Source: Streptomyces niveus
GTDB taxonomy: Bacteria; Actinomycetota; Actinomycetes; Streptomycetales; Streptomycetaceae
Direction of reading: 5' to 3'
Length of the DNA stretch: 64,000 nt
Assembly: GCF_002009175.1 (NCBI RefSeq)
Contig: NZ_CP018047.1
Coordinates: 3,968,001-4,032,000, forward strand
How positions within the stretch are numbered: position 1 is the stretch's first letter; each line of letters starts with the position of its first letter. Below, piece after piece: positions 1-64,000 of this stretch. Position numbers and translations under genes: made by a program. The notes under the pieces were generated by a model. It ran no database searches and had not been told where the DNA came from. It saw only the letters and a list, made by a program, of their open reading frames with translations.

Positions 1-89
1 GGTTCGTACTTCACCGGGTCGGGCAGCCCGGCCCGGACGGCGCGTGTGCCGTCCCCGAGGCCGCTTCCCGTCGGCTCCACAGGGTTCAT
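1..89 (-). CDS. Cystathionine gamma-lyase family protein, N-terminal fragment
   Basis: Only the first 29 codons are present, starting MNPVEPTGSGLGDGTRAV and running off the left edge. This N-terminus resembles that of Streptomyces trans-sulfuration PLP enzymes annotated as cystathionine gamma-lyase, which cleave cystathionine to cysteine. No catalytic residue lies in the fragment. The start codon is 15 bp downstream of the stop of the holin-like gene, so the two are probably co-transcribed. The family call rests on recall of the N-terminus only. Confidence 0.6.
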   Translation of the reverse strand, partial: MNPVEPTGSGLGDGTRAVRAGLPDPVKYE

Positions 90-104
90 GGGGTCCAAGA
101 GGAA

Positions 105-485
105 TCAGTCCTTGTCGTCGGGGAGCACGACGTTCAGCGCCCACGACACGATCGAGATGATGAGCCCGCCGAGCACCGCCGTCCAGAAACCCTCGACATG
201 GAAGCTCAGGTCGAGCTTGTCGGCGAACCAGGAGGTCAGCAGCAGCATCAGCGCGTTCACGACCAGGGTGAACAGACCCAGCGTGACGATGAACAGCGGC
301 AGTGTCAGCAGCTGGACCAGAGGCTTGACGACGAAGTTCACCACTCCGAAGATCAGCGCCACGACCACCAGCGCCAGAGCCTTCTTGCCGGTGCTGTCGC
401 CGGTCAGGGTTATGTCATTGATGAGCCAGATCGCCACGGCCAGCGCTCCGGCGTTGGCGATCGTCTTGACTACGAAGTTCTTCAT
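105..485 (-). CDS. Phage holin family (mycobacteriophage holin superfamily IV-like) membrane protein
   Basis: A 126-residue, very hydrophobic protein with four predicted transmembrane segments and a short charged C-terminus (LPDDKD). This fits the small four-helix PF04020-type proteins called phage holin family in actinomycete chromosomes, whose cellular role is not established. I start it at MKNFVVKTIANAG; an upstream ATG at 509 would add 8 residues and overlap the divergent cupin gene. It lies 15 bp upstream of the cystathionine gamma-lyase gene on the same strand. Its start codon is only 14 bp from the divergent cupin start, so the promoters must overlap coding sequence or the transcripts be nearly leaderless. 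Confidence 0.8.
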   Translation of the reverse strand: MKNFVVKTIANAGALAVAIWLINDITLTGDSTGKKALALVVVALIFGVVNFVVKPLVQLLTLPLFIVTLGLFTLVVNALMLLLTSWFADKLDLSFHVEGFWTAVLGGLIISIVSWALNVVLPDDKD

Positions 486-499
486 GGTGAGATCGTGGC

Positions 500-817
500 A
501 TGAAGGCATTCCGACTTGACGAGCTGGAGGCGGAACGTGCCGCCAACGACGGGGCGTATCTGCAGTTTGTACGGGAACGGAACATGTCCGTCGGCCTGTA
601 CGCGCTGGACGCCGGCACCATCGACCCGCAGCAGCCGCACCGCCAGGACGAGGTCTACTTCGTCGTGAGCGGGCGCGCCTCGATCACCGTGGGTATGGAG
701 ACGACGCAGGTCGGGCGCGGCAGCGTCGTCTACGTACCGGCCGGTGAGCCGCACAAGTTCCACCACATCACCGAGGACCTGCGGGTGATGGTCGTCTTCT
801 CCCCTCCGGAGGGCTGA
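500..817 (+). CDS. Small cupin-domain protein
   Basis: A 105-residue single-domain cupin. The first cupin motif is visible in QPHRQDEVYFVVSGRA (His and Glu metal-ligand positions) and the second in YVPAGEPHKFHHI. It is probably a cytosolic metal-binding beta-barrel; the substrate cannot be predicted. The ATG at 500 gives the usual N-terminus (MKAFRLDELEAERAAN), with only a weak GGTGAG-like ribosome site. It is divergent from the holin-like gene, with start codons 14 bp apart. Confidence 0.85.
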   Translation: MKAFRLDELEAERAANDGAYLQFVRERNMSVGLYALDAGTIDPQQPHRQDEVYFVVSGRASITVGMETTQVGRGSVVYVPAGEPHKFHHITEDLRVMVVFSPPEG

Positions 818-988
818 GGCCGGACCCTCACGATCGCGTCAGGGTCGGATCAGGGGAGTTCCAGGGCCGCGGGGCCTCCGCTCCGCCCCGCGCCGCTCTA
901 GCATCGGAAGCAGCGGGAACGCTCATCACGTATTCACGCTTCTGCGTGCTTCAGGTACTGACGGTACTCACGGAACGAGGTAGGGACG

Positions 989-1204
989 ATGGCGGTACGG
1001 GAGATTGTCGCGGGAATGCCCTGGTGGGTGAAGTGGATCGCGTTGCCCGTGGTCGCGCTCGTCGTGTTCGGCGGGCTGATCGCCAGCGTGGTCGGATTTG
1101 TGATCGGACTGCTCTTCAAGGTGCTGATCCTGGTGGCCCTGGTCGGTGGGCTCGTCTACGCGGTGCGGAAGTTCACGTCGTCGTCCTCGCGAGGCGGCTG
1201 GTAG
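989..1204 (+). CDS. DUF5326 family small membrane protein
   Basis: A 71-residue protein: a short amphipathic N-terminus (MAVREIVAGMPWWVKW), two close hydrophobic helices, and a basic, Ser-rich tail (RKFTSSSSRGGW). Size and pattern fit DUF5326, which is common in Streptomyces and of unknown function. A GGTAGGGA ribosome site sits just upstream of the ATG. It stands alone between the cupin gene and ssgR. Confidence 0.8.
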   Translation: MAVREIVAGMPWWVKWIALPVVALVVFGGLIASVVGFVIGLLFKVLILVALVGGLVYAVRKFTSSSSRGGW

Positions 1205-1527
1205 TCCGCGCCGTTCTCCATCGCCGTACCGCCGTCCTGTCGTTCCGCCGCCGTCCCGCCCCCGCCGGGGGCGGCCCCCGCCCCGGCTGTTAGCCCGCGC
1301 GGGGGAAAGGCGGAGACGAAACCACTCCCACCTCAGAGGCTGCCATTAGAGTGGCAAGCCTCTGCTACCCCCTGCGAAAACAGCGTCGCCGGTCGTTCTG
1401 GCCAACGCATTGTGCGGATTCCCGGCGCCGGGCCTCGGACTCTGTCCCGGGTCCCCGGGGGTGTGACAGGCGCGGGGGCGGCCCCCGCGAGCGGGCGCAC
1501 GCCCGTCAGTACGCCCGGGGGTGACCT
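1205..1527. other. Intergenic region upstream of ssgR with a strong hairpin
   Basis: There is no convincing gene in these 323 bp. The main feature is a near-perfect inverted repeat at 1471-1489, CGCGGGGG-CGG-CCCCCGCG, which could act as a terminator or leader structure. The ssgR promoter must lie here. The ribosome site GGGGGTGA at about 1515-1522 precedes the TTG start of ssgR. Confidence 0.5.
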
Positions 1528-2304
1528 TTGGCCACAGCGAGCACGTCAGCTGCCCCGACCCTGATCGGTTCGGTGCGGCGCGCGCTGCGTCTGCTGGAGT
1601 CGGCCGGCGCCCATCCGAACGGGGCCCCGGCGAAACAGCTCGCCAGGGAGGCCGGCCTCCCCCTCCCCACCGCCTATCACCTGCTGCGCACCCTGACCCA
1701 CGAGGGATATCTGCGCCGTGAGAAGGGCGTGTTCTTCCTCGGGGAGGCGGTGGACCGCCTGGTGAGCGGCGAAGGTCCGGGGATCGGCCGGGCCCGGCGC
1801 ACGGTGGCCGAATCGATGGAGCACTGCCGAGATCTCATCGGGGCGCCCGTCTATTTCGCGATCTACCGCGAGGGCGAGATCGAGATCGTCGCGGTCGCCG
1901 ACAGCCCCGCCGCGCCCGCCGTCGCCGAATGGGCGGATTTCCGCGAGACCGGGCACGCGCACGCGATCGGCCAGTGTCTGCTGAGCCAGCTCGACGAAGC
2001 CGCCCGCCAGGACCATCTGGACCGGCACCCCGTGGGCCCGCTCACCCCCTACTCCGTGGCGGACCGGCGCGCACTGCTGTCGCGCCTCGGTGCCATGGGG
2101 CGTACGGGACCCGTGCTGGAGCGCCAGGAGTACGTGCTCGGCCAGGTCTGCGCCGCCGTACCGGTCGCGCACGGGCCGACGGTCGCGGCGCTCGCGACGT
2201 CCGTGCCGCTGCATCAGGAGCGAAAACTGCTTCCCAATGTCGAACGGCTATGCAAAGAGATCGGAAACTTGATCGGCTCGCTTGAATTCTCTATCAGTAT
2301 CTGA
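1528..2304 (+). CDS. ssgR: IclR-family regulator SsgR
   Basis: A 258-residue protein with an IclR layout. The N-terminal winged helix (about residues 10-75) includes KQLAREAGLPLPTAYHLLRT. A C-terminal effector domain follows, with VAALATSVPL near the end. It sits directly upstream of ssgA; in S. coelicolor SsgR is the activator of ssgA, which is needed for sporulation-specific division. I chose the TTG at 1528 because GGGGGTGA sits 5-12 bases upstream and the family N-terminus is then intact. The gene tail is AT-richer than the body. The 152-bp gap before ssgA leaves room for the SsgR-dependent promoter. Confidence 0.88.
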   Translation: MATASTSAAPTLIGSVRRALRLLESAGAHPNGAPAKQLAREAGLPLPTAYHLLRTLTHEGYLRREKGVFFLGEAVDRLVSGEGPGIGRARRTVAESMEHCRDLIGAPVYFAIYREGEIEIVAVADSPAAPAVAEWADFRETGHAHAIGQCLLSQLDEAARQDHLDRHPVGPLTPYSVADRRALLSRLGAMGRTGPVLERQEYVLGQVCAAVPVAHGPTVAALATSVPLHQERKLLPNVERLCKEIGNLIGSLEFSISI

Positions 2305-2456
2305 AATATCACTCCTTGTGATCCGTTACTGCGTGTTGGACGATTAAGAAGAGGATCAAGGGGCATCAATATCGGACGTTTCACCCTCCAAACCCCCGAA
2401 ATCCCTCTGAATTTCTTACTCTCCGTAACTTTCTGTCATCAACTGCGGGGTACATG

Positions 2457-2891
2457 ATGCGCGAGTTGGTTCAGGCCGAAGTCCTGATGAGTTTCCTTGT
2501 CTCCGAAGAGCTCTCATTCCGAATTCCCGTGGAACTGCGTTACGAGACGGCGGACCCCTACGCGGTGCGTATGACGTTTCATCTGCCCGGTGACGCCCCG
2601 GTCACCTGGGCCTTCGGCCGCGAGCTGCTGGTCGACGGCATCAACGAACCCAGCGGCGACGGCGACGTGTACATCTCGCCGACCGAGCCCGAGGAGCTCT
2701 CCGACGTCCACATCAGACTCCAGGTCGGCGCCGAACACGCCCTGTTCCGGGTGAGCGCACCGCCGCTGGTGGCCTTCCTCGACCGTACGGACCGGCTGGT
2801 CCCGCTCGGCCAGGAGATGACGCTCGGGGACTTCGAGACCAACCTGGAGGAGACGCTCGGGCGCATCCTCGCCGAGGAGAACGCGGGCTGA
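2457..2891 (+). CDS. ssgA: Sporulation and cell-division activator SsgA
   Basis: A 144-residue SsgA-like protein. The hallmark segment VSEELSFRIPVELRYETADP is followed by FHLPGDAPVTWAFGRELL and ends DFETNLEETLGRILAEENAG. SsgA promotes SsgB/FtsZ localisation at sporulation septa and affects hyphal morphology in Streptomyces. The protein matches SsgA better than SsgB, which lacks the long FHLPGDAPVTWAFGREL match. ATG codons occur at 2454 and 2457, and I prefer the second from recalled homologue N-termini; MSFLV at 2487 is another possibility. It follows ssgR and is convergent with the YibE/F gene. Confidence 0.88.
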   Translation: MRELVQAEVLMSFLVSEELSFRIPVELRYETADPYAVRMTFHLPGDAPVTWAFGRELLVDGINEPSGDGDVYISPTEPEELSDVHIRLQVGAEHALFRVSAPPLVAFLDRTDRLVPLGQEMTLGDFETNLEETLGRILAEENAG

Positions 2892-2983
2892 GCGCGAATT
2901 CGTCGAGGAGTGGCGGTGTCCGAGGGCCGTTGTCCGAGCCGTCGGTCTCCGAGTGCCGGTGTCCTCGTGCCGGTGTCCGAGCG

Positions 2984-2999
2984 CTCCCGCGGGCGGGAG
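2984..2999. terminator. Hairpin between convergent ssgA and yibEF
   Basis: A perfect 7-bp stem, CTCCCGC-GG-GCGGGAG, sits at the 3' end of the convergent YibE/F gene, about 90 bp past ssgA. There is no T-run, as is usual in Streptomyces. The preceding 70 bp carry several imperfect copies of GTGTCCGAG. Confidence 0.45.
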
Positions 3000-3001
3000 G
3001 G

Positions 3002-4411
3002 CTACGCCTTGCGGCGCCGCCCGCCTCCGCCGCGCGTCCGCAGGCCCCCGAAGGGTCGCCCGGCGGGCGCCTTCGGCGGCGTCCCGAAAGGCGCCTCTGG
3101 CGGCGTCCCCGACGGCGCCCCGGTCGCCGTCTCCGGCGTCGCGCCTCCCCCCGACGTGCCCGGCCGGTCGGCCGAGACCACCAGCGCCGCCAGGGCCGTG
3201 GTCACCGGCACCGACGCGACCAGACCGATCGACCCCACCAGGGTCCGTACGATCTCCTGGGCCACCAGCTCGCTGTTGGCCACCGTCCCCACGCTCGACT
3301 CGGCGATCGAGAAGAGCAGCAGCAGCGGCAGCGCGGCGCCCGCGTAGGCCAGTACGAGCGTGTTGACCACGGACGCGATGTGGTCACGCCCGATACGGAT
3401 GCCCGCCCGGTAGAGGGCGCGCGGCCCCATGTCGGGATCCGCCTGGCGCAGCTCCCACACCGCCGACGTCTGGGTGACCGTCACATCGTCCAGCACACCG
3501 AGCGATCCGATGATGACGCCCGCCAGCAGCAGACCGCTCATGTCGATCTCCGGATAGAGCCCGTGGATCAGCCCGGTGTTGTCGTCCGTGTTGCCCGTCA
3601 GACTCGCCCAGCCGATGAACAGCGAGCCCAGCAGCCCGATCAGCAGCAGCGAGATGAGTGTGCCGAGCACGGCAACGGACGTACGGGCCGTCAGCCCGTG
3701 GCACAGATAGAGCGCGAGCAGCATGATCGCGCTCGAGCCGACGACCGCGACGATCAGCGGATTCGAGCCCTGGAGAATCGCCGGCAGGATGAACAGCGTC
3801 AGTACGGCGAACGAGATGACCAGCGCGATCAGTGCCATCAGCCCGCGCAGCCGCCCCACCACGACCACCGCGAGCGCGAAGATCCCGGCCAGCAGCGCCA
3901 TCGGCGTCGTACGGTCCACGTCCGTGACCGAGTACTGGAGATCCCGGGGCGCGTCGGGGGCGTAAGCGACCACAACGCCTTGTTTCACGTGAAACTGCCG
4001 CGGTGCGTCGGGCTGGACGATCTCGACGAACCTCCGCCCCTTGTCCTTGCCGGTCGTCACCTCGACCGTCGCCTTCTCACAGTCCCCGGTCTGCGCGCGC
4101 TGCGCCTCACGCCCCTGCGGCGTCGTCGTGTCGCCCGTCGGCGGGACCTGGGCGGCGTTCACGTCCTTGCAGTCGATCTGCTCGATCTTCACCACCTGGC
4201 CCTGCTGGGTCTGCCGGTCGAAGCCGACACCGGTGCGTTCGTGGGCCGGTGCGCCGCCGGGCCACAGCACGACGAGTCCGACAAGGACGGCCGTGGCGAA
4301 GGGAATCAGCACCGCGGCGATGACCTTGCGCAGGTGCTTGGAGACCGGCGCGGCCGGCCCGTGGCTGTGCGAGTGGCCGTGCGTATCGGGTGTCTGCTGG
4401 GGTGAGGTCAC
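3002..4411 (-). CDS. YibE/F-family polytopic membrane protein
   Basis: A 469-residue membrane protein. It begins with a His-rich cytoplasmic stretch (HGHSHSHG, residues about 12-19) and one N-terminal membrane helix. A roughly 130-residue extracytoplasmic domain follows, then about seven membrane helices and a Pro/Arg-rich tail. The core segments GVLDDVTVTQTSAVWELR and TLVLAYAGAALPLLL fit the YibE/F family, of unknown transport substrate. A parS sequence lies inside the reading frame (3982-3995). It is divergent from thiC, so the thiC riboswitch region also holds its promoter. Confidence 0.88.
   Translation of the reverse strand: MTSPQQTPDTHGHSHSHGPAAPVSKHLRKVIAAVLIPFATAVLVGLVVLWPGGAPAHERTGVGFDRQTQQGQVVKIEQIDCKDVNAAQVPPTGDTTTPQGREAQRAQTGDCEKATVEVTTGKDKGRRFVEIVQPDAPRQFHVKQGVVVAYAPDAPRDLQYSVTDVDRTTPMALLAGIFALAVVVVGRLRGLMALIALVISFAVLTLFILPAILQGSNPLIVAVVGSSAIMLLALYLCHGLTARTSVAVLGTLISLLLIGLLGSLFIGWASLTGNTDDNTGLIHGLYPEIDMSGLLLAGVIIGSLGVLDDVTVTQTSAVWELRQADPDMGPRALYRAGIRIGRDHIASVVNTLVLAYAGAALPLLLLFSIAESSVGTVANSELVAQEIVRTLVGSIGLVASVPVTTALAALVVSADRPGTSGGGATPETATGAPSGTPPEAPFGTPPKAPAGRPFGGLRTRGGGGRRRKA
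3982..3995. promoter_or_regulatory. parS: parS centromere site 1 (ParB-binding)
   Basis: The perfect 14-bp palindrome GTTTCACGTGAAAC equals the published Streptomyces parS sequence bound by ParB. It lies inside the YibE/F coding sequence. Streptomyces chromosomes carry about twenty such sites clustered around oriC. Confidence 0.92.
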
Positions 4412-4488
4412 CGACCGATCATCGCAAGAACGGCGAGGGCCCTCTGTTCAGCACGCCCGACATCGCGTTAGCGTGGTGGTGCCTTTAC

Positions 4489-6374
<1,886 letters not shown>

Positions 6375-6419
6375 CGCTCCTTCTGCCCGCGCGACGAAAC
6401 AAGGCCGCTGAACGCGAGT

Positions 6420-6466
6420 AGGGCAGGTCCGTTCCATCCTGGCCGGGGATGGGTGCGGCCTGCCCT
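6420..6466. terminator. Nested hairpin between convergent thiC and pilin gene
   Basis: The outer stem AGGGCAGG / CCTGCCCT encloses an inner CCATCC / GGATGG pairing. It lies between the thiC stop (6374) and the stop of the convergent Flp-type gene (6496), so it may terminate both. Confidence 0.6.
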
Positions 6467-6495
6467 GCTCGGTGGGGGGTGTGTGGTGCTGTGGG

Positions 6496-6729
6496 TCAGC
6501 CGCCGAGGATTTCGCCGACCTTGTCGGTGAGGCCGCCGGCGATCTCGTCGGCGACGCCGGAGCCGACGATCGCGGCGATGATGAGGGCGACCAGGACGAT
6601 GACGCCGACGTACTCGACGGCGCCCTGGCCCTTGTCGCTGCGGCGCTTCATCGCGGTGACGGCGGTGTTGGCCCAGGTGCCGACGTAGAGCTTGGCGTTG
6701 GTGGCGGCCTTCAGCGTGACGTTCGACAT
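6496..6729 (-). CDS. Flp-type pilin-like small membrane protein
   Basis: A 77-residue protein with a basic N-terminal half ending MKRRSDKGQG, then AVEYVGVIVLVALIIAAIVG. The Gly-x-x-(x)-Glu-Tyr context before a single hydrophobic helix matches class IVb (Flp/TadE-like) pilins cleaved by TadV-type prepilin peptidases. An upstream-extended frame exists, but the ATG at 6729 has AAGGGGAAAG just before it. No tad secretion genes are present in the window, so it is a solitary pilin-like gene. Assembly into a pilus is inference. Confidence 0.75.
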   Translation of the reverse strand: MSNVTLKAATNAKLYVGTWANTAVTAMKRRSDKGQGAVEYVGVIVLVALIIAAIVGSGVADEIAGGLTDKVGEILGG

Positions 6730-7042
6730 GAGCTTTCCCCTTATGTGTCGGCCGGCCGGTGACCGGCCGACTCGTACGAGTCCTTGGTGTCGCCCCGCGT
6801 TTCCGGCTTCCTCCTGGCCGGTCCCGCTGGCGACATGAGAAACATTACGAAGAGGCGACACCCACCGGCATGGGCCCCAAGACCCAACCCCGGGCCCAAC
6901 CAGCGAACTGGGCCCTTGGATGGGCTCAGGAGGCCTTCAGGGGCACTACGGCCTCGGTTGCCGGCTCGCCCTGACCTCCACCGCGGCGCTCCTCCTCGGC
7001 ACCCTCGGCCTCCACTGGGTGCTCACCGTCGCCGACGGGGGC

Positions 7043-7855
7043 TCACTCCGGCTGGTGCTCTGGGCCGCCGAAGTCGGGGCTGGAGAAGTCCGGGCTGGAG
7101 TACGTCGGACGCTGGCCGGCCGTGGCGCCGTCGTCCGGGCTGGAGAAGTTCGGGCGGCTGTAGCCCATCTTCGGCAGGTGCTGCGCGGGGCGCGCCTTCG
7201 GCGCCGGCTCCACGCCGGGCGCGGCCAGGGCCTCGCGCAGGAACGGCAGGATCCCTCGTTCCAGCACGGCGACTCGCCACTCCTCGCGGGCCCGTGACAC
7301 ATCGTCGGGCCAGGAGCCGTCCGTATCGCCGGCCGGGACCTGTGTCGAGGCGTTGCGCAGGGCGGTGACCAGCAGCCCGGCCGCGGCGACCGCCAGGCCG
7401 AGGGCCGTGACGGCGGAGAAGAACCAGCCGACGGTCAGCAGCGTGTCGGAGAAGCCGGGCACCGGGCTGAGCATTCTCAGCGCGTAACCGACCAGCAGGA
7501 AGACGACGGCCGCCGCGCCCGCGAGAAGCGGCACCAGGACGGCGACGACGGCGGCGAGACCCGCGCCGGTCTCGGTGGCCCCGTGCATCGCCGGAGCCAG
7601 TACGGAGTTGCCCACCGGCGAGGTCGCCGGGGCCCGGAATTCCTCCCGGATCTTCGCGTAGTGCTCGTACTCCGTCGCGGCGGCGCCGGTTATCAGAGAC
7701 GTCGCGTTGAGAGCCATCGTGCGCAGTTGTTCGGTATTGAGCCGCTGTCCCACATCGGCCAGATCCGGACGGTCGTGCGCGTGGCGCAGCGTCTCGTCGA
7801 GAATCCGCTCGAAATCGGCGCGATCCTCGTTCAGCAGATGCGGAGCGCTGTTCAT
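7043..7855 (-). CDS. Two-helix-region membrane protein with repeated SSPDF tail
   Basis: A 270-residue protein of no family I can name. Residues 1-85 are soluble and charged. Two or three hydrophobic segments lie at about 95-170 (GLAAVVAVLVPLLAGAAAVV and GWFFSAVTALGLAVAAAGLL). The C-terminal 80 residues are hydrophilic and end in a repeated motif: YSRPNFSSPDD, then YSSPDFSSPDFGGPEHQPE. The tail repeat suggests a short binding motif for a partner protein. It sits alone, about 300 bp upstream of the pilin gene on the same strand. Confidence 0.72.
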   Translation of the reverse strand: MNSAPHLLNEDRADFERILDETLRHAHDRPDLADVGQRLNTEQLRTMALNATSLITGAAATEYEHYAKIREEFRAPATSPVGNSVLAPAMHGATETGAGLAAVVAVLVPLLAGAAAVVFLLVGYALRMLSPVPGFSDTLLTVGWFFSAVTALGLAVAAAGLLVTALRNASTQVPAGDTDGSWPDDVSRAREEWRVAVLERGILPFLREALAAPGVEPAPKARPAQHLPKMGYSRPNFSSPDDGATAGQRPTYSSPDFSSPDFGGPEHQPE

Positions 7856-8008
7856 TTGCGTCCCCCGATGCTCCGTAGAGCCGGATTGCCCGTTGAGAAC
7901 GGACGGTTGGCGAAAACGGAGGAGAGCCTGCTACGGATAAGCCGATGGTAGAGGGGTTACGGCACTGGGTGACAGGGGGTTCACCGAAATCACCTGCCCC
8001 CACTCTGT

Positions 8009-9382
8009 TCAGTTATGCAACGGGAGGCGTACGACCAGAAGCTTTCCGGCCATGGTCACTCCGCCGTCCATGGCGATGGCGAGACCGTCCGCGTACACAT
8101 GCGGTCCGTCGACCACGGGACCGGCGTCCTCGTCGCCGTCCGAGGCGTCCTCGGTGCCGACTTCGCCGAGCAGATACGGGATCGGGCTGTGGCCGTGGAC
8201 GATACGCCCACCGCCGTACGCGGCCATCAGCTCCCGGGCGGCGTCCGGGCCGCCGTCGTCACGGAACGCGAAGCGCTTGGTGAGTTTGCGGAAGATGTCC
8301 CAGCATTCGTCCGCGTCGTTGCGGGTGAGGATGGCGCGGATGTTGTCGTTGACGTCGTCGATGGTGGCGCCGTAGTCGAGATACGCGGTCGTGTCGGAGT
8401 GCATCAGCAGATGCCCGTCCTCCTCGACGAGGGCGTCGAGCCGCGACATCCACTGGAGATGCACGTCCTGGAGGCGCTCCATGTCCGTCTTCTGACCGCC
8501 GTTCAGCAGCCAGGCGGCCTGGAAGGTGGCGGTGCCGGCCCCGGAGTTGACGGGGGTGTCGGCGAACCGCTTGGCACCGAGCAGCAGCAGCTCGTGATTG
8601 CCCATCAGGGCCTTGCAGTAGCCACCGGCGGCCGCCGCCTCGGCGGAGAGCCGCATGACGAGGTCGATGACGCCGACGCCGTCGGGTCCCCGGTCGGTGA
8701 AGTCGCCGAGGAACCACAGGCGGGTGTTGCCCGCGGCCCAGTTGCCCTCGTGGTCGATGAGGCCCTGTTCGGCGAGGGCGGCGACGAGTTCGTCGAGATA
8801 GCCGTGGACGTCGCCGACGACGAAGAGCGGGCCGGGACCGTCCGTGTCGGCGGGGCTCTCGGCCGGCACGACGCGCACCTGGGCGTTGTCGGCGCGCTTG
8901 ATCACCGGGAGGTCGCGTTCGGTGGGGGTGTAGCCCTCGGGGACCTCGTCGCGCGGGATCGCGTTGCCGGGGTGGACGGAGGGGTTCGCGTCGGCCACCG
9001 GAGCGGCGGGAGCGGCAGCGGGCGCCGTGGGCGCGGCGGCCCCCGTACCGACGAAGCTGCGCGGATCGCGGTGCGACGGGGCGTCAGAGACCTTCGTGGC
9101 CACCGGAGTCGGAGCGTGGATCGGTGCCGCGGCGGCCCGCCCGGCGGGCACGGTGAGCGAGATGCCCCGCGGATCCGTACGGGGCAGGACACCGAGGCTC
9201 CCCGAAGTGCCGGGCTGCTCCGCGACCGGCCGGTCGGCGGGCGTCTCGGACGCCTTGGACGCCGTGGGCGCCCCGGGCTCCCCCGGCTGCACGGGAACCT
9301 GTGTGTAAGGCGGCACCCGGAAATCGCGCAACGTCGCCGTCCGCACCACGGGTCCCTGACCGGTCCCGGCCCCCTGAGTCAT
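8009..9382 (-). CDS. PPP-type metallophosphoesterase with long disordered N-terminus
   Basis: A 457-residue protein. The first ~180 residues are Pro/Ala/Thr-rich and probably disordered. The catalytic domain begins near residue 188 with VVGDVHGYLDE, followed by FLGDFTDRGPDG, MGNHELLLLG and RIVHGHSPIPY. These are the metal and phosphate ligands of calcineurin-like or PP1/PP2A-like phosphatases. I start at the ATG at 9382 because GGAGGGG lies 4-10 bases upstream; an open extension to 9445 lacks such a site. Substrate is unknown; a phosphoprotein or dinucleotide polyphosphate is plausible. Confidence 0.85.
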   Translation of the reverse strand: MTQGAGTGQGPVVRTATLRDFRVPPYTQVPVQPGEPGAPTASKASETPADRPVAEQPGTSGSLGVLPRTDPRGISLTVPAGRAAAAPIHAPTPVATKVSDAPSHRDPRSFVGTGAAAPTAPAAAPAAPVADANPSVHPGNAIPRDEVPEGYTPTERDLPVIKRADNAQVRVVPAESPADTDGPGPLFVVGDVHGYLDELVAALAEQGLIDHEGNWAAGNTRLWFLGDFTDRGPDGVGVIDLVMRLSAEAAAAGGYCKALMGNHELLLLGAKRFADTPVNSGAGTATFQAAWLLNGGQKTDMERLQDVHLQWMSRLDALVEEDGHLLMHSDTTAYLDYGATIDDVNDNIRAILTRNDADECWDIFRKLTKRFAFRDDGGPDAARELMAAYGGGRIVHGHSPIPYLLGEVGTEDASDGDEDAGPVVDGPHVYADGLAIAMDGGVTMAGKLLVVRLPLHN

Positions 9383-9734
9383 CGACCCCTCCACCAACGT
9401 CGCGCCTCCGTACACCTTTCGGGCCCGCCTGGTCGGGCGGGACATCCCCGCCGGAGGGAGGGGAGGGTCCGCGGTGTCGTGCGCCCATCATAGGAATGCA
9501 GCCACCCCTGTGTGACGCACCAGGGGTGGTCAATCCGATTCCACCCACGTTTCACCGGATGTTTTCACGCGGATCGCCCCGAATTGTGTGATCCGCGTCC
9601 TGTCCCCGGTACGTACCAGGTTCGTCCGCGGACGGTCCCTGATCCGTCCCCGGCCGCGCCTGCGGTTCGTCCCCGGTCCGTCCCTGTCCACGCCCGTGGT
9701 TCGTCACCGGCCACGCGCCCGCGGTTCGCCCGCG
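9383..9734. other. 352-bp intergenic region with degenerate GGTTCGTC repeats
   Basis: Lies between the LacI gene (upstream) and the phosphatase gene, both on the minus strand. I see no gene. Variants of CGGTTCGTCCCCGG recur at about 9620, 9661, 9698 and 9721, with related GTCCCCGGT units between them. Confidence 0.45.
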
Positions 9735-10847
9735 TCAGTCTCTCGCGGGAGACCTCGGCGCGCTGACCGTCGTGCGGGGCGGCCGCCGTTGGGACGAGGT
9801 CCGGACGATCAGCTCCGTGGGTATCACCTGCTCGACCGGCCGCCCGTTGTCGATCCCCTCGATGGCGTCGATGAGGAGTTGTACGACGGCGGTGCCGATA
9901 CGGCGCGGCTTGAGCGAGAGCGTCGTGATGGGCGGTTCGGTGGTCGCGTACACGGTGGACTCGCTGCAGCAGACGAGCAGCAGGTCCTCCGGCACCCGCA
10001 GGCCGTACCGCCGCGCTGCGGCGAGCAGATCCGTGCCGTTCGGGTCGAAGAGCCCGTACACCGCGTCGGGGCGGTCGGGCCGGGCGAGCAGCCGGTCGGC
10101 GGCGACGGCCCCGGCGCAGGGGTCGTGCGCGGGGTACGACTCGTACACCGGGTCCTGTCCGACGCGCTCGCACCAGCGCAGATACGCGGTGGTGGAGAGC
10201 CGGGTGTACGTGTCGGTGGTGGTCCCCGTGAGCAGCCCGATCCGGCGGGCGCCGGCGGCGGCGAGATGGTCGAGCAGATCGAGTACGGCTGCCTCGTGGT
10301 CGTTGTCGACCCAGGCGGTGACGGGGAGGGTGCCGGCCGGGCGGCCGTCGGAGACGACGGGCAGGCCCTGGCGCACGAGTTCGGTGACGACCGGATCGTG
10401 GTCGGAGGGGTCGATCACGACGGTGCCGTCGAGTGCGACGTTCGACCAGACGTCGTGGCGGGAGGTGGCGGGCAGGATGACGAGGGCGTAGCCCCGGGCG
10501 AGCGCCGCGGAGGTCGCGGCCCGGGCCATCTCGGCGAAGTAGGCGAACTCGGTGAAGGTGAAAGGTTCATCCCCGTACGTGGTCACGGTCAGGCCGATGA
10601 GACCTGACTTGCCCGTACGGAGGGTTCGGGCCGCGGCGGACGGGCGGTAGCCCAGCCGCTCGGCGACCTCACGGACATGTCGGCGTGTGGCGTCGGGTAA
10701 CCGTCCCTTGCCGTTGAGCGCGTCGGAGACGGTCGTGATGGAGACACCGGCTGCGGCGGCCACGTCCCGGATGCCCGCCCGACCTTGCCGGCTGCCCCGG
10801 CGGGATGTGTCCGTCCGGCTCACCTGGTGTTTCCCTGCTGGTGTCAT
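9735..10847 (-). CDS. LacI-family transcriptional regulator
   Basis: A 370-residue regulator. The N-terminal helix-turn-helix and hinge are clear: GIRDVAAAAGVSITTVSDAL, then GRLPDATRRHVREVAERLGY. A periplasmic-binding-protein-like effector domain follows, with AVYGLFDPNGTDLLAAARRY and TTLSLKPRRIGTAVVQLL. The family usually represses sugar-use genes in response to a sugar. The neighbours (phosphatase, divergent hisC) do not point to a sugar, so the regulon is unknown. Start could be the ATG at 10847 or a GTG a few codons in. Confidence 0.9.
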   Translation of the reverse strand: MTPAGKHQVSRTDTSRRGSRQGRAGIRDVAAAAGVSITTVSDALNGKGRLPDATRRHVREVAERLGYRPSAAARTLRTGKSGLIGLTVTTYGDEPFTFTEFAYFAEMARAATSAALARGYALVILPATSRHDVWSNVALDGTVVIDPSDHDPVVTELVRQGLPVVSDGRPAGTLPVTAWVDNDHEAAVLDLLDHLAAAGARRIGLLTGTTTDTYTRLSTTAYLRWCERVGQDPVYESYPAHDPCAGAVAADRLLARPDRPDAVYGLFDPNGTDLLAAARRYGLRVPEDLLLVCCSESTVYATTEPPITTLSLKPRRIGTAVVQLLIDAIEGIDNGRPVEQVIPTELIVRTSSQRRPPRTTVSAPRSPARD

Positions 10848-11262
10848 GGCGAGCCGATAGTAGGGCTCATCAAGGTGGTAAGGCCGGTCGCATATTCACT
10901 CCCCAAGAGTCACGTTTCTGCATGATCAACAACGCTCAATAGGCATGGAAATCAAGGTCGTTGGGCGATTCTGTTGTGGTCTGTCAAGCGTTGAGCAGGA
11001 TGGGCCTGGCGAGTGTCCGATGTTTCGAAGAGGTCTCAACTCACCCCCACGGGGGATGCGCGCCACGGAGTGAGCCACCGGCGCGCGCCAGGTCAGCGTG
11101 CGCTCCCCTTGCTGGGACCGGTCTGGGGGCGAAGCGGGGACCGGTCTCGCGGGCGGTATTCGCAGCGCCCGTCAATCCTCTTAAGGTGAGCAGTATTGGT
11201 ACATCCGCATGAGGCGAGCCGATGATGTGCACGGCCCCCAGAACGCCCGAGGAGGACCCGCG
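10848..11262. other. 415-bp divergent intergenic region between lacI-type gene and hisC
   Basis: Holds the promoters of both divergent genes and no convincing gene. It contains the direct repeat listed at 11114-11147. CCCCCACGGGGG (around 11043-11054) can form a small hairpin. The hisC ribosome site GGAGGA precedes the GTG at 11263. Confidence 0.5.
11114..11147. repeat. Direct repeat GGGACCGGTCT upstream of hisC
   Basis: Two exact 11-bp copies, GGGACCGGTCT, lie at 11114-11124 and 11137-11147. They are 23 bp apart start to start, about two helical turns. Each contains the palindrome ACCGGT. Position upstream of hisC suggests paired regulator sites, but no binding protein is known to me. Confidence 0.5.
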
Positions 11263-12372
11263 GTGAGCGAGACGAGCCCGAAGCTGCGCGCCGAGCTGGA
11301 CGGCATTCCCACCTACAAGCCGGGCAGGCCGGCGGCGGCCGGCGGGCCCGTCGCGTACAAGCTGTCGTCGAACGAGAACCCCTACCCGCCGCTGCCCGGC
11401 GTGATGGAGACCGTGCTGGCCTCCGCCGGCGCGTTCAATCGCTACCCCGACATGGCGTGCACCGGCCTGATGAACGAACTGGCCGACCGTTTCGGGGTCC
11501 CGGTCTCACATCTCGCGACCGGTACGGGCTCGGTGGGCGTCGCCCAGCAGCTCCTCCAGGCCACCTCGGGCCCCGGCGACGAGGTGATCTACGCGTGGCG
11601 CTCCTTCGAGGCGTACCCGATCATCACCCAGATCTCGGGCGCCGCGTCGGTGAAGGTGCCGCTGGACGCGAACGAGGTGCACGACCTGGACGCGATGGCG
11701 GACGCCATCACCGGGCGGACGCGGATGATCTTCGTCTGCAACCCCAACAACCCCACCGGCACCGTCGTGCGCCGGGCGGAGCTGGAGCGGTTCCTCGACC
11801 GCGTGCCGGACGACGTCCTGGTGGTCCTGGACGAGGCGTACCGCGAGTTCATCCGTGACACCGACGTCCCCGACGGCGTCGAGATCTACCGGGAGCGGCC
11901 CAATGTGGCCGTGCTGCGGACCTTCTCCAAGGCCTACGGCCTCGCGGGTCTGCGGGTCGGCTTCGCGATCGCCCACGAGCCGGTGGCCGCCGCGCTGCGC
12001 AAGACCGCGGTGCCCTTCGGTGTGAGCCAGATCGCACAGGACGCGGCGGTCGCCTCGCTGCGCGCCGAGGACGAGCTGCTCGGACGGGTGGGGTCGCTGG
12101 TCGGTGAGCGCACCCGCGTGTACGACGGGCTGCGCGACCAGGGGTGGACCGTGCCCGAGACGCACGCCAACTTCGTGTGGCTGCGGCTGGGGGAGCGTAC
12201 GACCGACTTCGCGGCGGTGTGCGAGCGCGCGGGCGTGACCATCCGGCCGTTCGCGGGCGAGGGCGTGCGGGTCACGATCGGCGAGTACGAGGCGAACGAC
12301 CTGTTCCTGCACACCGCGGAATCGTTCCGCAAGGAGATCGACGAGGACCCGAGGGGTGCCGGGGGGAGCTGA
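11263..12372 (+). CDS. hisC: Histidinol-phosphate / aromatic aminotransferase (HisC-like)
   Basis: A 369-residue fold-type I PLP aminotransferase. Motifs are [11 protein letters not shown] near the N-terminus, [21 protein letters not shown] and the Schiff-base segment [15 protein letters not shown] with Lys223. It transfers the amino group in histidine synthesis or to phenylpyruvate. It is isolated from his genes and may be the second, aromatic-type paralogue. The GTG at 11263 is preceded by GGAGGA; an open extension upstream has no ribosome site. Confidence 0.9.
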
Positions 12373-12506
12373 GGCTCCCGGGAGGTCCGAGGCGCCTCCC
12401 GGCGGCCCTCGCGCACCGGTTTCCGGCGCGCGGTCACGGCTGGATGTTCGAAGGGGACCCCCCTTGAAGATCCGGTCTGGCCGTGCGCCATACTTTTGCT
12501 TGTGAA

Positions 12507-12522
12507 TGTGAACGCGTTCACA
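12507..12522. promoter_or_regulatory. Rex operator (ROP) upstream of cydA
   Basis: The perfect 16-bp palindrome TGTGAACGCGTTCACA fits the published Streptomyces Rex consensus. Rex is a NADH/NAD+-sensing repressor that controls cydABCD in S. coelicolor. A further half-site TGTGAA lies immediately upstream (12501-12506). A possible -10 hexamer TACTTT at 12491-12496 would place the operator at the transcription start, consistent with repression. Confidence 0.93.
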
Positions 12523-12583
12523 AGCGCGTCCCTGTATCCCGGTTCCTCCCGATCAGGACCGGACCAATAGGGCAAGCTGCCGC

Positions 12584-12618
12584 CTCATAAGGCCGGCTCA
12601 TAAGGCCGGCTCGTAAGG
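12584..12618 (+). repeat. 13-bp tandem repeat in the cydA leader
   Basis: CTCATAAGGCCGG occurs twice in exact tandem (12584-12596 and 12597-12609), then a partial third copy CTCGTAAGG runs into the AAGGAGAAGGAG ribosome-site region. Each copy carries a TAAGG core resembling a Shine-Dalgarno sequence. Confidence 0.75.
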
Positions 12619-12636
12619 AGAAGGAGAGACGACGAC

Positions 12637-14166
12637 GTGGACATCGCACTGGCTCCCGAGACTCTCGCGCGATGGCAGTTCGGCATCACCACCGTCTACC
12701 ACTTCCTCTTCGTCCCCCTGACGATCTCCCTTGCCGCGCTGACCGCCGGCCTGGAGACCGCCTGGGTGCGGACGTCGAATCCGAAGTACCTCAGGGCGAC
12801 GAAGTTCTGGGGCAAACTCTTCCTGATCAACATCGCCATGGGTGTCGTCACCGGCATCGTGCAGGAGTTCCAGTTCGGGATGAACTGGTCCGACTACTCG
12901 CGCTTCGTCGGCGACGTCTTCGGCGCCCCGCTCGCCTTCGAGGCGCTGATCGCCTTCTTCTTCGAGTCCACCTTCATCGGACTGTGGATCTTCGGCTGGG
13001 ACAAGCTGCCCAAGAAGATCCATCTGGCCTGCATGTGGATGGTCTCGATCGGTACGATCCTCTCCGCCTACTTCATCCTGGCGGCCAACTCCTGGATGCA
13101 GCACCCTGTCGGCTACCGCATCAACGAGGAGCGCGGCCGGGCCGAGCTGACCGACTTCTGGGCCGTACTGAGCCAGAACACCGCGCTCGCCCAGTTCTTC
13201 CACACCATGACGGCGGCCTTCATGGTCGGCGGCGCGTTCATGGTCGGGATCTCCGCGTTCCACCTCGCGCGCCGGGGGCGCAAGGGACACCGGGAGAACA
13301 TCCCGGTGATGCGCACCTCGCTGCGGCTCGGACTGGTCACCCTGGTGACCGCCGGTCTGCTCACCGCCGTCAGCGGCGACACCCTTGGCAAGATCATGTA
13401 CGAGCAGCAGCCGATGAAGATGGCCGCCGCCGAGGCCCTCTGGGACGGCGAGGCGCCCGCGCCGTTCTCGCTCTTCGCCTACGGGGACGTCGAGGAGGGC
13501 CACAACAAGGTCGCCCTGGAGATCCCCGGCCTGCTCTCCTTCCTCGCGCACAGCGACTTCGAGTCCTTCGTCCCCGGTATCAACGACGTGCAGAAGGCCG
13601 AGCAGGAGAAGTACGGGCCGGGCGACTACCGGCCCAACATCCCCGTCGCGTACTGGGGCTTCCGCTGGATGATCGGCTTCGGCATGGCGTCGCTGGGCAT
13701 CGGCCTCCTCGGACTCTGGCTGACCCGCCGGAAGTTCCTGCTGCCGAAGGCGCTGCGGACCGGCGAGGACGAGGTGCCGAATCTCGTGCTCTTCCGCAAC
13801 AAGGCGCTCAGCGCGCGATTCGCCCACATGTACTGGCTCGTCGCCCTGTGGACGATGCTCTTCCCGCTGATCGCCAACTCCTGGGGCTGGATCTTCACCG
13901 AGACCGGCCGGCAGCCCTGGGTGGTCTACGGGGTGCTGCGCACCGCCGACGCCGTCTCCCCCGGCACGTCCCAGGGAGAGGTGCTCACCTCGATGATCAT
14001 CTTCACCCTGCTCTACGCGGTGCTCGCCGTCATCGAGGTCAAGCTGCTCGTGAAGTACGTCAAGGCGGGACCACCGGAGTTGACGGACGACGACCTCAAC
14101 CCACCCACGAAGATCGGCGGCCACGACACCGAGGACGCCGACCGCCCGATGGCCTTCTCCTACTGA
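12637..14166 (+). CDS. cydA: Cytochrome bd ubiquinol/menaquinol oxidase subunit I
   Basis: A 509-residue polytopic protein that carries the haems of the bd oxidase and reduces O2 with menaquinol. The haem-ligand histidine region TVYHFLFVPLT (His22) is clear, as are GMNWSDYSRFVGDVFGAPLA, ANSWMQHPVGY and GRQPWVVYGVLRTADAVSP. Length matches the short Q-loop type found in actinomycetes. The GTG at 12637 follows AAGGAGAAGGAG. It leads the cydA-cydB-cydCD operon under the Rex operator. Confidence 0.97.
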   Translation: MDIALAPETLARWQFGITTVYHFLFVPLTISLAALTAGLETAWVRTSNPKYLRATKFWGKLFLINIAMGVVTGIVQEFQFGMNWSDYSRFVGDVFGAPLAFEALIAFFFESTFIGLWIFGWDKLPKKIHLACMWMVSIGTILSAYFILAANSWMQHPVGYRINEERGRAELTDFWAVLSQNTALAQFFHTMTAAFMVGGAFMVGISAFHLARRGRKGHRENIPVMRTSLRLGLVTLVTAGLLTAVSGDTLGKIMYEQQPMKMAAAEALWDGEAPAPFSLFAYGDVEEGHNKVALEIPGLLSFLAHSDFESFVPGINDVQKAEQEKYGPGDYRPNIPVAYWGFRWMIGFGMASLGIGLLGLWLTRRKFLLPKALRTGEDEVPNLVLFRNKALSARFAHMYWLVALWTMLFPLIANSWGWIFTETGRQPWVVYGVLRTADAVSPGTSQGEVLTSMIIFTLLYAVLAVIEVKLLVKYVKAGPPELTDDDLNPPTKIGGHDTEDADRPMAFSY

Positions 14167-14190
14167 GGACCTGAGGAGTTGATCTGAGTC

Positions 14191-15192
14191 ATGGAACTCC
14201 ACGACGTCTGGTTCGTACTGATCGCCGTCCTGTGGACCGGCTACTTCTTCCTTGAGGGCTTCGACTTCGGGATCGGCGTCCTGACGAAGCTGCTCGCCCG
14301 GAACCGCAAGGAACGCAGGGTCCTCATCAACACCATCGGACCCGTCTGGGACGGCAACGAGGTGTGGCTGCTGTCGGCCGGCGGCGCGACCTTCGCCGCG
14401 TTCCCCGAGTGGTACGCCACCCTCTTCTCCGGCTTCTACCTCCCGCTGCTGCTCATCCTGGTCTGTCTGATCGTGCGCGGTGTCGCCTTCGAGTACCGCG
14501 CCAAGCGGCCCGAGGAGCGGTGGCAGCGCAACTGGGAACACGCGATCTTCTGGACCTCGCTGCTGCCGGCGGTGCTGTGGGGCGTGGCCTTCGGGAACAT
14601 CGTGCGCGGAGTGAAGATCGACGCGGAGATGGAGTACGTGGGCAACCTGGCCGACCTGCTCAACCCGTACGCGATCCTCGGCGGGCTCGTGACGCTGACC
14701 CTCTTCACCTTCCACGGCGCGGTGTTCGCGGCGCTCAAGACGGTCGGGGACATCCGGGCGCGGGCGCGGAAGCAGGCGGTGGCCCTGGGGCTGCTCACGG
14801 CCGTACTGGCGCTCGGATTCCTGAGCTGGACCCAGCTCGACAGCGGGGACGGCGCGAGCCTGGGTGCGATGGTCGTCGCGGTGGTGGCGCTGATCGCCGC
14901 GATCGTGGCGATCAGGGCGGGCCGGGAAGGCTGGTCGTTCGCGTTCTCCGGGCTGACGATCGTGGCCGCCATGGTGATGCTCTTCCTGACGCTGTTCCCG
15001 AACGTCATGCCGTCCTCGCTGAACCCGGCGTGGAGCCTGACGGTGACCAACGCGTCCTCGACGCCGTACACCCTGAAGATCATGACCTGGTGCGCGGGGA
15101 TCGCGACGCCGGTGGTGCTGCTCTACCAGGGCTGGACGTACTGGGTCTTCCGCAAGCGCATCGGTACGCATCACATCGCGGACGCGCACTAG
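14191..15192 (+). CDS. cydB: Cytochrome bd oxidase subunit II
   Basis: A 333-residue membrane protein with about nine helices. Family features are the N-terminal WFVLIAVLWTGYFFLEGFDF, GPVWDGNEVWLL and the repeated GGLVTLTLFTFHGA region. CydB forms the heterodimer with CydA. It begins 24 bp after cydA with a GAGGAG ribosome site and ends 12 bp before the cydCD reading frame. Confidence 0.97.
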   Translation: MELHDVWFVLIAVLWTGYFFLEGFDFGIGVLTKLLARNRKERRVLINTIGPVWDGNEVWLLSAGGATFAAFPEWYATLFSGFYLPLLLILVCLIVRGVAFEYRAKRPEERWQRNWEHAIFWTSLLPAVLWGVAFGNIVRGVKIDAEMEYVGNLADLLNPYAILGGLVTLTLFTFHGAVFAALKTVGDIRARARKQAVALGLLTAVLALGFLSWTQLDSGDGASLGAMVVAVVALIAAIVAIRAGREGWSFAFSGLTIVAAMVMLFLTLFPNVMPSSLNPAWSLTVTNASSTPYTLKIMTWCAGIATPVVLLYQGWTYWVFRKRIGTHHIADAH

Positions 15193-15204
15193 CTGACTGG
15201 GTGG

Positions 15205-18200
15205 GTGTTTCACGTGAAACCGATCGATCCGCGTCTGCTGCGGTACGCGAGGGCCACCCGGCGCTTCCTGGTGGCGGTGGTGGTCCTGGGACTGGCCGGT
15301 GCGGGGCTCGTCGTCGCCCAGGCGATGATCATCGCCGAGGTGGTGGTCGGCGCGTTCGAGGGCGGGCTCGACGCCTCCGGGCTCCGTACGCCGCTGCTTC
15401 TGCTCGGCGCGGTCGCCGTCGGGCGCGGACTGGTCGCGTGGCTGACGGAGCTGGCGGCGCACCGGGCGAGCGCGGCGGTCAAGTCCGAGCTGCGGGGGCG
15501 GCTGCTGGAGCGGGCGGCCGAGCTGGGGCCGGGGTGGCTCGGTGCTCAGCGCACCGGATCGCTCGTCGCGCTGGCGACCCGTGGCGTGGACGCGCTGGAC
15601 GACTACTTCGCGCGCTATCTGCCACAGCTGGGGCTCGCGGTGGTGGTGCCGGTGGCGGTACTGGCGCGGATCGTCACCGACGACTGGGTGTCGGCGGGCG
15701 TCATCGTGCTGACGCTGCCACTGATTCCGCTGTTCATGGTGCTCATCGGGTGGGCCACGCAGTCCCGGATGGACCGTCAGTGGCAACTGCTGTCGCGGCT
15801 GTCGGGTCACTTCCTCGACGTGGTGGCGGGGCTGCCCACACTGAAGGTCTTCGGGCGGGCGAAGGCGCAGGCGGAGTCGGTCCGGGAGATCACCTCGGAG
15901 TACCGGCGGGCCACGCTCCGTACGCTGCGGATCGCGTTCCTGTCGTCCTTCGCGCTGGAACTGCTCGCGACCCTGTCGGTCGCGCTGGTGGCCGTGGGGA
16001 TCGGGATGCGGCTGGTCCACGGGGACCTGGATCTCTATACGGGCCTGGTGGTGCTGATCCTGGCGCCAGAGGCGTATCTGCCGCTGCGGCAGGTGGGGGC
16101 GCAGTACCACGCGGCGGCGGAGGGGCTGGCGGCGGCGGAGGAGATCTTCGCGGTGCTGGAGACGGAGGAGGGCGCGGGTTCCGCCGGCGTCGCCGATGTG
16201 CCGGACTCGCCGCGGCTGGAGTTCGAAGGCGTGACGGTCCGCCACGAAGGCCGTACGGAGCCCTCGCTGGACGCGGCCACGCTGGTGGTCGAACCGGGGG
16301 AGACGGTCGCCCTGGTCGGCCCGAGTGGCGCGGGGAAGACGACGCTGCTGAACGTGCTGCTCGGCTTCACGGCACCCACGGAGGGCCGCGTGCGGGTGGG
16401 CGGGGTCGACCTGTCGTCCCTGGACCTCGACCGCTGGCGCGAACGGATCGCCTGGGTGCCGCAGCACCCGTACCTCTTCGCGGGGACGATCGCGGAGAAC
16501 GTACGCCTGGCCCGCCCGGACGCGGATGCCACTGCCGTACGGAAGGCGCTGCGCGACGCGGGGGCGTACGACTTTGTGACCGCGCTCCCCCAGGGCGCGG
16601 ACACACCACTCGGCGAGGACGGTGCGGGCCTCTCGTCCGGCCAGCGCCAACGCCTCGCCCTGGCAAGGGCCTTCCTCGCCGACCGCCCGCTGCTCCTGCT
16701 GGACGAGCCCACGGCGGCGCTGGACGGCGAGACGGAGGCGGGCATCGTGGAGACGGTCCGCCGCCTGGCGGTGGGCCGCACGGTCCTCCTGGTGATCCAC
16801 CGCCCGGCCCTGCTGTCGGTGGCGGACCGGGTGATCGAACTGGGCGACCGGGCGGGGCTCGGCTCGCGCACGGCTGCCGGTTCGGGCGGGGAGCCGGTCC
16901 CGTTGTTCGGCACGGGCCGGGTGACGGACTCGGCGTCCGGGGCCGATTCCGGTACGGCTGTCGCGGGCGTCTCGCCCAACGGGTCGACCGACGCCGGCCG
17001 GGCGGAGGGGTCGGTGACCGCGGGGTTGCTGTCCAAGCCCGGCGTCGCCCGTGATGTCCGGGCGCACCCCCTCGCGCGGATGCGGGCCGCCGTCGGGGCA
17101 CTGCGGGGGCGGTTCGGTCTGGCGTTGGTGCTGGGGAGTCTGGCCCTCGGCTCCGCCGTAGGGCTCATGGCCGTGTCCGGCTACCTCATCTCGCGGGCGT
17201 CCGAGCAGCCGCCCGTGCTGTATCTGATGGTCGCCGTCACCGCGACGCGCGCGTTCGGGATCGGGCGGGCCGTCTTCCGGTACGCCGAGCGGCTCGTGTC
17301 CCACGACGCGGTGCTCCGCATGCTGGCCGACCTCCGGGTCTCCGTCTTCCGGCGCCTCGAACGCCTCGCCCCCGCCGGGCTGCGCGAGACCCGCCGCGGC
17401 GATCTGCTCTCCCGGCTCGTCGCCGACGTCGACGCGCTCCAGGACTACTGGCTGCGCTGGCTGCTGCCGGTCGGCTCCGCCGTGCTCGTCGGCGTCGGCG
17501 CCGTCGGATTCACCAGCTGGCTGCTGCCCGAGGCCGGCGCGGTGCTGGCCGTCGGGCTGCTCGCCGCAGGCGTCGGCGTGCCGCTGGTGAGCGGCGCCCG
17601 CGCGCGACGCGCCGAGCGGCGACTCGCCCCCGCGCGCGGCCTGCTGGCGACCCGTGTCGCCGAACTCCTCGAAGGCTGTGCCGAACTGACCGTGGCCGGC
17701 GCCCTCCGTAGCCGTATCCGCGCCGCGCGCGCCGCCGACGCGACGCTGACGGCCATCGCCGCCCGCGGCGCCACCGCCACCGCGCTCGGCGGCGGGCTCT
17801 CCGCGCTGATCTGCGGTCTGACGGTCGCGGCCGCCGCGTACGCCGGGGTGGGCGCCGTGCACGACGGGCGGCTCCCGGGCGTCGCGCTGGCCGTCGTCGT
17901 ACTGACCCCCATCGCCGCGTTCGAGGCGGTCGCCGGTCTGCCGCTCGCGGTGCAGTACCGGCAGCGGGCAGCGCGCGGCGCCGAGCGGGTGTGGGAGGTG
18001 CTGGACGCGCCAGTCCCCGTACGGGAGCCCGAGCGCCCGGCCACCGCTCCCGCGACGCCGTTCCCGCTGGAGGTACGGGGCCTGGCGGCTCGTTACCCGG
18101 GGCAGGAGCGCGACGCGCTCAGCGGCGTCGACCTGACGCTGACCGCCGGGAAGCGGGTGGCCGTGGTGGGGCCGTCCGGCGCGGGCAAGACGACCCTCGC

Positions 18201-18813
18201 GCAGGTGCTGCTGCGCTTCCTGGACGCACGCGAGGGCGGCGTCACCCTCGGCGGAACGGACGCCGCCGCGCTGGACGGCGACACGGTGCGGCGCTTCGTC
18301 GGGCTCTGCGCGCAGGACGCGCACCTGTTCGACAGTTCCGTACGCGAGAACCTCGCCCTCGCCCGCAAGGACGCGACCGAGGACGACCTCCGCGACGCCC
18401 TGCGCCGCGCCCGTCTGCTGGAGTGGGTCGACGCGCTCCCCGCCGGCCTCGACACCCTGGTCGGCGAACACGGCGCGCGTCTCTCCGGGGGCCAGCGCCA
18501 GCGCCTGGCGCTGGCCCGCGCGCTCCTCGCCGACTTCCCCGTCCTCGTGCTGGACGAGCCCGCCGAACATCTCGACCTGCCGACGGCCGACGCGCTGACG
18601 GCGGACCTGCTGGCGGTGACCGAAGGGCGTACGACGCTGCTCATCACCCATCGGCTTCAGGGCCTCGAAGCGGTCGACGAGGTGATCGTGCTCGACGAGG
18701 GGCGCGTGACGCAGCGCGGGCCGTACGCCGAGCTCGTTTCCGTCGCGGGGCCACTGCGGACGATGCTGGAGCGTGAGCGGGGACCGCTCGCGCTGGTCGA
18801 CCAACCGGCTTGA
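15205..18813 (+). CDS. cydCD: Fused CydD-CydC thiol-reductant ABC exporter
   Basis: A 1202-residue single polypeptide joining two half-transporters. Half one has membrane helices at about 20-320, Walker A GPSGAGKTT near 372, signature LSSGQRQRLALARAF near 476 and Walker B LLLLDEPTAAL. A ~90-residue flexible linker follows. Half two has helices at about 635-900, Walker A near 989, signature LSGGQRQRLALARAL near 1092 and VLVLDEPAEHL. CydDC exports glutathione/cysteine-type thiols needed for bd oxidase assembly; in E. coli it is two proteins. The start is either GTG 15205 or GTG 15214. The latter has GGTGGG about 8 bases upstream and lies within a parS site. Confidence 0.95.
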   Translation: MFHVKPIDPRLLRYARATRRFLVAVVVLGLAGAGLVVAQAMIIAEVVVGAFEGGLDASGLRTPLLLLGAVAVGRGLVAWLTELAAHRASAAVKSELRGRLLERAAELGPGWLGAQRTGSLVALATRGVDALDDYFARYLPQLGLAVVVPVAVLARIVTDDWVSAGVIVLTLPLIPLFMVLIGWATQSRMDRQWQLLSRLSGHFLDVVAGLPTLKVFGRAKAQAESVREITSEYRRATLRTLRIAFLSSFALELLATLSVALVAVGIGMRLVHGDLDLYTGLVVLILAPEAYLPLRQVGAQYHAAAEGLAAAEEIFAVLETEEGAGSAGVADVPDSPRLEFEGVTVRHEGRTEPSLDAATLVVEPGETVALVGPSGAGKTTLLNVLLGFTAPTEGRVRVGGVDLSSLDLDRWRERIAWVPQHPYLFAGTIAENVRLARPDADATAVRKALRDAGAYDFVTALPQGADTPLGEDGAGLSSGQRQRLALARAFLADRPLLLLDEPTAALDGETEAGIVETVRRLAVGRTVLLVIHRPALLSVADRVIELGDRAGLGSRTAAGSGGEPVPLFGTGRVTDSASGADSGTAVAGVSPNGSTDAGRAEGSVTAGLLSKPGVARDVRAHPLARMRAAVGALRGRFGLALVLGSLALGSAVGLMAVSGYLISRASEQPPVLYLMVAVTATRAFGIGRAVFRYAERLVSHDAVLRMLADLRVSVFRRLERLAPAGLRETRRGDLLSRLVADVDALQDYWLRWLLPVGSAVLVGVGAVGFTSWLLPEAGAVLAVGLLAAGVGVPLVSGARARRAERRLAPARGLLATRVAELLEGCAELTVAGALRSRIRAARAADATLTAIAARGATATALGGGLSALICGLTVAAAAYAGVGAVHDGRLPGVALAVVVLTPIAAFEAVAGLPLAVQYRQRAARGAERVWEVLDAPVPVREPERPATAPATPFPLEVRGLAARYPGQERDALSGVDLTLTAGKRVAVVGPSGAGKTTLAQVLLRFLDAREGGVTLGGTDAAALDGDTVRRFVGLCAQDAHLFDSSVRENLALARKDATEDDLRDALRRARLLEWVDALPAGLDTLVGEHGARLSGGQRQRLALARALLADFPVLVLDEPAEHLDLPTADALTADLLAVTEGRTTLLITHRLQGLEAVDEVIVLDEGRVTQRGPYAELVSVAGPLRTMLERERGPLALVDQPA
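15207..15220. promoter_or_regulatory. parS: parS centromere site 2 overlapping the cydCD start
   Basis: A second exact GTTTCACGTGAAAC. It overlaps the first codons of cydCD and contains the alternative GTG start (15214). ParB bound here would cover the translation-start region DNA. Confidence 0.92.
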
Positions 18814-18871
18814 TCAGCGCATCCCACCAGCCGACTTTCCATATCAAATAGTACTAATTAGGGTCAAGGGC

Positions 18872-20701
18872 ATGAAGGCGCCCGAACCCGAGAATTTCCC
18901 CGAGGCCGACGATGCGCGCCGACTCCAGGGCCGGTCCACCGAGCTGACCGCCCGCGTTCCGCAACTCCTCGAAGCCATGCGCTCCGTCGGCACCGGCCTC
19001 GAACTGCACTCCACCCTCGACCGGATCTGCGAGACGGCGGCCCGGCTCACCGGCGCCCGCTACGCGGCGCTCGGCGTCGTGGACGAGACGGGCGACGGGC
19101 TCTCCGACTTCGTCACCTACGGCGTCGACGCGGACATCGCCCGGCAGATCGGCCACCGCCCGGACGGCCACACCGGACTGCTCGGTGAACTGATCAGGCA
19201 CCCCGAGGCGATCCGGCTCACCGATCTCACCACCGATCCGCGCTCGGCCGGTTTCCCTCCGCACCATCCGTCGATGCGGACGTTCCTCGGGGTCCCCATC
19301 CGCGTCCAGGGCGAGATGCTCGGGAATCTCTACCTCGCCGAGAAGAACGACGGCACCGAATTCACCGACCACGACCAGCACATGGCGCGGGTCCTCGCGA
19401 CCGAGGCCGGCCTCGCCATCGGCAACGCGCGGCTGTACGAGGCGGCCCGCCAGCGTGAGCGCTGGATCGACGGGTCGGTCGCCGTCACGACGGCTCTGCT
19501 CTCCGGCAAGGACGCCGACCACTCCGGCCGGCTCGAACACCCCGTCGGTACGGAAGGCACGGAAGAGACGGAGGGCACCGAGGGCACCGAGGGCACCGAG
19601 CGCACCGAAGTAACCGAGCGCACCGACTACGCCGACCGTGCCCACCACGCCCTCACCGTCGTCGCCGAACAGGCGCGCAGGCTCGCCGACTCGGCCGCCG
19701 GCCTCGTCCTGCTGCCCACGTCCGACGGGGGACTGGAGATCGTCGCCGTCTCGTCCGACACCCCGGACGTCTCCGTCGGCACCCGGATCCCGGGAAAGAG
19801 CGCCATCGTCGCCAAGCTGCTGGCCGGCGAGTCGGTCTACATGGAGGACTCCAGTACCGACTCGCGACTGGTCTCCCGGCAGGCCGCCCACTTCGGCCCG
19901 ACCATGGTGCTGCCCCTGCACAGCGACGGCCGGGTGCTCGGCGTGCTCGTGACACCGCGTGCGATCGGCGGACGCCCCTTCACCGAGTCGGAACGCACCC
20001 TCGCCACCCGGTTCGCCTCACAGGCGGCCCTCGCGCTGATGATGGCCGAGGCACAGCGCGACAGGGAACGGCTCGCGGTGTTCGAGGACCGCGACCGGAT
20101 CGCCCGCGATCTGCACGATCTGGTCATCCAGCGGCTGTTCGCCGCCGGGATGACGCTGGAGACCGCGCAGCGGCAGTCGGACGTGCCCGAGGTGCGTACA
20201 GGCATCGGCAAGGCGGTCGACGAACTGGACGTCACCATCCAGGAGATCCGTACGGCCATCTTCGCGCTCCAGCAGGGTTCCTCCGAGGCCCCGTCCGGAC
20301 TGCGCACCCGCGTGCTGCGGGAGATCAACATGGCGGCCGTGCCGCTCGGCTTCAAGCCCGCCCCTCGCTTCGTCGGCGCGGTCGACTCGGCCGTCGGCGA
20401 ACTCACCGGCAAGAACCTCATCGCGGCGCTGCGCGAAGCCCTCTCCAACACCTTCCGGCACGCACGGGCCTCCCGTATCGAGGTCACGGTGGACGCGAGC
20501 GCGGCGCTGGCCGACGGCACGCCCGCCGTCCGGCTCTCGGTCGCCGACGACGGCGTCGGCATCCCGGAGGGCGACCGGCGCCGCAGCGGGCTGCGGAACC
20601 TGCGGCGGCGCGCGGAGTCGCTGGGCGGGTCGAGCGAGGTCGGCCCGGGCCTGGGCGAGGACGGCGGTGGTACGACGGTGACCTGGCAGGCCCCGCTCTG
20701 A
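18872..20701 (+). CDS. DosS/DevS-like GAF-GAF sensor histidine kinase (orphan)
   Basis: A 609-residue soluble kinase. GAF-A spans about residues 45-190 and contains PPHHPSMRTFLGVP and GNLYLAEK. GAF-B spans about 245-395. The HisKA_3 dimerisation helix has DRDRIARDLHDLVIQRLF, and the ATPase has LREALSNTFRHA, VADDGVGIP and GLRNLRRRAESLGG. The layout is that of mycobacterial DosS/DosT. His132 and Tyr154 are 22 residues apart and align with DosS haem ligand His149 and Tyr171, suggesting haem-based gas or redox sensing. It lies 58 bp behind cydCD. No response regulator is adjacent. I start at the ATG at 18872; the frame is open upstream but unlike coding. Confidence 0.9.
   Translation: MKAPEPENFPEADDARRLQGRSTELTARVPQLLEAMRSVGTGLELHSTLDRICETAARLTGARYAALGVVDETGDGLSDFVTYGVDADIARQIGHRPDGHTGLLGELIRHPEAIRLTDLTTDPRSAGFPPHHPSMRTFLGVPIRVQGEMLGNLYLAEKNDGTEFTDHDQHMARVLATEAGLAIGNARLYEAARQRERWIDGSVAVTTALLSGKDADHSGRLEHPVGTEGTEETEGTEGTEGTERTEVTERTDYADRAHHALTVVAEQARRLADSAAGLVLLPTSDGGLEIVAVSSDTPDVSVGTRIPGKSAIVAKLLAGESVYMEDSSTDSRLVSRQAAHFGPTMVLPLHSDGRVLGVLVTPRAIGGRPFTESERTLATRFASQAALALMMAEAQRDRERLAVFEDRDRIARDLHDLVIQRLFAAGMTLETAQRQSDVPEVRTGIGKAVDELDVTIQEIRTAIFALQQGSSEAPSGLRTRVLREINMAAVPLGFKPAPRFVGAVDSAVGELTGKNLIAALREALSNTFRHARASRIEVTVDASAALADGTPAVRLSVADDGVGIPEGDRRRSGLRNLRRRAESLGGSSEVGPGLGEDGGGTTVTWQAPL
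19548..19627 (+). repeat. In-frame 9-nt repeat between GAF domains
   Basis: GAGGGCACC occurs in at least three perfect tandem copies, with diverged copies on both sides. It encodes a run of Thr-Glu-x triplets in the linker between the two GAF domains. The triplet periodicity keeps the frame, so copy number could vary without breaking the protein. Confidence 0.8.
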
Positions 20702-20740
20702 GGTCCGTCCGCCGGAAAGGGCCTGAGGGCTTCCCGGCCG

Positions 20741-21607
20741 TCAGCCCCGCTCCGACTCCGCCCGCGCGCGTGCCACCAGTCGTTCGATGACGACGGCGAC
20801 ACCGTCCTCGTTGTTCGCCACGGTCCGCCCGGACGCCGCCGCGATCACATCAGGATGCGCCTTGCCCATCGCGTACGACGTACCGGCCCACGCCAGCATC
20901 TCCACGTCGTTCGGCATGTCCCCGAAGGCGACGACCTCGTCGGAGGAGATACCCCGCTCGGCGCAGCAGAGCGCGAGCGTGCTCGCCTTGCTCACCCCGA
21001 GGCCGCTGACCTCCAGCAGCGCGGTGGAGCTGGAACGGGTGAAGGACGCCAGGTGCCCGGCGGCCGTACGGGCCAGCGTCAGGAAACCGTCCGGTGTCAG
21101 GGTCGGGTGGTGCGCCAGCAGCTTCACGACCGGGTCGCCGTCGCCAGGCCCGCCTTCCTGGAGAAGCTTCTCGGCGGCGGCGACGTTCGCGCCGGGGTCG
21201 TCCTGGAACGGCGGGTACCGCGGCTCGTAGTCGAAGCTCGTCGTCTTCTCGACGGCGAACGAGGTACCGGGCGCCGCGTCCCGCAGCGCCCGCACGACGT
21301 CGAGGGCGACGGCCCGGTCCATCCCGCGCACCTTCACCAGCTCCCCGCCGCCGTGCAGATCGACGACGACGGCGCCGTTGGCGCAGATGGCGAGGCCGTG
21401 CCGGTGCACATGGTCGCTGACGACGCCCATCCAGCGGGCCGGCCTGCCGGTGACGAAGAAGACCTCGATCCCGGCCTCCTCGGCGGCGGCGAGCGCGGCG
21501 ACGGTGCGGTCCGAGACGGTCTTGTCGTCGCGCAGCAACGTTCCGTCAAGATCGGTGGCGATCAGCCGGGGGCGGGCGGGAAGCGGGGACTCGCTAGCTG
21601 AGGTCAC
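20741..21607 (-). CDS. Cof-type HAD hydrolase (sugar-phosphatase-like)
   Basis: A 288-residue HAD protein. Motif I is [11 protein letters not shown] with the nucleophile Asp, motif II VFFVTGRP, and motif IV FGDMPNDVEMLAWAG. A large C2 cap makes it Cof-type, typically active on sugar phosphates or small phosphate esters. The GTG at 21607 gives the family N-terminus; the frame stays open upstream without similarity. A paralogue lies at 33143-33979. The LLM gene starts about 200 bp away and is divergent. Confidence 0.88.
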   Translation of the reverse strand: MTSASESPLPARPRLIATDLDGTLLRDDKTVSDRTVAALAAAEEAGIEVFFVTGRPARWMGVVSDHVHRHGLAICANGAVVVDLHGGGELVKVRGMDRAVALDVVRALRDAAPGTSFAVEKTTSFDYEPRYPPFQDDPGANVAAAEKLLQEGGPGDGDPVVKLLAHHPTLTPDGFLTLARTAAGHLASFTRSSSTALLEVSGLGVSKASTLALCCAERGISSDEVVAFGDMPNDVEMLAWAGTSYAMGKAHPDVIAAASGRTVANNEDGVAVVIERLVARARAESERG

Positions 21608-21812
21608 GCGCCCATTCTCCCGCACACATGTGCACGTGAGTGCGCAGGACGCACATGTGAGCGCCCTCACGCCCGCAAGTGGCGGACACTCACCGCACCG
21701 CCGTGCCGTCACGCCCGCCGCACCGCACTGCCGCGATGCCTGCCGCAGCGCCTCCACCGCCTTCCACCGCCCGCCCCACCGAGTGCCGGCGGCGGGACGT
21801 AGGGTCGGGGCC

Positions 21813-22706
21813 ATGCGTCTGAGCACTGTGATTCTTCCCGTCCGCCGCTGGCACGAGGGCGGTCGCGACGAGTGGTCGCGCGCCGAGGAGCTGGGTTTTC
21901 ACGCGGCGTACACCTACGACCATCTGTCGTGGCGCACCTTCCGGGACGGCCCGTGGTTCGGCGCGATCCCGACCCTGACGGCCGCCGCGGGCGCCACCAC
22001 CCGGCTGCGGCTGGGCACGCTGGTGACGTCGCCGAACTTCCGGCATCCGGTGACGCTAGCCAAGGAGCTGATCTCGCTGGACGACATCTCCGACGGCCGG
22101 GTCACCCTCGGGATCGGGGCCGGCGGGACGGGCTTCGACGCCGTGGTGCTCGGGCAGGAGCCCTGGTCGCCGCGTGAACGGGCCGACAGGTTCGCGGAGT
22201 TCGTGACACTGCTCGACCGGCTGCTGACGCAGGACGCGGTGACGGCCGAGGGGACGTACTACTCGGCGGTCGAGGCCCGCGACATCCCGGGGTGTGCGCA
22301 GCGCCCGCGGCTGCCGTTCGCCGTCGCCGCCACCGGGCCGCGCGGGCTGAGGCTGGCCGCGGCGCTCGGCCAGGCCTGGGTGACGACGGGGGATCCGAAG
22401 CTCTTCGAGTCGGGCACGGCCGAGGAGTCGCTGGAGGCGGTCCGCGGACAGATCGGCCGGCTCGGACAGGCGTGCGCGGAGATCGGGCGTGACGCGGCCG
22501 GTCTGGAGAAGATCCTCCTCAGCGGCTTCACGCCGGGGCGTCCGCTCGATTCGTTCGACGCGTTCGTGGACTTCGCGGGACGGCACTTCGAGCTGGGGAT
22601 CACGGAGATCGTGGTCCACGCGCCGATCCCGGACTCCGACTTCGCGATGGATCCGGCCCTGTTCGAGCGGATCGCCACGGAAGGGCTCGCGCAGCTCAGC
22701 CGCTGA
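21813..22706 (+). CDS. LLM-class flavin/F420-dependent oxidoreductase
   Basis: A 297-residue luciferase-like TIM-barrel protein. It starts MRLSTVILPVRRWHEGGRDE and has AAYTYDHLSWR, LRLGTLVTSPNFRHPVTLAK, SDGRVTLGIGAGGTGFDAV and RLPFAVAATGPRGLRLAA. These residues fit the F420-type branch common in actinomycetes; substrate unknown. The gene is convergent with kptA and their ends overlap by 11 bp (22696-22706). Confidence 0.88.
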   Translation: MRLSTVILPVRRWHEGGRDEWSRAEELGFHAAYTYDHLSWRTFRDGPWFGAIPTLTAAAGATTRLRLGTLVTSPNFRHPVTLAKELISLDDISDGRVTLGIGAGGTGFDAVVLGQEPWSPRERADRFAEFVTLLDRLLTQDAVTAEGTYYSAVEARDIPGCAQRPRLPFAVAATGPRGLRLAAALGQAWVTTGDPKLFESGTAEESLEAVRGQIGRLGQACAEIGRDAAGLEKILLSGFTPGRPLDSFDAFVDFAGRHFELGITEIVVHAPIPDSDFAMDPALFERIATEGLAQLSR

Positions 22707-23271
22707 AGCGGAGGTAGCGCGGCGGTACGGCGTCGGCCAGCCAGACGCCGTTGGCGCTCACCCGGAAGACATGGCCGTCGCGGTGCATCGCGCCCGCGTC
22801 CACGGGCAGGACGACGGGCCGGCCGCGGCGCGCGCCGACGCGGGTCGCCGTCTCGCGGTCGGGTGAGAGATGGACGTGGTGGCGGTTCATGGGCCGCAGG
22901 CCCTCGGCCCGGATCGCGTCGAGGCTGCGGGCGACGGTGCCGTGGTAGAGGTACGCGGGCGGCTCGGCCGCCGGCAGGTCCAGATCGACCTCGACGGTGT
23001 GGCCCTGGTTGGCGCGGATTCTGTCACCCTCGATGGTGAAGCGCCGTTTGTCGTTGACGGCCACGACATGGTCCAGCTCAGCGCGGGTGATGGGGAAGTG
23101 GTGGCCGGCCGTGGCGCGGAGCAGCGCGTCGACCTCCACCCAGCCGTTCGGGTCGAGCGTGAGGCCGATCCGCTCGGGCTGGTGTCGCAGGTGCTTCGAG
23201 AGATATTTCGACACCTTCACGGTGCGTCGCTCGTCGGGCGTTCCCGCACCCGGAGTTCGCGTTGTGGTCAT
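22696..23271 (-). CDS. kptA: RNA 2'-phosphotransferase KptA/Tpt1
   Basis: A 191-residue protein. Tpt1 motifs are KVSKYLSKHLRHQPERIGL, DPNGWVEVDALL, YLYHGT and NRHHVHLSPDRETATRVGARRG. The family removes a splice-junction 2'-phosphate from RNA using NAD+. Bacteria lack that tRNA splicing pathway, so the physiological substrate is uncertain; NAD-dependent RNA or ADP-ribose chemistry is possible. I use the ATG at 23271; an in-frame start 12 codons upstream exists. Its upstream region carries the 15-bp repeat array and DnaA boxes. Confidence 0.92.
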   Translation of the reverse strand: MTTTRTPGAGTPDERRTVKVSKYLSKHLRHQPERIGLTLDPNGWVEVDALLRATAGHHFPITRAELDHVVAVNDKRRFTIEGDRIRANQGHTVEVDLDLPAAEPPAYLYHGTVARSLDAIRAEGLRPMNRHHVHLSPDRETATRVGARRGRPVVLPVDAGAMHRDGHVFRVSANGVWLADAVPPRYLRFSG

Positions 23272-23340
23272 TCGCACAGCGTGCCCGGTGGTGCGGGCGG
23301 CCGCCACTCATTTCGGTCCGGTCTAGGGATCGTCCGGCCC

Positions 23341-23415
23341 GATCCGAAGTGCTGCGGTCCGAAGTATTTCGATCCGAGGTGCTTGGATCCGATCTCATCC
23401 GATCCGAAAACGATC
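23341..23415. repeat. Five tandem 15-bp iteron-like repeats
   Basis: Five units with an exact 15-bp period start at 23341, 23356, 23371, 23386 and 23401. Each starts G(A/G)TCCGA; the first three are the best conserved (GATCCGAAGTGCTGC, GGTCCGAAGTATTTC, GATCCGAGGTGCTTG). A degenerate sixth unit may follow (23416-23430). The array lies between the MerR gene and kptA and runs straight into a DnaA-box group. Confidence 0.85.
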
Positions 23416-23429
23416 AGTGCCGAAATGTT

Positions 23430-23483
23430 TGATCCACAGTCAACTCGGTTTATCCACAGGCTATTTGGCGAGTCTGTGGACAA
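23430..23483. promoter_or_regulatory. DnaA-box group beside the 15-bp repeats
   Basis: Three boxes within 54 bp: TGATCCACA (23430-23438, one mismatch), TTATCCACA (23450-23458, perfect) and TGTGGACAA (23475-23483, the reverse of the Streptomyces-preferred TTGTCCACA). The local sequence is AT-richer than its surroundings. Confidence 0.8.
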
Positions 23484-23495
23484 CTGCCGAGTGGA

Positions 23496-24440
23496 TTAAC
23501 CTATTTGGTCAAGTTGACCGCTCTGTCTGTGGGTTGCGGTCAGCGTGTCCAACGTCCTGGTCGCCAGCTCCCGTTCGGCCGCCGCCGCGATGAACGCCGA
23601 TGCGCTCTCCTCGCCAACCAGCGCTTGTACGGCGTCGATCGTGGCGGCCGGCAGCCGTACGGAACGGGTCCGCGCACCCGACGGCTCCGGGTCCTCGGCC
23701 ATCAGGTGCTGCTGGAGATGGCGCGTCGCGAACAGCCGCATGGCACGCGCCAGTTCGGCGTCCACGGTCTGCCGCGCGAGGGGCCGCAGCCTACGTACGA
23801 GCGACGCCGCCTCCGCCGCGTCCTCATCCGTCGGCGGGTGATGCCCCAGATAGCGCGCGAAGACGTGCTCGCTCGTGAACTCCAGGAAACGCGCGGCGAT
23901 GTGCTCGACCTGACCGCGAAGTTCCCGCAGATGGGCGGAGATCGCCGTCAGCGGGACCCCGGCCGCGTACAACTCGGCCGCCACCGAAAGCTCTTGGGGG
24001 CTCGGTACGAGGAATTCGTCGTCCCGGCCGGGAATCCGCTCCAGTACCCCCAGCTCCACCGCCTCGGCGAGGGCCGCGTCGTCGGGGGAGCCGCCGAACC
24101 GCTCGTCCAGCTCCGCGCGGGTGATCCGGGCGGCGTGCTCGTCCGTCCACGGCCCGTGCACCTCGGCGACCAGGCCGAGCACCCCGCCTAGACCGCGCCC
24201 AGCGGTCCACGCCTCCAGCAACTCCTTGATGGAGGCCAGCGTGTAGCCCCGTTCGAGAAGGTCCGCGATCTGCCGCAGCCGGGCCAGATGCGTGTCCCCG
24301 TACACATTGGCCCTGCCCCGCCGCTCGGGCGTCGGCAGCAGCCCCCGGTCCTGGTAGGCGCGGATGGTCCGGACCGTGGCGCCGCTCGCGTGCGCCAGGT
24401 CCTCGATCCGGTACCGGCCGCCCGCCGGGGTCCCCGACAC
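23496..24440 (-). CDS. MerR-family transcriptional regulator
   Basis: A 314-residue regulator. The N-terminal MerR domain reads YRIEDLAHASGATVRTIRAY, then a wing with GRANVYGDTHLARLRQI and a helix with GYTLASIKELLEAW. The long C-terminal region has no Cys cluster, so a small organic effector is likelier than a metal. The GTG at 24440 is 2 bp past the stop of the upstream metal-dependent hydrolase gene, implying translational coupling. It is the last gene of a four-gene cassette and may control it. Confidence 0.9.
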   Translation of the reverse strand: MSGTPAGGRYRIEDLAHASGATVRTIRAYQDRGLLPTPERRGRANVYGDTHLARLRQIADLLERGYTLASIKELLEAWTAGRGLGGVLGLVAEVHGPWTDEHAARITRAELDERFGGSPDDAALAEAVELGVLERIPGRDDEFLVPSPQELSVAAELYAAGVPLTAISAHLRELRGQVEHIAARFLEFTSEHVFARYLGHHPPTDEDAAEAASLVRRLRPLARQTVDAELARAMRLFATRHLQQHLMAEDPEPSGARTRSVRLPAATIDAVQALVGEESASAFIAAAAERELATRTLDTLTATHRQSGQLDQIG

Positions 24441-24442
24441 GC

Positions 24443-25387
24443 CTACCCCAGGGCGGCGCGGCCGACGGCACCGGCCGCCGCGCGGGCCGCAGGTGAGGTC
24501 GCGAGATAGTCGACGGCCCTGCGGAGCGAACCCTCCTGCGAGGGGTGGTACGACCGCCGGAAGTACCGGGGTACCGCCGAGCCCAGCTCCCGCCAGGTGG
24601 GCAACAGGCCCTTGGCGACAGCCCGGTTGTGCTCGCGCAGCGAGTAGCGCGGCCGGCCCGCGAGCTGCGGATCGTGCCGGATCAGATACGCCGCTCCCCA
24701 CCCCCAGAGCCAGAGCATCACCGGGGCGGTGACCGCCATCGTCTCCAGTCGGCGGGCGTAGCGCACCGGATCGGGGCCGCCGCAGTGCTGGTACATGTCG
24801 AAGGCCACCGACCGGTGTTCGACCTCCTCGGCGCCGTGCCAGCGCAGCAGGTCGAGCATGACCTCGTCCGCCCCCGCCCGGTCCAGCGCGTCCGCGCTCA
24901 GCACCCAGTCCCCCAGCACCGCCGTGAACTGCTCTATGGCGGCGACGATCGCCAGCCGGAAGCGCAGCCACTCCCGCTGGGGCCACGGCACCCCGAAGGG
25001 CGGCCTCTCGCCGAGAAGGATCTCGAAGAGGTAGTCGACGTGCCGGGTGTACGGCCCGGTGTCCAGCCGCTGCTCCGCGAGGTGGTTGAGCACATACGCG
25101 TGCTGCACGCTGTGCGTCGCCTCCTGGCCCATGAACCCCTTGACGTCCTTGAGCAGGACCGGGTCGTCGACCAGCGGCAGGGCTTCCTTGAAGACCTTGA
25201 CGAACCAGCGCTCGCCCGCGGGGAGGAGCAGATGCAGGACGTTGATGACGTGCGTGGCGGTGGGCTCGTCGGGTATCCAGTGCAGCGGGGTCTCCCGCCA
25301 GTCGAACGACACCCGCCGGGGAGCGATCTCATGGCCCTCCCCCCAAGGGTTCTCGCGCGGATCCCGGCCGTTCGCCGACGCGTTCAC
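24443..25387 (-). CDS. Metal-dependent hydrolase family (PF10118-like)
   Basis: A 314-residue protein rich in His and Glu. The motifs QEATHSVQHAYVLNHL and WHGAEEVEHRSVAFDMY could bind a di-metal centre as in helical-bundle oxidases or hydrolases. This fits the family annotated as predicted metal-dependent hydrolase, with unclear chemistry. One hydrophobic stretch, VMLWLWGWGAAYLI, could touch the membrane. The GTG start overlaps the upstream SDR-fusion stop by 4 nt (GTGA). Confidence 0.82.
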   Translation of the reverse strand: MNASANGRDPRENPWGEGHEIAPRRVSFDWRETPLHWIPDEPTATHVINVLHLLLPAGERWFVKVFKEALPLVDDPVLLKDVKGFMGQEATHSVQHAYVLNHLAEQRLDTGPYTRHVDYLFEILLGERPPFGVPWPQREWLRFRLAIVAAIEQFTAVLGDWVLSADALDRAGADEVMLDLLRWHGAEEVEHRSVAFDMYQHCGGPDPVRYARRLETMAVTAPVMLWLWGWGAAYLIRHDPQLAGRPRYSLREHNRAVAKGLLPTWRELGSAVPRYFRRSYHPSQEGSLRRAVDYLATSPAARAAAGAVGRAALG

Positions 25388-27297
25388 AGCGGTGGCTCCA
25401 GCCGGGCTATCGCGCGCAGCGTCCTGGGCGCGAAGCGGGACAGCAGCCGGGCTCCCCGGGCCTCCGGCGTCACCGGTACGACGGCCTCGTTGCGGACGAC
25501 GGCCCGCAGGACGGCGTCGGCGACCTTCTCCGGCGGGTAGTTGCGCAGCCCGTACAGCCGGGACGTTCTCCTCCGGCGTCGTTTCTCCTCCTCCGCCGAG
25601 ACTCCGGTGAACCGCGCGGTGGCCGCGATGTTGGTGTTCACGAAGCCGGGGCAGATGGCGGTGACCCCGATGCCCTGGCCGGCGAGCTCGGCGCGCAGGC
25701 ATTCGCTGAGCATCAGCACCGCCGCCTTGGACGTGCTGTAGGCGGGCAGCGCCCGTGACGGCTGATAGGCCGCCGCCGAAGCGGTGTTGACGATGTGGCC
25801 GCCCTGGCCGCGGGCCGCCATCTGACCGCCGAATATCCGGCAGCCGTGGATGACGCCCCAGAGATTGACGTCCAGGACCTTCTTCCAGTCCTCGCTCGTG
25901 GTGTCCAGGAACGGTCCCGAGAGCCCGATCCCCGCGTTGTTCACCAGGACGTCCACCGTGCCGTACTCGGCGGCGACCTTCTCGGCCAGTTTCTCCATCG
26001 CCTGCTCGTCGCCGACGTCGACCGTCTCCGCCCATGCCCGCGGCGCGCCGATCAGCCGGGCCATCTCGGCGGTCCTGGCAACCCCTTCGGCGTCCCGGTC
26101 CACGGCGACGATCCGGGCCCCCGACTCGGCGAACGCGAACGCCGTGGCCCGCCCGATGCCGCTCGCGGCGCCGGTCACCAGGACGAGCTGCCCGCCGAAC
26201 CGCTCCCCGTAGGGGCCGCTCGGCACCAGGTCACGCGCCCGGCGGGCCCGGCTCTCCCGGCGCGCCTTGCTGGCCGTCTCGATCGCCGCCGCGGCGTCGG
26301 ACCCGCTCTCCGGCTCCGGGTCGGGCTCATGGGCGGTGACGAACTCGGTGATCCAGGAGGCCAGTTGATCCGGTCGCGTACGCGGCACCCAGTGCTTGGC
26401 GGGGAGCGTACGGCGCACCAGCTGGGGCACCCACCGCTCCAGGTCGTCGTAGAGCCGCTCGGAGAGGAAGGCGTCGCCGGTCGGGGTGATCAGCTGGACG
26501 GGTGCGTGCGCGTGCGCGTCGGCGCGGGGGCGGCGCAGCCGGGCGCGGATGTTGTCCCGGTAGAGCCAGGCGCCGTGCGCGGCGTCGTCCGGCAGCGAGG
26601 CGGTCGGATACGCGTCGACCCGTTCGGCACCCGCCGATTCCCCCTGTGCGCCGCCCGGCTTCGCGGGTTTCCGTCCCGACGGGACCTTCTCGAACCGCTC
26701 AAGGATCCTCGGCCACTGCTTGCCCAGCGGCCCGCGCCAGGCGAGTTCGGGCAGCACCGGGGTGTGCAGCATGTACACGTACCAGGACTTGGCGCCCTGG
26801 CCCAGGAGCTGGCCCACCGCGCGCGGGGTCGGCCGGGTCATCCGCCGCTTGATCCAGTGCCCGAAGTGGTCGAGCGAGGGGCCCGACATCGAGGTGAAGG
26901 AGGCGATCCGGCCGGACGTGCGCCGTACGGTCACGAACTCCCAGCCCTGCACCGAGCCCCAGTCGTGCCCCACCAGATGCACCGGCCGGCGCGGGCTCAC
27001 CGCGTCGGCCACCGCCAGGAAGTCGTCCGTCAGCTTCTCCAGGGTGAAGCCGCCGCGCAGCGGCTTCGGTGCCGTCGAACCGCCGTGCCCCCGCACGTCG
27101 TACAGCACCACATGGAACCGCCCGGCGAGCCGGGCGGCGACGTGGGACCAGACCTCCTTGCTGTCCGGATAGCCGTGCACGAGCAGGACCGTCGGCCGCG
27201 CCGGGTCGCCCAGCTCGGCCACACACAGATCGATCCCGCCCGTGCGGACCCTGCGCTCCCGCGCACCGGCCGGCCACTGATCCGACTGAAGCGACAT
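25384..27297 (-). CDS. Alpha/beta hydrolase - short-chain dehydrogenase fusion
   Basis: A 637-residue two-domain protein. Residues about 10-330 are an alpha/beta hydrolase: LLVHGYPDSKEVW, DVRGHGGS and GHDWGS with Asp112 as likely nucleophile, an epoxide-hydrolase-like pattern. Residues about 365-637 are an SDR: the NAD(P)-binding VTGAASGIGRATAFAF near 373, NNAGIG, and the catalytic YSTSKAA with Tyr519 and Lys523. A fusion implies sequential hydrolysis and redox of one substrate. The ATG at 27297 shares one base with the upstream M24 stop; its end overlaps the next gene by 4 nt. Confidence 0.9.
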   Translation of the reverse strand: MSLQSDQWPAGARERRVRTGGIDLCVAELGDPARPTVLLVHGYPDSKEVWSHVAARLAGRFHVVLYDVRGHGGSTAPKPLRGGFTLEKLTDDFLAVADAVSPRRPVHLVGHDWGSVQGWEFVTVRRTSGRIASFTSMSGPSLDHFGHWIKRRMTRPTPRAVGQLLGQGAKSWYVYMLHTPVLPELAWRGPLGKQWPRILERFEKVPSGRKPAKPGGAQGESAGAERVDAYPTASLPDDAAHGAWLYRDNIRARLRRPRADAHAHAPVQLITPTGDAFLSERLYDDLERWVPQLVRRTLPAKHWVPRTRPDQLASWITEFVTAHEPDPEPESGSDAAAAIETASKARRESRARRARDLVPSGPYGERFGGQLVLVTGAASGIGRATAFAFAESGARIVAVDRDAEGVARTAEMARLIGAPRAWAETVDVGDEQAMEKLAEKVAAEYGTVDVLVNNAGIGLSGPFLDTTSEDWKKVLDVNLWGVIHGCRIFGGQMAARGQGGHIVNTASAAAYQPSRALPAYSTSKAAVLMLSECLRAELAGQGIGVTAICPGFVNTNIAATARFTGVSAEEEKRRRRRTSRLYGLRNYPPEKVADAVLRAVVRNEAVVPVTPEARGARLLSRFAPRTLRAIARLEPPL

Positions 27298-28145
27298 CAC
27301 GCACCCTCCGCCCAACGCCGCACATGCGGCAGATCGTCATCCAGCCAGAACGCGCTCTGAGCCGGGTCCCGGGAGTCGGTGACCACCAGGATCTCCTCGA
27401 ACTTGGCGCCCGTGCCCCGGAATCCGAGGTGCGGCTCGACCGCCCACAGCCCGGGTCTCGGCGGATGGTCGGAGAATCTGTACGGACTCCACAGGGGAGA
27501 CCAGCCCTCCCGGTGCCCGTGCAGCGCGTCGCTCGCCAGGCCCCTGAGCGACTGCGTACCGAAACCGAGGACACGCGGTGACCAGCGCCGGTCCTTCACG
27601 CGGTCGACCTTGTGGGCGATCACCCCGAAGGGGTAGGCCCGGTGCCTGTTCTCATATCCCTGCCGCACCATCAGCCGGTCCACGTCCTCGTATATCTCCC
27701 GCAGCGGACGCCGCTCGCGCACCTCGCGCAGCAGCAGGTCGCGGTGGGCCCGGAGATCGGCGAGCAGCTTGTCGTGCAGCGGGTCGGGGCCGGGGCCCAG
27801 ACGGCCCGAGTAGCCGACGTCGGCGGTGTAACCCCGGTGGACCGGCGCCAGGTCGAGGATGAACGGCATGCCCTCCGCCAGCCTGCGACCGGTGGGGAAG
27901 AACTGGAGCGGGATCCGGAAATCCTTGAAGGCCGTGCGGTCCCCGAACCAGGCGAAGGGCAGATGGAACCAGTCGCGCACCCCGCGCGCCCGCAGCCACT
28001 CGCGCTGCATCCGGGCCGCCTCGCGCTCCGTGACACCCGGCCGCAGGCGCGCGGCCACGGCTTCGGCGCACTCGTAGGCCAGCCGCTGCACGGATCTGAA
28101 TCCCCGCAGTTCCGCGGCCTGTTCGCCCCTCACCGCCGAAGCCAT
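27297..28145 (-). CDS. M24-family (methionine aminopeptidase fold) protein
   Basis: A 282-residue protein with a pita-bread fold. Metal-ligand-like positions occur in FILDLAPVHRGYTADVGYSG and in the late glutamates of LWAVEPHLGF and AKFEEILVV. The domain lacks the canonical GTGHxxG helix signature in the middle, having a Trp/Pro-rich segment instead, so it may not be a simple peptidase. It is the first gene of the leftward four-gene cassette. Its upstream region contains a 7-bp repeat tract. Confidence 0.8.
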   Translation of the reverse strand: MASAVRGEQAAELRGFRSVQRLAYECAEAVAARLRPGVTEREAARMQREWLRARGVRDWFHLPFAWFGDRTAFKDFRIPLQFFPTGRRLAEGMPFILDLAPVHRGYTADVGYSGRLGPGPDPLHDKLLADLRAHRDLLLREVRERRPLREIYEDVDRLMVRQGYENRHRAYPFGVIAHKVDRVKDRRWSPRVLGFGTQSLRGLASDALHGHREGWSPLWSPYRFSDHPPRPGLWAVEPHLGFRGTGAKFEEILVVTDSRDPAQSAFWLDDDLPHVRRWAEGA

Positions 28146-28457
28146 GCCACCCCTCTGTGCCGTGTGCCGTGTGCCGTGTGCCGCACGCCGTGTGCGGTAC
28201 GCGTTCGTAACGTGACACCGATGAATGTGACAATGTCCGACGGCTGCGTCAAGGGGTCCTCCCGGCCTGTGGACAACTCTCCGATCAGGGTCCGATCTCC
28301 GCCATTTCCGGCCCGATTCCAGCCCGATTCCGGCCTGCCCCCCACCTTCGGACTGACTTTTGACGCTGCCCTTACGGGTCCGTACACCTCAAGATGGATC
28401 CCGAGACAGCCGTCAGGGCTGACGTCCGCTGTGGTGTGCGCCACTACCGTCTTAAAC
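28146..28457. other. 312-bp divergent intergenic region, M24 cassette versus ABC operon
   Basis: No gene is seen. Contents: the 7-bp repeat tract, one perfect DnaA box TGTGGACAA at 28268-28276, and a GCCCGATTCC direct repeat near 28311-28332. Both promoters must lie here. Confidence 0.55.
28156..28197. repeat. 7-bp tandem repeat TGTGCCG
   Basis: Four perfect copies (28156-28183) are followed by two diverged ones (CACGCCG, TGTGCGG). The tract lies 10 bp upstream of the M24 start codon, in the promoter/leader position. Confidence 0.85.
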
Positions 28458-29492
28458 GTGACTGTGATCGCTACTGAAGGCCTGAGTAAGCGGTTCCCCC
28501 GGGTAACCGCGCTTGACCGGCTCTCCTTGGACATCGGACCGGGTGTGACCGGTCTGGTGGGTGCCAACGGAGCCGGCAAGTCCACCATGATCAAGATCCT
28601 GCTGGGTCTGTCCCCCGCCACGGAAGGCCGGGCCGCCGTGCTCGGGTTCGACGTCGCCACCGACGGCGCCGCCATCCGCGAGAGCGTCGGATACATGACC
28701 GAGCACGACTGCCTGCCGCCCGATGTGTCGGCGACCGAACTCGTCGTCCACATGGCGCGCATGTCCGGACTCCCTCCGACCGCCGCCCGTGAACGCACCG
28801 CGGACACGCTGCGCCATGTCGGCCTGTACGAGGAGCGGTACCGCCCCATCGGTGGCTACTCGACCGGCATGAAGCAGCGCGTCAAGCTCGCGCAGGCGCT
28901 GGTCCACGACCCCAAACTCGTCCTCCTCGACGAGCCGACGAACGGTCTCGACCCCGTCGGCCGCGACGAGATGCTCAATCTGATCCGCCGCGTGTACACG
29001 GACTTCGGCATCTCCGTCCTCGTGACCTCGCACCTCCTCGGCGAGCTCGAACGCACCTGTGACCACGTCGTCGTCATCGACGGCGGCAAGCTGCTGCGCT
29101 CCAGCTCCACCAGTGACTTCACACAGAACACGGCGACGCTCGCCGTCGAGGTCACCGACACCGACACCCACCACGACGGCACCCGCGCCCTGCGCGAGGC
29201 CCTCACCGCGGCCGGACTCTCGCTCCACGTGGGCGAGGAGGACGGGCTGCCGGGCGCCGGCCACATCCTGCTGATCGAGGCCACGGGCGAGGAGACGTAC
29301 GACGTCGTACGCGACACCGTCGCCGAACTCGGTCTCGGCCTCGTACGGATGGAACAGCGCCGCCACCACATCGCCGAGGTCTTCCGCGCGAAGGACGCCG
29401 CGTCGGCGGCCGTCGGCGCGCAGGCCGTACCGGCGGGCACGGGCACCGCGGAACTCGCACTTCAGAAGGGAGGCGGCAGCGATGAGCACTGA
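28458..29492 (+). CDS. ABC transporter ATP-binding protein
   Basis: A 344-residue ATPase: Walker A GANGAGKST at about residues 35-43, signature YSTGMKQRVKLAQAL, Walker B LVLLDEPTNGLDP and switch HLL after VLVTS. The C-terminal 100 residues form an accessory domain. The GTG at 28458 is used; a second GTG two codons later is equally possible. It overlaps the permease by 11 bp. The pattern resembles multidrug or antibiotic exporters of the CcmA/NatA type; no substrate can be inferred. Confidence 0.9.
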   Translation: MTVIATEGLSKRFPRVTALDRLSLDIGPGVTGLVGANGAGKSTMIKILLGLSPATEGRAAVLGFDVATDGAAIRESVGYMTEHDCLPPDVSATELVVHMARMSGLPPTAARERTADTLRHVGLYEERYRPIGGYSTGMKQRVKLAQALVHDPKLVLLDEPTNGLDPVGRDEMLNLIRRVYTDFGISVLVTSHLLGELERTCDHVVVIDGGKLLRSSSTSDFTQNTATLAVEVTDTDTHHDGTRALREALTAAGLSLHVGEEDGLPGAGHILLIEATGEETYDVVRDTVAELGLGLVRMEQRRHHIAEVFRAKDAASAAVGAQAVPAGTGTAELALQKGGGSDEH

Positions 29493-30363
29493 CCTCACCC
29501 AGATCCACAACATCGGTTACCGCAACTACGACGGCCCCCGGCTCGGCCGCGCCTACGCCCGCCGCTCCCTCTTCTCGCAGTCCCTGCGCGGCTCCTACGG
29601 ACTCGGCCGCTCCGGCAAGTCCAAGATCCTGCCGATGATCCTGTTCGCCGTGATCTGCCTGCCGGCGGCGATCATGGTCGCTTTCGCCGTCGGCACGGAC
29701 CTCAAGTCCCTGCCGGTGCCCTACACGCAGTACGCGATCTTCCTCCAGGCCGTCATCGCGCTCTTCCTGGCCGCCCAGGCGCCCCAGTGCGTCTCCCGCG
29801 ACCTGCGGTTCAAGACGGTGCCGCTGTACTTCTCACGCCCCATCGAGCGCGTCGACTACGTCGTCGCCAAGTACGGCGCCATGGCCTCCGCCCTCTTCGT
29901 CCTGACCGCCGCGCCGCTCCTGATCCTCTACATCGGCTCGCTGCTCGCCAAGATGGACTTCGTCGACCAGACCAAGGGCTTCGGCCAGGGACTCGTCTCC
30001 GTGGCGCTGCTGTCACTGCTCTTCGGCGGACTCGGCCTGGTGATGGCCGCCCTCACCCCGCGCCGCGGTTTCGGCGTCGCCGCCGTGATCGCCACGCTGA
30101 CCATCACCTACGGCGCCGTCTCCACCGTCCAGGCGATCGCCTACGGGACCGGTTCGGACAGCGCCGTCCAGTGGATCGGCCTCTTCTCGCCCATCACGCT
30201 CATCGACGGCGTACAGACCGCGTTCCTCGGCGCCACCTCGTCGTTCCCCGGCGAGGCCGGTCCCTCGGCCGGTGTCGGCGTCATCTATCTGCTGGTCGTT
30301 CTCGCGCTCATCCTCGGCTCGTACGCCGTCCTCATGCGCCGTTACCGGAAGGTCGGGCTGTGA
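29482..30363 (+). CDS. ABC transporter permease (ABC-2 type)
   Basis: A 293-residue protein with a soluble N-terminus (HNIGYRNYDGPRLGRAYARR) and six membrane segments. The N-terminal sequence is typical of ABC-2 type permeases paired with the two ATPases of this operon. It starts inside the first ATPase gene and ends overlapping the second ATPase by 4 nt. Confidence 0.88.
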   Translation: MSTDLTQIHNIGYRNYDGPRLGRAYARRSLFSQSLRGSYGLGRSGKSKILPMILFAVICLPAAIMVAFAVGTDLKSLPVPYTQYAIFLQAVIALFLAAQAPQCVSRDLRFKTVPLYFSRPIERVDYVVAKYGAMASALFVLTAAPLLILYIGSLLAKMDFVDQTKGFGQGLVSVALLSLLFGGLGLVMAALTPRRGFGVAAVIATLTITYGAVSTVQAIAYGTGSDSAVQWIGLFSPITLIDGVQTAFLGATSSFPGEAGPSAGVGVIYLLVVLALILGSYAVLMRRYRKVGL

Positions 30364-31271
30364 CCACCATCAACATCGAGCACGCGTCGCGCTGGTTCGG
30401 CAACGTGGTCGCCGTCAACGACGTGACGATGACCGTCGGCCCCGGCGTCACCGGACTGCTCGGACCGAACGGCGCGGGCAAGTCCACGCTCATCAACATG
30501 ATGGCCGGGTTCCTGTCACCCTCCAACGGAAGCGTCACCCTCGACGGCGACGCGATCTGGCGCAACGAGTCCGTCTACCGCAAGATCGGCATCGTCCCCG
30601 AGCGGGAGGGGATGTACGACTTCCTCACCGGGCTCGACTTCGTCGTCGCCAACGCCGAACTTCACGGCCTCGGTAAGAAGGAGGCCCAGAAGGCGCTCGC
30701 CACCGTCGAGATGGAGTACGCGCAGGACCGCAAGATCGGGACGTACAGCAAGGGCATGCGGCAGCGCGTGAAGATGGCGTCCGCGCTCGTCCACGAACCG
30801 TCCGTGCTGCTCCTCGACGAGCCCTTCAACGGCATGGACCCCCGTCAGCGCATGCAACTGATGGACCTGCTGCGGCGGATGGGCGACTCCGGCCGCACCG
30901 TCCTGTTCTCCTCGCACATCCTTGAGGAGGTCGAGCAGCTCGCCGCGCACATCGAGGTGATCGTCGCCGGCCGGCACGCCGCGTCCGGCGACTTCCGCAA
31001 GATCCGCCGACTGATGACCGACCGGCCGCACCGCTATCTCGTACGGTCCAGCGACGACCGCACCCTGGCCGCCGCGCTGATCGCCGACCCGTCCACGGCC
31101 GGCATCGAGGTCGACGTCACCGAGGGCGCGCTGCGCATCCAGGCCGTCGACTTCGGGCGCTTCACCGAGCTGCTGCCGAGGGTCGCCCGTGAGCACTCCA
31201 TCCGGCTGCTCACCGTCTCGCCGTCCGACGAGTCCCTCGAATCGGTCTTCTCCTACCTCGTAGCGGCCTGA
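30360..31271 (+). CDS. Second ABC transporter ATP-binding protein
   Basis: A 303-residue ATPase with GPNGAGKST, GTYSKGMRQRVKMASAL, VLLLDEPFNGMDP and LFSSHILEEVEQLAAH. It is divergent enough from the first ATPase to suggest distinct roles rather than recent duplication. The GTG start overlaps the permease stop (GTGA), giving tight coupling. Confidence 0.9.
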   Translation: MTTINIEHASRWFGNVVAVNDVTMTVGPGVTGLLGPNGAGKSTLINMMAGFLSPSNGSVTLDGDAIWRNESVYRKIGIVPEREGMYDFLTGLDFVVANAELHGLGKKEAQKALATVEMEYAQDRKIGTYSKGMRQRVKMASALVHEPSVLLLDEPFNGMDPRQRMQLMDLLRRMGDSGRTVLFSSHILEEVEQLAAHIEVIVAGRHAASGDFRKIRRLMTDRPHRYLVRSSDDRTLAAALIADPSTAGIEVDVTEGALRIQAVDFGRFTELLPRVAREHSIRLLTVSPSDESLESVFSYLVAA

Positions 31272-31298
31272 GCGGCCTGACAAGGAGCTGTGACGTCC

Positions 31299-32018
31299 AT
31301 GTACCACCCCACAGTCGCCCGGCTCACCTACCGGGCCCTGCTCGGCAGGCGCCGGGCCGCCGTCCTCTTCATCCTGCCGGCCCTGCTGATCCTCATCGCC
31401 GTGGCCGTGCGGACCTTCAACGGCGTGGACGACCAGATCGCCTCGGACGTCCTGGGCGGCTTCGCCCTCGCCACGATGATCCCGCTGATCGGCGTGATCG
31501 CCGGCACGGGCGCCATCGGCCCCGAGATCGACGACGGGTCGATCGTCTATCTGCTGGCCAAGCCGGTGAAGAGGCCGACGATCATCTTCACCAAGCTGAT
31601 CGTCGCGATCTCCGTGACGATGGCGTTCTCCGCGATCCCCACCTTCATCGCCGGATACATCCTCAACGGCAACGGCCAGCAGATCGCGGTGTCCTACACC
31701 ATCGCCGCGCTGGTCGCCTCCATCGCCTACAGCGCGCTGTTCCTGCTGCTCGGCACGGTCAGCCGCCACGCGGTCGTCATCGGCCTCGTCTACGCCCTGG
31801 TGTGGGAGACGCTCTTCGGCAGCCTGATCGCCGGCGCGCGCACCCTCAGCGTCCAGCAGTGGTCCCTGGCGGTCGCCGAGAAGACCGGCGGAGACGGCAT
31901 GATCACCTCGGAGGTCGGACTGCCGCTGGCCGTCGTCCTGCTGACCGGCGTGACGATCGTCGCGACCTGGTACGCGGGACAGAAGCTGCGCACGCTGACA
32001 CTCGCCGGCGACGAGTGA
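31299..32018 (+). CDS. Second ABC transporter permease
   Basis: A 239-residue membrane protein with six predicted helices; GTGAIGPEIDDGSIVYLLAKPVKRP between helices is typical of ABC-2 permeases. I choose the ATG at 31299 because AAGGAG ends 11 bases upstream; the GTG at 31290 is only 2 bases from that site. It closes the two-ATPase, two-permease operon. Confidence 0.87.
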   Translation: MYHPTVARLTYRALLGRRRAAVLFILPALLILIAVAVRTFNGVDDQIASDVLGGFALATMIPLIGVIAGTGAIGPEIDDGSIVYLLAKPVKRPTIIFTKLIVAISVTMAFSAIPTFIAGYILNGNGQQIAVSYTIAALVASIAYSALFLLLGTVSRHAVVIGLVYALVWETLFGSLIAGARTLSVQQWSLAVAEKTGGDGMITSEVGLPLAVVLLTGVTIVATWYAGQKLRTLTLAGDE

Positions 32019-32046
32019 GGCCGGCCGGTCCCGACGGCGTCCCTTC

Positions 32047-32095
32047 CGTACGGAGGCGGCCCCTGCCCTCTCCGGGCGGGGGCCGCCTCCGTACG
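32047..32095. terminator. Strong intrinsic terminator after the ABC operon
   Basis: A long inverted repeat, CGTACGGAGGCGGCCCC against GGGGCCGCCTCCGTACG with an additional GCCC/GGGC core. It lies 29 bp past the operon. Confidence 0.85.
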
Positions 32096-32231
32096 TACTC
32101 CCCGCTCCCGCCCGGAACTTCGGACCTAGGCCGTCGTACGGATACGCCTAGGACGCACCCGGTTACGAGGGGACCCGTTCTGGTCCCAGCGCCCGATGAC
32201 CCGCCCGGAAGCCGCGCCTAGCGTCACAGCC

Positions 32232-32864
32232 ATGCGAATCGGATTTCTCGGAACAGGATTTGTCGCCCGCGCGGTGGCCGCCGGAGCCGCCGCCGCGGGT
32301 CACGACGTCGTACTCGGCTCACGCGACCCCAAGGCCGCCGCGGACAGAGAACTCGGCCTGCCGGTGACCGGGTTGGCCGAGGCGGTGGAGCACGGCGGGA
32401 TCGTCGTCAACGCCACCCCCGGCACCGTGTCCCTGGAACTGCTCGGTGAACTGCGGGAGCGACTCGCCGGGAGAATCCTCCTCGACATCGCGGTGGGCCT
32501 CACCGACGAGATGGCGCTGGCCCACCCCAACTCCAGCATCGGCGAACAGCTTCAGCGGGCGCTGCCGGACACCAGGGTCGTCAAGACGCTCGCCACGATG
32601 GACTCCGCCGCGATGGTCGATCCGGGCGGGCTGAGCGGCGAGAGCACCGTCTTTCTCTCCGGCGACGACGCCGGTGCGAAGGCCGAGGTCGGCGCGCTGC
32701 TGGGCGACCTCGGCTGGCCCGTCGGCTCCCGGCTGGACCTGGGCGGCATCGAGACGGCGCGCGGGCAGGAGCACTTCGCGCTGCTGTTCATGGGCATCGC
32801 GGGCGCCCTCGGGACGTACACCTTCAACATCAAGGTCGTACCGCCGAAAACGGCCGCGAAGTAG
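32232..32864 (+). CDS. NADPH-dependent F420 reductase-like protein
   Basis: A 210-residue Rossmann protein. It starts MRIGFLGTGFVARAVAAGAA with a dinucleotide-binding Gly motif, then VLGSRDPK, VNATPGTVSLELL and DTRVVKTLATMDSAAMVDP. This fits the NADP oxidoreductase, coenzyme F420-dependent family (Fno-like). Some members act on other substrates, so F420 use is inference. The ATG at 32232 is favoured over an open extension. It stands alone between two strong terminators. Confidence 0.85.
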   Translation: MRIGFLGTGFVARAVAAGAAAAGHDVVLGSRDPKAAADRELGLPVTGLAEAVEHGGIVVNATPGTVSLELLGELRERLAGRILLDIAVGLTDEMALAHPNSSIGEQLQRALPDTRVVKTLATMDSAAMVDPGGLSGESTVFLSGDDAGAKAEVGALLGDLGWPVGSRLDLGGIETARGQEHFALLFMGIAGALGTYTFNIKVVPPKTAAK

Positions 32865-32950
32865 CCCGAAGTAATTCACTGGCGCTCAACCCCTCTACGG
32901 GGGGACAGTGGTGACGTCAGGTACCACTGAACCGGGAGAGGAGCGCGGCG

Positions 32951-33013
32951 ATGACCGGTCATCCGAGTCCGTCGGGTTCCCGACAGGGCAGTCCCGGCCC
33001 GGCACCGGAGTAA
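32951..33013 (+). CDS. Possible 20-residue small ORF
   Basis: ATG to TAA encodes MTGHPSPSGSRQGSPGPAPE. A good ribosome site GAGAGGAG sits 8 bases upstream, better placed than many real starts. The peptide is Pro/Ser/Gly-rich with no transmembrane segment. It has no recognised family and may be a leader, a small protein or chance. Confidence 0.3.
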   Translation: MTGHPSPSGSRQGSPGPAPE

Positions 33014-33051
33014 CCACTTCCGCTCCGTGCAGCCGACGGTGACCCGCCCAA

Positions 33052-33095
33052 GGGGGCGGTCGCTTCGAGCGCGCGTTCGCGCGTGGACCGCCCCC
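33052..33095. terminator. Bidirectional hairpin between F420-reductase-like and HAD genes
   Basis: GGGGGCGGTC (33052-33061) pairs with GACCGCCCCC (33086-33095), with a GC-rich inner stem GCGCG-TT-CGCGC. It sits between convergent genes. Confidence 0.8.
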
Positions 33096-33142
33096 TCCCC
33101 ACTCCCATGAGCGCGCCCCAGCACAGCGGGCGCGCTCGCGCG

Positions 33143-33979
33143 TCAGTGCGGCTGCAGCAGCCTCTCCAGCACCACGGCGATCCCGTCCTCGTCGTTCGAC
33201 GCGGTGACCTCGTCCGCCACGGCCTTCAGCCGCTCGTGCGCGTTGGCCATCGCCACACCGTGCCGGGCCCAGCCGAACATCGGGATGTCGTTGGGCATGT
33301 CGCCGAACGCGATCGTGTCGGCCGCCGTCACACCGAGGCGCCGCGCGGCCAGCGAGAGCCCCGTCGCCTTGCTCAGACCCAGCGGCAGGATCTCCACGAC
33401 ACCCGGCCCCGCCATCACCACGGCGACCATGCCGCCGACCGTCTCCTGCGCGACCTTAGCCAGCGCGTCGTCGCTCAGCTCCGGATGCTGGATGTAGACC
33501 TTGTTGATCGGCGCCGTCCACATCTCGGCGGGATCGTCGAGGAACAGCGCGGGCAGCGGGCCCCCCTGGACCTTGTAGCCGGGCCCGATCAGGACGTCAC
33601 CGTCGAGACCGTCACGGCTTGCGGCGAGCGCCAGCGGACCGACCTCCGCCTCGATCTTCGACACCGCGAGGACGGCCACCTGCCGGTCCAGCGTCACCGA
33701 CGTCAGCAGTCTGTGCTCACCCGCGTGGTAAACCTGCGCGCCCTGTCCGCAGACCGCCAACCCCTCGTACCCGAGGTCGTCGAGGATGCTCCGTGTCCAC
33801 GGCACGGCCCGCCCCGTGACGATGATGTGCGCGGCGCCCGCCGCCGTGGCGGCGGCGAGCGCGTCACGCGTACGCGCGGAGACCGTGTGGTCCTCGCCCA
33901 GCAGCGTGCCGTCGAGGTCGGTCGCGACGAGCTTGTACGGGAAGGCGGAAGCGGAAGCGGACGCGGCGGCGGAGCTCAC
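33143..33979 (-). CDS. Cof-type HAD hydrolase, paralogue
   Basis: A 278-residue HAD enzyme: [29 protein letters not shown] and [17 protein letters not shown]. It is a Cof-type phosphatase like the 20741 gene. The GTG at 33979 overlaps the serS stop (GTGA). Such coupling to serS is conserved in Streptomyces as I recall. It is open upstream but only within serS. Confidence 0.9.
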
Positions 33980-35265
33980 TTGGCGATCGGCTCCAGCGTC
34001 TCGCGCCCGCCCAGATACGGACGGAGCACCTCGGGCACCCACACCGAACCGTCGGCCCGCTGGTGGTTCTCCAGCAGCGCCACGATCGTGCGCGGTACGG
34101 CGCAGAGCGTGCCGTTCAGCGTCGCGAGCGGCTTCACCTGCTGCTTGCCGTCCTGCGACACCCGCATCCGTACGGAGAGCCGGCGCGCCTGGAAACCGTC
34201 GCAGTTGGAGGCGGACGTCAGCTCGCGGTACTTGCCCTGCGTCGGGATCCACGCCTCGCAGTCGAACTTGCGCGAGGCCGAGGCCCCCAGGTCGCCCGTG
34301 GCCACGTCGATCACCTGGAAGGGCAGCCCGAGGCCGGTCAGCCACTGCTTCTCCCACTCCAGCAGCCGCGCGTGCTCGGCCTCGGCGTCCGCCGGGTCGA
34401 CGTACGAGAACATCTCGACCTTGTCGAACTGGTGCACCCGGAAGATGCCACGGGTGTCCTTGCCGTACGTGCCCGCCTCGCGGCGGAAGCAGGGCGAGAA
34501 TCCCGCGTACCGCAGGGGCAGCTTGTCGGCCTCGATGATCTCGTCCATGTGGTACGCGGCGAGGGGCACCTCCGACGTACCGACCAGGTAGTAGTCGTCC
34601 TTCTCCAGGTGGTACACGTTCTCGGCGGCCTGGCCGAGGAAGCCCGTGCCCTCCATCGCGCGCGGGCGCACCAGCGCGGGAGTCAGCATCGGGACGAAGC
34701 CGGCCTCGGTCGCCTGCGCGATCGCCGCGTTCACCAGGGCGAGTTCGAGCAGGGCGCCGACGCCCGTCAGGTAGTAGAAGCGCGAGCCGGAGACCTTCGC
34801 GCCGCGCTCCATGTCGATCGCGCCGAGCGACTCGCCGAGCTCCAGATGGTCCTTGGGCTCGAAGCCCTCGGCACCGAAGTCGCGGGGCGTGCCGACCGTT
34901 TCGAGGACGACGAAGTCCTCCTCGCCGCCCACGGGCACGTCCGGGTGCACGATGTTGCCGAGTTGCAGGAGCAGCCGCCTGGCCTCCTCGTCGGCCTCGT
35001 GCTGCTCCACGTCGGCGGCCTTGACGGCCGCGGAGAGCTCACGGGTGCGGGCCAGCAGCTCCGTCTTCTCGTCGCCCGTGGCCTTGGGCACCAGCTTGCC
35101 GAGCGTCTTCTGCTCGGAACGCAGCTCGTCGAAGCGGACGCCGGAGGCCCTGCGCCGCTCGTCGGCGGAGAGCAGGGCGTCGACGACGGCGACGTCCTCT
35201 CCACGGGCGCGCTGCGAGGCGCGGACACGGTCGGGGTCGTCTCGGAGCAGGCGAAGGTCAATCAC
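33976..35265 (-). CDS. serS: Seryl-tRNA synthetase
   Basis: A 429-residue class II synthetase. The N-terminal coiled-coil arm covers about residues 30-105, then motif 2 [20 protein letters not shown] and motif 3 around [11 protein letters not shown]. It charges tRNA-Ser; a tRNA-Ser(UGA) gene lies at 61079. The start is the ATG at 35265 ([15 protein letters not shown]). Downstream is the HAD gene, overlapping by 4 bp. Confidence 0.97.
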
Positions 35266-35814
35266 CCCACCAGGCTACCGGTGCATGCTTCCACCACCCC
35301 ACCCCATATTTCAGCGTGTGGCACTTTGTCTGAATTGCCGCAATTGGCGAGGGTGAGGAAAGCGTGAAAAGGAAGAGGCCACTCCGTCAATAATGGGCGG
35401 CCAATTCCCCGGAAAGGGGCATCGACGGGTCGTTCATTGACCCATTTCCCTTGCGGTGAACGGTACTTGGGCCGAGGTTGTCCACAGAGTCGTACCGGTT
35501 CGGAAAGTTATCCACAGGCTGTGTGGGGGATCTGTGGATCGAGCGCGAGGCCGCGGTGAAACCCCATGTGAGGGCGGGAGGATTCCCCCCTTAAACCCGC
35601 TTCACGCCCTCCTTCGAGTGGGACTTGATCCCTCTAACGAGTTGATCAACGGAATTGGGGTGACACGGGCCACCTGGCGCCCTGTGGACGGAAGTGTGGT
35701 GACTGAGCCGATTTGTCGACCATGTCGGACGGCACTGTCGACTTGTCCCCAGGGGGACCGGTCAGCCTGTGGATAACTTTGGGGACAGCGGACCCGGCCG
35801 CTGCCCCCGGCGGC
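35266..35814. other. 549-bp intergenic region holding a DnaA-box cluster
   Basis: No gene is seen between the serS start and the pheA stop. Perfect boxes are TTGTCCACA (35478-35486), TTATCCACA (35508-35516) and TGTGGATAA (35768-35776). One- or two-mismatch boxes lie at 35533-35541 (TGTGGATCG), 35683-35691 (TGTGGACGG), 35713-35721 and 35743-35751 (TTGTCCCCA). The known S. coelicolor D78 cluster, a high-affinity DnaA sink that limits replication initiation, was reported in the oriC-proximal region. Identity with it is inferred from location and sequence. Confidence 0.8.
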
Positions 35815-36750
35815 TCAGATCCGGCCGTCCTGGCTGCGGGCCAGCCAGTCGGCGGCGTCCATGAACTCCGCGTCCGACGTCCCCGCGCGCAGCCGCCGTA
35901 CGTCCTGCGGAGCCACCCCCGCCCTCGGGTACGACCCCAGGAACCGCACCTTCGGACTGATCCGCTTCAGCCCCATCAGCGCCTCGCCCACGCGACGGTC
36001 CGCGATATGGCCCTCGGCGTCCACGGCGAAGCAGTAGTTACCGATGCCCGCGCCCGTCGGCCGCGACTGGATGAGCATCAGGTTGACCCCGCGTACGGCG
36101 AACTCCTGGAGCAGTTCGAGCAGCGCGCCCGGATGGTCCTCGCCCAGCCAGACCACGACCGACGTCTTGTCCGCACCGGTCGGCGCGGACGGGCGCGCGG
36201 GCCTGCCCACCAGGACGAAGCGCGTCTCCGCGTTCTCGGCGTCGTGGATCTCGGTGACCAGGGCCTCCAGCCCGTACGTCGCCGCCGCGAACTCACCCGC
36301 GAAGGCGGCGTCGAACCGGCCCTCCTGGACCAGCCGCGCGCCGTCCGCGTTCGACGCGGCCGACTCCCACAGCGCGTTCGGGAGATGGGCCCGCAGCCAG
36401 TTGCGGACCTGCGGCTGCGCCACCGGATGACCGGTCACAGTCTTGATGTCGGACAGCGCCGTCCCCGGCCTGACGAGCAGCGCGAAGGCGATCGGCAGCA
36501 CCACCTCGCGGTAGATCATCAGGGGCTCGCCCGAAGCGAGTTCGTCGAGGGTCGCGGTGACGCCGCCCTCCACCGAGTTCTCGATCGGTACGAGGGCTGC
36601 CGCGGCGTCCCCGTGCCGTACGGCGTCGAGGGCCGCGGGCACCGAGACCATCGGGACCAGCTCCCGCGTGGCGGCTTCCGGAAGGGTACGGAGGGCGGCT
36701 TCGGTGAAGGTGCCCTCGGGGCCGAGGTATGTGTAGCGCGTGGCCGACAT
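35815..36750 (-). CDS. pheA: Prephenate dehydratase
   Basis: A 311-residue monofunctional enzyme that makes phenylpyruvate in phenylalanine synthesis. The N-terminal YLGPEGTFTEAAL and VPIENSVEGGVTATLDELA belong to the catalytic domain; TRFVLVGR follows. A C-terminal ACT domain (KTSVVVWLGEDHPGALLELL, about residues 190-280) ends near FLGSYPRAG and provides Phe feedback. It abuts the DnaA-box cluster. Confidence 0.95.
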   Translation of the reverse strand: MSATRYTYLGPEGTFTEAALRTLPEAATRELVPMVSVPAALDAVRHGDAAAALVPIENSVEGGVTATLDELASGEPLMIYREVVLPIAFALLVRPGTALSDIKTVTGHPVAQPQVRNWLRAHLPNALWESAASNADGARLVQEGRFDAAFAGEFAAATYGLEALVTEIHDAENAETRFVLVGRPARPSAPTGADKTSVVVWLGEDHPGALLELLQEFAVRGVNLMLIQSRPTGAGIGNYCFAVDAEGHIADRRVGEALMGLKRISPKVRFLGSYPRAGVAPQDVRRLRAGTSDAEFMDAADWLARSQDGRI

Positions 36751-36829
36751 GTGGTCACTTTAGTCCGACCGGCGGACGCCCGCCGACGGCCGGCGACCGC
36801 CGCCGAGGACTCCTGCCGCAGATCCCGGC

Positions 36830-38146
36830 TCAGGACTCCAGCAGCCGCTGGCCCACGTACTCGCCCTCCCGCGCCCCGCCCGGCACCGCGTACAGGCCGC
36901 TCGCCTCGTGCCGGACGAACGCCGACAGCGCGTCCCCCCGGTCGAGCTTGCGCTGCACCGGTACGAATCCCCTCAGCGGATCGGCCTGCCAGCAGATGAA
37001 CAGCAGGCCGGCGTCGGGGGTGCCGTCCGCCGCGATCCCGTCGTGGAAGGAGAAGGGACGGCGCAGCATCGCGGCGCCGCCGTTCTGCTCCGGCGCCGAG
37101 ATCCGGGCGTGCGCGTTGTCCGGGATGACGAGCCTGCCGTCCGGGCCCGTTCTGTCGAGGTCGAGCTCGGTCGTCTCCTCACCGCCGGTGAGCGGCGCGC
37201 CGTCGGACTTGCGGCGGCCGATGACGAGTTCCTGGCGGTCGGCCGACAGGGCCTCCCAGTCGTCGAGCAGCATCCGGATCCGGCGTACGACGGCGTACGA
37301 GCCGCCCGCCATCCACTCCGGCGTGCCCGCCGGCGGCTTCGCCGGGACGAAGATCCGCCGGTCGAAGTCGGGCTCCTCCGGCTTCGGGTTGCCGGTGCCG
37401 TCGATCTGGCCCATCAGATTGCGGGCGGTCATCGGGCGGGAGGTGGCACCGGGCGAGCGGTTGAAGCCGTTCATCTGCCACCGCACCCGCGCCGCGTCGC
37501 CCGCCTCCTTAAGGAGGGCGCGCAGCGCGTGGAACGCGACGAGCGCGTCGTCCGAGCCGACCTGTACCCACAGATCGCCGTCGCTGCGGCGGGCGTCGAG
37601 CTGATCGGCGGAGAAGGCCGGCAGCGGGTCGAGCGCGGAGGGGCGCCGGGCAACCAGCTTCGTACGGTCGAAGAAGGTCCGGCCGAAGCCGAAGGTGACC
37701 GTCAGCGCGGAAGGCCCCGCGTCCAGTGCGACGCCCGTGTCGCGCTCCCCGGCCGGCTCGCCCGCCATCAGCCGCCGCGCGGTCTCGGACCAGCGGCGCA
37801 GCAGCGCGGCGGCCTCCTTGCGCCCGGCGCCCGGCGCGAGGTCGAGGGCGACCAGATGGCCGCGCGCCTGCATCGGGGAGGTGATACCGGCCTGGTGGGC
37901 GCCGTGGAAGGCCGCGGTCGCCGAGCCGACCGTGCTGAGCGCGGTCGGCTCGTCCGCGCGGGTGGCGGCGTACGTGGCGCTCCCGCCGGCCGCGCCCGCG
38001 ACGAGCCCGGCGGCGCCGGCCGCGCCCGCCGTACCGAGCAGCCGCCGCCGCGAGATCGCTGGAGCGGTGTCTGTGCCGTCCGCACGGGTGGAGCCGGCGT
38101 CGGGTCCGTCGGTGTCGGTTTCGCTGGTCGTACGGGTGTCGCTCAC
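36830..38146 (-). CDS. dtpA: Tat-exported DyP-type haem peroxidase
   Basis: A 438-residue peroxidase. A Tat signal ISRRRLLGTAGAAGAAG at about residues 30-60 precedes the mature enzyme. DyP motifs are GQIDGTGNPKPE (distal Asp), the basic RRIRMLL and the HARIS segment with the likely haem-ligand His, then the late GLLFICWQADP. It is the last gene of the copper operon, matching DtpA in S. lividans, where this peroxidase works in the extracellular copper pathway to the oxidase GlxA. Length is typical. Confidence 0.92.
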   Translation of the reverse strand: MSDTRTTSETDTDGPDAGSTRADGTDTAPAISRRRLLGTAGAAGAAGLVAGAAGGSATYAATRADEPTALSTVGSATAAFHGAHQAGITSPMQARGHLVALDLAPGAGRKEAAALLRRWSETARRLMAGEPAGERDTGVALDAGPSALTVTFGFGRTFFDRTKLVARRPSALDPLPAFSADQLDARRSDGDLWVQVGSDDALVAFHALRALLKEAGDAARVRWQMNGFNRSPGATSRPMTARNLMGQIDGTGNPKPEEPDFDRRIFVPAKPPAGTPEWMAGGSYAVVRRIRMLLDDWEALSADRQELVIGRRKSDGAPLTGGEETTELDLDRTGPDGRLVIPDNAHARISAPEQNGGAAMLRRPFSFHDGIAADGTPDAGLLFICWQADPLRGFVPVQRKLDRGDALSAFVRHEASGLYAVPGGAREGEYVGQRLLES

Positions 38147-38150
38147 GGGT

Positions 38151-40193
38151 TCAGCCGATCTTCACGTTCTTCTCGATGGTGGTCTGGTCGATGTCCGAGG
38201 TCCGCACCGTCACCTGCAGATGCCACTCGCCGGGCATCGGGATCTGGACGCTGCTCGCGCTCCAGTGTCCCGGTGCGAGGCGCTCGGGCACGATCGGGAG
38301 CGGGCCGATCTGCTCGGAATTCAGGGTGTACGCGACCTTCACCTCGGGCACGTCCATCGGCTTGCCGGCCGGGTCGTCGATCCAGACGTGCATGAGGTTG
38401 TTGCCCGAGCGGGCGGGGTCGAGGGTGAGCCGCACGGTGCCCTTGCCGTTCGCACCGCCGGCGTCGAAGGGCTCGGTGAGGTTGACGGGCCGGGCGGGAG
38501 CGGGAGCGGCGGCCTCGGTACCCGGCCGGCCGGCCTCCTTCGCCTCGGTACGTCCCGGCTCGGTGCCCGTCAGCGCGGTCGTGACGGCGAGCACCACCAA
38601 GGCGACGCACGCCTCTATGAGGACGGAGCGGCGCAGCCCGGAGCGCTCGGTGTCGGCGTCGCGGTCGCGCTTCTTGCGAGCCGTGGCCAACGCCGTCCGC
38701 TGACGGGCGAGTTGAGCGGCGCGCTCGGGATCGGACGCTTCCCCGGCCCCCTCACTCCCGGCGTCTGCTTCCTCCTCGGACTCGGTCTCGGACTCGGCCT
38801 CCGTCCCGGCCGTCGCCCGCTCGCCGAGCAGCCCCGTCCAGCGCCGTGAGAACCAGGCGGCGCAGAGCAGTACGGCGATCAGCGCGACCTTGACCAGCAG
38901 GAGCTGTCCGTACGACGTGTCGGTCAGCGCGGACCACGAGCCGACCTGCCGCCACGCCTGGTAGAGCCCGGTCACGGCCAGCACGACGACGCTGGTGAAG
39001 GCGATCCGGGAGAAGCGCCGCACGGCGGCGCGTTCGATGTCCGGCGTCCGGTGGAGCGCGGTCAGCAGCGACACGAGGCCGCCGAGCCAGGCCGCCACGG
39101 CCAGCAGGTGCAGGACGTCGAGCGGCATGGCGAGACCGGTCTGGATACCGGTCGACGCGTGCTCGGACAGTGCCCATGTCCCGGCGATCCCGGCCGCAAC
39201 GACCGTGCCGCCCAGGCCCAGTCCGAAGGTGAGGTCGGCCCTCGCCTTCTGCGCCTCCGAGTCCGCGCCGCCCGAGACCTCCTCGCCGTCCTCGCCGTCC
39301 GCGTCGTCCGCGCCGTCCGTCCCGGATTCCGCTCCGGTCCGGTCCGCCCCGGACTTCGCCTCCGCCTCGGATTCCGTCTCCGTCACACGCTTCGCGTACG
39401 CGCCGAACAGCACCGCTATGAAGAGCGCCGCAGCGCCGAGCAGCAGCAGCCGCGAGACGAGCGCGGCCCCCGTCTTGGTGTCCAGTACGTCCGCGAGCCC
39501 GCCCAGGTCGAACGCGTCGCCCAGCTTGCCGGACCCGGTGTACGGAGTGCGCAGTAGTAGGAGGACGAGCGTCGCCGCGGTCAGGGTGACCCAGCCGCCG
39601 ACGACGAGCCGTTGCAACGGCCGTACGGAGGCGCCGCGCTGCCAGCACGCGAGGATGAAGGCGGCCCCGCCGACCAGCAGCACGAACCCGGCGTAACTCA
39701 GGTAGCGCACCGTGTCGTAGAGGGTGCCGACCAGTCCGCCGCCGGCCTCCTGGTCGGGCACGGTGGCCGTCGTCTCCGAAGGCGCCCCGACGGAGAAGGT
39801 GAACGCGCCGGACACGGGGTGGCTGTCGGCGGAGACCGCCTGCCAGGCGACGGTGTACGTGCCGTCGGGCAGCCCGGGCTTCAGGTCGACGGCGTAGCGC
39901 ACCGTGCCGCCCCCGCTCAGATCGCGCATCTTCGCGACGTCGACGCGCTTGCTGCTGGGGTCGAGGACCCTGATGGAGTTGTCGCCCATGGCGATCTGTT
40001 CGGAGAAGGTGAGCGTCACGTCCTTGGGGGCGACATCGACCACCGCCCCGTCCTTCGGATCGCTCCCGGTCAGCGCGGCGTGCGCCGACGCCGTACCGGA
40101 GAGGGTGCCGAAGAGGCCGCAGACGAGTACGGCGGTGACGAACAGCAGCCGTACGAGCGGCAGCTGACGTATGCGGGGGGCGGTGGCCGTCAT
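38151..40193 (-). CDS. CopC-CopD-YtkA copper-handling membrane protein
   Basis: A 680-residue three-part protein. After a signal peptide comes CopC (HAALTGSDPKDGAVVDVAP through VSADSHPVSGAFTF, ending near residue 130). CopD helices at about 160-530 are interrupted by two very acidic, Glu/Asp-rich low-complexity inserts. A C-terminal YtkA-like domain (about 560-680) ends in EWHLQVTVRTSDID. It is probably a copper importer or handler of the extracytoplasmic space. Its stop is 5 bp before the dtpA start. Confidence 0.9.
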   Translation of the reverse strand: MTATAPRIRQLPLVRLLFVTAVLVCGLFGTLSGTASAHAALTGSDPKDGAVVDVAPKDVTLTFSEQIAMGDNSIRVLDPSSKRVDVAKMRDLSGGGTVRYAVDLKPGLPDGTYTVAWQAVSADSHPVSGAFTFSVGAPSETTATVPDQEAGGGLVGTLYDTVRYLSYAGFVLLVGGAAFILACWQRGASVRPLQRLVVGGWVTLTAATLVLLLLRTPYTGSGKLGDAFDLGGLADVLDTKTGAALVSRLLLLGAAALFIAVLFGAYAKRVTETESEAEAKSGADRTGAESGTDGADDADGEDGEEVSGGADSEAQKARADLTFGLGLGGTVVAAGIAGTWALSEHASTGIQTGLAMPLDVLHLLAVAAWLGGLVSLLTALHRTPDIERAAVRRFSRIAFTSVVVLAVTGLYQAWRQVGSWSALTDTSYGQLLLVKVALIAVLLCAAWFSRRWTGLLGERATAGTEAESETESEEEADAGSEGAGEASDPERAAQLARQRTALATARKKRDRDADTERSGLRRSVLIEACVALVVLAVTTALTGTEPGRTEAKEAGRPGTEAAAPAPARPVNLTEPFDAGGANGKGTVRLTLDPARSGNNLMHVWIDDPAGKPMDVPEVKVAYTLNSEQIGPLPIVPERLAPGHWSASSVQIPMPGEWHLQVTVRTSDIDQTTIEKNVKIG

Positions 40194-40207
40194 GGTGGGT
40201 CAGTCCC

Positions 40208-40678
40208 TCAGTGCCGCGTGGGGTTGTAGGTGGTCTCCTTCACGGGAAGGTCGACCTCGATCGGGTCGGCCTTCTCGAAGTGCAGTTCCACGGAGATCCG
40301 TTGGCCTTGAACGAGCTTCTTCTTCAGGCCCATGAACATCAGATGGCTGCCGCCCCGGTCCAGGGTCAGCTCGCCCTCGGCCGGGATGTCGAAGGACTTC
40401 ACCTGCCGCATCCTCTGGTCCTTGGTCTCGTGGATCGTGATGTCGTCGGCGACGTCGCTGGTGACGGACGTGAGCTTGTCCGCCGCGCCGCCGCTGTTGG
40501 TCACGGTCAGGAAGCCGGACGCCATGTCGCCGACGGGCTGCGGCATGAAGGCCCCGGTGACCTTCAACTGAGGCCGGTCCTGCGAGGCGTCCGCCGACGA
40601 GCAGCCCGCCAGTGCCGTCGCCGACGCGAGCGACACCAGCACCGCCCCCACGAGGGGACGGCCGCCGCGCCTACTCAC
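40208..40678 (-). CDS. PCuAC-domain copper chaperone lipoprotein
   Basis: A 156-residue lipoprotein with lipobox ALAGCSSA near residue 26. The PCuAC fold shows GAFMPQPVGDMASGFLTV, ITIHETKDQRM and GGSHLMFMGLK, whose His and Met residues form the Cu(I) site. This is the ECuC chaperone of Streptomyces, which delivers copper to Sco1 for the oxidase CuA site. The GTG at 40678 overlaps the sco stop (GTGA). Confidence 0.92.
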   Translation of the reverse strand: MSRRGGRPLVGAVLVSLASATALAGCSSADASQDRPQLKVTGAFMPQPVGDMASGFLTVTNSGGAADKLTSVTSDVADDITIHETKDQRMRQVKSFDIPAEGELTLDRGGSHLMFMGLKKKLVQGQRISVELHFEKADPIEVDLPVKETTYNPTRH

Positions 40679-41337
40679 GGGGTCTCGCCCTTGATGAGCT
40701 TCGGCAGATCCTTCGTGTAGTCGTCGGCCGTCGTGTCCTCGCCGTACAGGACGTAACCGCCGTCCGTCTTCGGCGAGAACGCGATGACCTGGGCCCCGTG
40801 CATGGAGACGACGCTGCCGTCCTTCTCCTTGGTCGCGGGCTCGATGCCGATGCCGACCTGACGCGCCCCGGCCTGGATGGTCGGGAAGTCGCCGGTGAGG
40901 CCGACGAACGACGGATCGCCCGCGCTCGGGAGCCACTTGGCGAGCTCGGCGGAGGTGTCCCGCTCGGGGTCGGTGGTGATGAACACGACCTGGAGCTTGT
41001 CCTGGTCGGCCTTGGGGAGCGCCTTCCTGGCGATGGCGATGTTGCTCATCGTCAGGGGGCAGACGTCGGGGCAGTGCGTGTAGCCGAAGTAGATCAGCGT
41101 CGGCTTGCCCTTGGTCTCCTCACGGAAGTCGTACTTCTTGCCCTCGGTGTCCTCGAGGACGAGGTCCGGCTTCTCGAAGGGCTTGTCGAGCACGGTCGCC
41201 GCTTTGGTCTTCGGCTGTGCCGAGACGTCGGCCACGGGCTTCGACGCTGAGTCGTCGCCGCCGCTTCCGCAGGCGGACAGGGTGAGTGCCGCCACCGCCG
41301 TGAGAGCGGCGGCGGTGAGCACGGTCTTCTTGCGCAT
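40675..41337 (-). CDS. sco: Sco1/SenC copper metallochaperone lipoprotein
   Basis: A 220-residue lipoprotein (LSACGSGG lipobox). The thioredoxin-like domain has the copper-binding CPDVC (Cys89, Cys93) and a late His in SMHGAQV (about His180). It assembles the CuA centre of cytochrome aa3 oxidase. The ATG at 41337 gives a normal signal; an extension of 5 codons is open. It is coupled to the PCuAC chaperone. Confidence 0.94.
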   Translation of the reverse strand: MRKKTVLTAAALTAVAALTLSACGSGGDDSASKPVADVSAQPKTKAATVLDKPFEKPDLVLEDTEGKKYDFREETKGKPTLIYFGYTHCPDVCPLTMSNIAIARKALPKADQDKLQVVFITTDPERDTSAELAKWLPSAGDPSFVGLTGDFPTIQAGARQVGIGIEPATKEKDGSVVSMHGAQVIAFSPKTDGGYVLYGEDTTADDYTKDLPKLIKGETP

Positions 41338-41405
41338 GGAGATAGTTCCCATTGGTGGAGTACGGGTGACGGGTGCGGGCCCGGCGGCGGGCCCGCGCCC
41401 GGCGG

Positions 41406-42260
41406 TCAGCTGGCGGGGGTGGCCGGGGTGCCGGTGGAGGGGGTACGGCGGCGCCCGGCCAGGACGCCGAAGGCCACACCGGCGGCGCCGACGACGATGC
41501 CGGCGATGCCGAGGCCGCGCGCGGTGCCGTCGCTGCTGTCGGACGAGGCGGCGTTCTCGGTGGCCCCGTGCTCGCCGTCGCTCTGGTCCGAGGCGTGCTC
41601 GGCGCCGCCCTTGGCGTCGTCATCCTTGGCACCGGCCGCGGCGCCGTGGCCGTCCTCGGTGGCGGCGGTCAGCGTCAGCACCGGCGCCGGGCTCTCGGGC
41701 TCGGCGCCCTCCGTCGGCGCGTCGATCCAGCGCACGACTTCCTTGTTGTCGTACGTCTGAAGGGTCTTGAACACCAATTGGTCGGCGTCCTCGGGCAGCT
41801 GGCCGATGGAGAGCGGGAACTGCTGGAAGTAGCCCGGCGCGACCTTGGCGTCCCCCGTGGCGGTCCAGGTGACCTTCGAGACGGCCTCGGTGATCTGCTT
41901 GCCGTGCATCTCGATCGGCTTGTCGAGCTTGCTCTTGGTGACGGCGATCTTCCAGCCGGGCACGGCCTGCGGCGACACCGACGCCAGCGGGTGCTCGGTC
42001 GGGAAGTTCACTTCGAGCTTGACGGTCGAGGCGTCGTCACGCTCGTTCGGCACCTTGAAGTTGACCGTCGCGTAGCCGCCCTTGGCGGCTTCGCCGACCG
42101 GCTGCACGCCGACGTGCGCGAGGGCGGGACCGGCCAGCAGTACGACGGCGGACGCGGCGACGCCGCCGACGACTGCCGCGCGGCGCGCAGTGCGGGTACG
42201 ACCGGCGGTGGACGGCTGCGGGACGCCGCGACGAGACGTGTTCGTACGAGAGGCGTTCAT
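41406..42260 (-). CDS. YcnI-family copper-binding membrane-anchored protein
   Basis: A 284-residue protein. After a long Tat-like or Sec signal, mature residues begin at AHVGVQPVGEAAKGGYATVNFKV, whose N-terminal His is the copper ligand of YcnI (DUF1775). A Ser/Asp/Gly/His-rich linker (about 190-245) precedes one C-terminal helix, GLGIAGIVVGAAGVAFGVLAG. Start ATG at 42260. It belongs to the copper operon. Confidence 0.9.
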   Translation of the reverse strand: MNASRTNTSRRGVPQPSTAGRTRTARRAAVVGGVAASAVVLLAGPALAHVGVQPVGEAAKGGYATVNFKVPNERDDASTVKLEVNFPTEHPLASVSPQAVPGWKIAVTKSKLDKPIEMHGKQITEAVSKVTWTATGDAKVAPGYFQQFPLSIGQLPEDADQLVFKTLQTYDNKEVVRWIDAPTEGAEPESPAPVLTLTAATEDGHGAAAGAKDDDAKGGAEHASDQSDGEHGATENAASSDSSDGTARGLGIAGIVVGAAGVAFGVLAGRRRTPSTGTPATPAS

Positions 42261-42369
42261 GACAGGAGACACTCCACGGTGTGGGGAGGACGGTGGACCG
42301 CGCGCGGATACGCGACGGCATCGCGACGCCACCGCCCCATCCGCTTACGTACGGGAGCGTGTCGTCGCG

Positions 42370-43227
42370 TCAGGCGGCGAGAGTGAATACGGCCGGCGGG
42401 CCGCGCCTGATCACCGAATGCTGGAGCGTCCGGCCCGTGTACGACGGCGGGGCGTCGGGGCGCGGGCCGGGCTGCCCGTGGAGCCCGGGGGAGGGCGCGA
42501 CCGGCAGGCCCGAGCGCAGGGCCCGTACGAGACCGAGGGCGGCCCGCAGCGCCCGAAGCCGCGCGTTGTCGGCGACGGCTTCGCCGAGCCCGTGGCCGTG
42601 GGCCGAGAGCGTGGCGAGCCGGGCGAGCGCGAGGTCGCCCCGGCGCATGAGCCAGCCGGTCGCGAGGGCGGCCAGCAGATGCGCGAGGAACATGGGCAGG
42701 GTGGGCAGCTCGGGCAGCGGCCCGGCGGTGCCGAAGGCCCCTTCGGCCGCCTCGCCGGCGGTACGGGCGGCCGTCCCGTGCAGGTGAGCGCCCTGCGCGA
42801 GCCCGCCGGAGACCCCGGCGACCGTGGCTGGGTCGATCCCTGCGTCGGTCACGATGCGGTGCGCGTCCCCGGGGCTCAGTGACGCCGGACCGGCACCGCA
42901 GATCAGCTTCGCCGCCATGCGGACCAGTACGTCGTCGGCGCCGGGGCGCATCGTCAGATGGTGCTGGCTCATCCCGAACAGGGCGTGCAGCGCGAGCTGC
43001 CCACCGGTCAGGGCGAGCGCGATGGCGGGCAGCGAACGGGCGCGGCCCGCGAGCGGCGCGGCCACGGCGAAGACACCGGCGAATCCGACGGCGAGCGTCC
43101 ACCAGGGGACGGCCTGACAGGCCGCGAGCACATGTCCCGTCGCGGACAGCACGACACAGACCGCGGTGAACACCGCGGCCCTCAGGAGCCGCAGACCGGC
43201 TCCGGCGTGTGCGACACGATCAGGCAT
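42370..43227 (-). CDS. Membrane protein at the head of the copper operon
   Basis: A 285-residue protein with five or six predicted helices in the first 95 and around 175-200 residues. It contains HALFGMSQHHLTM and several later His (HLHG, HGHG), compatible with metal handling. It does not match a family I can name. It is encoded 109 bp upstream of the YcnI gene and probably co-transcribed. Confidence 0.72.
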   Translation of the reverse strand: MPDRVAHAGAGLRLLRAAVFTAVCVVLSATGHVLAACQAVPWWTLAVGFAGVFAVAAPLAGRARSLPAIALALTGGQLALHALFGMSQHHLTMRPGADDVLVRMAAKLICGAGPASLSPGDAHRIVTDAGIDPATVAGVSGGLAQGAHLHGTAARTAGEAAEGAFGTAGPLPELPTLPMFLAHLLAALATGWLMRRGDLALARLATLSAHGHGLGEAVADNARLRALRAALGLVRALRSGLPVAPSPGLHGQPGPRPDAPPSYTGRTLQHSVIRRGPPAVFTLAA

Positions 43228-43419
43228 GGCCGGGTCATCATCGCACTGCGGTCGGCGGCTTCGTACGGCAGGTCCGGAAGATCACCCTCTGTCCCTTACA
43301 ACGGCGGACCGGCCACGCGCTTCCGCCGAATGGGTTGTTTCACACAGCCGATGTGCTTACGACACGCCTACAGGGGCAATACGTATCGGTATGTCGAGCT
43401 GTGGCCAGGAGGCTGGAGC

Positions 43420-43908
43420 ATGAGCATCTGGTGGTCCCTCCATTTGCGGCGCGAAGCCGCGAGCGTCCCGCTGGCGCGCCGTCTCCTGATCGGCACGATG
43501 GAGACCGCGGGCGTCGACCCCGACATTTCCTTCGATCTGTCCGTCGCACTGAGTGAGGCATGTGCCAACGCCGTCGAGCACGGCGGTGACGGCAGCCCTT
43601 CCGACGACCCCGGGCGGTCGTCGGAGGCGTACCGGGTGACCGCGTATCTGGACGGCGAGAAGTGCCGTATCGAGGTGGCGGACTCCGGGCCCGGATTCCC
43701 CGCCCGCCGCGCCCTGCGGCGGCCCACCGCCCTCGCCCCCTTCACTGCGGAGGACGGACGGGGGCTCTCACTGATCGAGCAGCTGGCCGACCACGTCCAC
43801 TGCCGGAACCGGCCGGGGCGGGGCGCGGTGATCAGCTTCGACAAGATCCTGAAGTGGCGCGAGGAGACTCCGCTGGTGGCACTGGGCGGCACCACCGCCG
43901 GGGTCTGA
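43420..43908 (+). CDS. Anti-sigma-factor-type ATP-binding protein (HATPase, RsbW-like)
   Basis: A 162-residue GHKL ATPase. The N-box is SEACANAVEHG, G1 EVADSGPGFPA and G2 GRGLSLIEQL. In Streptomyces such proteins are anti-sigma factors or switch kinases for anti-anti-sigma proteins. The ATG at 43420 has GGAGG upstream. It is convergent with pepP; no sigma gene is adjacent. Confidence 0.87.
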   Translation: MSIWWSLHLRREAASVPLARRLLIGTMETAGVDPDISFDLSVALSEACANAVEHGGDGSPSDDPGRSSEAYRVTAYLDGEKCRIEVADSGPGFPARRALRRPTALAPFTAEDGRGLSLIEQLADHVHCRNRPGRGAVISFDKILKWREETPLVALGGTTAGV

Positions 43909-44000
43909 CACCGCACCGGAATCCGGCACCGCACCGGAATTCGACACGGCCCGGCCCGGCCGCGCGTCTCGCACGACCGGGCCGGTTGGGACTTGTCGGC

Positions 44001-45524
44001 TCAGCCCTGCTTGGTGGCCGCCATCCACGCCTCCACGTCGTCGGACGTACGCGGCAGCCCCGCCGACAGGTTCCGGTTGCCGTCCTCCGTCACGAGGATG
44101 TCGTCCTCGATCCGGACGCCGATGCCCCGGTACTCCTCGGGCACCGTGAGGTCGTCCGCCTGGAAGTACAGCCCCGGCTCCACGGTGAGGCACATACCGG
44201 GCTCCAGCGTCCCGTCCACGTACGCCTCCGTGCGCGCCGCCGCGCAGTCGTGGACGTCCAGGCCGAGCATGTGTCCGGTGCCGTGCAGCGTCCAGCGGCG
44301 CTGGAGACCGAGCTCCAGGACCCGCTCGACCGGTCCGTCGAGCAGGCCCCACTCGACGAGGCGCTCGGCCAGCACCCGCTGCGACGCGTCGTGGAAGTCC
44401 CGGTACTTCGCACCCGGCTTCACCGCGGCGATACCGGCCTCCTGCGACTCGTACACCGCGTCGTAGATCTTGCGCTGCAACGCGTCGAACCGGCCGTTGA
44501 TCGGCAGGGTGCGCGTGACGTCCGCCGTGTAGAGGGTGTGGGTCTCCACGCCCGCGTCGAGCAGCAGCAGATCGCCGGGGCGCACGTCCCCGTCGTTGCG
44601 CACCCAGTGCAGGGTGGTCGCGTGCGGGCCCGCGGCGCAGATCGAGCCGTAGCCGATGTCGTTGCCCTCCACGCGGGCACGCAGGAAGAACGTCCCCTCG
44701 ATGTAGCGCTCGCTGGTCGCCTCGGCCTTGTCGAGGATCCGTACGACGTCCTCGAAGCCGCGGACGGTCGCATCGACGGCCTTCTGGAGCTCGCCGATCT
44801 CGAACTCGTCCTTCACGGCGCGCGCCTCGGACAGATAGACGCGCAGCTCGTCGTCGCGCTCCGCCGTGACCTTGTCGGCCAGCGCGGCCTCGATCGACGC
44901 GTCGTGCCCGCGAACGGTCCGCACCGGGCCCGTCGCCTCGCGCAGCGCCCCGGCCAGCTCCCGTACGTCCTTCGCGGGCAGGCCGAGCAGCTGCTCCGCC
45001 TCGGCGAGCGAGTGCCGGCGCCCGACCCACAGCTCGCCCTGGCGGCCGTCGAGCCAGAATTCGCCGTTCTCCCTGTTGGAGCGGGGAGTCAGATAGATCG
45101 TCGCCCGGTGGCCGTCGCCGCCGGACTCCGGCTCCAGCACGAGGACGCCGTCCTCCGTCTGGTCGCCGGTGAGATACGCGTACTCCGTGGAGGCGCGGAA
45201 GCTGTACTCCGTGTCGTTCGACCGGGTCTTCAGGCCGCCCGCGGGGATCACCAGGCGGTCGCCCGGGAATCGCGCGGACAGCGCGGCGCGGCGGGCCGCC
45301 GCGTACGGTGCCTGGGCGACGGGCTCCAGATCGCGGAGCTCCGTGTCGGCCCAGCCCGACTTCATGTTCTCGGCCAGCTCGTCGGACACGCTCATGTAAA
45401 GGCCGTTCTTGCGCTGTTTGACGGGCTTCTCGGCCGACGCCTCGTCGGCGTCATCGAGCACTGTGTCCGGATTTCCCAGGGTCTCCGGGGTCTCCGGCGT
45501 TTCCGGGATGAGCTCCTCGGCCAC
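44001..45524 (-). CDS. pepP: Aminopeptidase P (Xaa-Pro aminopeptidase)
   Basis: A 507-residue M24B peptidase that removes an N-terminal residue before proline. The metal ligands are in LLLDAGVETHTLYTADVTRT (Asp, Asp), GTGHMLGLDVHD (His), EPGLYF (Glu) and GIGVRIEDD (Glu). An N-terminal AMP-N domain contains YLTGDQTEDGVL. I choose the GTG at 45524 because GAGGAGG sits about 8 bases upstream; an open extension of 8 codons exists. The PETPETPETL start is repetitive. Confidence 0.94.
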   Translation of the reverse strand: MAEELIPETPETPETLGNPDTVLDDADEASAEKPVKQRKNGLYMSVSDELAENMKSGWADTELRDLEPVAQAPYAAARRAALSARFPGDRLVIPAGGLKTRSNDTEYSFRASTEYAYLTGDQTEDGVLVLEPESGGDGHRATIYLTPRSNRENGEFWLDGRQGELWVGRRHSLAEAEQLLGLPAKDVRELAGALREATGPVRTVRGHDASIEAALADKVTAERDDELRVYLSEARAVKDEFEIGELQKAVDATVRGFEDVVRILDKAEATSERYIEGTFFLRARVEGNDIGYGSICAAGPHATTLHWVRNDGDVRPGDLLLLDAGVETHTLYTADVTRTLPINGRFDALQRKIYDAVYESQEAGIAAVKPGAKYRDFHDASQRVLAERLVEWGLLDGPVERVLELGLQRRWTLHGTGHMLGLDVHDCAAARTEAYVDGTLEPGMCLTVEPGLYFQADDLTVPEEYRGIGVRIEDDILVTEDGNRNLSAGLPRTSDDVEAWMAATKQG

Positions 45525-45606
45525 GGTCTGCCTCCTCATGTACGACATTGGACCTTTCGGGTCCCGGCACCATCGTATGTCTGTACGGGGGACAGACCAG
45601 GGGGCC

Positions 45607-45615
45607 TGTGGACAA
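45607..45615. promoter_or_regulatory. Isolated DnaA box
   Basis: TGTGGACAA (reverse of TTGTCCACA) lies between pepP and the phosphatase gene. It is a single site. Confidence 0.55.
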
Positions 45616-45698
45616 CGTGACCGGCGGACGTACCACCGCTGGAGGGGATCCGTCCGGTTCGCTCGGAGAAGGCGCCCTCTGCTCAGAGACGGCGCCTG

Positions 45699-47231
45699 CT
45701 ACTCGAAGAGCGCGGCGAGGATCACGACGTCCTCCGCGTTCGCGTTCGCGCCTTCCACCGGGCGGGAGCCCGGACCCGCTCCGTCCGGTCCGTCCGGCAG
45801 CACCAACCGCAGCACATGGTCGGCAATCGCCCCCGGATCGTCCCTGAGGCTCCTGGGGACGCTCGCTGCCGCCGCGTGCAGCCGCGCGAATGCCCGGTCC
45901 ATCGGGTCGCCGGTGCGCCGCAGCAGGCCGTCCGTGTACAGCAGCACCGTTTCTCCTGGCGCGGGTGACAGCTCGACGCTCGGCGCCTCCCAGCAGGACA
46001 GCATCCCGAGCGGCGCCGACAGGGTCGTCTCGACGAATTCGGTACGCCGCTCCCCCACGATCAGCGGCGGCGCGTGCCCGGCCCCGGCGAGCACGATCTT
46101 GCGCAGCGCGGGTTCGGCGTAGGCGAAGAGCGCGGTGGCGGTGCGTGCCGGTTCGGTCAGCCGCAGCAGCAGTTCGAGGTCGGACAGGACGGCGACGGGG
46201 TCCTCGCCCTCCATCACCGCGTACGCCCGCAGGGAGGCGCGAAGCCGTCCCATGGCCGCCAGCGCGCTCGGCCCCGTGCCGCTGACCGAGCCGACGGCCA
46301 GGCCCAGCGCGCCCTCGGGCAGCGGCAGCGCGTCGTACCAGTCGCCGCCGCCGTACCCGCTCGTACGGTGCCGTACCGCGAGCCGTACTCCGGGTACCCG
46401 GGGGAGCCGGCTGGGCAGCAGTTCGTCGGCGATCGTGGCCTCGCGGGCGCGGGCGGTCTCCAGCTCCAGGAGGCGCGCCAGATGCTCGGCGGCGTACCGC
46501 GCGTAGAGACCCACCAGATGGCGCTGTCTTTCGACCGGTTCGGCGGGTTCGTCGTAAAACCAGACCGCGACGCCGATCCGGCCCGCGGTGTCGGTCGCGA
46601 GGGAGACCGCGTACGTGGCGCTGTAGCCGAGCCGCAGGGCCACTTCGCGGTGCAGCGGGTCGAGGTCCGGGTCGCCGAGTACGTCGCCGACGGACTCGGC
46701 CGCCGTGGCGGGCTCCGCGGTGTCGTCGAGCAGCCGTCCGTAGGAGGACGCGCCGCGAGGTACGGTCTCCAACTGGCCGAGGTCCGCGTGGCTGAGACCG
46801 AGTCCTACGGTGGTGCCTGGAACGCGCTCGTCCGCTCGCGCCGCCGGTTCGAGGACGACCAGACCGCGCGAGGAACCGACGAGGGCGGCGCCCGCCCGTA
46901 CGACCTCGTTGAGCGCCGTGTCCACCGAACCGGTTCTGGCCAGGCGTTCGGTGAGTTCGTGGAGGGTGGTCAGGTCGGAGACCCAGCCGGCCAGCCGGTC
47001 CTGGATCAGCATGACGGGGGCGCCGGGGGACTCGTCGAGTGGCGCGACAGTGTGCGCGGGAGCCGGAACTACTGAATCGATTCCAGCCACTTTCGGCATG
47101 TGCGGAGCGCTCATGGCAACCGGCTTTCTGACTGGTGCGTTTCGCGCAATAGCATCGCAAACCACCGCGTGATTCTGCGCCACTATCAGTGCATCCACAT
47201 GTACACGCACAACTGAGGCGATGTCCAGCAT
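45699..47231 (-). CDS. GAF-SpoIIE/PP2C-like phosphatase with altered metal motif
   Basis: A 510-residue protein (or 471 from the ATG at 47114). A GAF sensor domain precedes a PPM/SpoIIE phosphatase domain. Conserved parts are GGDWYDALPLPEGALGLAV, MGRLRASLRAYAV, GAGHAPPLIV, LLYTDGLLRRTG and a late Glu-Asp pair. The canonical GDVMGHG is replaced by GSVSGTG (Ser codon at 46287-46289), removing a metal-ligand Asp. It may be inactive or a scaffold. It is divergent from the prim-pol gene. The extended N-terminus has low GC3, so the start is uncertain. Confidence 0.82.
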   Translation of the reverse strand: MLDIASVVRVHVDALIVAQNHAVVCDAIARNAPVRKPVAMSAPHMPKVAGIDSVVPAPAHTVAPLDESPGAPVMLIQDRLAGWVSDLTTLHELTERLARTGSVDTALNEVVRAGAALVGSSRGLVVLEPAARADERVPGTTVGLGLSHADLGQLETVPRGASSYGRLLDDTAEPATAAESVGDVLGDPDLDPLHREVALRLGYSATYAVSLATDTAGRIGVAVWFYDEPAEPVERQRHLVGLYARYAAEHLARLLELETARAREATIADELLPSRLPRVPGVRLAVRHRTSGYGGGDWYDALPLPEGALGLAVGSVSGTGPSALAAMGRLRASLRAYAVMEGEDPVAVLSDLELLLRLTEPARTATALFAYAEPALRKIVLAGAGHAPPLIVGERRTEFVETTLSAPLGMLSCWEAPSVELSPAPGETVLLYTDGLLRRTGDPMDRAFARLHAAAASVPRSLRDDPGAIADHVLRLVLPDGPDGAGPGSRPVEGANANAEDVVILAALFE

Positions 47232-47749
47232 TGTCCCGGCGGAACCACTGGTGTCTGCGCTACGTTCAACTTGGCGAGAAAATGCTCCCAACGCTGTATT
47301 CTGCGATCGACTGAGGGAACTCGACAGGGGCCTCCCCGGTGAAGCGCAGGCGACATCGAGGAGGAGCGTCATCCGGCACGTGATGGGTACGTGAACGGTG
47401 ACGGACGGGGGCAGTTGGGACTGCCCCGGAACCTGACGGACGGCTCCGGCGTCTTAACCGCCGTAGCCCGCGCGCCATCCCGGAACGGCGGGGCTGTCAC
47501 AGCGCGACGACAGTCATTGAGTGCGCCACCCATCGCCACGGGTTAGTGAAGACAGACCGCGTTCGGCCCAGGAGCGGTGAGCCCAGCCGCAGGTTGGCAA
47601 AGTCCGACTGTGCCCTGTCCACGGGGGCGGCGGAGCGTCGACGACACACGTCGACTGTACGCACAGCGATACGCACAGTGAAGCCATGCACACAGATTGA
47701 CCGGTGTGGCATGTGGACCTCGGCGTTCAACGGAAAGGAACGAGCGCTC
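47232..47749. other. 518-bp divergent intergenic region
   Basis: No convincing gene. Contains a short hairpin GGGGCAG-TTGGGA-CTGCCCC (near 47405-47424), and a direct repeat TACGCACAG at about 47658 and 47670. Promoters for the phosphatase and prim-pol genes must be here. Confidence 0.5.
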
Positions 47750-48433
47750 ATGCGCGAGATCCTCGGAAGGCGACGCAGGCTCCTGTTCAGGCGCAAGGGG
47801 ATGCCTGCCCCACTCGAAGCGGCGCTCACGTGCGCCACGGCGTGGCAGTGGCCCGTACTTCCCGGAGCCGGCCTGAAGACGTCCGGCGGCCGGGGCGATC
47901 GTGGCCGCGGCTGCGCCTGCCCGGACCCCGAGTGCGCCGTACCCGGCGCACACCCCTTCGATCCCGGCCTGCTGGCCGCGACGACCGACGAGCGCATGGT
48001 GCGCTGGTGGTGGGCCAACCGGCCCACGGCCCCGATCGTGATGGCCACGGGAGGCACCGCGCCCTGCGCGTTGAGTCTGCCCGCGGCTGCCGGGGAGCGT
48101 GCGCTGGTGGCACTGGACGAGATGGGTATGCGCCTCGGCCCGGTCGTGGCGACCCCCACGCGCTGGTCGCTGCTGGTCGCCCCGTACACCCTGGAACGGC
48201 TCGGCGAGCTGCTCTACGCCAAGGACCGGGTGCCCAGCTCGCTCCGCTTCCACGGCGAGGGCGGCTATCTGGTGCTCCCGCCGTCCGAGGCGGTCGGCGG
48301 TCAGGTCCGCTGGGAGCGGGCGCCGCTGCCCGGCTCGGCGGCGCCGTGGCTGCCGGATGTCGAGGCGGTCGTGGACGCGCTGGTCGAGGCGAGCACGAGC
48401 GCACCGGACGGCGGCAGCAGGCTCGCGTACTGA
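47750..48433 (+). CDS. Bifunctional DNA primase/polymerase N-terminal domain-like protein
   Basis: A 227-residue protein. CACPDPECAVPGAHPFDPGLL and WWWANRPTAPIVMATGG fit the prim-pol (PF09250-like) domain, though without the usual helicase part. The N-terminus is very basic (ILGRRRRLLFRRKG). The ATG at 47750 has AAGGAA upstream. Nucleic-acid priming activity has not been shown for such stand-alone Streptomyces proteins. Ends at a strong terminator. Confidence 0.75.
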   Translation: MREILGRRRRLLFRRKGMPAPLEAALTCATAWQWPVLPGAGLKTSGGRGDRGRGCACPDPECAVPGAHPFDPGLLAATTDERMVRWWWANRPTAPIVMATGGTAPCALSLPAAAGERALVALDEMGMRLGPVVATPTRWSLLVAPYTLERLGELLYAKDRVPSSLRFHGEGGYLVLPPSEAVGGQVRWERAPLPGSAAPWLPDVEAVVDALVEASTSAPDGGSRLAY

Positions 48434-48464
48434 GCCTTCTTACGGAGCTTCGCGTACCGACCGG

Positions 48465-48500
48465 AAACCGGGTCGCGCCCATCGGCGCGACCCGGTTTTC
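48465..48500. terminator. Strong intrinsic terminator after the prim-pol gene
   Basis: AAACCGGGTCGCGCC (48465-48479), loop CATC, GGCGCGACCCGGTTT (48484-48498), then TTC. A 15-bp perfect stem with a short T-run. Confidence 0.92.
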
Positions 48501-48632
48501 CGTCCGCGCCGTCACTCGTACGGGTGCGACGTGCCCCGAGTTGTAGGGGAAATGGGCGCGCGGCGCTCCGGGTGGCCCGATTCCGCCGGTATCTTCGGCC
48601 GACCGTCAAGATCTCCCCGGCAGGTGGGCCCC

Positions 48633-49178
48633 ATGAATCCTCGCGTGATCGGGCTCGCCACCGTGGTGGTGGTCACCGCCCTGCTGCCGCTGGCCGCGTC
48701 GGCGGGCCCCGCGGGCGGCCCCGGCGCCCGCTCCGGGTCCGGTGCCACGCACCGGCCCGCGGTCCAGCGGACCCTGCCCCCGGCCGCGCTCCCGGCCGTG
48801 CTCCAGGAGGCGAAGAACGGCGACGTGGCGGCCGTCGAGCGCTGCGGTCCCGCGCTCACGTCGCGTGACGGGATCGAGGCCCAGACCTGTGTACTCACCG
48901 GGAACGGGGACACCTGGGGCCGTACGTACTACCGGAATGCGTCAGGTGGGGAATTGCGTTCCGTGCTCAGTCTGATGGGTCCCGGCGGGCGGACCGTGCA
49001 GTCCCACTGCGCGGTCGAAGACGGCGATGAGCCCGGTTCTTGTGAAACTCCGCGTGAACGCACAGCGGGAAAGCCCGCGCGGTACTGGGCGGTGGCGGAG
49101 TTCGCGGGAAGTGCCGACGGGACCGGGCCGCTGCTGCTCAGGTCCGGCAGCAACTCGGCTGCTCCGTCCGCTGGTTGA
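48633..49178 (+). CDS. Secreted hypothetical protein
   Basis: A 181-residue protein with a signal peptide (MNPRVIGLATVVVVTALLPL, cleavage near AGPAGG). The mature part has three Cys (ERCGPALTS, QTCVLTG and QSHCAVED) and a fourth in EPGSCETPR, compatible with two disulfides. No family known to me. Start ATG at 48633. A terminator (49287-49326) follows. Confidence 0.72.
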   Translation: MNPRVIGLATVVVVTALLPLAASAGPAGGPGARSGSGATHRPAVQRTLPPAALPAVLQEAKNGDVAAVERCGPALTSRDGIEAQTCVLTGNGDTWGRTYYRNASGGELRSVLSLMGPGGRTVQSHCAVEDGDEPGSCETPRERTAGKPARYWAVAEFAGSADGTGPLLLRSGSNSAAPSAG

Positions 49179-49286
49179 GCGATCCCGGTGTTAGCGGAAG
49201 CGACGGCCGGGAGCCGTAGCGAGCGCTCCGGCAACCCTGCAGTCTTCACTCCGGAAATTGCAGGAACAGTCCCGGGGAACGCAGAC

Positions 49287-49326
49287 GCCCGGTCGCTGGC
49301 GACGGGGGATGCACCAGCGACCGGGC
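49287..49326. terminator. Hairpin in the region before DUF5926 gene
   Basis: GCCCGGTCGCTGG (49287-49299) pairs with CCAGCGACCGGGC (49314-49326) across a 14-base loop. Convergent genes on both sides. The next ~110 bp are markedly AT-rich for this genome. Confidence 0.75.
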
Positions 49327-49449
49327 TTCTAGAACGGTAACAAGAGATCGGCGGTTAGCAAATTCGATCTGATGTATTCGGACAAGAAATTACTTGCCGG
49401 TACGGGCAGTTGTGACGACTGTCACCGTGGGCGACGAATTTCCTGAGCT

Positions 49450-50430
49450 TCAGCTGAGGGTCACCTGGCGGTTGGTGAGACCGCCGCGCGCCCGGCGCTC
49501 GTCCCCGGTCAGTGGCGCGTCCACCGCGAGGGCCGCGGTCAGCCGCTCCTGGAGCTCCGCCGCCGGCTTCTCGCAGTCCTCCGCGCGCATCGCGCTCGGC
49601 AGGTCCCAGACCGGCACCGTCAGTCCGTGCGCCCGGAAGGAGCCGACCAGCCGCGTCCCCTCGCCGAGGCTCGACGTGCCGGCGGCGTGCAGCCGCGCGA
49701 GCGCGTCGAGCAGCTTCTCCTCCGGGTGTGGCATGACCCAGCGCAGATGGTTCTTGTCCGGCGTCTCGCACCAGTACGCGGCGTCCGTGCCGGAGAGCTT
49801 CACCGTCGGGATCGCGGCGGCGTTGGCGCGCTCCAGCGAGGCGGACACCTCGGGGGTCGCGTTCTCGGCGTCCGGCACCCAGAACTCGAAGCCGGGGTGC
49901 ACGACCGGCGCGAAGTCGGCCTCCGGGTCGAGCAGGTCCTGGAGGCGCGGCCCGTCGGCCGGGACGCGCTCGGCGGCGACCGGATTGCCGGGCTCGGCGG
50001 TCAGCGCGCGCCGGAGCGTGTCGGCGAGGTCGCGGCTGAGGTCGCCGGACGAGGTGTCGTTCTGGAGCGCGAGCAGGACGGAGCCGTCGTCGCGGCGCAG
50101 CGCGGGCCACGCCATCGGCAGGACGGTCGCGAGCGTCACGGACGGTACGCCCTCCGGCAGGCCGCCCTTGAGGGTCAGTTCGGCGGTCGCGGCGGGCACC
50201 AGCTCGCGCAGCGCGATCCAGTCGCACTCGCCTGCCAGTCCGTCGAAGGGGCGCTGGACCAGCTCGGTGACGGCGTGTGCGGCTGCCCGGCCGTGACAGG
50301 CCTTGTAGCGGCGGCCCGAGCCGCACGGGCAGGGCTCGCGGGCCCCCACGACCGGAATCGGCCCGTCCGTGAGCTGAGCTTTCGCGGACTGAGCCTTCGC
50401 GGCCTTGGTCTGGGGGCGCTTCTTGGCCAT
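49450..50430 (-). CDS. DUF5926 family protein with SEC-C motif
   Basis: A 326-residue protein. The N-terminus is basic, and residues 32-45 carry a SEC-C-type zinc motif, EPCPCGSGRRYKACHGRA. The remainder is a DUF5926 domain of unknown function. SEC-C motifs occur in SecA and in ribosome-associated proteins, so a translation or export role is possible. Start ATG at 50430. Confidence 0.82.
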   Translation of the reverse strand: MAKKRPQTKAAKAQSAKAQLTDGPIPVVGAREPCPCGSGRRYKACHGRAAAHAVTELVQRPFDGLAGECDWIALRELVPAATAELTLKGGLPEGVPSVTLATVLPMAWPALRRDDGSVLLALQNDTSSGDLSRDLADTLRRALTAEPGNPVAAERVPADGPRLQDLLDPEADFAPVVHPGFEFWVPDAENATPEVSASLERANAAAIPTVKLSGTDAAYWCETPDKNHLRWVMPHPEEKLLDALARLHAAGTSSLGEGTRLVGSFRAHGLTVPVWDLPSAMRAEDCEKPAAELQERLTAALAVDAPLTGDERRARGGLTNRQVTLS

Positions 50431-50590
50431 GGTGGGCTTCTCCCGATAGCGGCAGTGCGGTGTCGGGCGCGAGCCTAGCCGTACCGCCTGCGGCCGTGGG
50501 CGCAACGCCCCATCGGAGCAGGGCGGGTGGGAGTGCGCGCATGGGCCGGATGTGCGCGGGGGAGGTGCGCCGACCGTGACCGGGGGCGCG

Positions 50591-51103
50591 TCAGCCGAGG
50601 TCGTCGAAGGTGTCGTTGAAGTCCAGTTCCGGGACGTTGACGCGCGTAGCGAAATCCTCGCGGCGGTGTCCTTCGGTTACGAGCACCCACACCGTGACCT
50701 CGCCGGACGCGCTGTCCCGTACGCCCCAGTCCTGGGCGAGCGAGGTGATGATGTTGAGACCGCGGCCGCCGCGCGCGGTGACCGAGGGTGTGGCCGGAAC
50801 CGGTCGTGTCGGGCCGCCGCCGTCCGTCACTTCGACGGTCAGCCGGCCCGCCGGGTCGACCTGCCAGGCGGCGCGTACGTCGCCGTCGCCGATCTCCGCC
50901 CGGCCCAGCGGTCTGCCGTGCCGGCAGGCATTGCTGAGCAGTTCGGAAAGGATCAGTACGGCATCGTCCACGACCGCGTCCGAGACTCCTCGGTCGCGCA
51001 GCTGTTCGCGCATCCGGTGCCTTGCCTGTCCCACGCCCGCAGGGCCATGGGGAACGGCCATGCTCGACGACGTGGGCACTTCCTGTGCCACCACAAACGC
51101 CAC
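50591..51103 (-). CDS. Anti-sigma-type ATP-binding protein
   Basis: A 170-residue GHKL ATPase: ILSELLSNACRHGRPLG (N-box), VEVTDGGGPTRPV (G1) and GGRGLNIITSLAQDWGV (G2). It is a RsbW-type regulator of unknown sigma target. The GTG at 51103 is confirmed by AAAGGAGGT 8 bases upstream. It is encoded convergent/near to GDPD and DUF5926 genes without operon overlap. Confidence 0.88.
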   Translation of the reverse strand: MAFVVAQEVPTSSSMAVPHGPAGVGQARHRMREQLRDRGVSDAVVDDAVLILSELLSNACRHGRPLGRAEIGDGDVRAAWQVDPAGRLTVEVTDGGGPTRPVPATPSVTARGGRGLNIITSLAQDWGVRDSASGEVTVWVLVTEGHRREDFATRVNVPELDFNDTFDDLG

Positions 51104-51265
51104 CCCCGAGACCTCCTTTGCCCCACGCCACGGTGTGAATGCCCCGATGGCCTGGACCGGAAACCGGCCAAGGGAGGGTCAGTGACGCACTCAACAAGGT
51201 CGAACACTTACCGAACGCGCCGGTGCACTCCCAGTCACACCCTGTGTGTCCGAATCCCCGACAAG

Positions 51266-52084
51266 TCAGGCAAGGCGTCCCAGCTGGGACAGCACCTGTT
51301 TGGGGCGGTTGGTGATAATTGCCTCCACTCCGAGGCTCGCGCAGAGTTCGACGTCTTCCGGCTCGTTGACCGTCCAGACATGGACACGGTGCCCCGCTCT
51401 GTGCAGCCGTTCCACATAGCCCGGCTGGTTGCGCACGATGCGGATGCCGGGGCCCGCGATCCGGGCCCCCGCAGGCAGCCGTCCGTCACGCAGCCGGGGT
51501 GAGACGAACTGCATCAGATAGACGGTGGGCAGTTGCGGCGCCGCGTCGGCGATGCGGTGCAGCGACCGGGCCGAGAAGCTCATGATGCGCACGGGCGACT
51601 CGTCGGGCGCCGGGCCGTCGAGTCCGAAGCGCGCCAGCATGTGGAGCAGCCGCTCCTCCACCTGTCCGGCCCAGCGGGTGGGGTGTTTGGTCTCGATGGC
51701 CAGTTCGATGCGCCGGTCGGTGTCGGCGACCAGTTCCAGCAGGCGCTCCAGCGTCAGTACGGAGGTGAGGGAGCGGTCCTTCCAGTCGGGACTCTCCTCG
51801 CTGCCCGTGTTCTCCATGGTCTCCCTCCACGAACCGAAGTCGAGGGTGGCCAGATCGGCGAGCTCCAGGGCGGAGACGGCGCCGCGTCCGTTGGAGGTGC
51901 GGTTCACGCGCCGGTCGTGTACGCACACCAGGTGCCCGTCGGCGGTGAGCCGTACATCGCATTCCAGTGCGTCGGCGCCGTCCTCGATGGCCTTCTTGTA
52001 GGCGGCCAGAGTGTGTTCAGGGGCGTCCTCGGAGGCTCCTCGGTGGGCGACGACCTGGATGCTGGGCTGCCGTGCGTGAGTCAC
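51266..52084 (-). CDS. Glycerophosphodiester phosphodiesterase
   Basis: A 272-residue TIM-barrel phosphodiesterase: VVAHRGASEDAPEHTLAAY, ALECDVRLTADGHLVCVHD (Glu, Asp, His ligands) and VHVWTVNEPEDVELCASLG near the end. It hydrolyses glycerophosphodiesters to glycerol-3-phosphate and alcohol. No signal peptide, so cytosolic. The start is a GTG at 52084. Confidence 0.92.
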   Translation of the reverse strand: MTHARQPSIQVVAHRGASEDAPEHTLAAYKKAIEDGADALECDVRLTADGHLVCVHDRRVNRTSNGRGAVSALELADLATLDFGSWRETMENTGSEESPDWKDRSLTSVLTLERLLELVADTDRRIELAIETKHPTRWAGQVEERLLHMLARFGLDGPAPDESPVRIMSFSARSLHRIADAAPQLPTVYLMQFVSPRLRDGRLPAGARIAGPGIRIVRNQPGYVERLHRAGHRVHVWTVNEPEDVELCASLGVEAIITNRPKQVLSQLGRLA

Positions 52085-52354
52085 CCCGCCATGGTGTCAC
52101 CGAGACGGGGTAAGCGTGGGGCGGCGCCCCTCTGCGGTCGTACTGCGGATGCGTCCCGTTTGCCCCGTAATAAAGGATGGCGGGGAGACACACAGGTCCT
52201 GCTTACCGTGGCCTGACGTGCTGTGGGAAAAGCTGAGGGCAGAGACATACGAGAGACGTGTACATGTCGAAGAGGCATGCGCGCACGACCGAACGCGGCG
52301 CAAAACAGCGGAACTCTTGCCGAAGACTGATGTGGAACCGAGGAGTAAAAGACT

Positions 52355-53905
52355 GTGAGCACCGAGAACGAGGGCACAGCGGTCCCGTCCGCCCCGTCCG
52401 TACCTCCCGTGCCGGTTGCCGCTCCTGATGGCACACCCGCGTCCGCTCCGGGAGGGTTCACCCAGGATCAGCGGTACCCCGACCAGCCCGGCCGGTCCAG
52501 CGAGCCCGGTGGGGCGGGCGGTTTCGGCGGGACCGCGCAGGGGTCGCCGCCGGCCCAGCCGCCGTCGGTGCCCCCTTCCGAGCCCGGTCAGGGCTCCGAG
52601 CCCACGACGCCGCTGCCCGGAGCCGTACCGGCGTACTACCCGGGCTCGACGGGATCGACCGGATCGGCCCCCGACGCGGGATGGCCGCCGCCCCCGCCCC
52701 CGCCGGCCCAGCCTTCTTACGGAGGCGGTGGCGGCGGATGGGGCGAGCCGCCCGCGTCCGGCCCGCGTCCGGCCCGCAAGCGCCCCGGCGGTCTGATCGC
52801 GGCGGTCCTCGCGGCGGCGCTGGTCGCCGGTGTGGTCGGCGGCGGGATCGGTTACTGGGCGGCGGACCGCAACGACGACAGCGTCGGCGGCGGATCGACC
52901 ACGGTCTCGGCGGCCGACGCCCCCGTGCTCAAGCGCGAGGCGGGCAGCACGGCGGCGGTGGCCGGCAAGGCGCTGCCGAGCGTCGTGACCATCACGGCGC
53001 AGGCCCAGGGCGGTGACGGCGGCACGGGCACGGGCTTCGTCTACGACAAGCAGGGCCACATCCTCACGAACAACCACGTGGTGGCGTCGGCCGCCGACGG
53101 CGGAGACCTGACGGCTACCTTCTCCAACGGCAAGGAGTACGCGGCCGAGGTCGTGGGCCGCGCCGAGGGTTACGACGTCGCCGTGCTGAAGCTGAAGGAC
53201 CCGCCGTCGGGGCTGAAGCCGCTGGCCCTGGGCAATTCGGACAAGGTGGCGGTCGGAGACTCGACGATCGCGATCGGCGCGCCGTTCGGGCTCTCCAACA
53301 CCGTCACGACGGGCATCATCAGCGCCAAGAACCGCCCGGTGGCCTCCGGTGACGGTTCAAGCGACAAGAACTCGTACATGAGCGCCCTCCAGACGGACGC
53401 CTCGATCAACCCCGGCAACTCCGGCGGTCCGCTGCTGGACGCGCGGGGCGCGGTGATCGGCATGAACTCCGCGATCCAGCCCTCGGGCGGCGGCGGTGGC
53501 GGCGGTGGCGGAGGCCAGTCCGGCTCGGTCGGCCTGGGCTTCGCCATCCCGATCAACCAGGCGAAGAACGTCGCCGAGCAGCTCATCAAGACCGGCCAGC
53601 CCGTCTACCCGGTCATCGGCGCGACGGTCTCCATGGCGGAGGGCGGCGACGGCGCGACGATCTCCGGCGACGGCGGGGGCGGCACCCCGGCGGTGACGCC
53701 GGACGGGCCGGCCGCGAAGGCGGGGCTGAAGTCGGGTGACGTGATCACGAAGTTCAACGACGTGCCGATCGACAGCGGCCCGACGCTGATCAGCGAGATC
53801 TGGACGCACAAGCCGGGCGACAAGATCAAGATCACGTACACGCGCGACGGCAAGGAGTCGCAGGTCGAGGTCACCCTGGGCGAGCGCAAGGGCGATTCGC
53901 AGTAA
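52355..53905 (+). CDS. Membrane-anchored HtrA/DegP-like serine protease with PDZ domain
   Basis: A 516-residue protease. A ~140-residue Pro/Gly/Ser-rich cytoplasmic region precedes one transmembrane helix (GLIAAVLAAALVAGVVGGGI). The trypsin-like domain has His241 (NNHVV), Asp274 (YDVAVL) and Ser356 (GNSGGPLL). A Gly-rich loop and C-terminal PDZ domain (AKAGLKSGDVITKF) follow. It probably degrades misfolded extracytoplasmic proteins. Start GTG at 52355 with GAGGAG upstream. Confidence 0.94.
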   Translation: MSTENEGTAVPSAPSVPPVPVAAPDGTPASAPGGFTQDQRYPDQPGRSSEPGGAGGFGGTAQGSPPAQPPSVPPSEPGQGSEPTTPLPGAVPAYYPGSTGSTGSAPDAGWPPPPPPPAQPSYGGGGGGWGEPPASGPRPARKRPGGLIAAVLAAALVAGVVGGGIGYWAADRNDDSVGGGSTTVSAADAPVLKREAGSTAAVAGKALPSVVTITAQAQGGDGGTGTGFVYDKQGHILTNNHVVASAADGGDLTATFSNGKEYAAEVVGRAEGYDVAVLKLKDPPSGLKPLALGNSDKVAVGDSTIAIGAPFGLSNTVTTGIISAKNRPVASGDGSSDKNSYMSALQTDASINPGNSGGPLLDARGAVIGMNSAIQPSGGGGGGGGGGQSGSVGLGFAIPINQAKNVAEQLIKTGQPVYPVIGATVSMAEGGDGATISGDGGGGTPAVTPDGPAAKAGLKSGDVITKFNDVPIDSGPTLISEIWTHKPGDKIKITYTRDGKESQVEVTLGERKGDSQ

Positions 53906-54112
53906 GGGACTTGACGGACTTTACGAGGGGCGGGGCGACGGAGATCGCGACGGGCGGGGTGCCGATTACGGCGCCCCGCCCGTCGTGCGGGCGACGTCGC
54001 CGGACCAGGACGCGTCCGGATGTCCGGGGGCGCGACGGCCCACTCGTACGCGAACACGGCCCCCATCCGCCTTCCTCCGCCCCCCTTCCGCCTCTTCCGT
54101 CTCTTCAGCGGC

Positions 54113-54757
54113 TCACCAGTTGCCGGTCTCCGGGCCCATGGCCCCGTACCCCAGCTCGCCCGCCCGCGCATACGTACTGATGACGACACCGCTGTCGGAA
54201 CTCGCGGTGTCGAGCAGCCTCAGCCCCGCCGGCACCGTGCCCCTGCCGAAGAGCCGCTTGCCGGAGCCGACGAGCACCGGGAAGACCACCACATGGAACT
54301 CGTCCACGAGGTCGTGCTCGATCAGCGTCTGAATCAGATCACCGCTGCCGTGCACCTGGATCTCACCGCCGCCGTCGTCGCCGTCTCCGCTCTCCTGCTT
54401 GAGCACGCGGACCGCTTCGGCGACATCGCCCGTCAGCAGCGTCGAGTTCTGCCACGACACGGTGTCCAGGGTCCGCGACGCGACGTACTTCCGCACCCCG
54501 TTCATCTTCGACCCGATCGGGTCGTCGGCCTCGGCGAGCGGCCAGGTGGCGGCGAAGATGTCGTACGTCCTGCGCCCGAGGAGCAGCGCGTCGGCGCGGC
54601 GGACCACTGTGGTCATCCGCTCGATGAGATCGGCCCCGAAGTGCGGTACGGACCAGCCGCCGTGCTCGAACCCGCCGTCCCGGTCCTCGTCGGCGCCACC
54701 GGGCCCCTGCATGACCCCGTCGAGGGAGACGAATGTGGTGACCATCAGTTTTCGCAT
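54113..54757 (-). CDS. Dihydrofolate reductase-family (RibD C-terminal) oxidoreductase
   Basis: A 214-residue single-domain reductase: LMVTTFVSLDGVMQGPGG, LLLGRRTYDIF and LVDEFHVVVFPVLVGSGKRLF. These are the NADPH-binding and core strands of the DHFR/RibD C-terminal group; substrate unknown. The ATG at 54757 has GAAGGAAA upstream. Single gene. Confidence 0.87.
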   Translation of the reverse strand: MRKLMVTTFVSLDGVMQGPGGADEDRDGGFEHGGWSVPHFGADLIERMTTVVRRADALLLGRRTYDIFAATWPLAEADDPIGSKMNGVRKYVASRTLDTVSWQNSTLLTGDVAEAVRVLKQESGDGDDGGGEIQVHGSGDLIQTLIEHDLVDEFHVVVFPVLVGSGKRLFGRGTVPAGLRLLDTASSDSGVVISTYARAGELGYGAMGPETGNW

Positions 54758-55066
54758 GCGCGTTTCCTTCGCTCGTACGACGTCCGTACCGTCGTAACTC
54801 CGTGCCGCGCCGGTCGGCGGCCTCACTGATACGGCGAACGGGATCGCCCGCGATCGACAGCACAGAGCCACGAATTCTCCGCGCGGCCACCTGCGGCCGA
54901 GATCGAGCGCAGGTGGTGGTCGGCGGCCCGACCACCCGCCGAGCGGACGATTCAACTCTGGCAAGATCGTCAATCGTCATACGAACGACGCTCCGGCTGT
55001 GGGGACTTACTTCGCGCCCCCGGCCGCACAACGAGCGGCAACGCATCAACGGGGAGCACAGAAGAC
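54758..55066. other. 309-bp intergenic region with one hairpin
   Basis: No gene seen. A hairpin GGTGGTCGG-CGGC-CCGACCACC lies at 54915-54936. Promoters of the divergent reductase and lipoprotein genes lie here. A GGGGAG ribosome site precedes the lipoprotein ATG at 55067. Confidence 0.45.
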
Positions 55067-55677
55067 ATGCGCACGTGGACTCGTGCCGTTCCGGCGGCAC
55101 TTGGCGCCCTCGCGCTGGCCCTGGCACTGGCCGGCTGCAACGACACCGATTCGGGAAAGAGCGGAAAGGGATCGGGCTCCGGCTCCGGTTCGGACTCCGG
55201 CTCGGCGGACGACAAGACGACGTACCGCCTGGGTGAGGCCAGTCCTCCCCAGGAGAGCACCATGCAGGCGACGAAGGACAGCACGTTCACGGTCACACCC
55301 ACGAAGGTGCTGACGGGGACCGAGGCCGACATGGCCGAGTCGGGCCTGGACCTGGCCGAACTGCCGGGCCCCAAGGTCCCCGTGTACGTGTGGAGCACCC
55401 TCACCCACAAGAGCGGCAAACCCATGCCGGTCGGCGACATGGACGACGACCTTGTCGTTCGTACGGACCAGGACGACCGCACCAAGGCCCTCCTCGTCCT
55501 CATGGGCGACGCCACCTGGCCGGACTGCCCGGTGCCCGCACCGAGAAGGAGCTGAGCGAGGGGCAGTCGGCGGAGATCTGCACGACCTTCCTGATCACCA
55601 GGGGCGAGAAGGCCGCGGCCGTCGAGCTGACACAGGGCTTCTACAACGATCCGCTGGAGTGGCCGGTCAAGGGCTGA
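55067..55677 (+). pseudogene. Lipoprotein gene with a frameshift near 55535
   Basis: The first frame (to 55555) encodes a lipoprotein: signal and lipobox ALAGCNDT, a Gly/Ser/Asp linker and a beta domain, up to GDATWPDCPVP. After this, the other frame carries a matching ending TEKELSEGQSAEICTTFLIT through DPLEWPVKG to the stop at 55677. A single missing base near 55530-55540 would join the parts. It could be a true frameshift, a sequencing error or, less likely, programmed frameshifting; no slippery heptamer is visible. The end overlaps convergent hypX by 37 bp. Confidence 0.72.
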
Positions 55678-57398
55678 GCGCCGGGTGACGTTCCGGATCG
55701 CAGGTGATCCGGCGTCGACGACGGCTTCACCTTCCGTACGAAGGCGGCCCGCAGCGCGTGGTACGGCGCGCCGGGGTCGAAGAACGTGGCGCGCATTCGG
55801 GCCAGTTCACGCTCCCGGTACGTGCTCAGCGGCGTGAGCGCCTCGTCCCGTTCGCGGGCCGCCTTCTTCTCACTGATGCCCTGCTGCGTACCCGGTGCCG
55901 ACGCGAGACGCGCGGCATGGCGCGCGACGGCGGACCCGAAGTCCTGGGGCGTGCTGTCGATGACGACATCGACGAGCCCGATCTCGCGCGCGCGGGCCGC
56001 CGTCACCGGCAGGGCCCGCCGCGTCAGGCGCTCGGCCTGCTCGGTCCCCACCCGGCGAGGCAGCGTGTACGTCCAGTACTCCGACCCGTACAGCCCCATC
56101 AGCCGGTAGTGCGGGTTGAGTACGGCTCCGCTCCTGCACCAGACCTGGTCGGCGGCCAGGGCCAGCATGGCGCCGCCCGCCGCCGCGTTGCCGCCGAGCG
56201 CGCTCACGACCAGCCGGTCCGTGGTGGTCAGAACGGCTTCCACGAGGTCGTCCATGGCGTTGATGTTCTCCCAGGACTCCTGGGCGGGGTCGGCGGCGGC
56301 CTCGATGACGTTCAGATGGATGCCGTTGGAGAAGAAGTCCCGGCTGCCGCCGAGCACCAGCACCGTGGTCGGCCGTGCACAGGCGAGGCGGTACGCGGTG
56401 AGGAGACGCCGGCACTGCTCCGTACTCATCGCGCCACCGGGGAAGGTGAACGACAGGAAGCCGACCTGACCGTCCTCGTGGTAGCGGATGTCGCTCCACG
56501 TCCGGAGGCCGGCGGACCGCTCCCCAAGCGGTTCCCCAGGTGCGGCGACCTCGGGCAGCGCCGGCAGCCGGTCACCGAGGGCGAGAGCGGCAGGCAGCTT
56601 GAAGGTGGCCGGACCGCCCGCCCGGCGCCGGGGGCGCAGCTCCGGGATCCACACCGCACCGTCCACCGTCGCCCGGCAGACCGCGCCGGACCGGGTGGCG
56701 AGCAGTTCTCCGGGGCGCCCCCGCAGGCTGTCCTCGGCGTGGCCGCCGTGCAGATACCACTCCTCTTCGAGGAGTCCGTCCAGAACGCCGGGCTGCGAAT
56801 CGGCCCCGCGCAACTTCCGTAGGACGGTCTCGGTCGGGTCCGACGCCCAGTCCACGCGCCGCAGACTCTGCTCGAAGTACGGCCGGACGCATACCTCCGT
56901 GCCCGGACCGCTGGTCTCCTGCGGCCGCGGAACGTACGTTCCGGAGGCGAAACGCTCCACGGCGAGCAGCACCGCCTCCAGCGCTGCGTCGGAGACCTCG
57001 TTGCGGTAGAGGTCGCTCTTCCCGACGGTGGCCGGTACCGGACACCGGGCCGAGGCCCACACCGCCCCGCCGTCCATCTCTCCCGAGGCCTGCAGGACCG
57101 TCACGCCCCACTCGGTGGCGCCCGTGTGGATCGCCCAGTCCAAGGAGGACGGTCCGCGGTCGCCGACGGGACCCGGATGGACGATCAGACAGACGTGGGC
57201 GGACCAGATGTCGGGCGGGATCGCGGTCCTGAGCATCGGGGCGACGATCAGGTCCGGGGCGGTACGGCGTACGGCTTCGCGCAACGGGTCGTCACCCAGG
57301 GCGAGTTCGAGACCGACGCGGTGTCCGCGGTCCCCGAGTTCGGCGAAGACGCGCTGGGTCAGACTGTTGAAGGCACTCGCGACCAGCAGGATGTCCAT
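55641..57398 (-). CDS. hypX: HypX-like formyltransferase/enoyl-CoA hydratase protein
   Basis: A 585-residue two-domain protein. The N-terminal formyl-THF transferase-like part has VCLIVHPGPVGDRGPSSLDWAI (residues about 68-90). The C-terminal part (about 300-520) is enoyl-CoA hydratase/isomerase-like, with GGNAAAGGAMLALAAD. HypX/HoxX makes CO from 10-formyl-THF for the active site of [NiFe]-hydrogenases in aerobes. No hydrogenase or other hyp gene is in the window, so this copy is isolated here. The start is an ATG at 57398. Confidence 0.88.
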   Translation of the reverse strand: MDILLVASAFNSLTQRVFAELGDRGHRVGLELALGDDPLREAVRRTAPDLIVAPMLRTAIPPDIWSAHVCLIVHPGPVGDRGPSSLDWAIHTGATEWGVTVLQASGEMDGGAVWASARCPVPATVGKSDLYRNEVSDAALEAVLLAVERFASGTYVPRPQETSGPGTEVCVRPYFEQSLRRVDWASDPTETVLRKLRGADSQPGVLDGLLEEEWYLHGGHAEDSLRGRPGELLATRSGAVCRATVDGAVWIPELRPRRRAGGPATFKLPAALALGDRLPALPEVAAPGEPLGERSAGLRTWSDIRYHEDGQVGFLSFTFPGGAMSTEQCRRLLTAYRLACARPTTVLVLGGSRDFFSNGIHLNVIEAAADPAQESWENINAMDDLVEAVLTTTDRLVVSALGGNAAAGGAMLALAADQVWCRSGAVLNPHYRLMGLYGSEYWTYTLPRRVGTEQAERLTRRALPVTAARAREIGLVDVVIDSTPQDFGSAVARHAARLASAPGTQQGISEKKAARERDEALTPLSTYRERELARMRATFFDPGAPYHALRAAFVRKVKPSSTPDHLRSGTSPGAQPLTGHSSGSL

Positions 57399-57589
57399 GA
57401 CCAGCTCCTCGACCCAGCTTCTTGGCCGGCTCCTTGACGCCGGCCCGAGGCCCGGACGCCGGCCGACGGGCGATCATGACCCGGGCCCGCCCGCCGTCGT
57501 GGAAGCCCCGCCCGGGGCGCGCCCGGAGACACCCGACCGGTGCTACGGGGGCGGGGTCGTGGCGGAGCTTCCGGTCGGCTCTGCTCGGC

Positions 57590-59113
57590 TCAGCCGGCCT
57601 TGTCGACGGAGACGTTGTCAAAGGCCGCGGCGGTGTTGAAGACCCGTACTCCGTTGGCCCCGCCGCGGTAGGTGTCGTCGGTCACCGAGATCGCCGGCGT
57701 GGCCATGTCGTCGACGTACACCTTGATTGTGGAGCCGACGGCCGAGATCCGCAGATGGTGGTCCCGCCGGGTGGGTAGGGGCAGTTGGGCGGATCTCAAG
57801 GGCGTCCAGGCGCCGTCGTCCGCACGGCCGAGCACGACCTTGCCGGTCGGGCCGATGCCCGCGTAGTAGCCGGCGTAGCTGTCGACACCGACGGCCGGTC
57901 GCGCGGCGCGGAAGAGCAGGCCGGCGTCGCCGCGCCCCGAGGTGACCCTGACGTCGGCGTCGTAGGTGAAGTCGGCGAAGTTGGTGTCGAGCAGCGCCTT
58001 GCCGCCCGGCGAACTCTTGGCCCGGTAGCTCCCGCCACCGGCCGACCACGACCCGCCGTAGGTCTTCCAGCCGAGGGAGTTGCCGTCGGCGAAGTTGTCC
58101 CGTACCCGCATCGTGACGGGTTCGATTGTGCCGTCCGCCCTGAAGTGCATGCGGTCGTAGGCGAGTTGGCGGTTGTTGCCGGCGCTCTCGCTGAGCGGCC
58201 TGCGGTGGTAGAAGATGTGCCAGATGTCCGTGCCGGGTACGTTGACGACGGAGTTGTGCCCGGAGCCCTTCGCGACGGCGGGGTCCTGGGCGAGCACCTT
58301 CTCGATCTTCTCGAAGGGGCCGGTCGGCGAGTCGGAGATGGCGTACGAGACCGAGTAGTCCGGACCGGTCCACCCGCCCTCGGACCACATCAGGTAGTAC
58401 ATGCCGTCGCGCTTGAACATCTGGGAGCCCTCGACATAGTCGGCGGGCGTGATCTCCTTGTACGTGCTGCCGTCGGCGAACGTGCCGAGGCTGGTCATGT
58501 CGTCGTTGAGCTTGACGACGTTCGCGTGGCCCCAGCCGCCGTAGTACATGTACGCCTGACCGTCGTCGTCGATGAAGACGTCCTGGTCGATGGGCTGGGC
58601 GCCGTTGTGGAACTTCCCGACGAGCGGACGCCCCAGGGCATCCGAGTAGGGCCCCTCGGGCTTGTCCGCGACCGCGACGCCGATACCGCCGAGGCTGGAG
58701 TCGTTCTGGATGTCGTTGGCGGCGAAGAACAGGTAGTACTTCCCGTTCCGCTCGACCGGCGCGGGCGCCCACACCGCGTACTCGGCCCACTCGACGTCGG
58801 CCGTCGTCAGCACCTTCTCGTGCTTCGTCCAGTTGACCAGGTCGGTCGAGGAGAAGGCGTCGAGATACGTCTGCTCCGCGTACGTCTTCGACGTCGTCGG
58901 GTACACCCAGTAGGTGTCGTCGTACATGGTGATGTCGGGGTCGGCGTACCAGCCGTCGACGAACGGATTGCCGGCGTCGGCGGTGGTGGTGGCCGCGGCT
59001 GCCGTGGCGGTGGCGACGGCGGTGGCGGTGGCGGGCGAGAACATCGCGACGAGGCAGCCGGCGAGCAGTGCGGCTACGGCCTTGGCGTGGAGTCTGAGCA
59101 TTCGAACGTTCAT
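57590..59113 (-). CDS. Secreted GH43-family glycosidase with C-terminal beta-sandwich
   Basis: A 507-residue secreted enzyme. Signal peptide to about residue 35 with an Ala/Thr-rich run. The five-bladed propeller has the catalytic-type Asp in DGWYADPDITMYDDTYWVYP, the second in PIDQDVFIDDDGQAYMYYGG and the acid Glu in DYVEGSQMFKRDGMYYLMWS. The C-terminal ~150 residues are a LamG/DUF1080-like sandwich (HHLRISAVGSTIKVYVDD). It probably acts on arabinose- or xylose-containing polysaccharides. Start ATG at 59113 (or 59101). Confidence 0.9.
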   Translation of the reverse strand: MNVRMLRLHAKAVAALLAGCLVAMFSPATATAVATATAAAATTTADAGNPFVDGWYADPDITMYDDTYWVYPTTSKTYAEQTYLDAFSSTDLVNWTKHEKVLTTADVEWAEYAVWAPAPVERNGKYYLFFAANDIQNDSSLGGIGVAVADKPEGPYSDALGRPLVGKFHNGAQPIDQDVFIDDDGQAYMYYGGWGHANVVKLNDDMTSLGTFADGSTYKEITPADYVEGSQMFKRDGMYYLMWSEGGWTGPDYSVSYAISDSPTGPFEKIEKVLAQDPAVAKGSGHNSVVNVPGTDIWHIFYHRRPLSESAGNNRQLAYDRMHFRADGTIEPVTMRVRDNFADGNSLGWKTYGGSWSAGGGSYRAKSSPGGKALLDTNFADFTYDADVRVTSGRGDAGLLFRAARPAVGVDSYAGYYAGIGPTGKVVLGRADDGAWTPLRSAQLPLPTRRDHHLRISAVGSTIKVYVDDMATPAISVTDDTYRGGANGVRVFNTAAAFDNVSVDKAG

Positions 59114-59193
59114 CGTCGGCAGCTCCGCATGTGGGGGTCGGTAGCACGCGCACCGTTCTCCACGAGTACATTCCCGCACAGTAAGCAACAACA

Positions 59194-59209
59194 GGAACGT
59201 ACACGTTCC
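59194..59209. promoter_or_regulatory. Palindromic operator upstream of GH43
   Basis: GGAACGT-AC-ACGTTCC is a perfect 16-bp palindrome, 81-96 bp upstream of the GH43 start. Size and spacing suit a LacI- or GntR-type repressor of a sugar-use gene. The binding regulator is not identified. Confidence 0.6.
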
Positions 59210-59338
59210 ATCAATGCTGCCCGCGCTCCTGAGCGTCCGTCAATACGCCCGCGTCTCTCCTGTCCGTTCAACGCGCCGCTTTCACAGGGGTGTTGGCTTG
59301 CCCTTCCCCCTGCCGCGAGGGTGATGGAGGATCTGCGC

Positions 59339-59866
59339 ATGACTCAGCAGAGAACGGACGGGACCCCGTCGGCGGAGTCGGCCACCGCCTACCTGGAGGC
59401 ACTCCGCGGGCGGCTCGCCACCGACGGATGCGGGGTGACCGCGACCCCTTGGGGCGACCACCAGGTGGTGATCGGCAGCCGGTCGGACCGCAAGGCACGG
59501 TGGTTCGGCACCAAGGTCCAGCTGTTCGTCCTCGCGGCCGCCGTCCCACGGGTCGACGACGCGGTGCTGGCCGACTTCACCGGCTGGGCCATGGAGTACG
59601 CCGGCGACCTCCGCGGCGGCCTCCCCGGCGCCCGCAACGCGCTGATGGTCCTGCCTACCCTGATCAGCGCCGACGTCCGGGCGTCGGCAACGGAGTGGGC
59701 GGCCAAGGACGCCCGCATCCAGGGGACGTCCGTGATAGCCCGTCCGGTGGTGATCGAGACACCGACCTCGGGCGCCGGCCGCGTCACGATGTACAGGGGC
59801 GGAGTCGTATGGGGCGGAATGTTCACGACCCACGTCCTGGAGAAGGCGTCGCTGTACTACCCCTGA
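59339..59866 (+). CDS. Hypothetical protein
   Basis: A 175-residue soluble protein. Features: SATAYLEALRGRLATDGCGV, WFGTKVQLFVLAAAVPRVDDAVLADF and an ending YRGGVVWGGMFTTHVLEKAS. It resembles small Streptomyces proteins of unknown function; I cannot assign a fold. The ATG at 59339 is supported by GGAGG 8 bases upstream. Convergent neighbours are absent. Confidence 0.75.
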   Translation: MTQQRTDGTPSAESATAYLEALRGRLATDGCGVTATPWGDHQVVIGSRSDRKARWFGTKVQLFVLAAAVPRVDDAVLADFTGWAMEYAGDLRGGLPGARNALMVLPTLISADVRASATEWAAKDARIQGTSVIARPVVIETPTSGAGRVTMYRGGVVWGGMFTTHVLEKASLYYP

Positions 59867-60209
59867 CTCCGGGCCCCGGCACCCGGCCCCAGAACCTGTT
59901 TTCGACGCGGCGTCGTGCCAGTTATCGCGCAGACGCAGTCGTTGGTGACGTCCCAGCAGGTCTCCTCCGGGGGCGGCGTGTACGACGGCGGTGGTTCGTA
60001 CGGGGGCGGCTGCGGGGTCCGGTCGGTTACACGGGTTTGTCCTCGGGTGGCGTAGGGGAATCGTGGCTTGAGGTCTCGGCGGAGCGGAGTTCGCTCGGTG
60101 CCTGGACCACGTCCGCGGTCAACATGGTGCGTGAGGCCGAATTGGCGCGCTTGGCATCGCTGGACAGGCATCAGGACTGGAGCGCGTGGTGGGGACGATT
60201 CTCAAGGGC
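59867..60209. other. Intergenic or degraded region with a 29-codon ORF
   Basis: No confident gene. On the minus strand a Pro-rich stretch (PPPYEPPPSYTPPPEETCWD) reads through without an obvious start. On the plus strand ATG 60124 to TGA 60213 encodes MVREAELARLASLDRHQDW-type sequence, and its stop overlaps the next ATG (ATGA). This may be the remnant of a gene once coupled to the HEAT-like protein. Confidence 0.4.
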
Positions 60210-60638
60210 ATGAGCCGCGTCCGGTGGCATGAATTGACGCATGCGTACGGATCAGCGGTAGAGGTTCCGAGTCGGCTCTCACGCGTCGCGTGGGGTGACG
60301 CCCGCACCAGTGCTTCAGCGTTGAGTGATCTTGGGCTGTGGCTCGGTGAGCTGGCTGTCTTCGACGCGACCGTCGAGGCGGTCCCGTTCCTGTGGGATCT
60401 CGCCGTGACCGACTCGGTCACCAGTCGGTCCGGCGTGATCGAGTTGCTGCAGACGATCCTCGAACACGGCAACCCTCCCAAGATCGAGGTGCAGCAGGCG
60501 GCTCATCGAGCTGTCCTCGACGGCAGGAACATGGCGGAGGCGCTGGCCCGTGACGAGGACGCTGCCGTCCAAGGAGCGGCCCGCGACCTGGTGACAGCGA
60601 TCGACACCCACATCTGCGCCTCCTGCCGCCCGGCCTAG
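60210..60638 (+). CDS. HEAT-repeat-like hypothetical protein, short
   Basis: A 142-residue protein, MSRVRWHELTHAYGSAVEVP, then ATVEAVPFLWDLAV and GVIELLQTIL. The pattern resembles a Streptomyces family of hypothetical proteins with helical repeats that are usually longer, so this copy may be a truncated variant. Start either ATG 60210 or GTG 60186. Possible immunity or regulatory role is only conjecture. Confidence 0.6.
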   Translation: MSRVRWHELTHAYGSAVEVPSRLSRVAWGDARTSASALSDLGLWLGELAVFDATVEAVPFLWDLAVTDSVTSRSGVIELLQTILEHGNPPKIEVQQAAHRAVLDGRNMAEALARDEDAAVQGAARDLVTAIDTHICASCRPA

Positions 60639-61078
60639 CGTGCCGAGGGTCCGTCAACTGCGTTGTCAGTCGCCATCGTGCGAGCTGCCGACGCGGAGAG
60701 GACCGAGGCAGGGTGGCAGCGAGCGCTGCCGTGCGAGCCATCGACTGACAGGCCACAGAGCGGACTTCCGGGACCCTCGAGGAGTGGCGGGAGCTTCGTG
60801 TTGCCTTCCGCGCCATCAACGATTTCCAACGCGACAGGTGAGAAGCACCCCGAGCGGGATCTCTCACTGCCGGCCGTTTGCCGCGAGAGCACCCAGACGA
60901 GCAGCTGATGAGGCCCCGCCGTTACTGGATGGCGGCTCGGATCCCGTGCGTGACACCCTGAACGAGCCTCGCCCACGAACCGTTTCCGGACCCCACGGCC
61001 CAGGGACCGACCAACGCCACGAGAGACCGACCACAGCCGGTAGGCTGTAGCCGCTCCGCCGCTGGTCGGCGGGGCGTG
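60639..61078. other. 440-bp region without a clear gene
   Basis: Two short in-frame stretches look like coding relics (for example LEEWRELRVAFRAINDFQRD around 60775-60838), but both are bounded by stops. It separates hypothetical genes from the tRNA and may be a decayed junction of the element. Confidence 0.4.
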
Positions 61079-61165
61079 GGTGGGTTGCCCGAGCGGCCTA
61101 AGGGAACGGTCTTGAAAACCGTCGTGGCAGCGATGTCACCGTGGGTTCAAATCCCACACCCACCG
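61079..61165 (+). tRNA. tRNA-Ser (UGA anticodon)
   Basis: Acceptor GGTGGGT (61079-61085) pairs with ACCCACC (61158-61164), discriminator G. Anticodon stem ACGGT/ACCGT with loop CTTGAAA, anticodon TGA at 61113-61115. A long variable arm (GTGGCAGCGATGTCACC) typical of serine, and TTCAAAT T-loop. The CCA is not encoded in full. It is the putative integration site of the downstream element. Confidence 0.97.
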
Positions 61166-61171
61166 CAGGTA

Positions 61172-61208
61172 AACGGCCCCTGACCAGTACGTATGGTCAG
61201 GGGCCGTT
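61172..61208. terminator. Terminator after tRNA-Ser
   Basis: AACGGCCCCTGACC (61172-61185) and GGTCAGGGGCCGTT (61195-61208) form a perfect 14-bp stem with a 9-base loop. Confidence 0.93.
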
Positions 61209-61316
61209 GCCATGCCTGTTCCCTGCTGGGTACTGCTGTTCCCCCTGGTTTCCCGCTCTATCGGGCACGCGGGGGGCACGGCCATGCAGTGCTTTGGAGC
61301 TGCCGAGGACTGTCCG

Positions 61317-62072
61317 CTACTGGCTGATCGGGATCTCGTAGACGATCTCGCAGTGCGCCGCGGGCACCACGATGTCGGCCGTTTCCACGGGTCGGCCTTG
61401 GTCGCTGTAGTACGTCCGCCGGATATGCGTCACGAGTGCGGCCTTCTGGATGCCGAGTAGCGACGCCTCCTCGGCGGTCGCCTGCCGCGGCTCCGGCTGC
61501 TCCACCGCATGGCTGACGGTCACTCCGATCACGGCCATGCGGTTCACGACACCAGCCCCGGCGTGCGGCCCTCCCTCGGGGAGGACGACGAGTGTGCCGC
61601 CGGTGAGGTCGTACGGCTCCCAACTCGTCGACAGCTGAACCGGCCTGCTGTCCGCCAGGAACTCGTACGTCGTCCGCACGCACAACTCGGCCTCGGCGAT
61701 CCCGAGCCGCGCGGCGATCTCCGTCGGGGCCGGCACCTTCGCCTCGGTCCGACTCTCCCAATCACTTTGCCTGCCGAGAGCCTTCATGTCCTGGCGAAAC
61801 GGGGACCCCGTGGGCTGTTCGCGTGCCGACGACCGCACGACCCGTACCCGTTGCCGGACTTCGGCGACGTACGTGCCCGATCCGGCCCGACCTTCCAACA
61901 CTCCCTGGGAGATCAGCAACTCCTGTGCCCGGCGCACCACGTTCTCGCCCACGCCGCACTCCTGGCCGATCTGGGCGCGGGAGGGGAGACGGTCCCCCGG
62001 TCCCCAGACGTGCTCCGCGATGCGTCGCCGGAGTTCATCGGCGATGCGGAGATAGGGCGGCTGCTCAGGCAT
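61317..62072 (-). CDS. GntR/UTRA transcriptional regulator (KorSA-like)
   Basis: A 251-residue HutC-type regulator. N-terminal winged helix: YLRIADELRRRIAEHVWGPG, then GQECGVGENVVRRAQELL. The UTRA domain spans about 90-250. Divergent from the small-gene operon, with two perfect operators between. Such repressors guard conjugative transfer in Streptomyces elements (KorSA of pSAM2). Start ATG at 62072. Confidence 0.9.
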   Translation of the reverse strand: MPEQPPYLRIADELRRRIAEHVWGPGDRLPSRAQIGQECGVGENVVRRAQELLISQGVLEGRAGSGTYVAEVRQRVRVVRSSAREQPTGSPFRQDMKALGRQSDWESRTEAKVPAPTEIAARLGIAEAELCVRTTYEFLADSRPVQLSTSWEPYDLTGGTLVVLPEGGPHAGAGVVNRMAVIGVTVSHAVEQPEPRQATAEEASLLGIQKAALVTHIRRTYYSDQGRPVETADIVVPAAHCEIVYEIPISQ

Positions 62073-62081
62073 ATGGAAAAT

Positions 62082-62112
62082 CTAGTCCACTAGGTCTAAT
62101 CTAGTTAACTAG
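62082..62112. promoter_or_regulatory. Paired CTAGT-NN-ACTAG operators
   Basis: CTAGTCCACTAG (62082-62093) and CTAGTTAACTAG (62101-62112) are perfect palindromes 19 bp apart, in the 78-bp gap between the GntR gene and the divergent operon. They are the obvious binding sites for the GntR regulator, which would repress both directions. Confidence 0.85.
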
Positions 62113-62150
62113 CTTCACTGAAAGTGATCGCTGGTGACGGAGGCTGCCCT

Positions 62151-62429
62151 GTGCCCGGTTCGGGAGTTAGCGCGGCGGCCATCGCCGCCCGGCTATCCGC
62201 CGTCGGTCTCCCCGCACGCGTAGAAGAGCACGCCAAGTTCACGTCGGTCGAAGCGGAGGTGCCGAAAACGCTCTCCGTCGAGACATGGCGAGAGGTTCTG
62301 GAAGTGGTGGCTGAGGCCGATCGATTCGGGCTCCTGGCCACCAGCTTGAACGGCCGCACCTTATGGGCGGTCGTACGCAAGACGGTCCCCACGACGGGCG
62401 ATGTCGGGGGACCGGGCTATCAGCGATAG
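62151..62429 (+). CDS. Small hypothetical protein with a TTA codon
   Basis: A 92-residue protein, starting at GTG 62151 with GGAGG 7 bases upstream (an earlier GTG at 62124 lacks this). Sequence includes SAAAIAARLSAVGLPARVEE. Leu71 is encoded by TTA (62361-62363), so translation depends on the bldA tRNA. First gene of the rightward operon; function unknown. Confidence 0.72.
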   Translation: MPGSGVSAAAIAARLSAVGLPARVEEHAKFTSVEAEVPKTLSVETWREVLEVVAEADRFGLLATSLNGRTLWAVVRKTVPTTGDVGGPGYQR

Positions 62430-62441
62430 GAGCTGACCAGC

Positions 62442-62753
62442 ATGCTCAACCGTATCCGCCGTGCCGCCTCTCTCACCAGGAAGCGGTACTTCTCCAAGGG
62501 ACGCCATCGCCGCCCCTTAGCGCCGCCCCGGCCGCCGGCCGCTCCCACCCCCGCCGTGCCTGCTGACGCATCGACCGTCGTCCTGGGCCAAGCTTCGGCT
62601 GGCATGGTCCACCATCGCCCCCCGAGGGGTGAGGACGTCGCGCTCGTCCGTCCGTACCTGCTTGCGTGGGAAGAGCGTGTACGGACGCGAGCGGTGGTCG
62701 TCGCGCCTGGTCTGCCGGCTGATGCCTGGTTGGCCATCGCGGGGGTTCGCTGA
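62442..62753 (+). CDS. Small basic hypothetical protein of conjugative elements
   Basis: A 103-residue protein with a very basic N-terminus (RIRRAASLTRKRYFSKGRHR) and a Pro-rich linker. I recall similar proteins next to transfer genes of Streptomyces elements. Leu26 is a TTA codon (62517-62519). The stop shares a base with the next ATG. Confidence 0.75.
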   Translation: MLNRIRRAASLTRKRYFSKGRHRRPLAPPRPPAAPTPAVPADASTVVLGQASAGMVHHRPPRGEDVALVRPYLLAWEERVRTRAVVVAPGLPADAWLAIAGVR

Positions 62754-62956
62754 TGCCCCCTCGTCGACAGCCACGCGGTGCGGACACCACTTCCGTCCCC
62801 TACCGCTCGATCGCGTGCCGGATTGGCACGCACTCCTTCTGCGTTGAGTCCTCCCCGTTCTTGGCGCCGGTCGACGTCCCGGTGATCTACGAGGCGTGCG
62901 ACTGCCCGTGCCACACGACGCCCGATCGATCCGCGCCCGTGGAGGTGACGCTGTGA
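62753..62956 (+). CDS. Small Cys-rich hypothetical protein
   Basis: A 67-residue protein with CRIGTHSFC and ACDCPCH, a possible zinc site. It overlaps the neighbours on both sides (1 nt and 4 nt). I recall similar proteins in AICE-type elements. Confidence 0.72.
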   Translation: MPPRRQPRGADTTSVPYRSIACRIGTHSFCVESSPFLAPVDVPVIYEACDCPCHTTPDRSAPVEVTL

Positions 62957-63177
62957 GGCCTCAAGTCCCCGTCGGTGCGATGGTTTCCCACGTCGAGGTC
63001 ACCGCTGCCACCGTGCAGCGCGGCGACATCATCCAACTCGGCGGCCAGGCATGCCGGGTGACAGACCTCTTTCAACTCCCTCAGGGGGCCAAACAACTGG
63101 TCTTCGAGTCGGGCGAGCTGCTGGCCATACACACACGTACCCGGCTCGCCGCCGTGCGACTGCTGAGAAGGCGGTGA
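62953..63177 (+). CDS. Small hypothetical protein
   Basis: A 74-residue protein, VEVTAATVQRGDIIQLGGQA, probably a small beta-barrel. The GTG at 62953 overlaps the previous stop (GTGA). ATG 62980 is another possible start. Unknown function. Confidence 0.68.
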   Translation: MRPQVPVGAMVSHVEVTAATVQRGDIIQLGGQACRVTDLFQLPQGAKQLVFESGELLAIHTRTRLAAVRLLRRR

Positions 63178-63917
63178 CCGGCTCCGTGCCCTCTCGTCAC
63201 CACGACATCGCCGACGATCTCCGCCACCAGATCACGACGGGCAGCATCAAACCTGGCGAGCGCCTACCGTCCGAAGTCGGCCTGGCCGACCGGTACAAGG
63301 TCAGCACAGTGACACTGCGACGCGCCCTCGCCGTACTCCAGGGCGAAGGACTCGTCGAGAAGATCCATGGGAAGGGCAACTACGTCCGTCGCCCCCGCCG
63401 CAAGATTGTGTACGTCGGCGGCTGGGGCACGCTGGACCCCTGGACCGCCGCCGAGCCAAAGTTGCGCATCACGGTTCGCAGCACCACGGTTCCGGCCTCC
63501 GTACACCTGACCACGTTGCTGAAGGTGCCAACGGGCAGCCCTCTCGCCGAGTACACCTGCCTCAGCCTCGAACAAGGGTCACCGCACGGCCTGGCCCGCA
63601 TCTACATCCCGCGCGACCTGGCCCCTGCCGGATTCCTCAACGACGACTCCGCGTGTCGGGAGGCAGCCCAGAGATTCGCCATCCTCGGCCCGTCGCCGGC
63701 CACCATCCGAGAGACGGTCTCCGCCCGCTCTCCCACCCCAGACGAAGCGTCGGCCCTCCGCATCGGAAACAACATGGCCGTTCTCGCGATCACGCGCATC
63801 GCCACCGACACCACCGGTCGCGTCGTTGAAGCCGCGCTCCTGGCCTTTCCGGGAGACCGAGTCGACGCCGTCTTCACCGCCCACCACCTGCTCAACGAAA
63901 GGCCAACCCAAGGATGA
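63174..63917 (+). CDS. Second GntR/UTRA transcriptional regulator
   Basis: A 247-residue regulator: HDIADDLRHQITTGSIKPGE, LPSEVGLADRYKVSTVTLRR, then the wing EKIHGKGNYVRRP and a UTRA domain. The GTG at 63174 overlaps the previous stop. Having two HutC-type regulators in a small element suggests layered control of transfer and copy. Confidence 0.88.
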   Translation: MTGSVPSRHHDIADDLRHQITTGSIKPGERLPSEVGLADRYKVSTVTLRRALAVLQGEGLVEKIHGKGNYVRRPRRKIVYVGGWGTLDPWTAAEPKLRITVRSTTVPASVHLTTLLKVPTGSPLAEYTCLSLEQGSPHGLARIYIPRDLAPAGFLNDDSACREAAQRFAILGPSPATIRETVSARSPTPDEASALRIGNNMAVLAITRIATDTTGRVVEAALLAFPGDRVDAVFTAHHLLNERPTQG

Positions 63918-64000
63918 CAACACCGAACGAACTTCGGCTCCTCCCGTGGTCGGGCCCGGGAGACAAGCCCTGCTACCTGAGCACCGACGACCCGGACGGC
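63914..64000 (+). CDS. Hypothetical protein, N-terminal fragment
   Basis: The first 29 codons, MTTPNELRLLPWSGPGDKPC and onward, are cut by the window edge. The ATG overlaps the GntR stop (ATGA). The N-terminus resembles a family commonly next to GntR genes of Streptomyces integrative elements. Confidence 0.72.
   Translation, partial: MTTPNELRLLPWSGPGDKPCYLSTDDPDG

Follow-up and report, generated by a model that had tools for sequence, protein, structure and literature searches.

A tandem repeat and three DnaA boxes lie side by side between kptA and a MerR-family regulator gene in the chromosome of Streptomyces niveus, and comparison with related genomes suggests that the two are separate. 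The array appears to be a copy-number-variable tandem repeat that has grown in the kptA-side spacer of this lineage, without a conserved role, and the boxes would form a fixed, origin-proximal DnaA-binding module of the titration kind; from sequence comparison we put the probability of this joint reading at roughly 0.64. The window, by which we mean the whole stretch of 64,000 nucleotides analysed, comes from the middle of a chromosome of 7,990,492 bp, and its relevant features are collected in the table.

Table. Features of the kptA-MerR intergenic region and of the second DnaA-box cluster, in window coordinates.
Feature	Position	Strand	Remark
kptA, RNA 2'-phosphotransferase (PF01885)	22696..23271	-	start faces array
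15-bp tandem repeat, five GRTCCGA units	23341..23415	+	between kptA and DnaA boxes
DnaA box 1, TGATCCACA	23430..23438	+	conserved type
Conserved CAA, spacer 1	23441..23443	+	mirrors TTG 23465-23467 across the midpoint of box 2
DnaA box 2, TTATCCACA	23450..23458	+	perfect
Conserved TTG, spacer 2	23465..23467	+	
DnaA box 3, TTGTCCACA	23475..23483	-	perfect, convergent with box 2
Open frame with MerR-family regulator	23496..24986	-	MerR_1 at residues 192-259
Second DnaA-box cluster, same convergent 25-bp pair	35478..35776		between serS and pheA

A first-pass annotation of this DNA had described five units of 15-bp period, each beginning G(A/G)TCCGA, and this description is accurate: the units start at 23341, 23356, 23371, 23386 and 23401, the array matches itself at 39 of 60 positions at lag 15, and shuffling the local 280 bp 2000 times never equalled that match. 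The periodicity is not due to chance. The units have diverged, with close repetition confined to their first seven bases (GRTCCGA), and Tandem Repeats Finder calls a repeat of period 15 at 23340-23392. At lag 15 the match level of the array is reached in the 64 kb window solely by 75-bp stretches starting at 23333-23341; four further places, near 3.05, 19.5, 39.2 and 41.5 kb, are equally periodic at other lags (18, 24 and 27), so that a repeat of this grade is not rare in the window. In the whole genome there are seven exact placements of GRTCCGA-N8-GRTCCGA, four of them in the array, two at 1877160-1877196 and one at 6792947, and with one mismatch there are 40, as opposed to 14 for the reversed control. 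The pair at 1877160-1877196 belongs to a second GGTCCGA run of 15-bp period (1877145-1877211), in which the intervening bases differ from those of the array. We also considered whether the units are degenerate DnaA boxes and rejected this, as even the closest 9-mer differs from TTNTCCACA at four positions and the unit cores differ from TGATCCACA at three or four.

The array varies greatly among relatives. Our locus set comprises 190 loci, fetched by way of kptA, a pattern, blastn or chosen coordinates and thus not a random sample, of which 157 carry the trio of DnaA boxes and 130, the window locus included, remain after removal of duplicates; in 123 of the 130 there is no GRTCCGA unit within 110 bp beside box 1, and the other seven have five (this locus), three, two, two, two, one and one. 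The closest named relatives as judged by KptA are Streptomyces sp. NP-1717 (97%), S. niveus (94%) and S. camponoticapitis (94%), and the three nearest have one, two and three units. Among eight loci compared, the distance from an anchor in KptA to box 1 is 226 bp here, 187 bp in NP-1717, 144 bp in S. niveus and 113 bp in both outgroups; in the alignment of this locus with its seven relatives the length difference falls mostly within the repeat zone, and the remainder consists of a few bases around that zone together with 24 bp in the 5' coding part of kptA in the two outgroups. Across 120 aligned rows (those with canonical gaps and sufficient flank) the array zone carries 0.20 bits of information, compared with nearly the full 2 bits in the boxes. 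The unit counts and anchor distances together point to a local, lineage-limited expansion. The annotation had held that absence of the array from relatives, along with a lack of binding by DnaA or the MerR protein, would suggest chance or a decayed repeat; the first of these is what we see at 123 of 130 loci, with one to three units in the nearest named relatives.

The trio lies outside oriC and occupies 54 bp. Its first box begins 14 bp past the last array unit, in agreement with the earlier description of three boxes, two of them perfect, within 15 bp of the array. Boxes 1 and 2 are in tandem, 20 bp apart from start to start, and boxes 2 and 3 are convergent, 25 bp apart; TTNTCCACA occurs seven times in the window, where 0.39 occurrences are expected. 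Box 1 is of a conserved type and has not decayed, since 108 of the 120 rows have TGATCCACA and the other 12 have TGGTCCACA. Mean information over these rows is 1.95, 1.99 and 1.98 bits for boxes 1, 2 and 3 and about 1 bit for the spacers, in which the CAA and the TTG are strongly kept; this mirror pair shows no covariation, and a hairpin formed from the mirror half-sites GCCAA and TTGGC was rejected because covariation does not rise above that of shuffles at any of the five pairs. A binding site for AdpA between boxes 2 and 3 was likewise rejected: the consensus TGGCSNGWWY, as it stands in an excerpt of a published account, is matched in full in none of the 120 rows, and TGGCS is present in 53. 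Just two of the 120 rows have an additional box ahead of box 1.

The full trio, with gaps of 10–11 and 16–17 bp, is present in 266 of 392 Streptomyces genomes, and 126 lack the strict form; among the matches listed there is at most one copy per genome and there are no control matches. Searching by blastn with a 230-bp query gives 281 of the 392, among the listed matches nearly always through the boxes alone, and a looser pair pattern gives 272, a count that takes in other sites too. In a separate draw a looser trio pattern is present in 59 of 105 Streptomyces genomes and absent from 46, and it is found in none of 144 genomes from the other 16 genera of the family, which evidently manages without the trio there. 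The spacing is rigid: even with a pattern permitting gaps of 9–13 and 13–19 bp, the first gap is 11 bp in 125 of the 130 loci and the second is 16 bp in 121. The trio core accompanies 65 of the best 80 KptA matches among named records, and each of the other 15 loci has two or more boxes with no more than one mismatch. In part of these 15 core-less loci, judged by eye, an aquaporin-like gene adjoins kptA; the same label for the gene inserted at locus L124 was not borne out. We note also that in one group, which includes S. katrae and S. goshikiensis, variant boxes replace the canonical trio about 1 kb from kptA (loci L131, L134, L147, L151, L152, L164, L175, L177, L191 and L193), the variant consisting of TTGCCCACA (TCGTCCACA in L151) followed by TTGTCCACA 21 bp on and TAGTCCACA 50 bp on.

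The position of the trio on the chromosome is also similar from genome to genome. In S. niveus the minus-strand gene dnaA is at 3,918 kb, and some 74 kb separate oriC from the trio, which is on the gene's 5' side. Distances could be taken in 41 of 51 genomes in which dnaA was located, 36 of them having the strict trio and the positions for the other five (G234, G270, G271, G297 and G406) coming from the pair pattern or from blastn; the trio lies 61–90 kb from dnaA, with a median of 72 kb, and is on the 5' side and the opposite strand in all 41. Ten genomes for which no trio coordinate was taken are left out of this count (G015, G092, G133, G142, G160, G175, G268, G314, G331 and G404), and in two of these, G142 and G268, dnaA is at a contig end. 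The constancy of the distance is in part a reflection of the general gene order near the origin. Perfect boxes are concentrated around dnaA: of 53 TTRTCCACA sites in the genome, as against 10 for the reversed control, 16 fall in the 2.5% that is no more than 100 kb from the gene. The gap between dnaN and dnaA is taken as oriC from its position, and at 3916889-3917461 it contains 13 boxes that differ from TTRTCCACA by no more than one mismatch, none of them perfect and three being TTCTCCACA; a review, in the part consulted, counts TTCTCCACA as perfect for Actinomycetes, which tells against presuming that the trio has a higher affinity than oriC. Two further DnaA-box clusters flank oriC, at 3895687-3895898 (about 21 kb away) and 3953336-3953424 (about 36 kb), the latter with a convergent pair 14 bp apart, as we find at the DARS loci of Escherichia coli (see below). 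A recurrent motif, TTATCCACAGATCGTC...TGTGGACAA, is present in several genomes (for example G119, G122 and G325) on the strand opposite to the kptA trio, mostly about 90–120 kb from it and 205 kb from it in G357; in G122 it is on the other side of dnaA.

The neighborhood of the trio bears on what it might do. The location of the MerR_1 domain within its open frame places the true start of the MerR gene inside that frame; the stop codon is at 23496-23498, 12 bp from box 3, and the trio ends some 158 bp before the kptA start. DnaA bound between these tandem genes might act locally, as a regulator of transcription or as a roadblock, and the closeness of the MerR stop, the position ahead of kptA and the lack of an intrinsic terminator all fit such a role; scans of 22600-24600, limited to sigma-70-like promoters and a simple search for intrinsic terminators, found neither. 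The trio is nevertheless maintained when these genes are not. Within 300 bp of it there are both kptA and a MerR gene at 98 of 130 loci, kptA without MerR at 22, MerR with kptA absent or far at nine, and neither at one, which has neither gene within 1.5 kb. At the ten loci without kptA inside 300 bp, the gene is absent from the fetched stretch in six and more than 1 kb off in four, and the MerR gene is absent from the fetched stretch at 23; absence here refers to what was fetched, mostly 1.5 kb per side, and at L108 the stretch stops 223 bp past the trio, the genome concerned (G002) having no KptA match at all. This persistence with either gene moved or missing indicates that the trio is independent of both, and the distance from the KptA anchor to box 1, which ranges over 113–226 bp in the eight loci, also argues against a local function, which we consider quite unlikely. 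The regulatory array for the MerR gene that was suggested earlier, like a role confined to kptA, is unlikely for similar reasons; the site is located where the MerR gene ends and not at its promoter.

A single composite site for replication control, made up of array and boxes and with the MerR protein or a further initiator occupying the repeats, is very improbable. The array is close to the boxes and its five units are in exact 15-bp phase, and plasmid iteron origins too have direct repeats adjoining DnaA boxes, which is the resemblance that the first-pass annotation had drawn. Here the repeats are chromosomal and not conserved, and no rep gene is found by Pfam among the five neighboring frames (KptA, MerR, luciferase-like, metal hydrolase and dehydrogenase/hydrolase), as the annotation had itself remarked; the iteron or plasmid-origin reading is thus unsupported, and the missing units at 123 of 130 loci, with few in the nearest named relatives, go far toward refuting the composite. 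The units are moreover direct repeats, unlike MerR operators, which are dyads. The proposal of a DnaA titration or replication-control element remains a good one for the boxes, and does not extend to array and boxes taken as a single element.

A second cluster lies 12 kb from the trio, between the genes for seryl-tRNA synthetase (serS) and prephenate dehydratase (pheA). This cluster is matched in 111 of 121 Streptomyces genomes, and in the best 20 loci, including that of the window, its boxes are at approximately 0, 30, 265 and 290, with extra boxes at about 55 in ten and about 303 in four, so that the convergent 25-bp pair can be present up to twice. The 34-bp convergent pair, with one mismatch allowed, occurs in 95 of the 101 Streptomyces genomes searched, where the control has no match, and across the family in 113 of 160 genomes and eight of 17 genera with one control match; many of the sites listed are at the kptA trio or at serS-pheA, others lie elsewhere in some genomes, and in this genome there are the two sites only, both with a tandem third box joined to the pair. 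Paired matches about 245 bp apart indicate that the serS-pheA cluster is probably present in another genus of the family (g20). The trio could be imagined to resemble the DARS sites of E. coli, with DnaA on convergent boxes 2 and 3, aided by box 1, shedding ADP and regaining ATP so as to promote initiation, and its strand order, a tandem pair plus a convergent box, is indeed that of the DARS core. In the parts of the published descriptions consulted, box I of that core is opposite to II and III, the spacing is equal in DARS1 and DARS2, and the head-to-head pair is essential; in E. coli K-12 we find triplets spaced 14 and 12 bp from start to start between bioD and uvrB and also upstream of mutH, which we infer to be DARS boxes I–III. 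The trio, like these, has three boxes at fixed spacing, but its start-to-start distances are 25 and 20 bp, the convergent pair being 11 bp wider, or about one helical turn. One in four random three-box layouts gives the same order, so that the likeness in strands is suggestive only, and the S. coelicolor clusters tested are described, in the excerpts consulted, as repressing initiation. We therefore regard a DARS-like function as unlikely, and as similarly doubtful the broader idea that the family's chromosomes share one design of origin-proximal site for DnaA control, a convergent pair with a 16-bp gap, which would remodel, recharge or switch DnaA beyond merely soaking it up.

We favor titration. 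The trio is most likely an origin-proximal DnaA-binding control site of the datA-like kind that helps to set the frequency of chromosome replication, as suggested by its wide conservation in the genus, its rigid spacing, its constant side of and similar distance from dnaA, and its independence of the neighboring genes. DnaA would bind the closely spaced boxes cooperatively; a single DnaA box is bound weakly by S. coelicolor DnaA according to the consulted part of a review. Lying about 72–74 kb from oriC, the trio would double soon after initiation and tie up DnaA, and re-initiation would thereby be damped, as with datA of E. coli and the clusters of S. coelicolor. The parallel with datA is that of an intergenic DnaA-box cluster outside oriC; in the partial accounts consulted datA limits initiation, and its minimal form consists of boxes 2, 3 and 7 with an IHF site. 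Our scan of E. coli K-12 beside the glycine tRNA genes gives five boxes, all but one of them on the same strand, at spacings of 55, 12, 162 and 12 bp. DnaA-box clusters in S. coelicolor and Bacillus subtilis, datA-like or near oriC, are said in passing by three papers to repress untimely initiation.

The kind of site is thus already known, as there are DnaA-box clusters near oriC in Streptomyces; those of S. coelicolor resemble the trio in having several boxes, in being outside and close to oriC, and in belonging to the same genus. Among the titles listed by literature searches none concerned this locus, and the rigid spacing, the restriction to the genus and the shared convergent pair were not met with in the literature examined. 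Smulczyk-Krawczyszyn et al. in 2006 reportedly described S. coelicolor DnaA-box clusters near oriC named H69, H24 and D78. The trio may already be one of the published clusters. Going by gene order, H69 would correspond to the dnaN-side cluster of this genome, at about 21 kb, and from the order of cosmids the D78 region could presumably include the kptA trio as well as the serS-pheA cluster. H69 is, in the part of a source consulted, the name of an S. coelicolor cosmid holding SCO3857.

The array is an example of how a variable repeat near a conserved site can mimic a plasmid origin. To our knowledge, the way in which initiation of replication is limited in Streptomyces, with many chromosomes in each hyphal compartment, is poorly understood, and a 54-bp module whose boxes and spacing hardly vary, similarly placed in most of the genomes of the genus examined, offers a small and exact experimental target.
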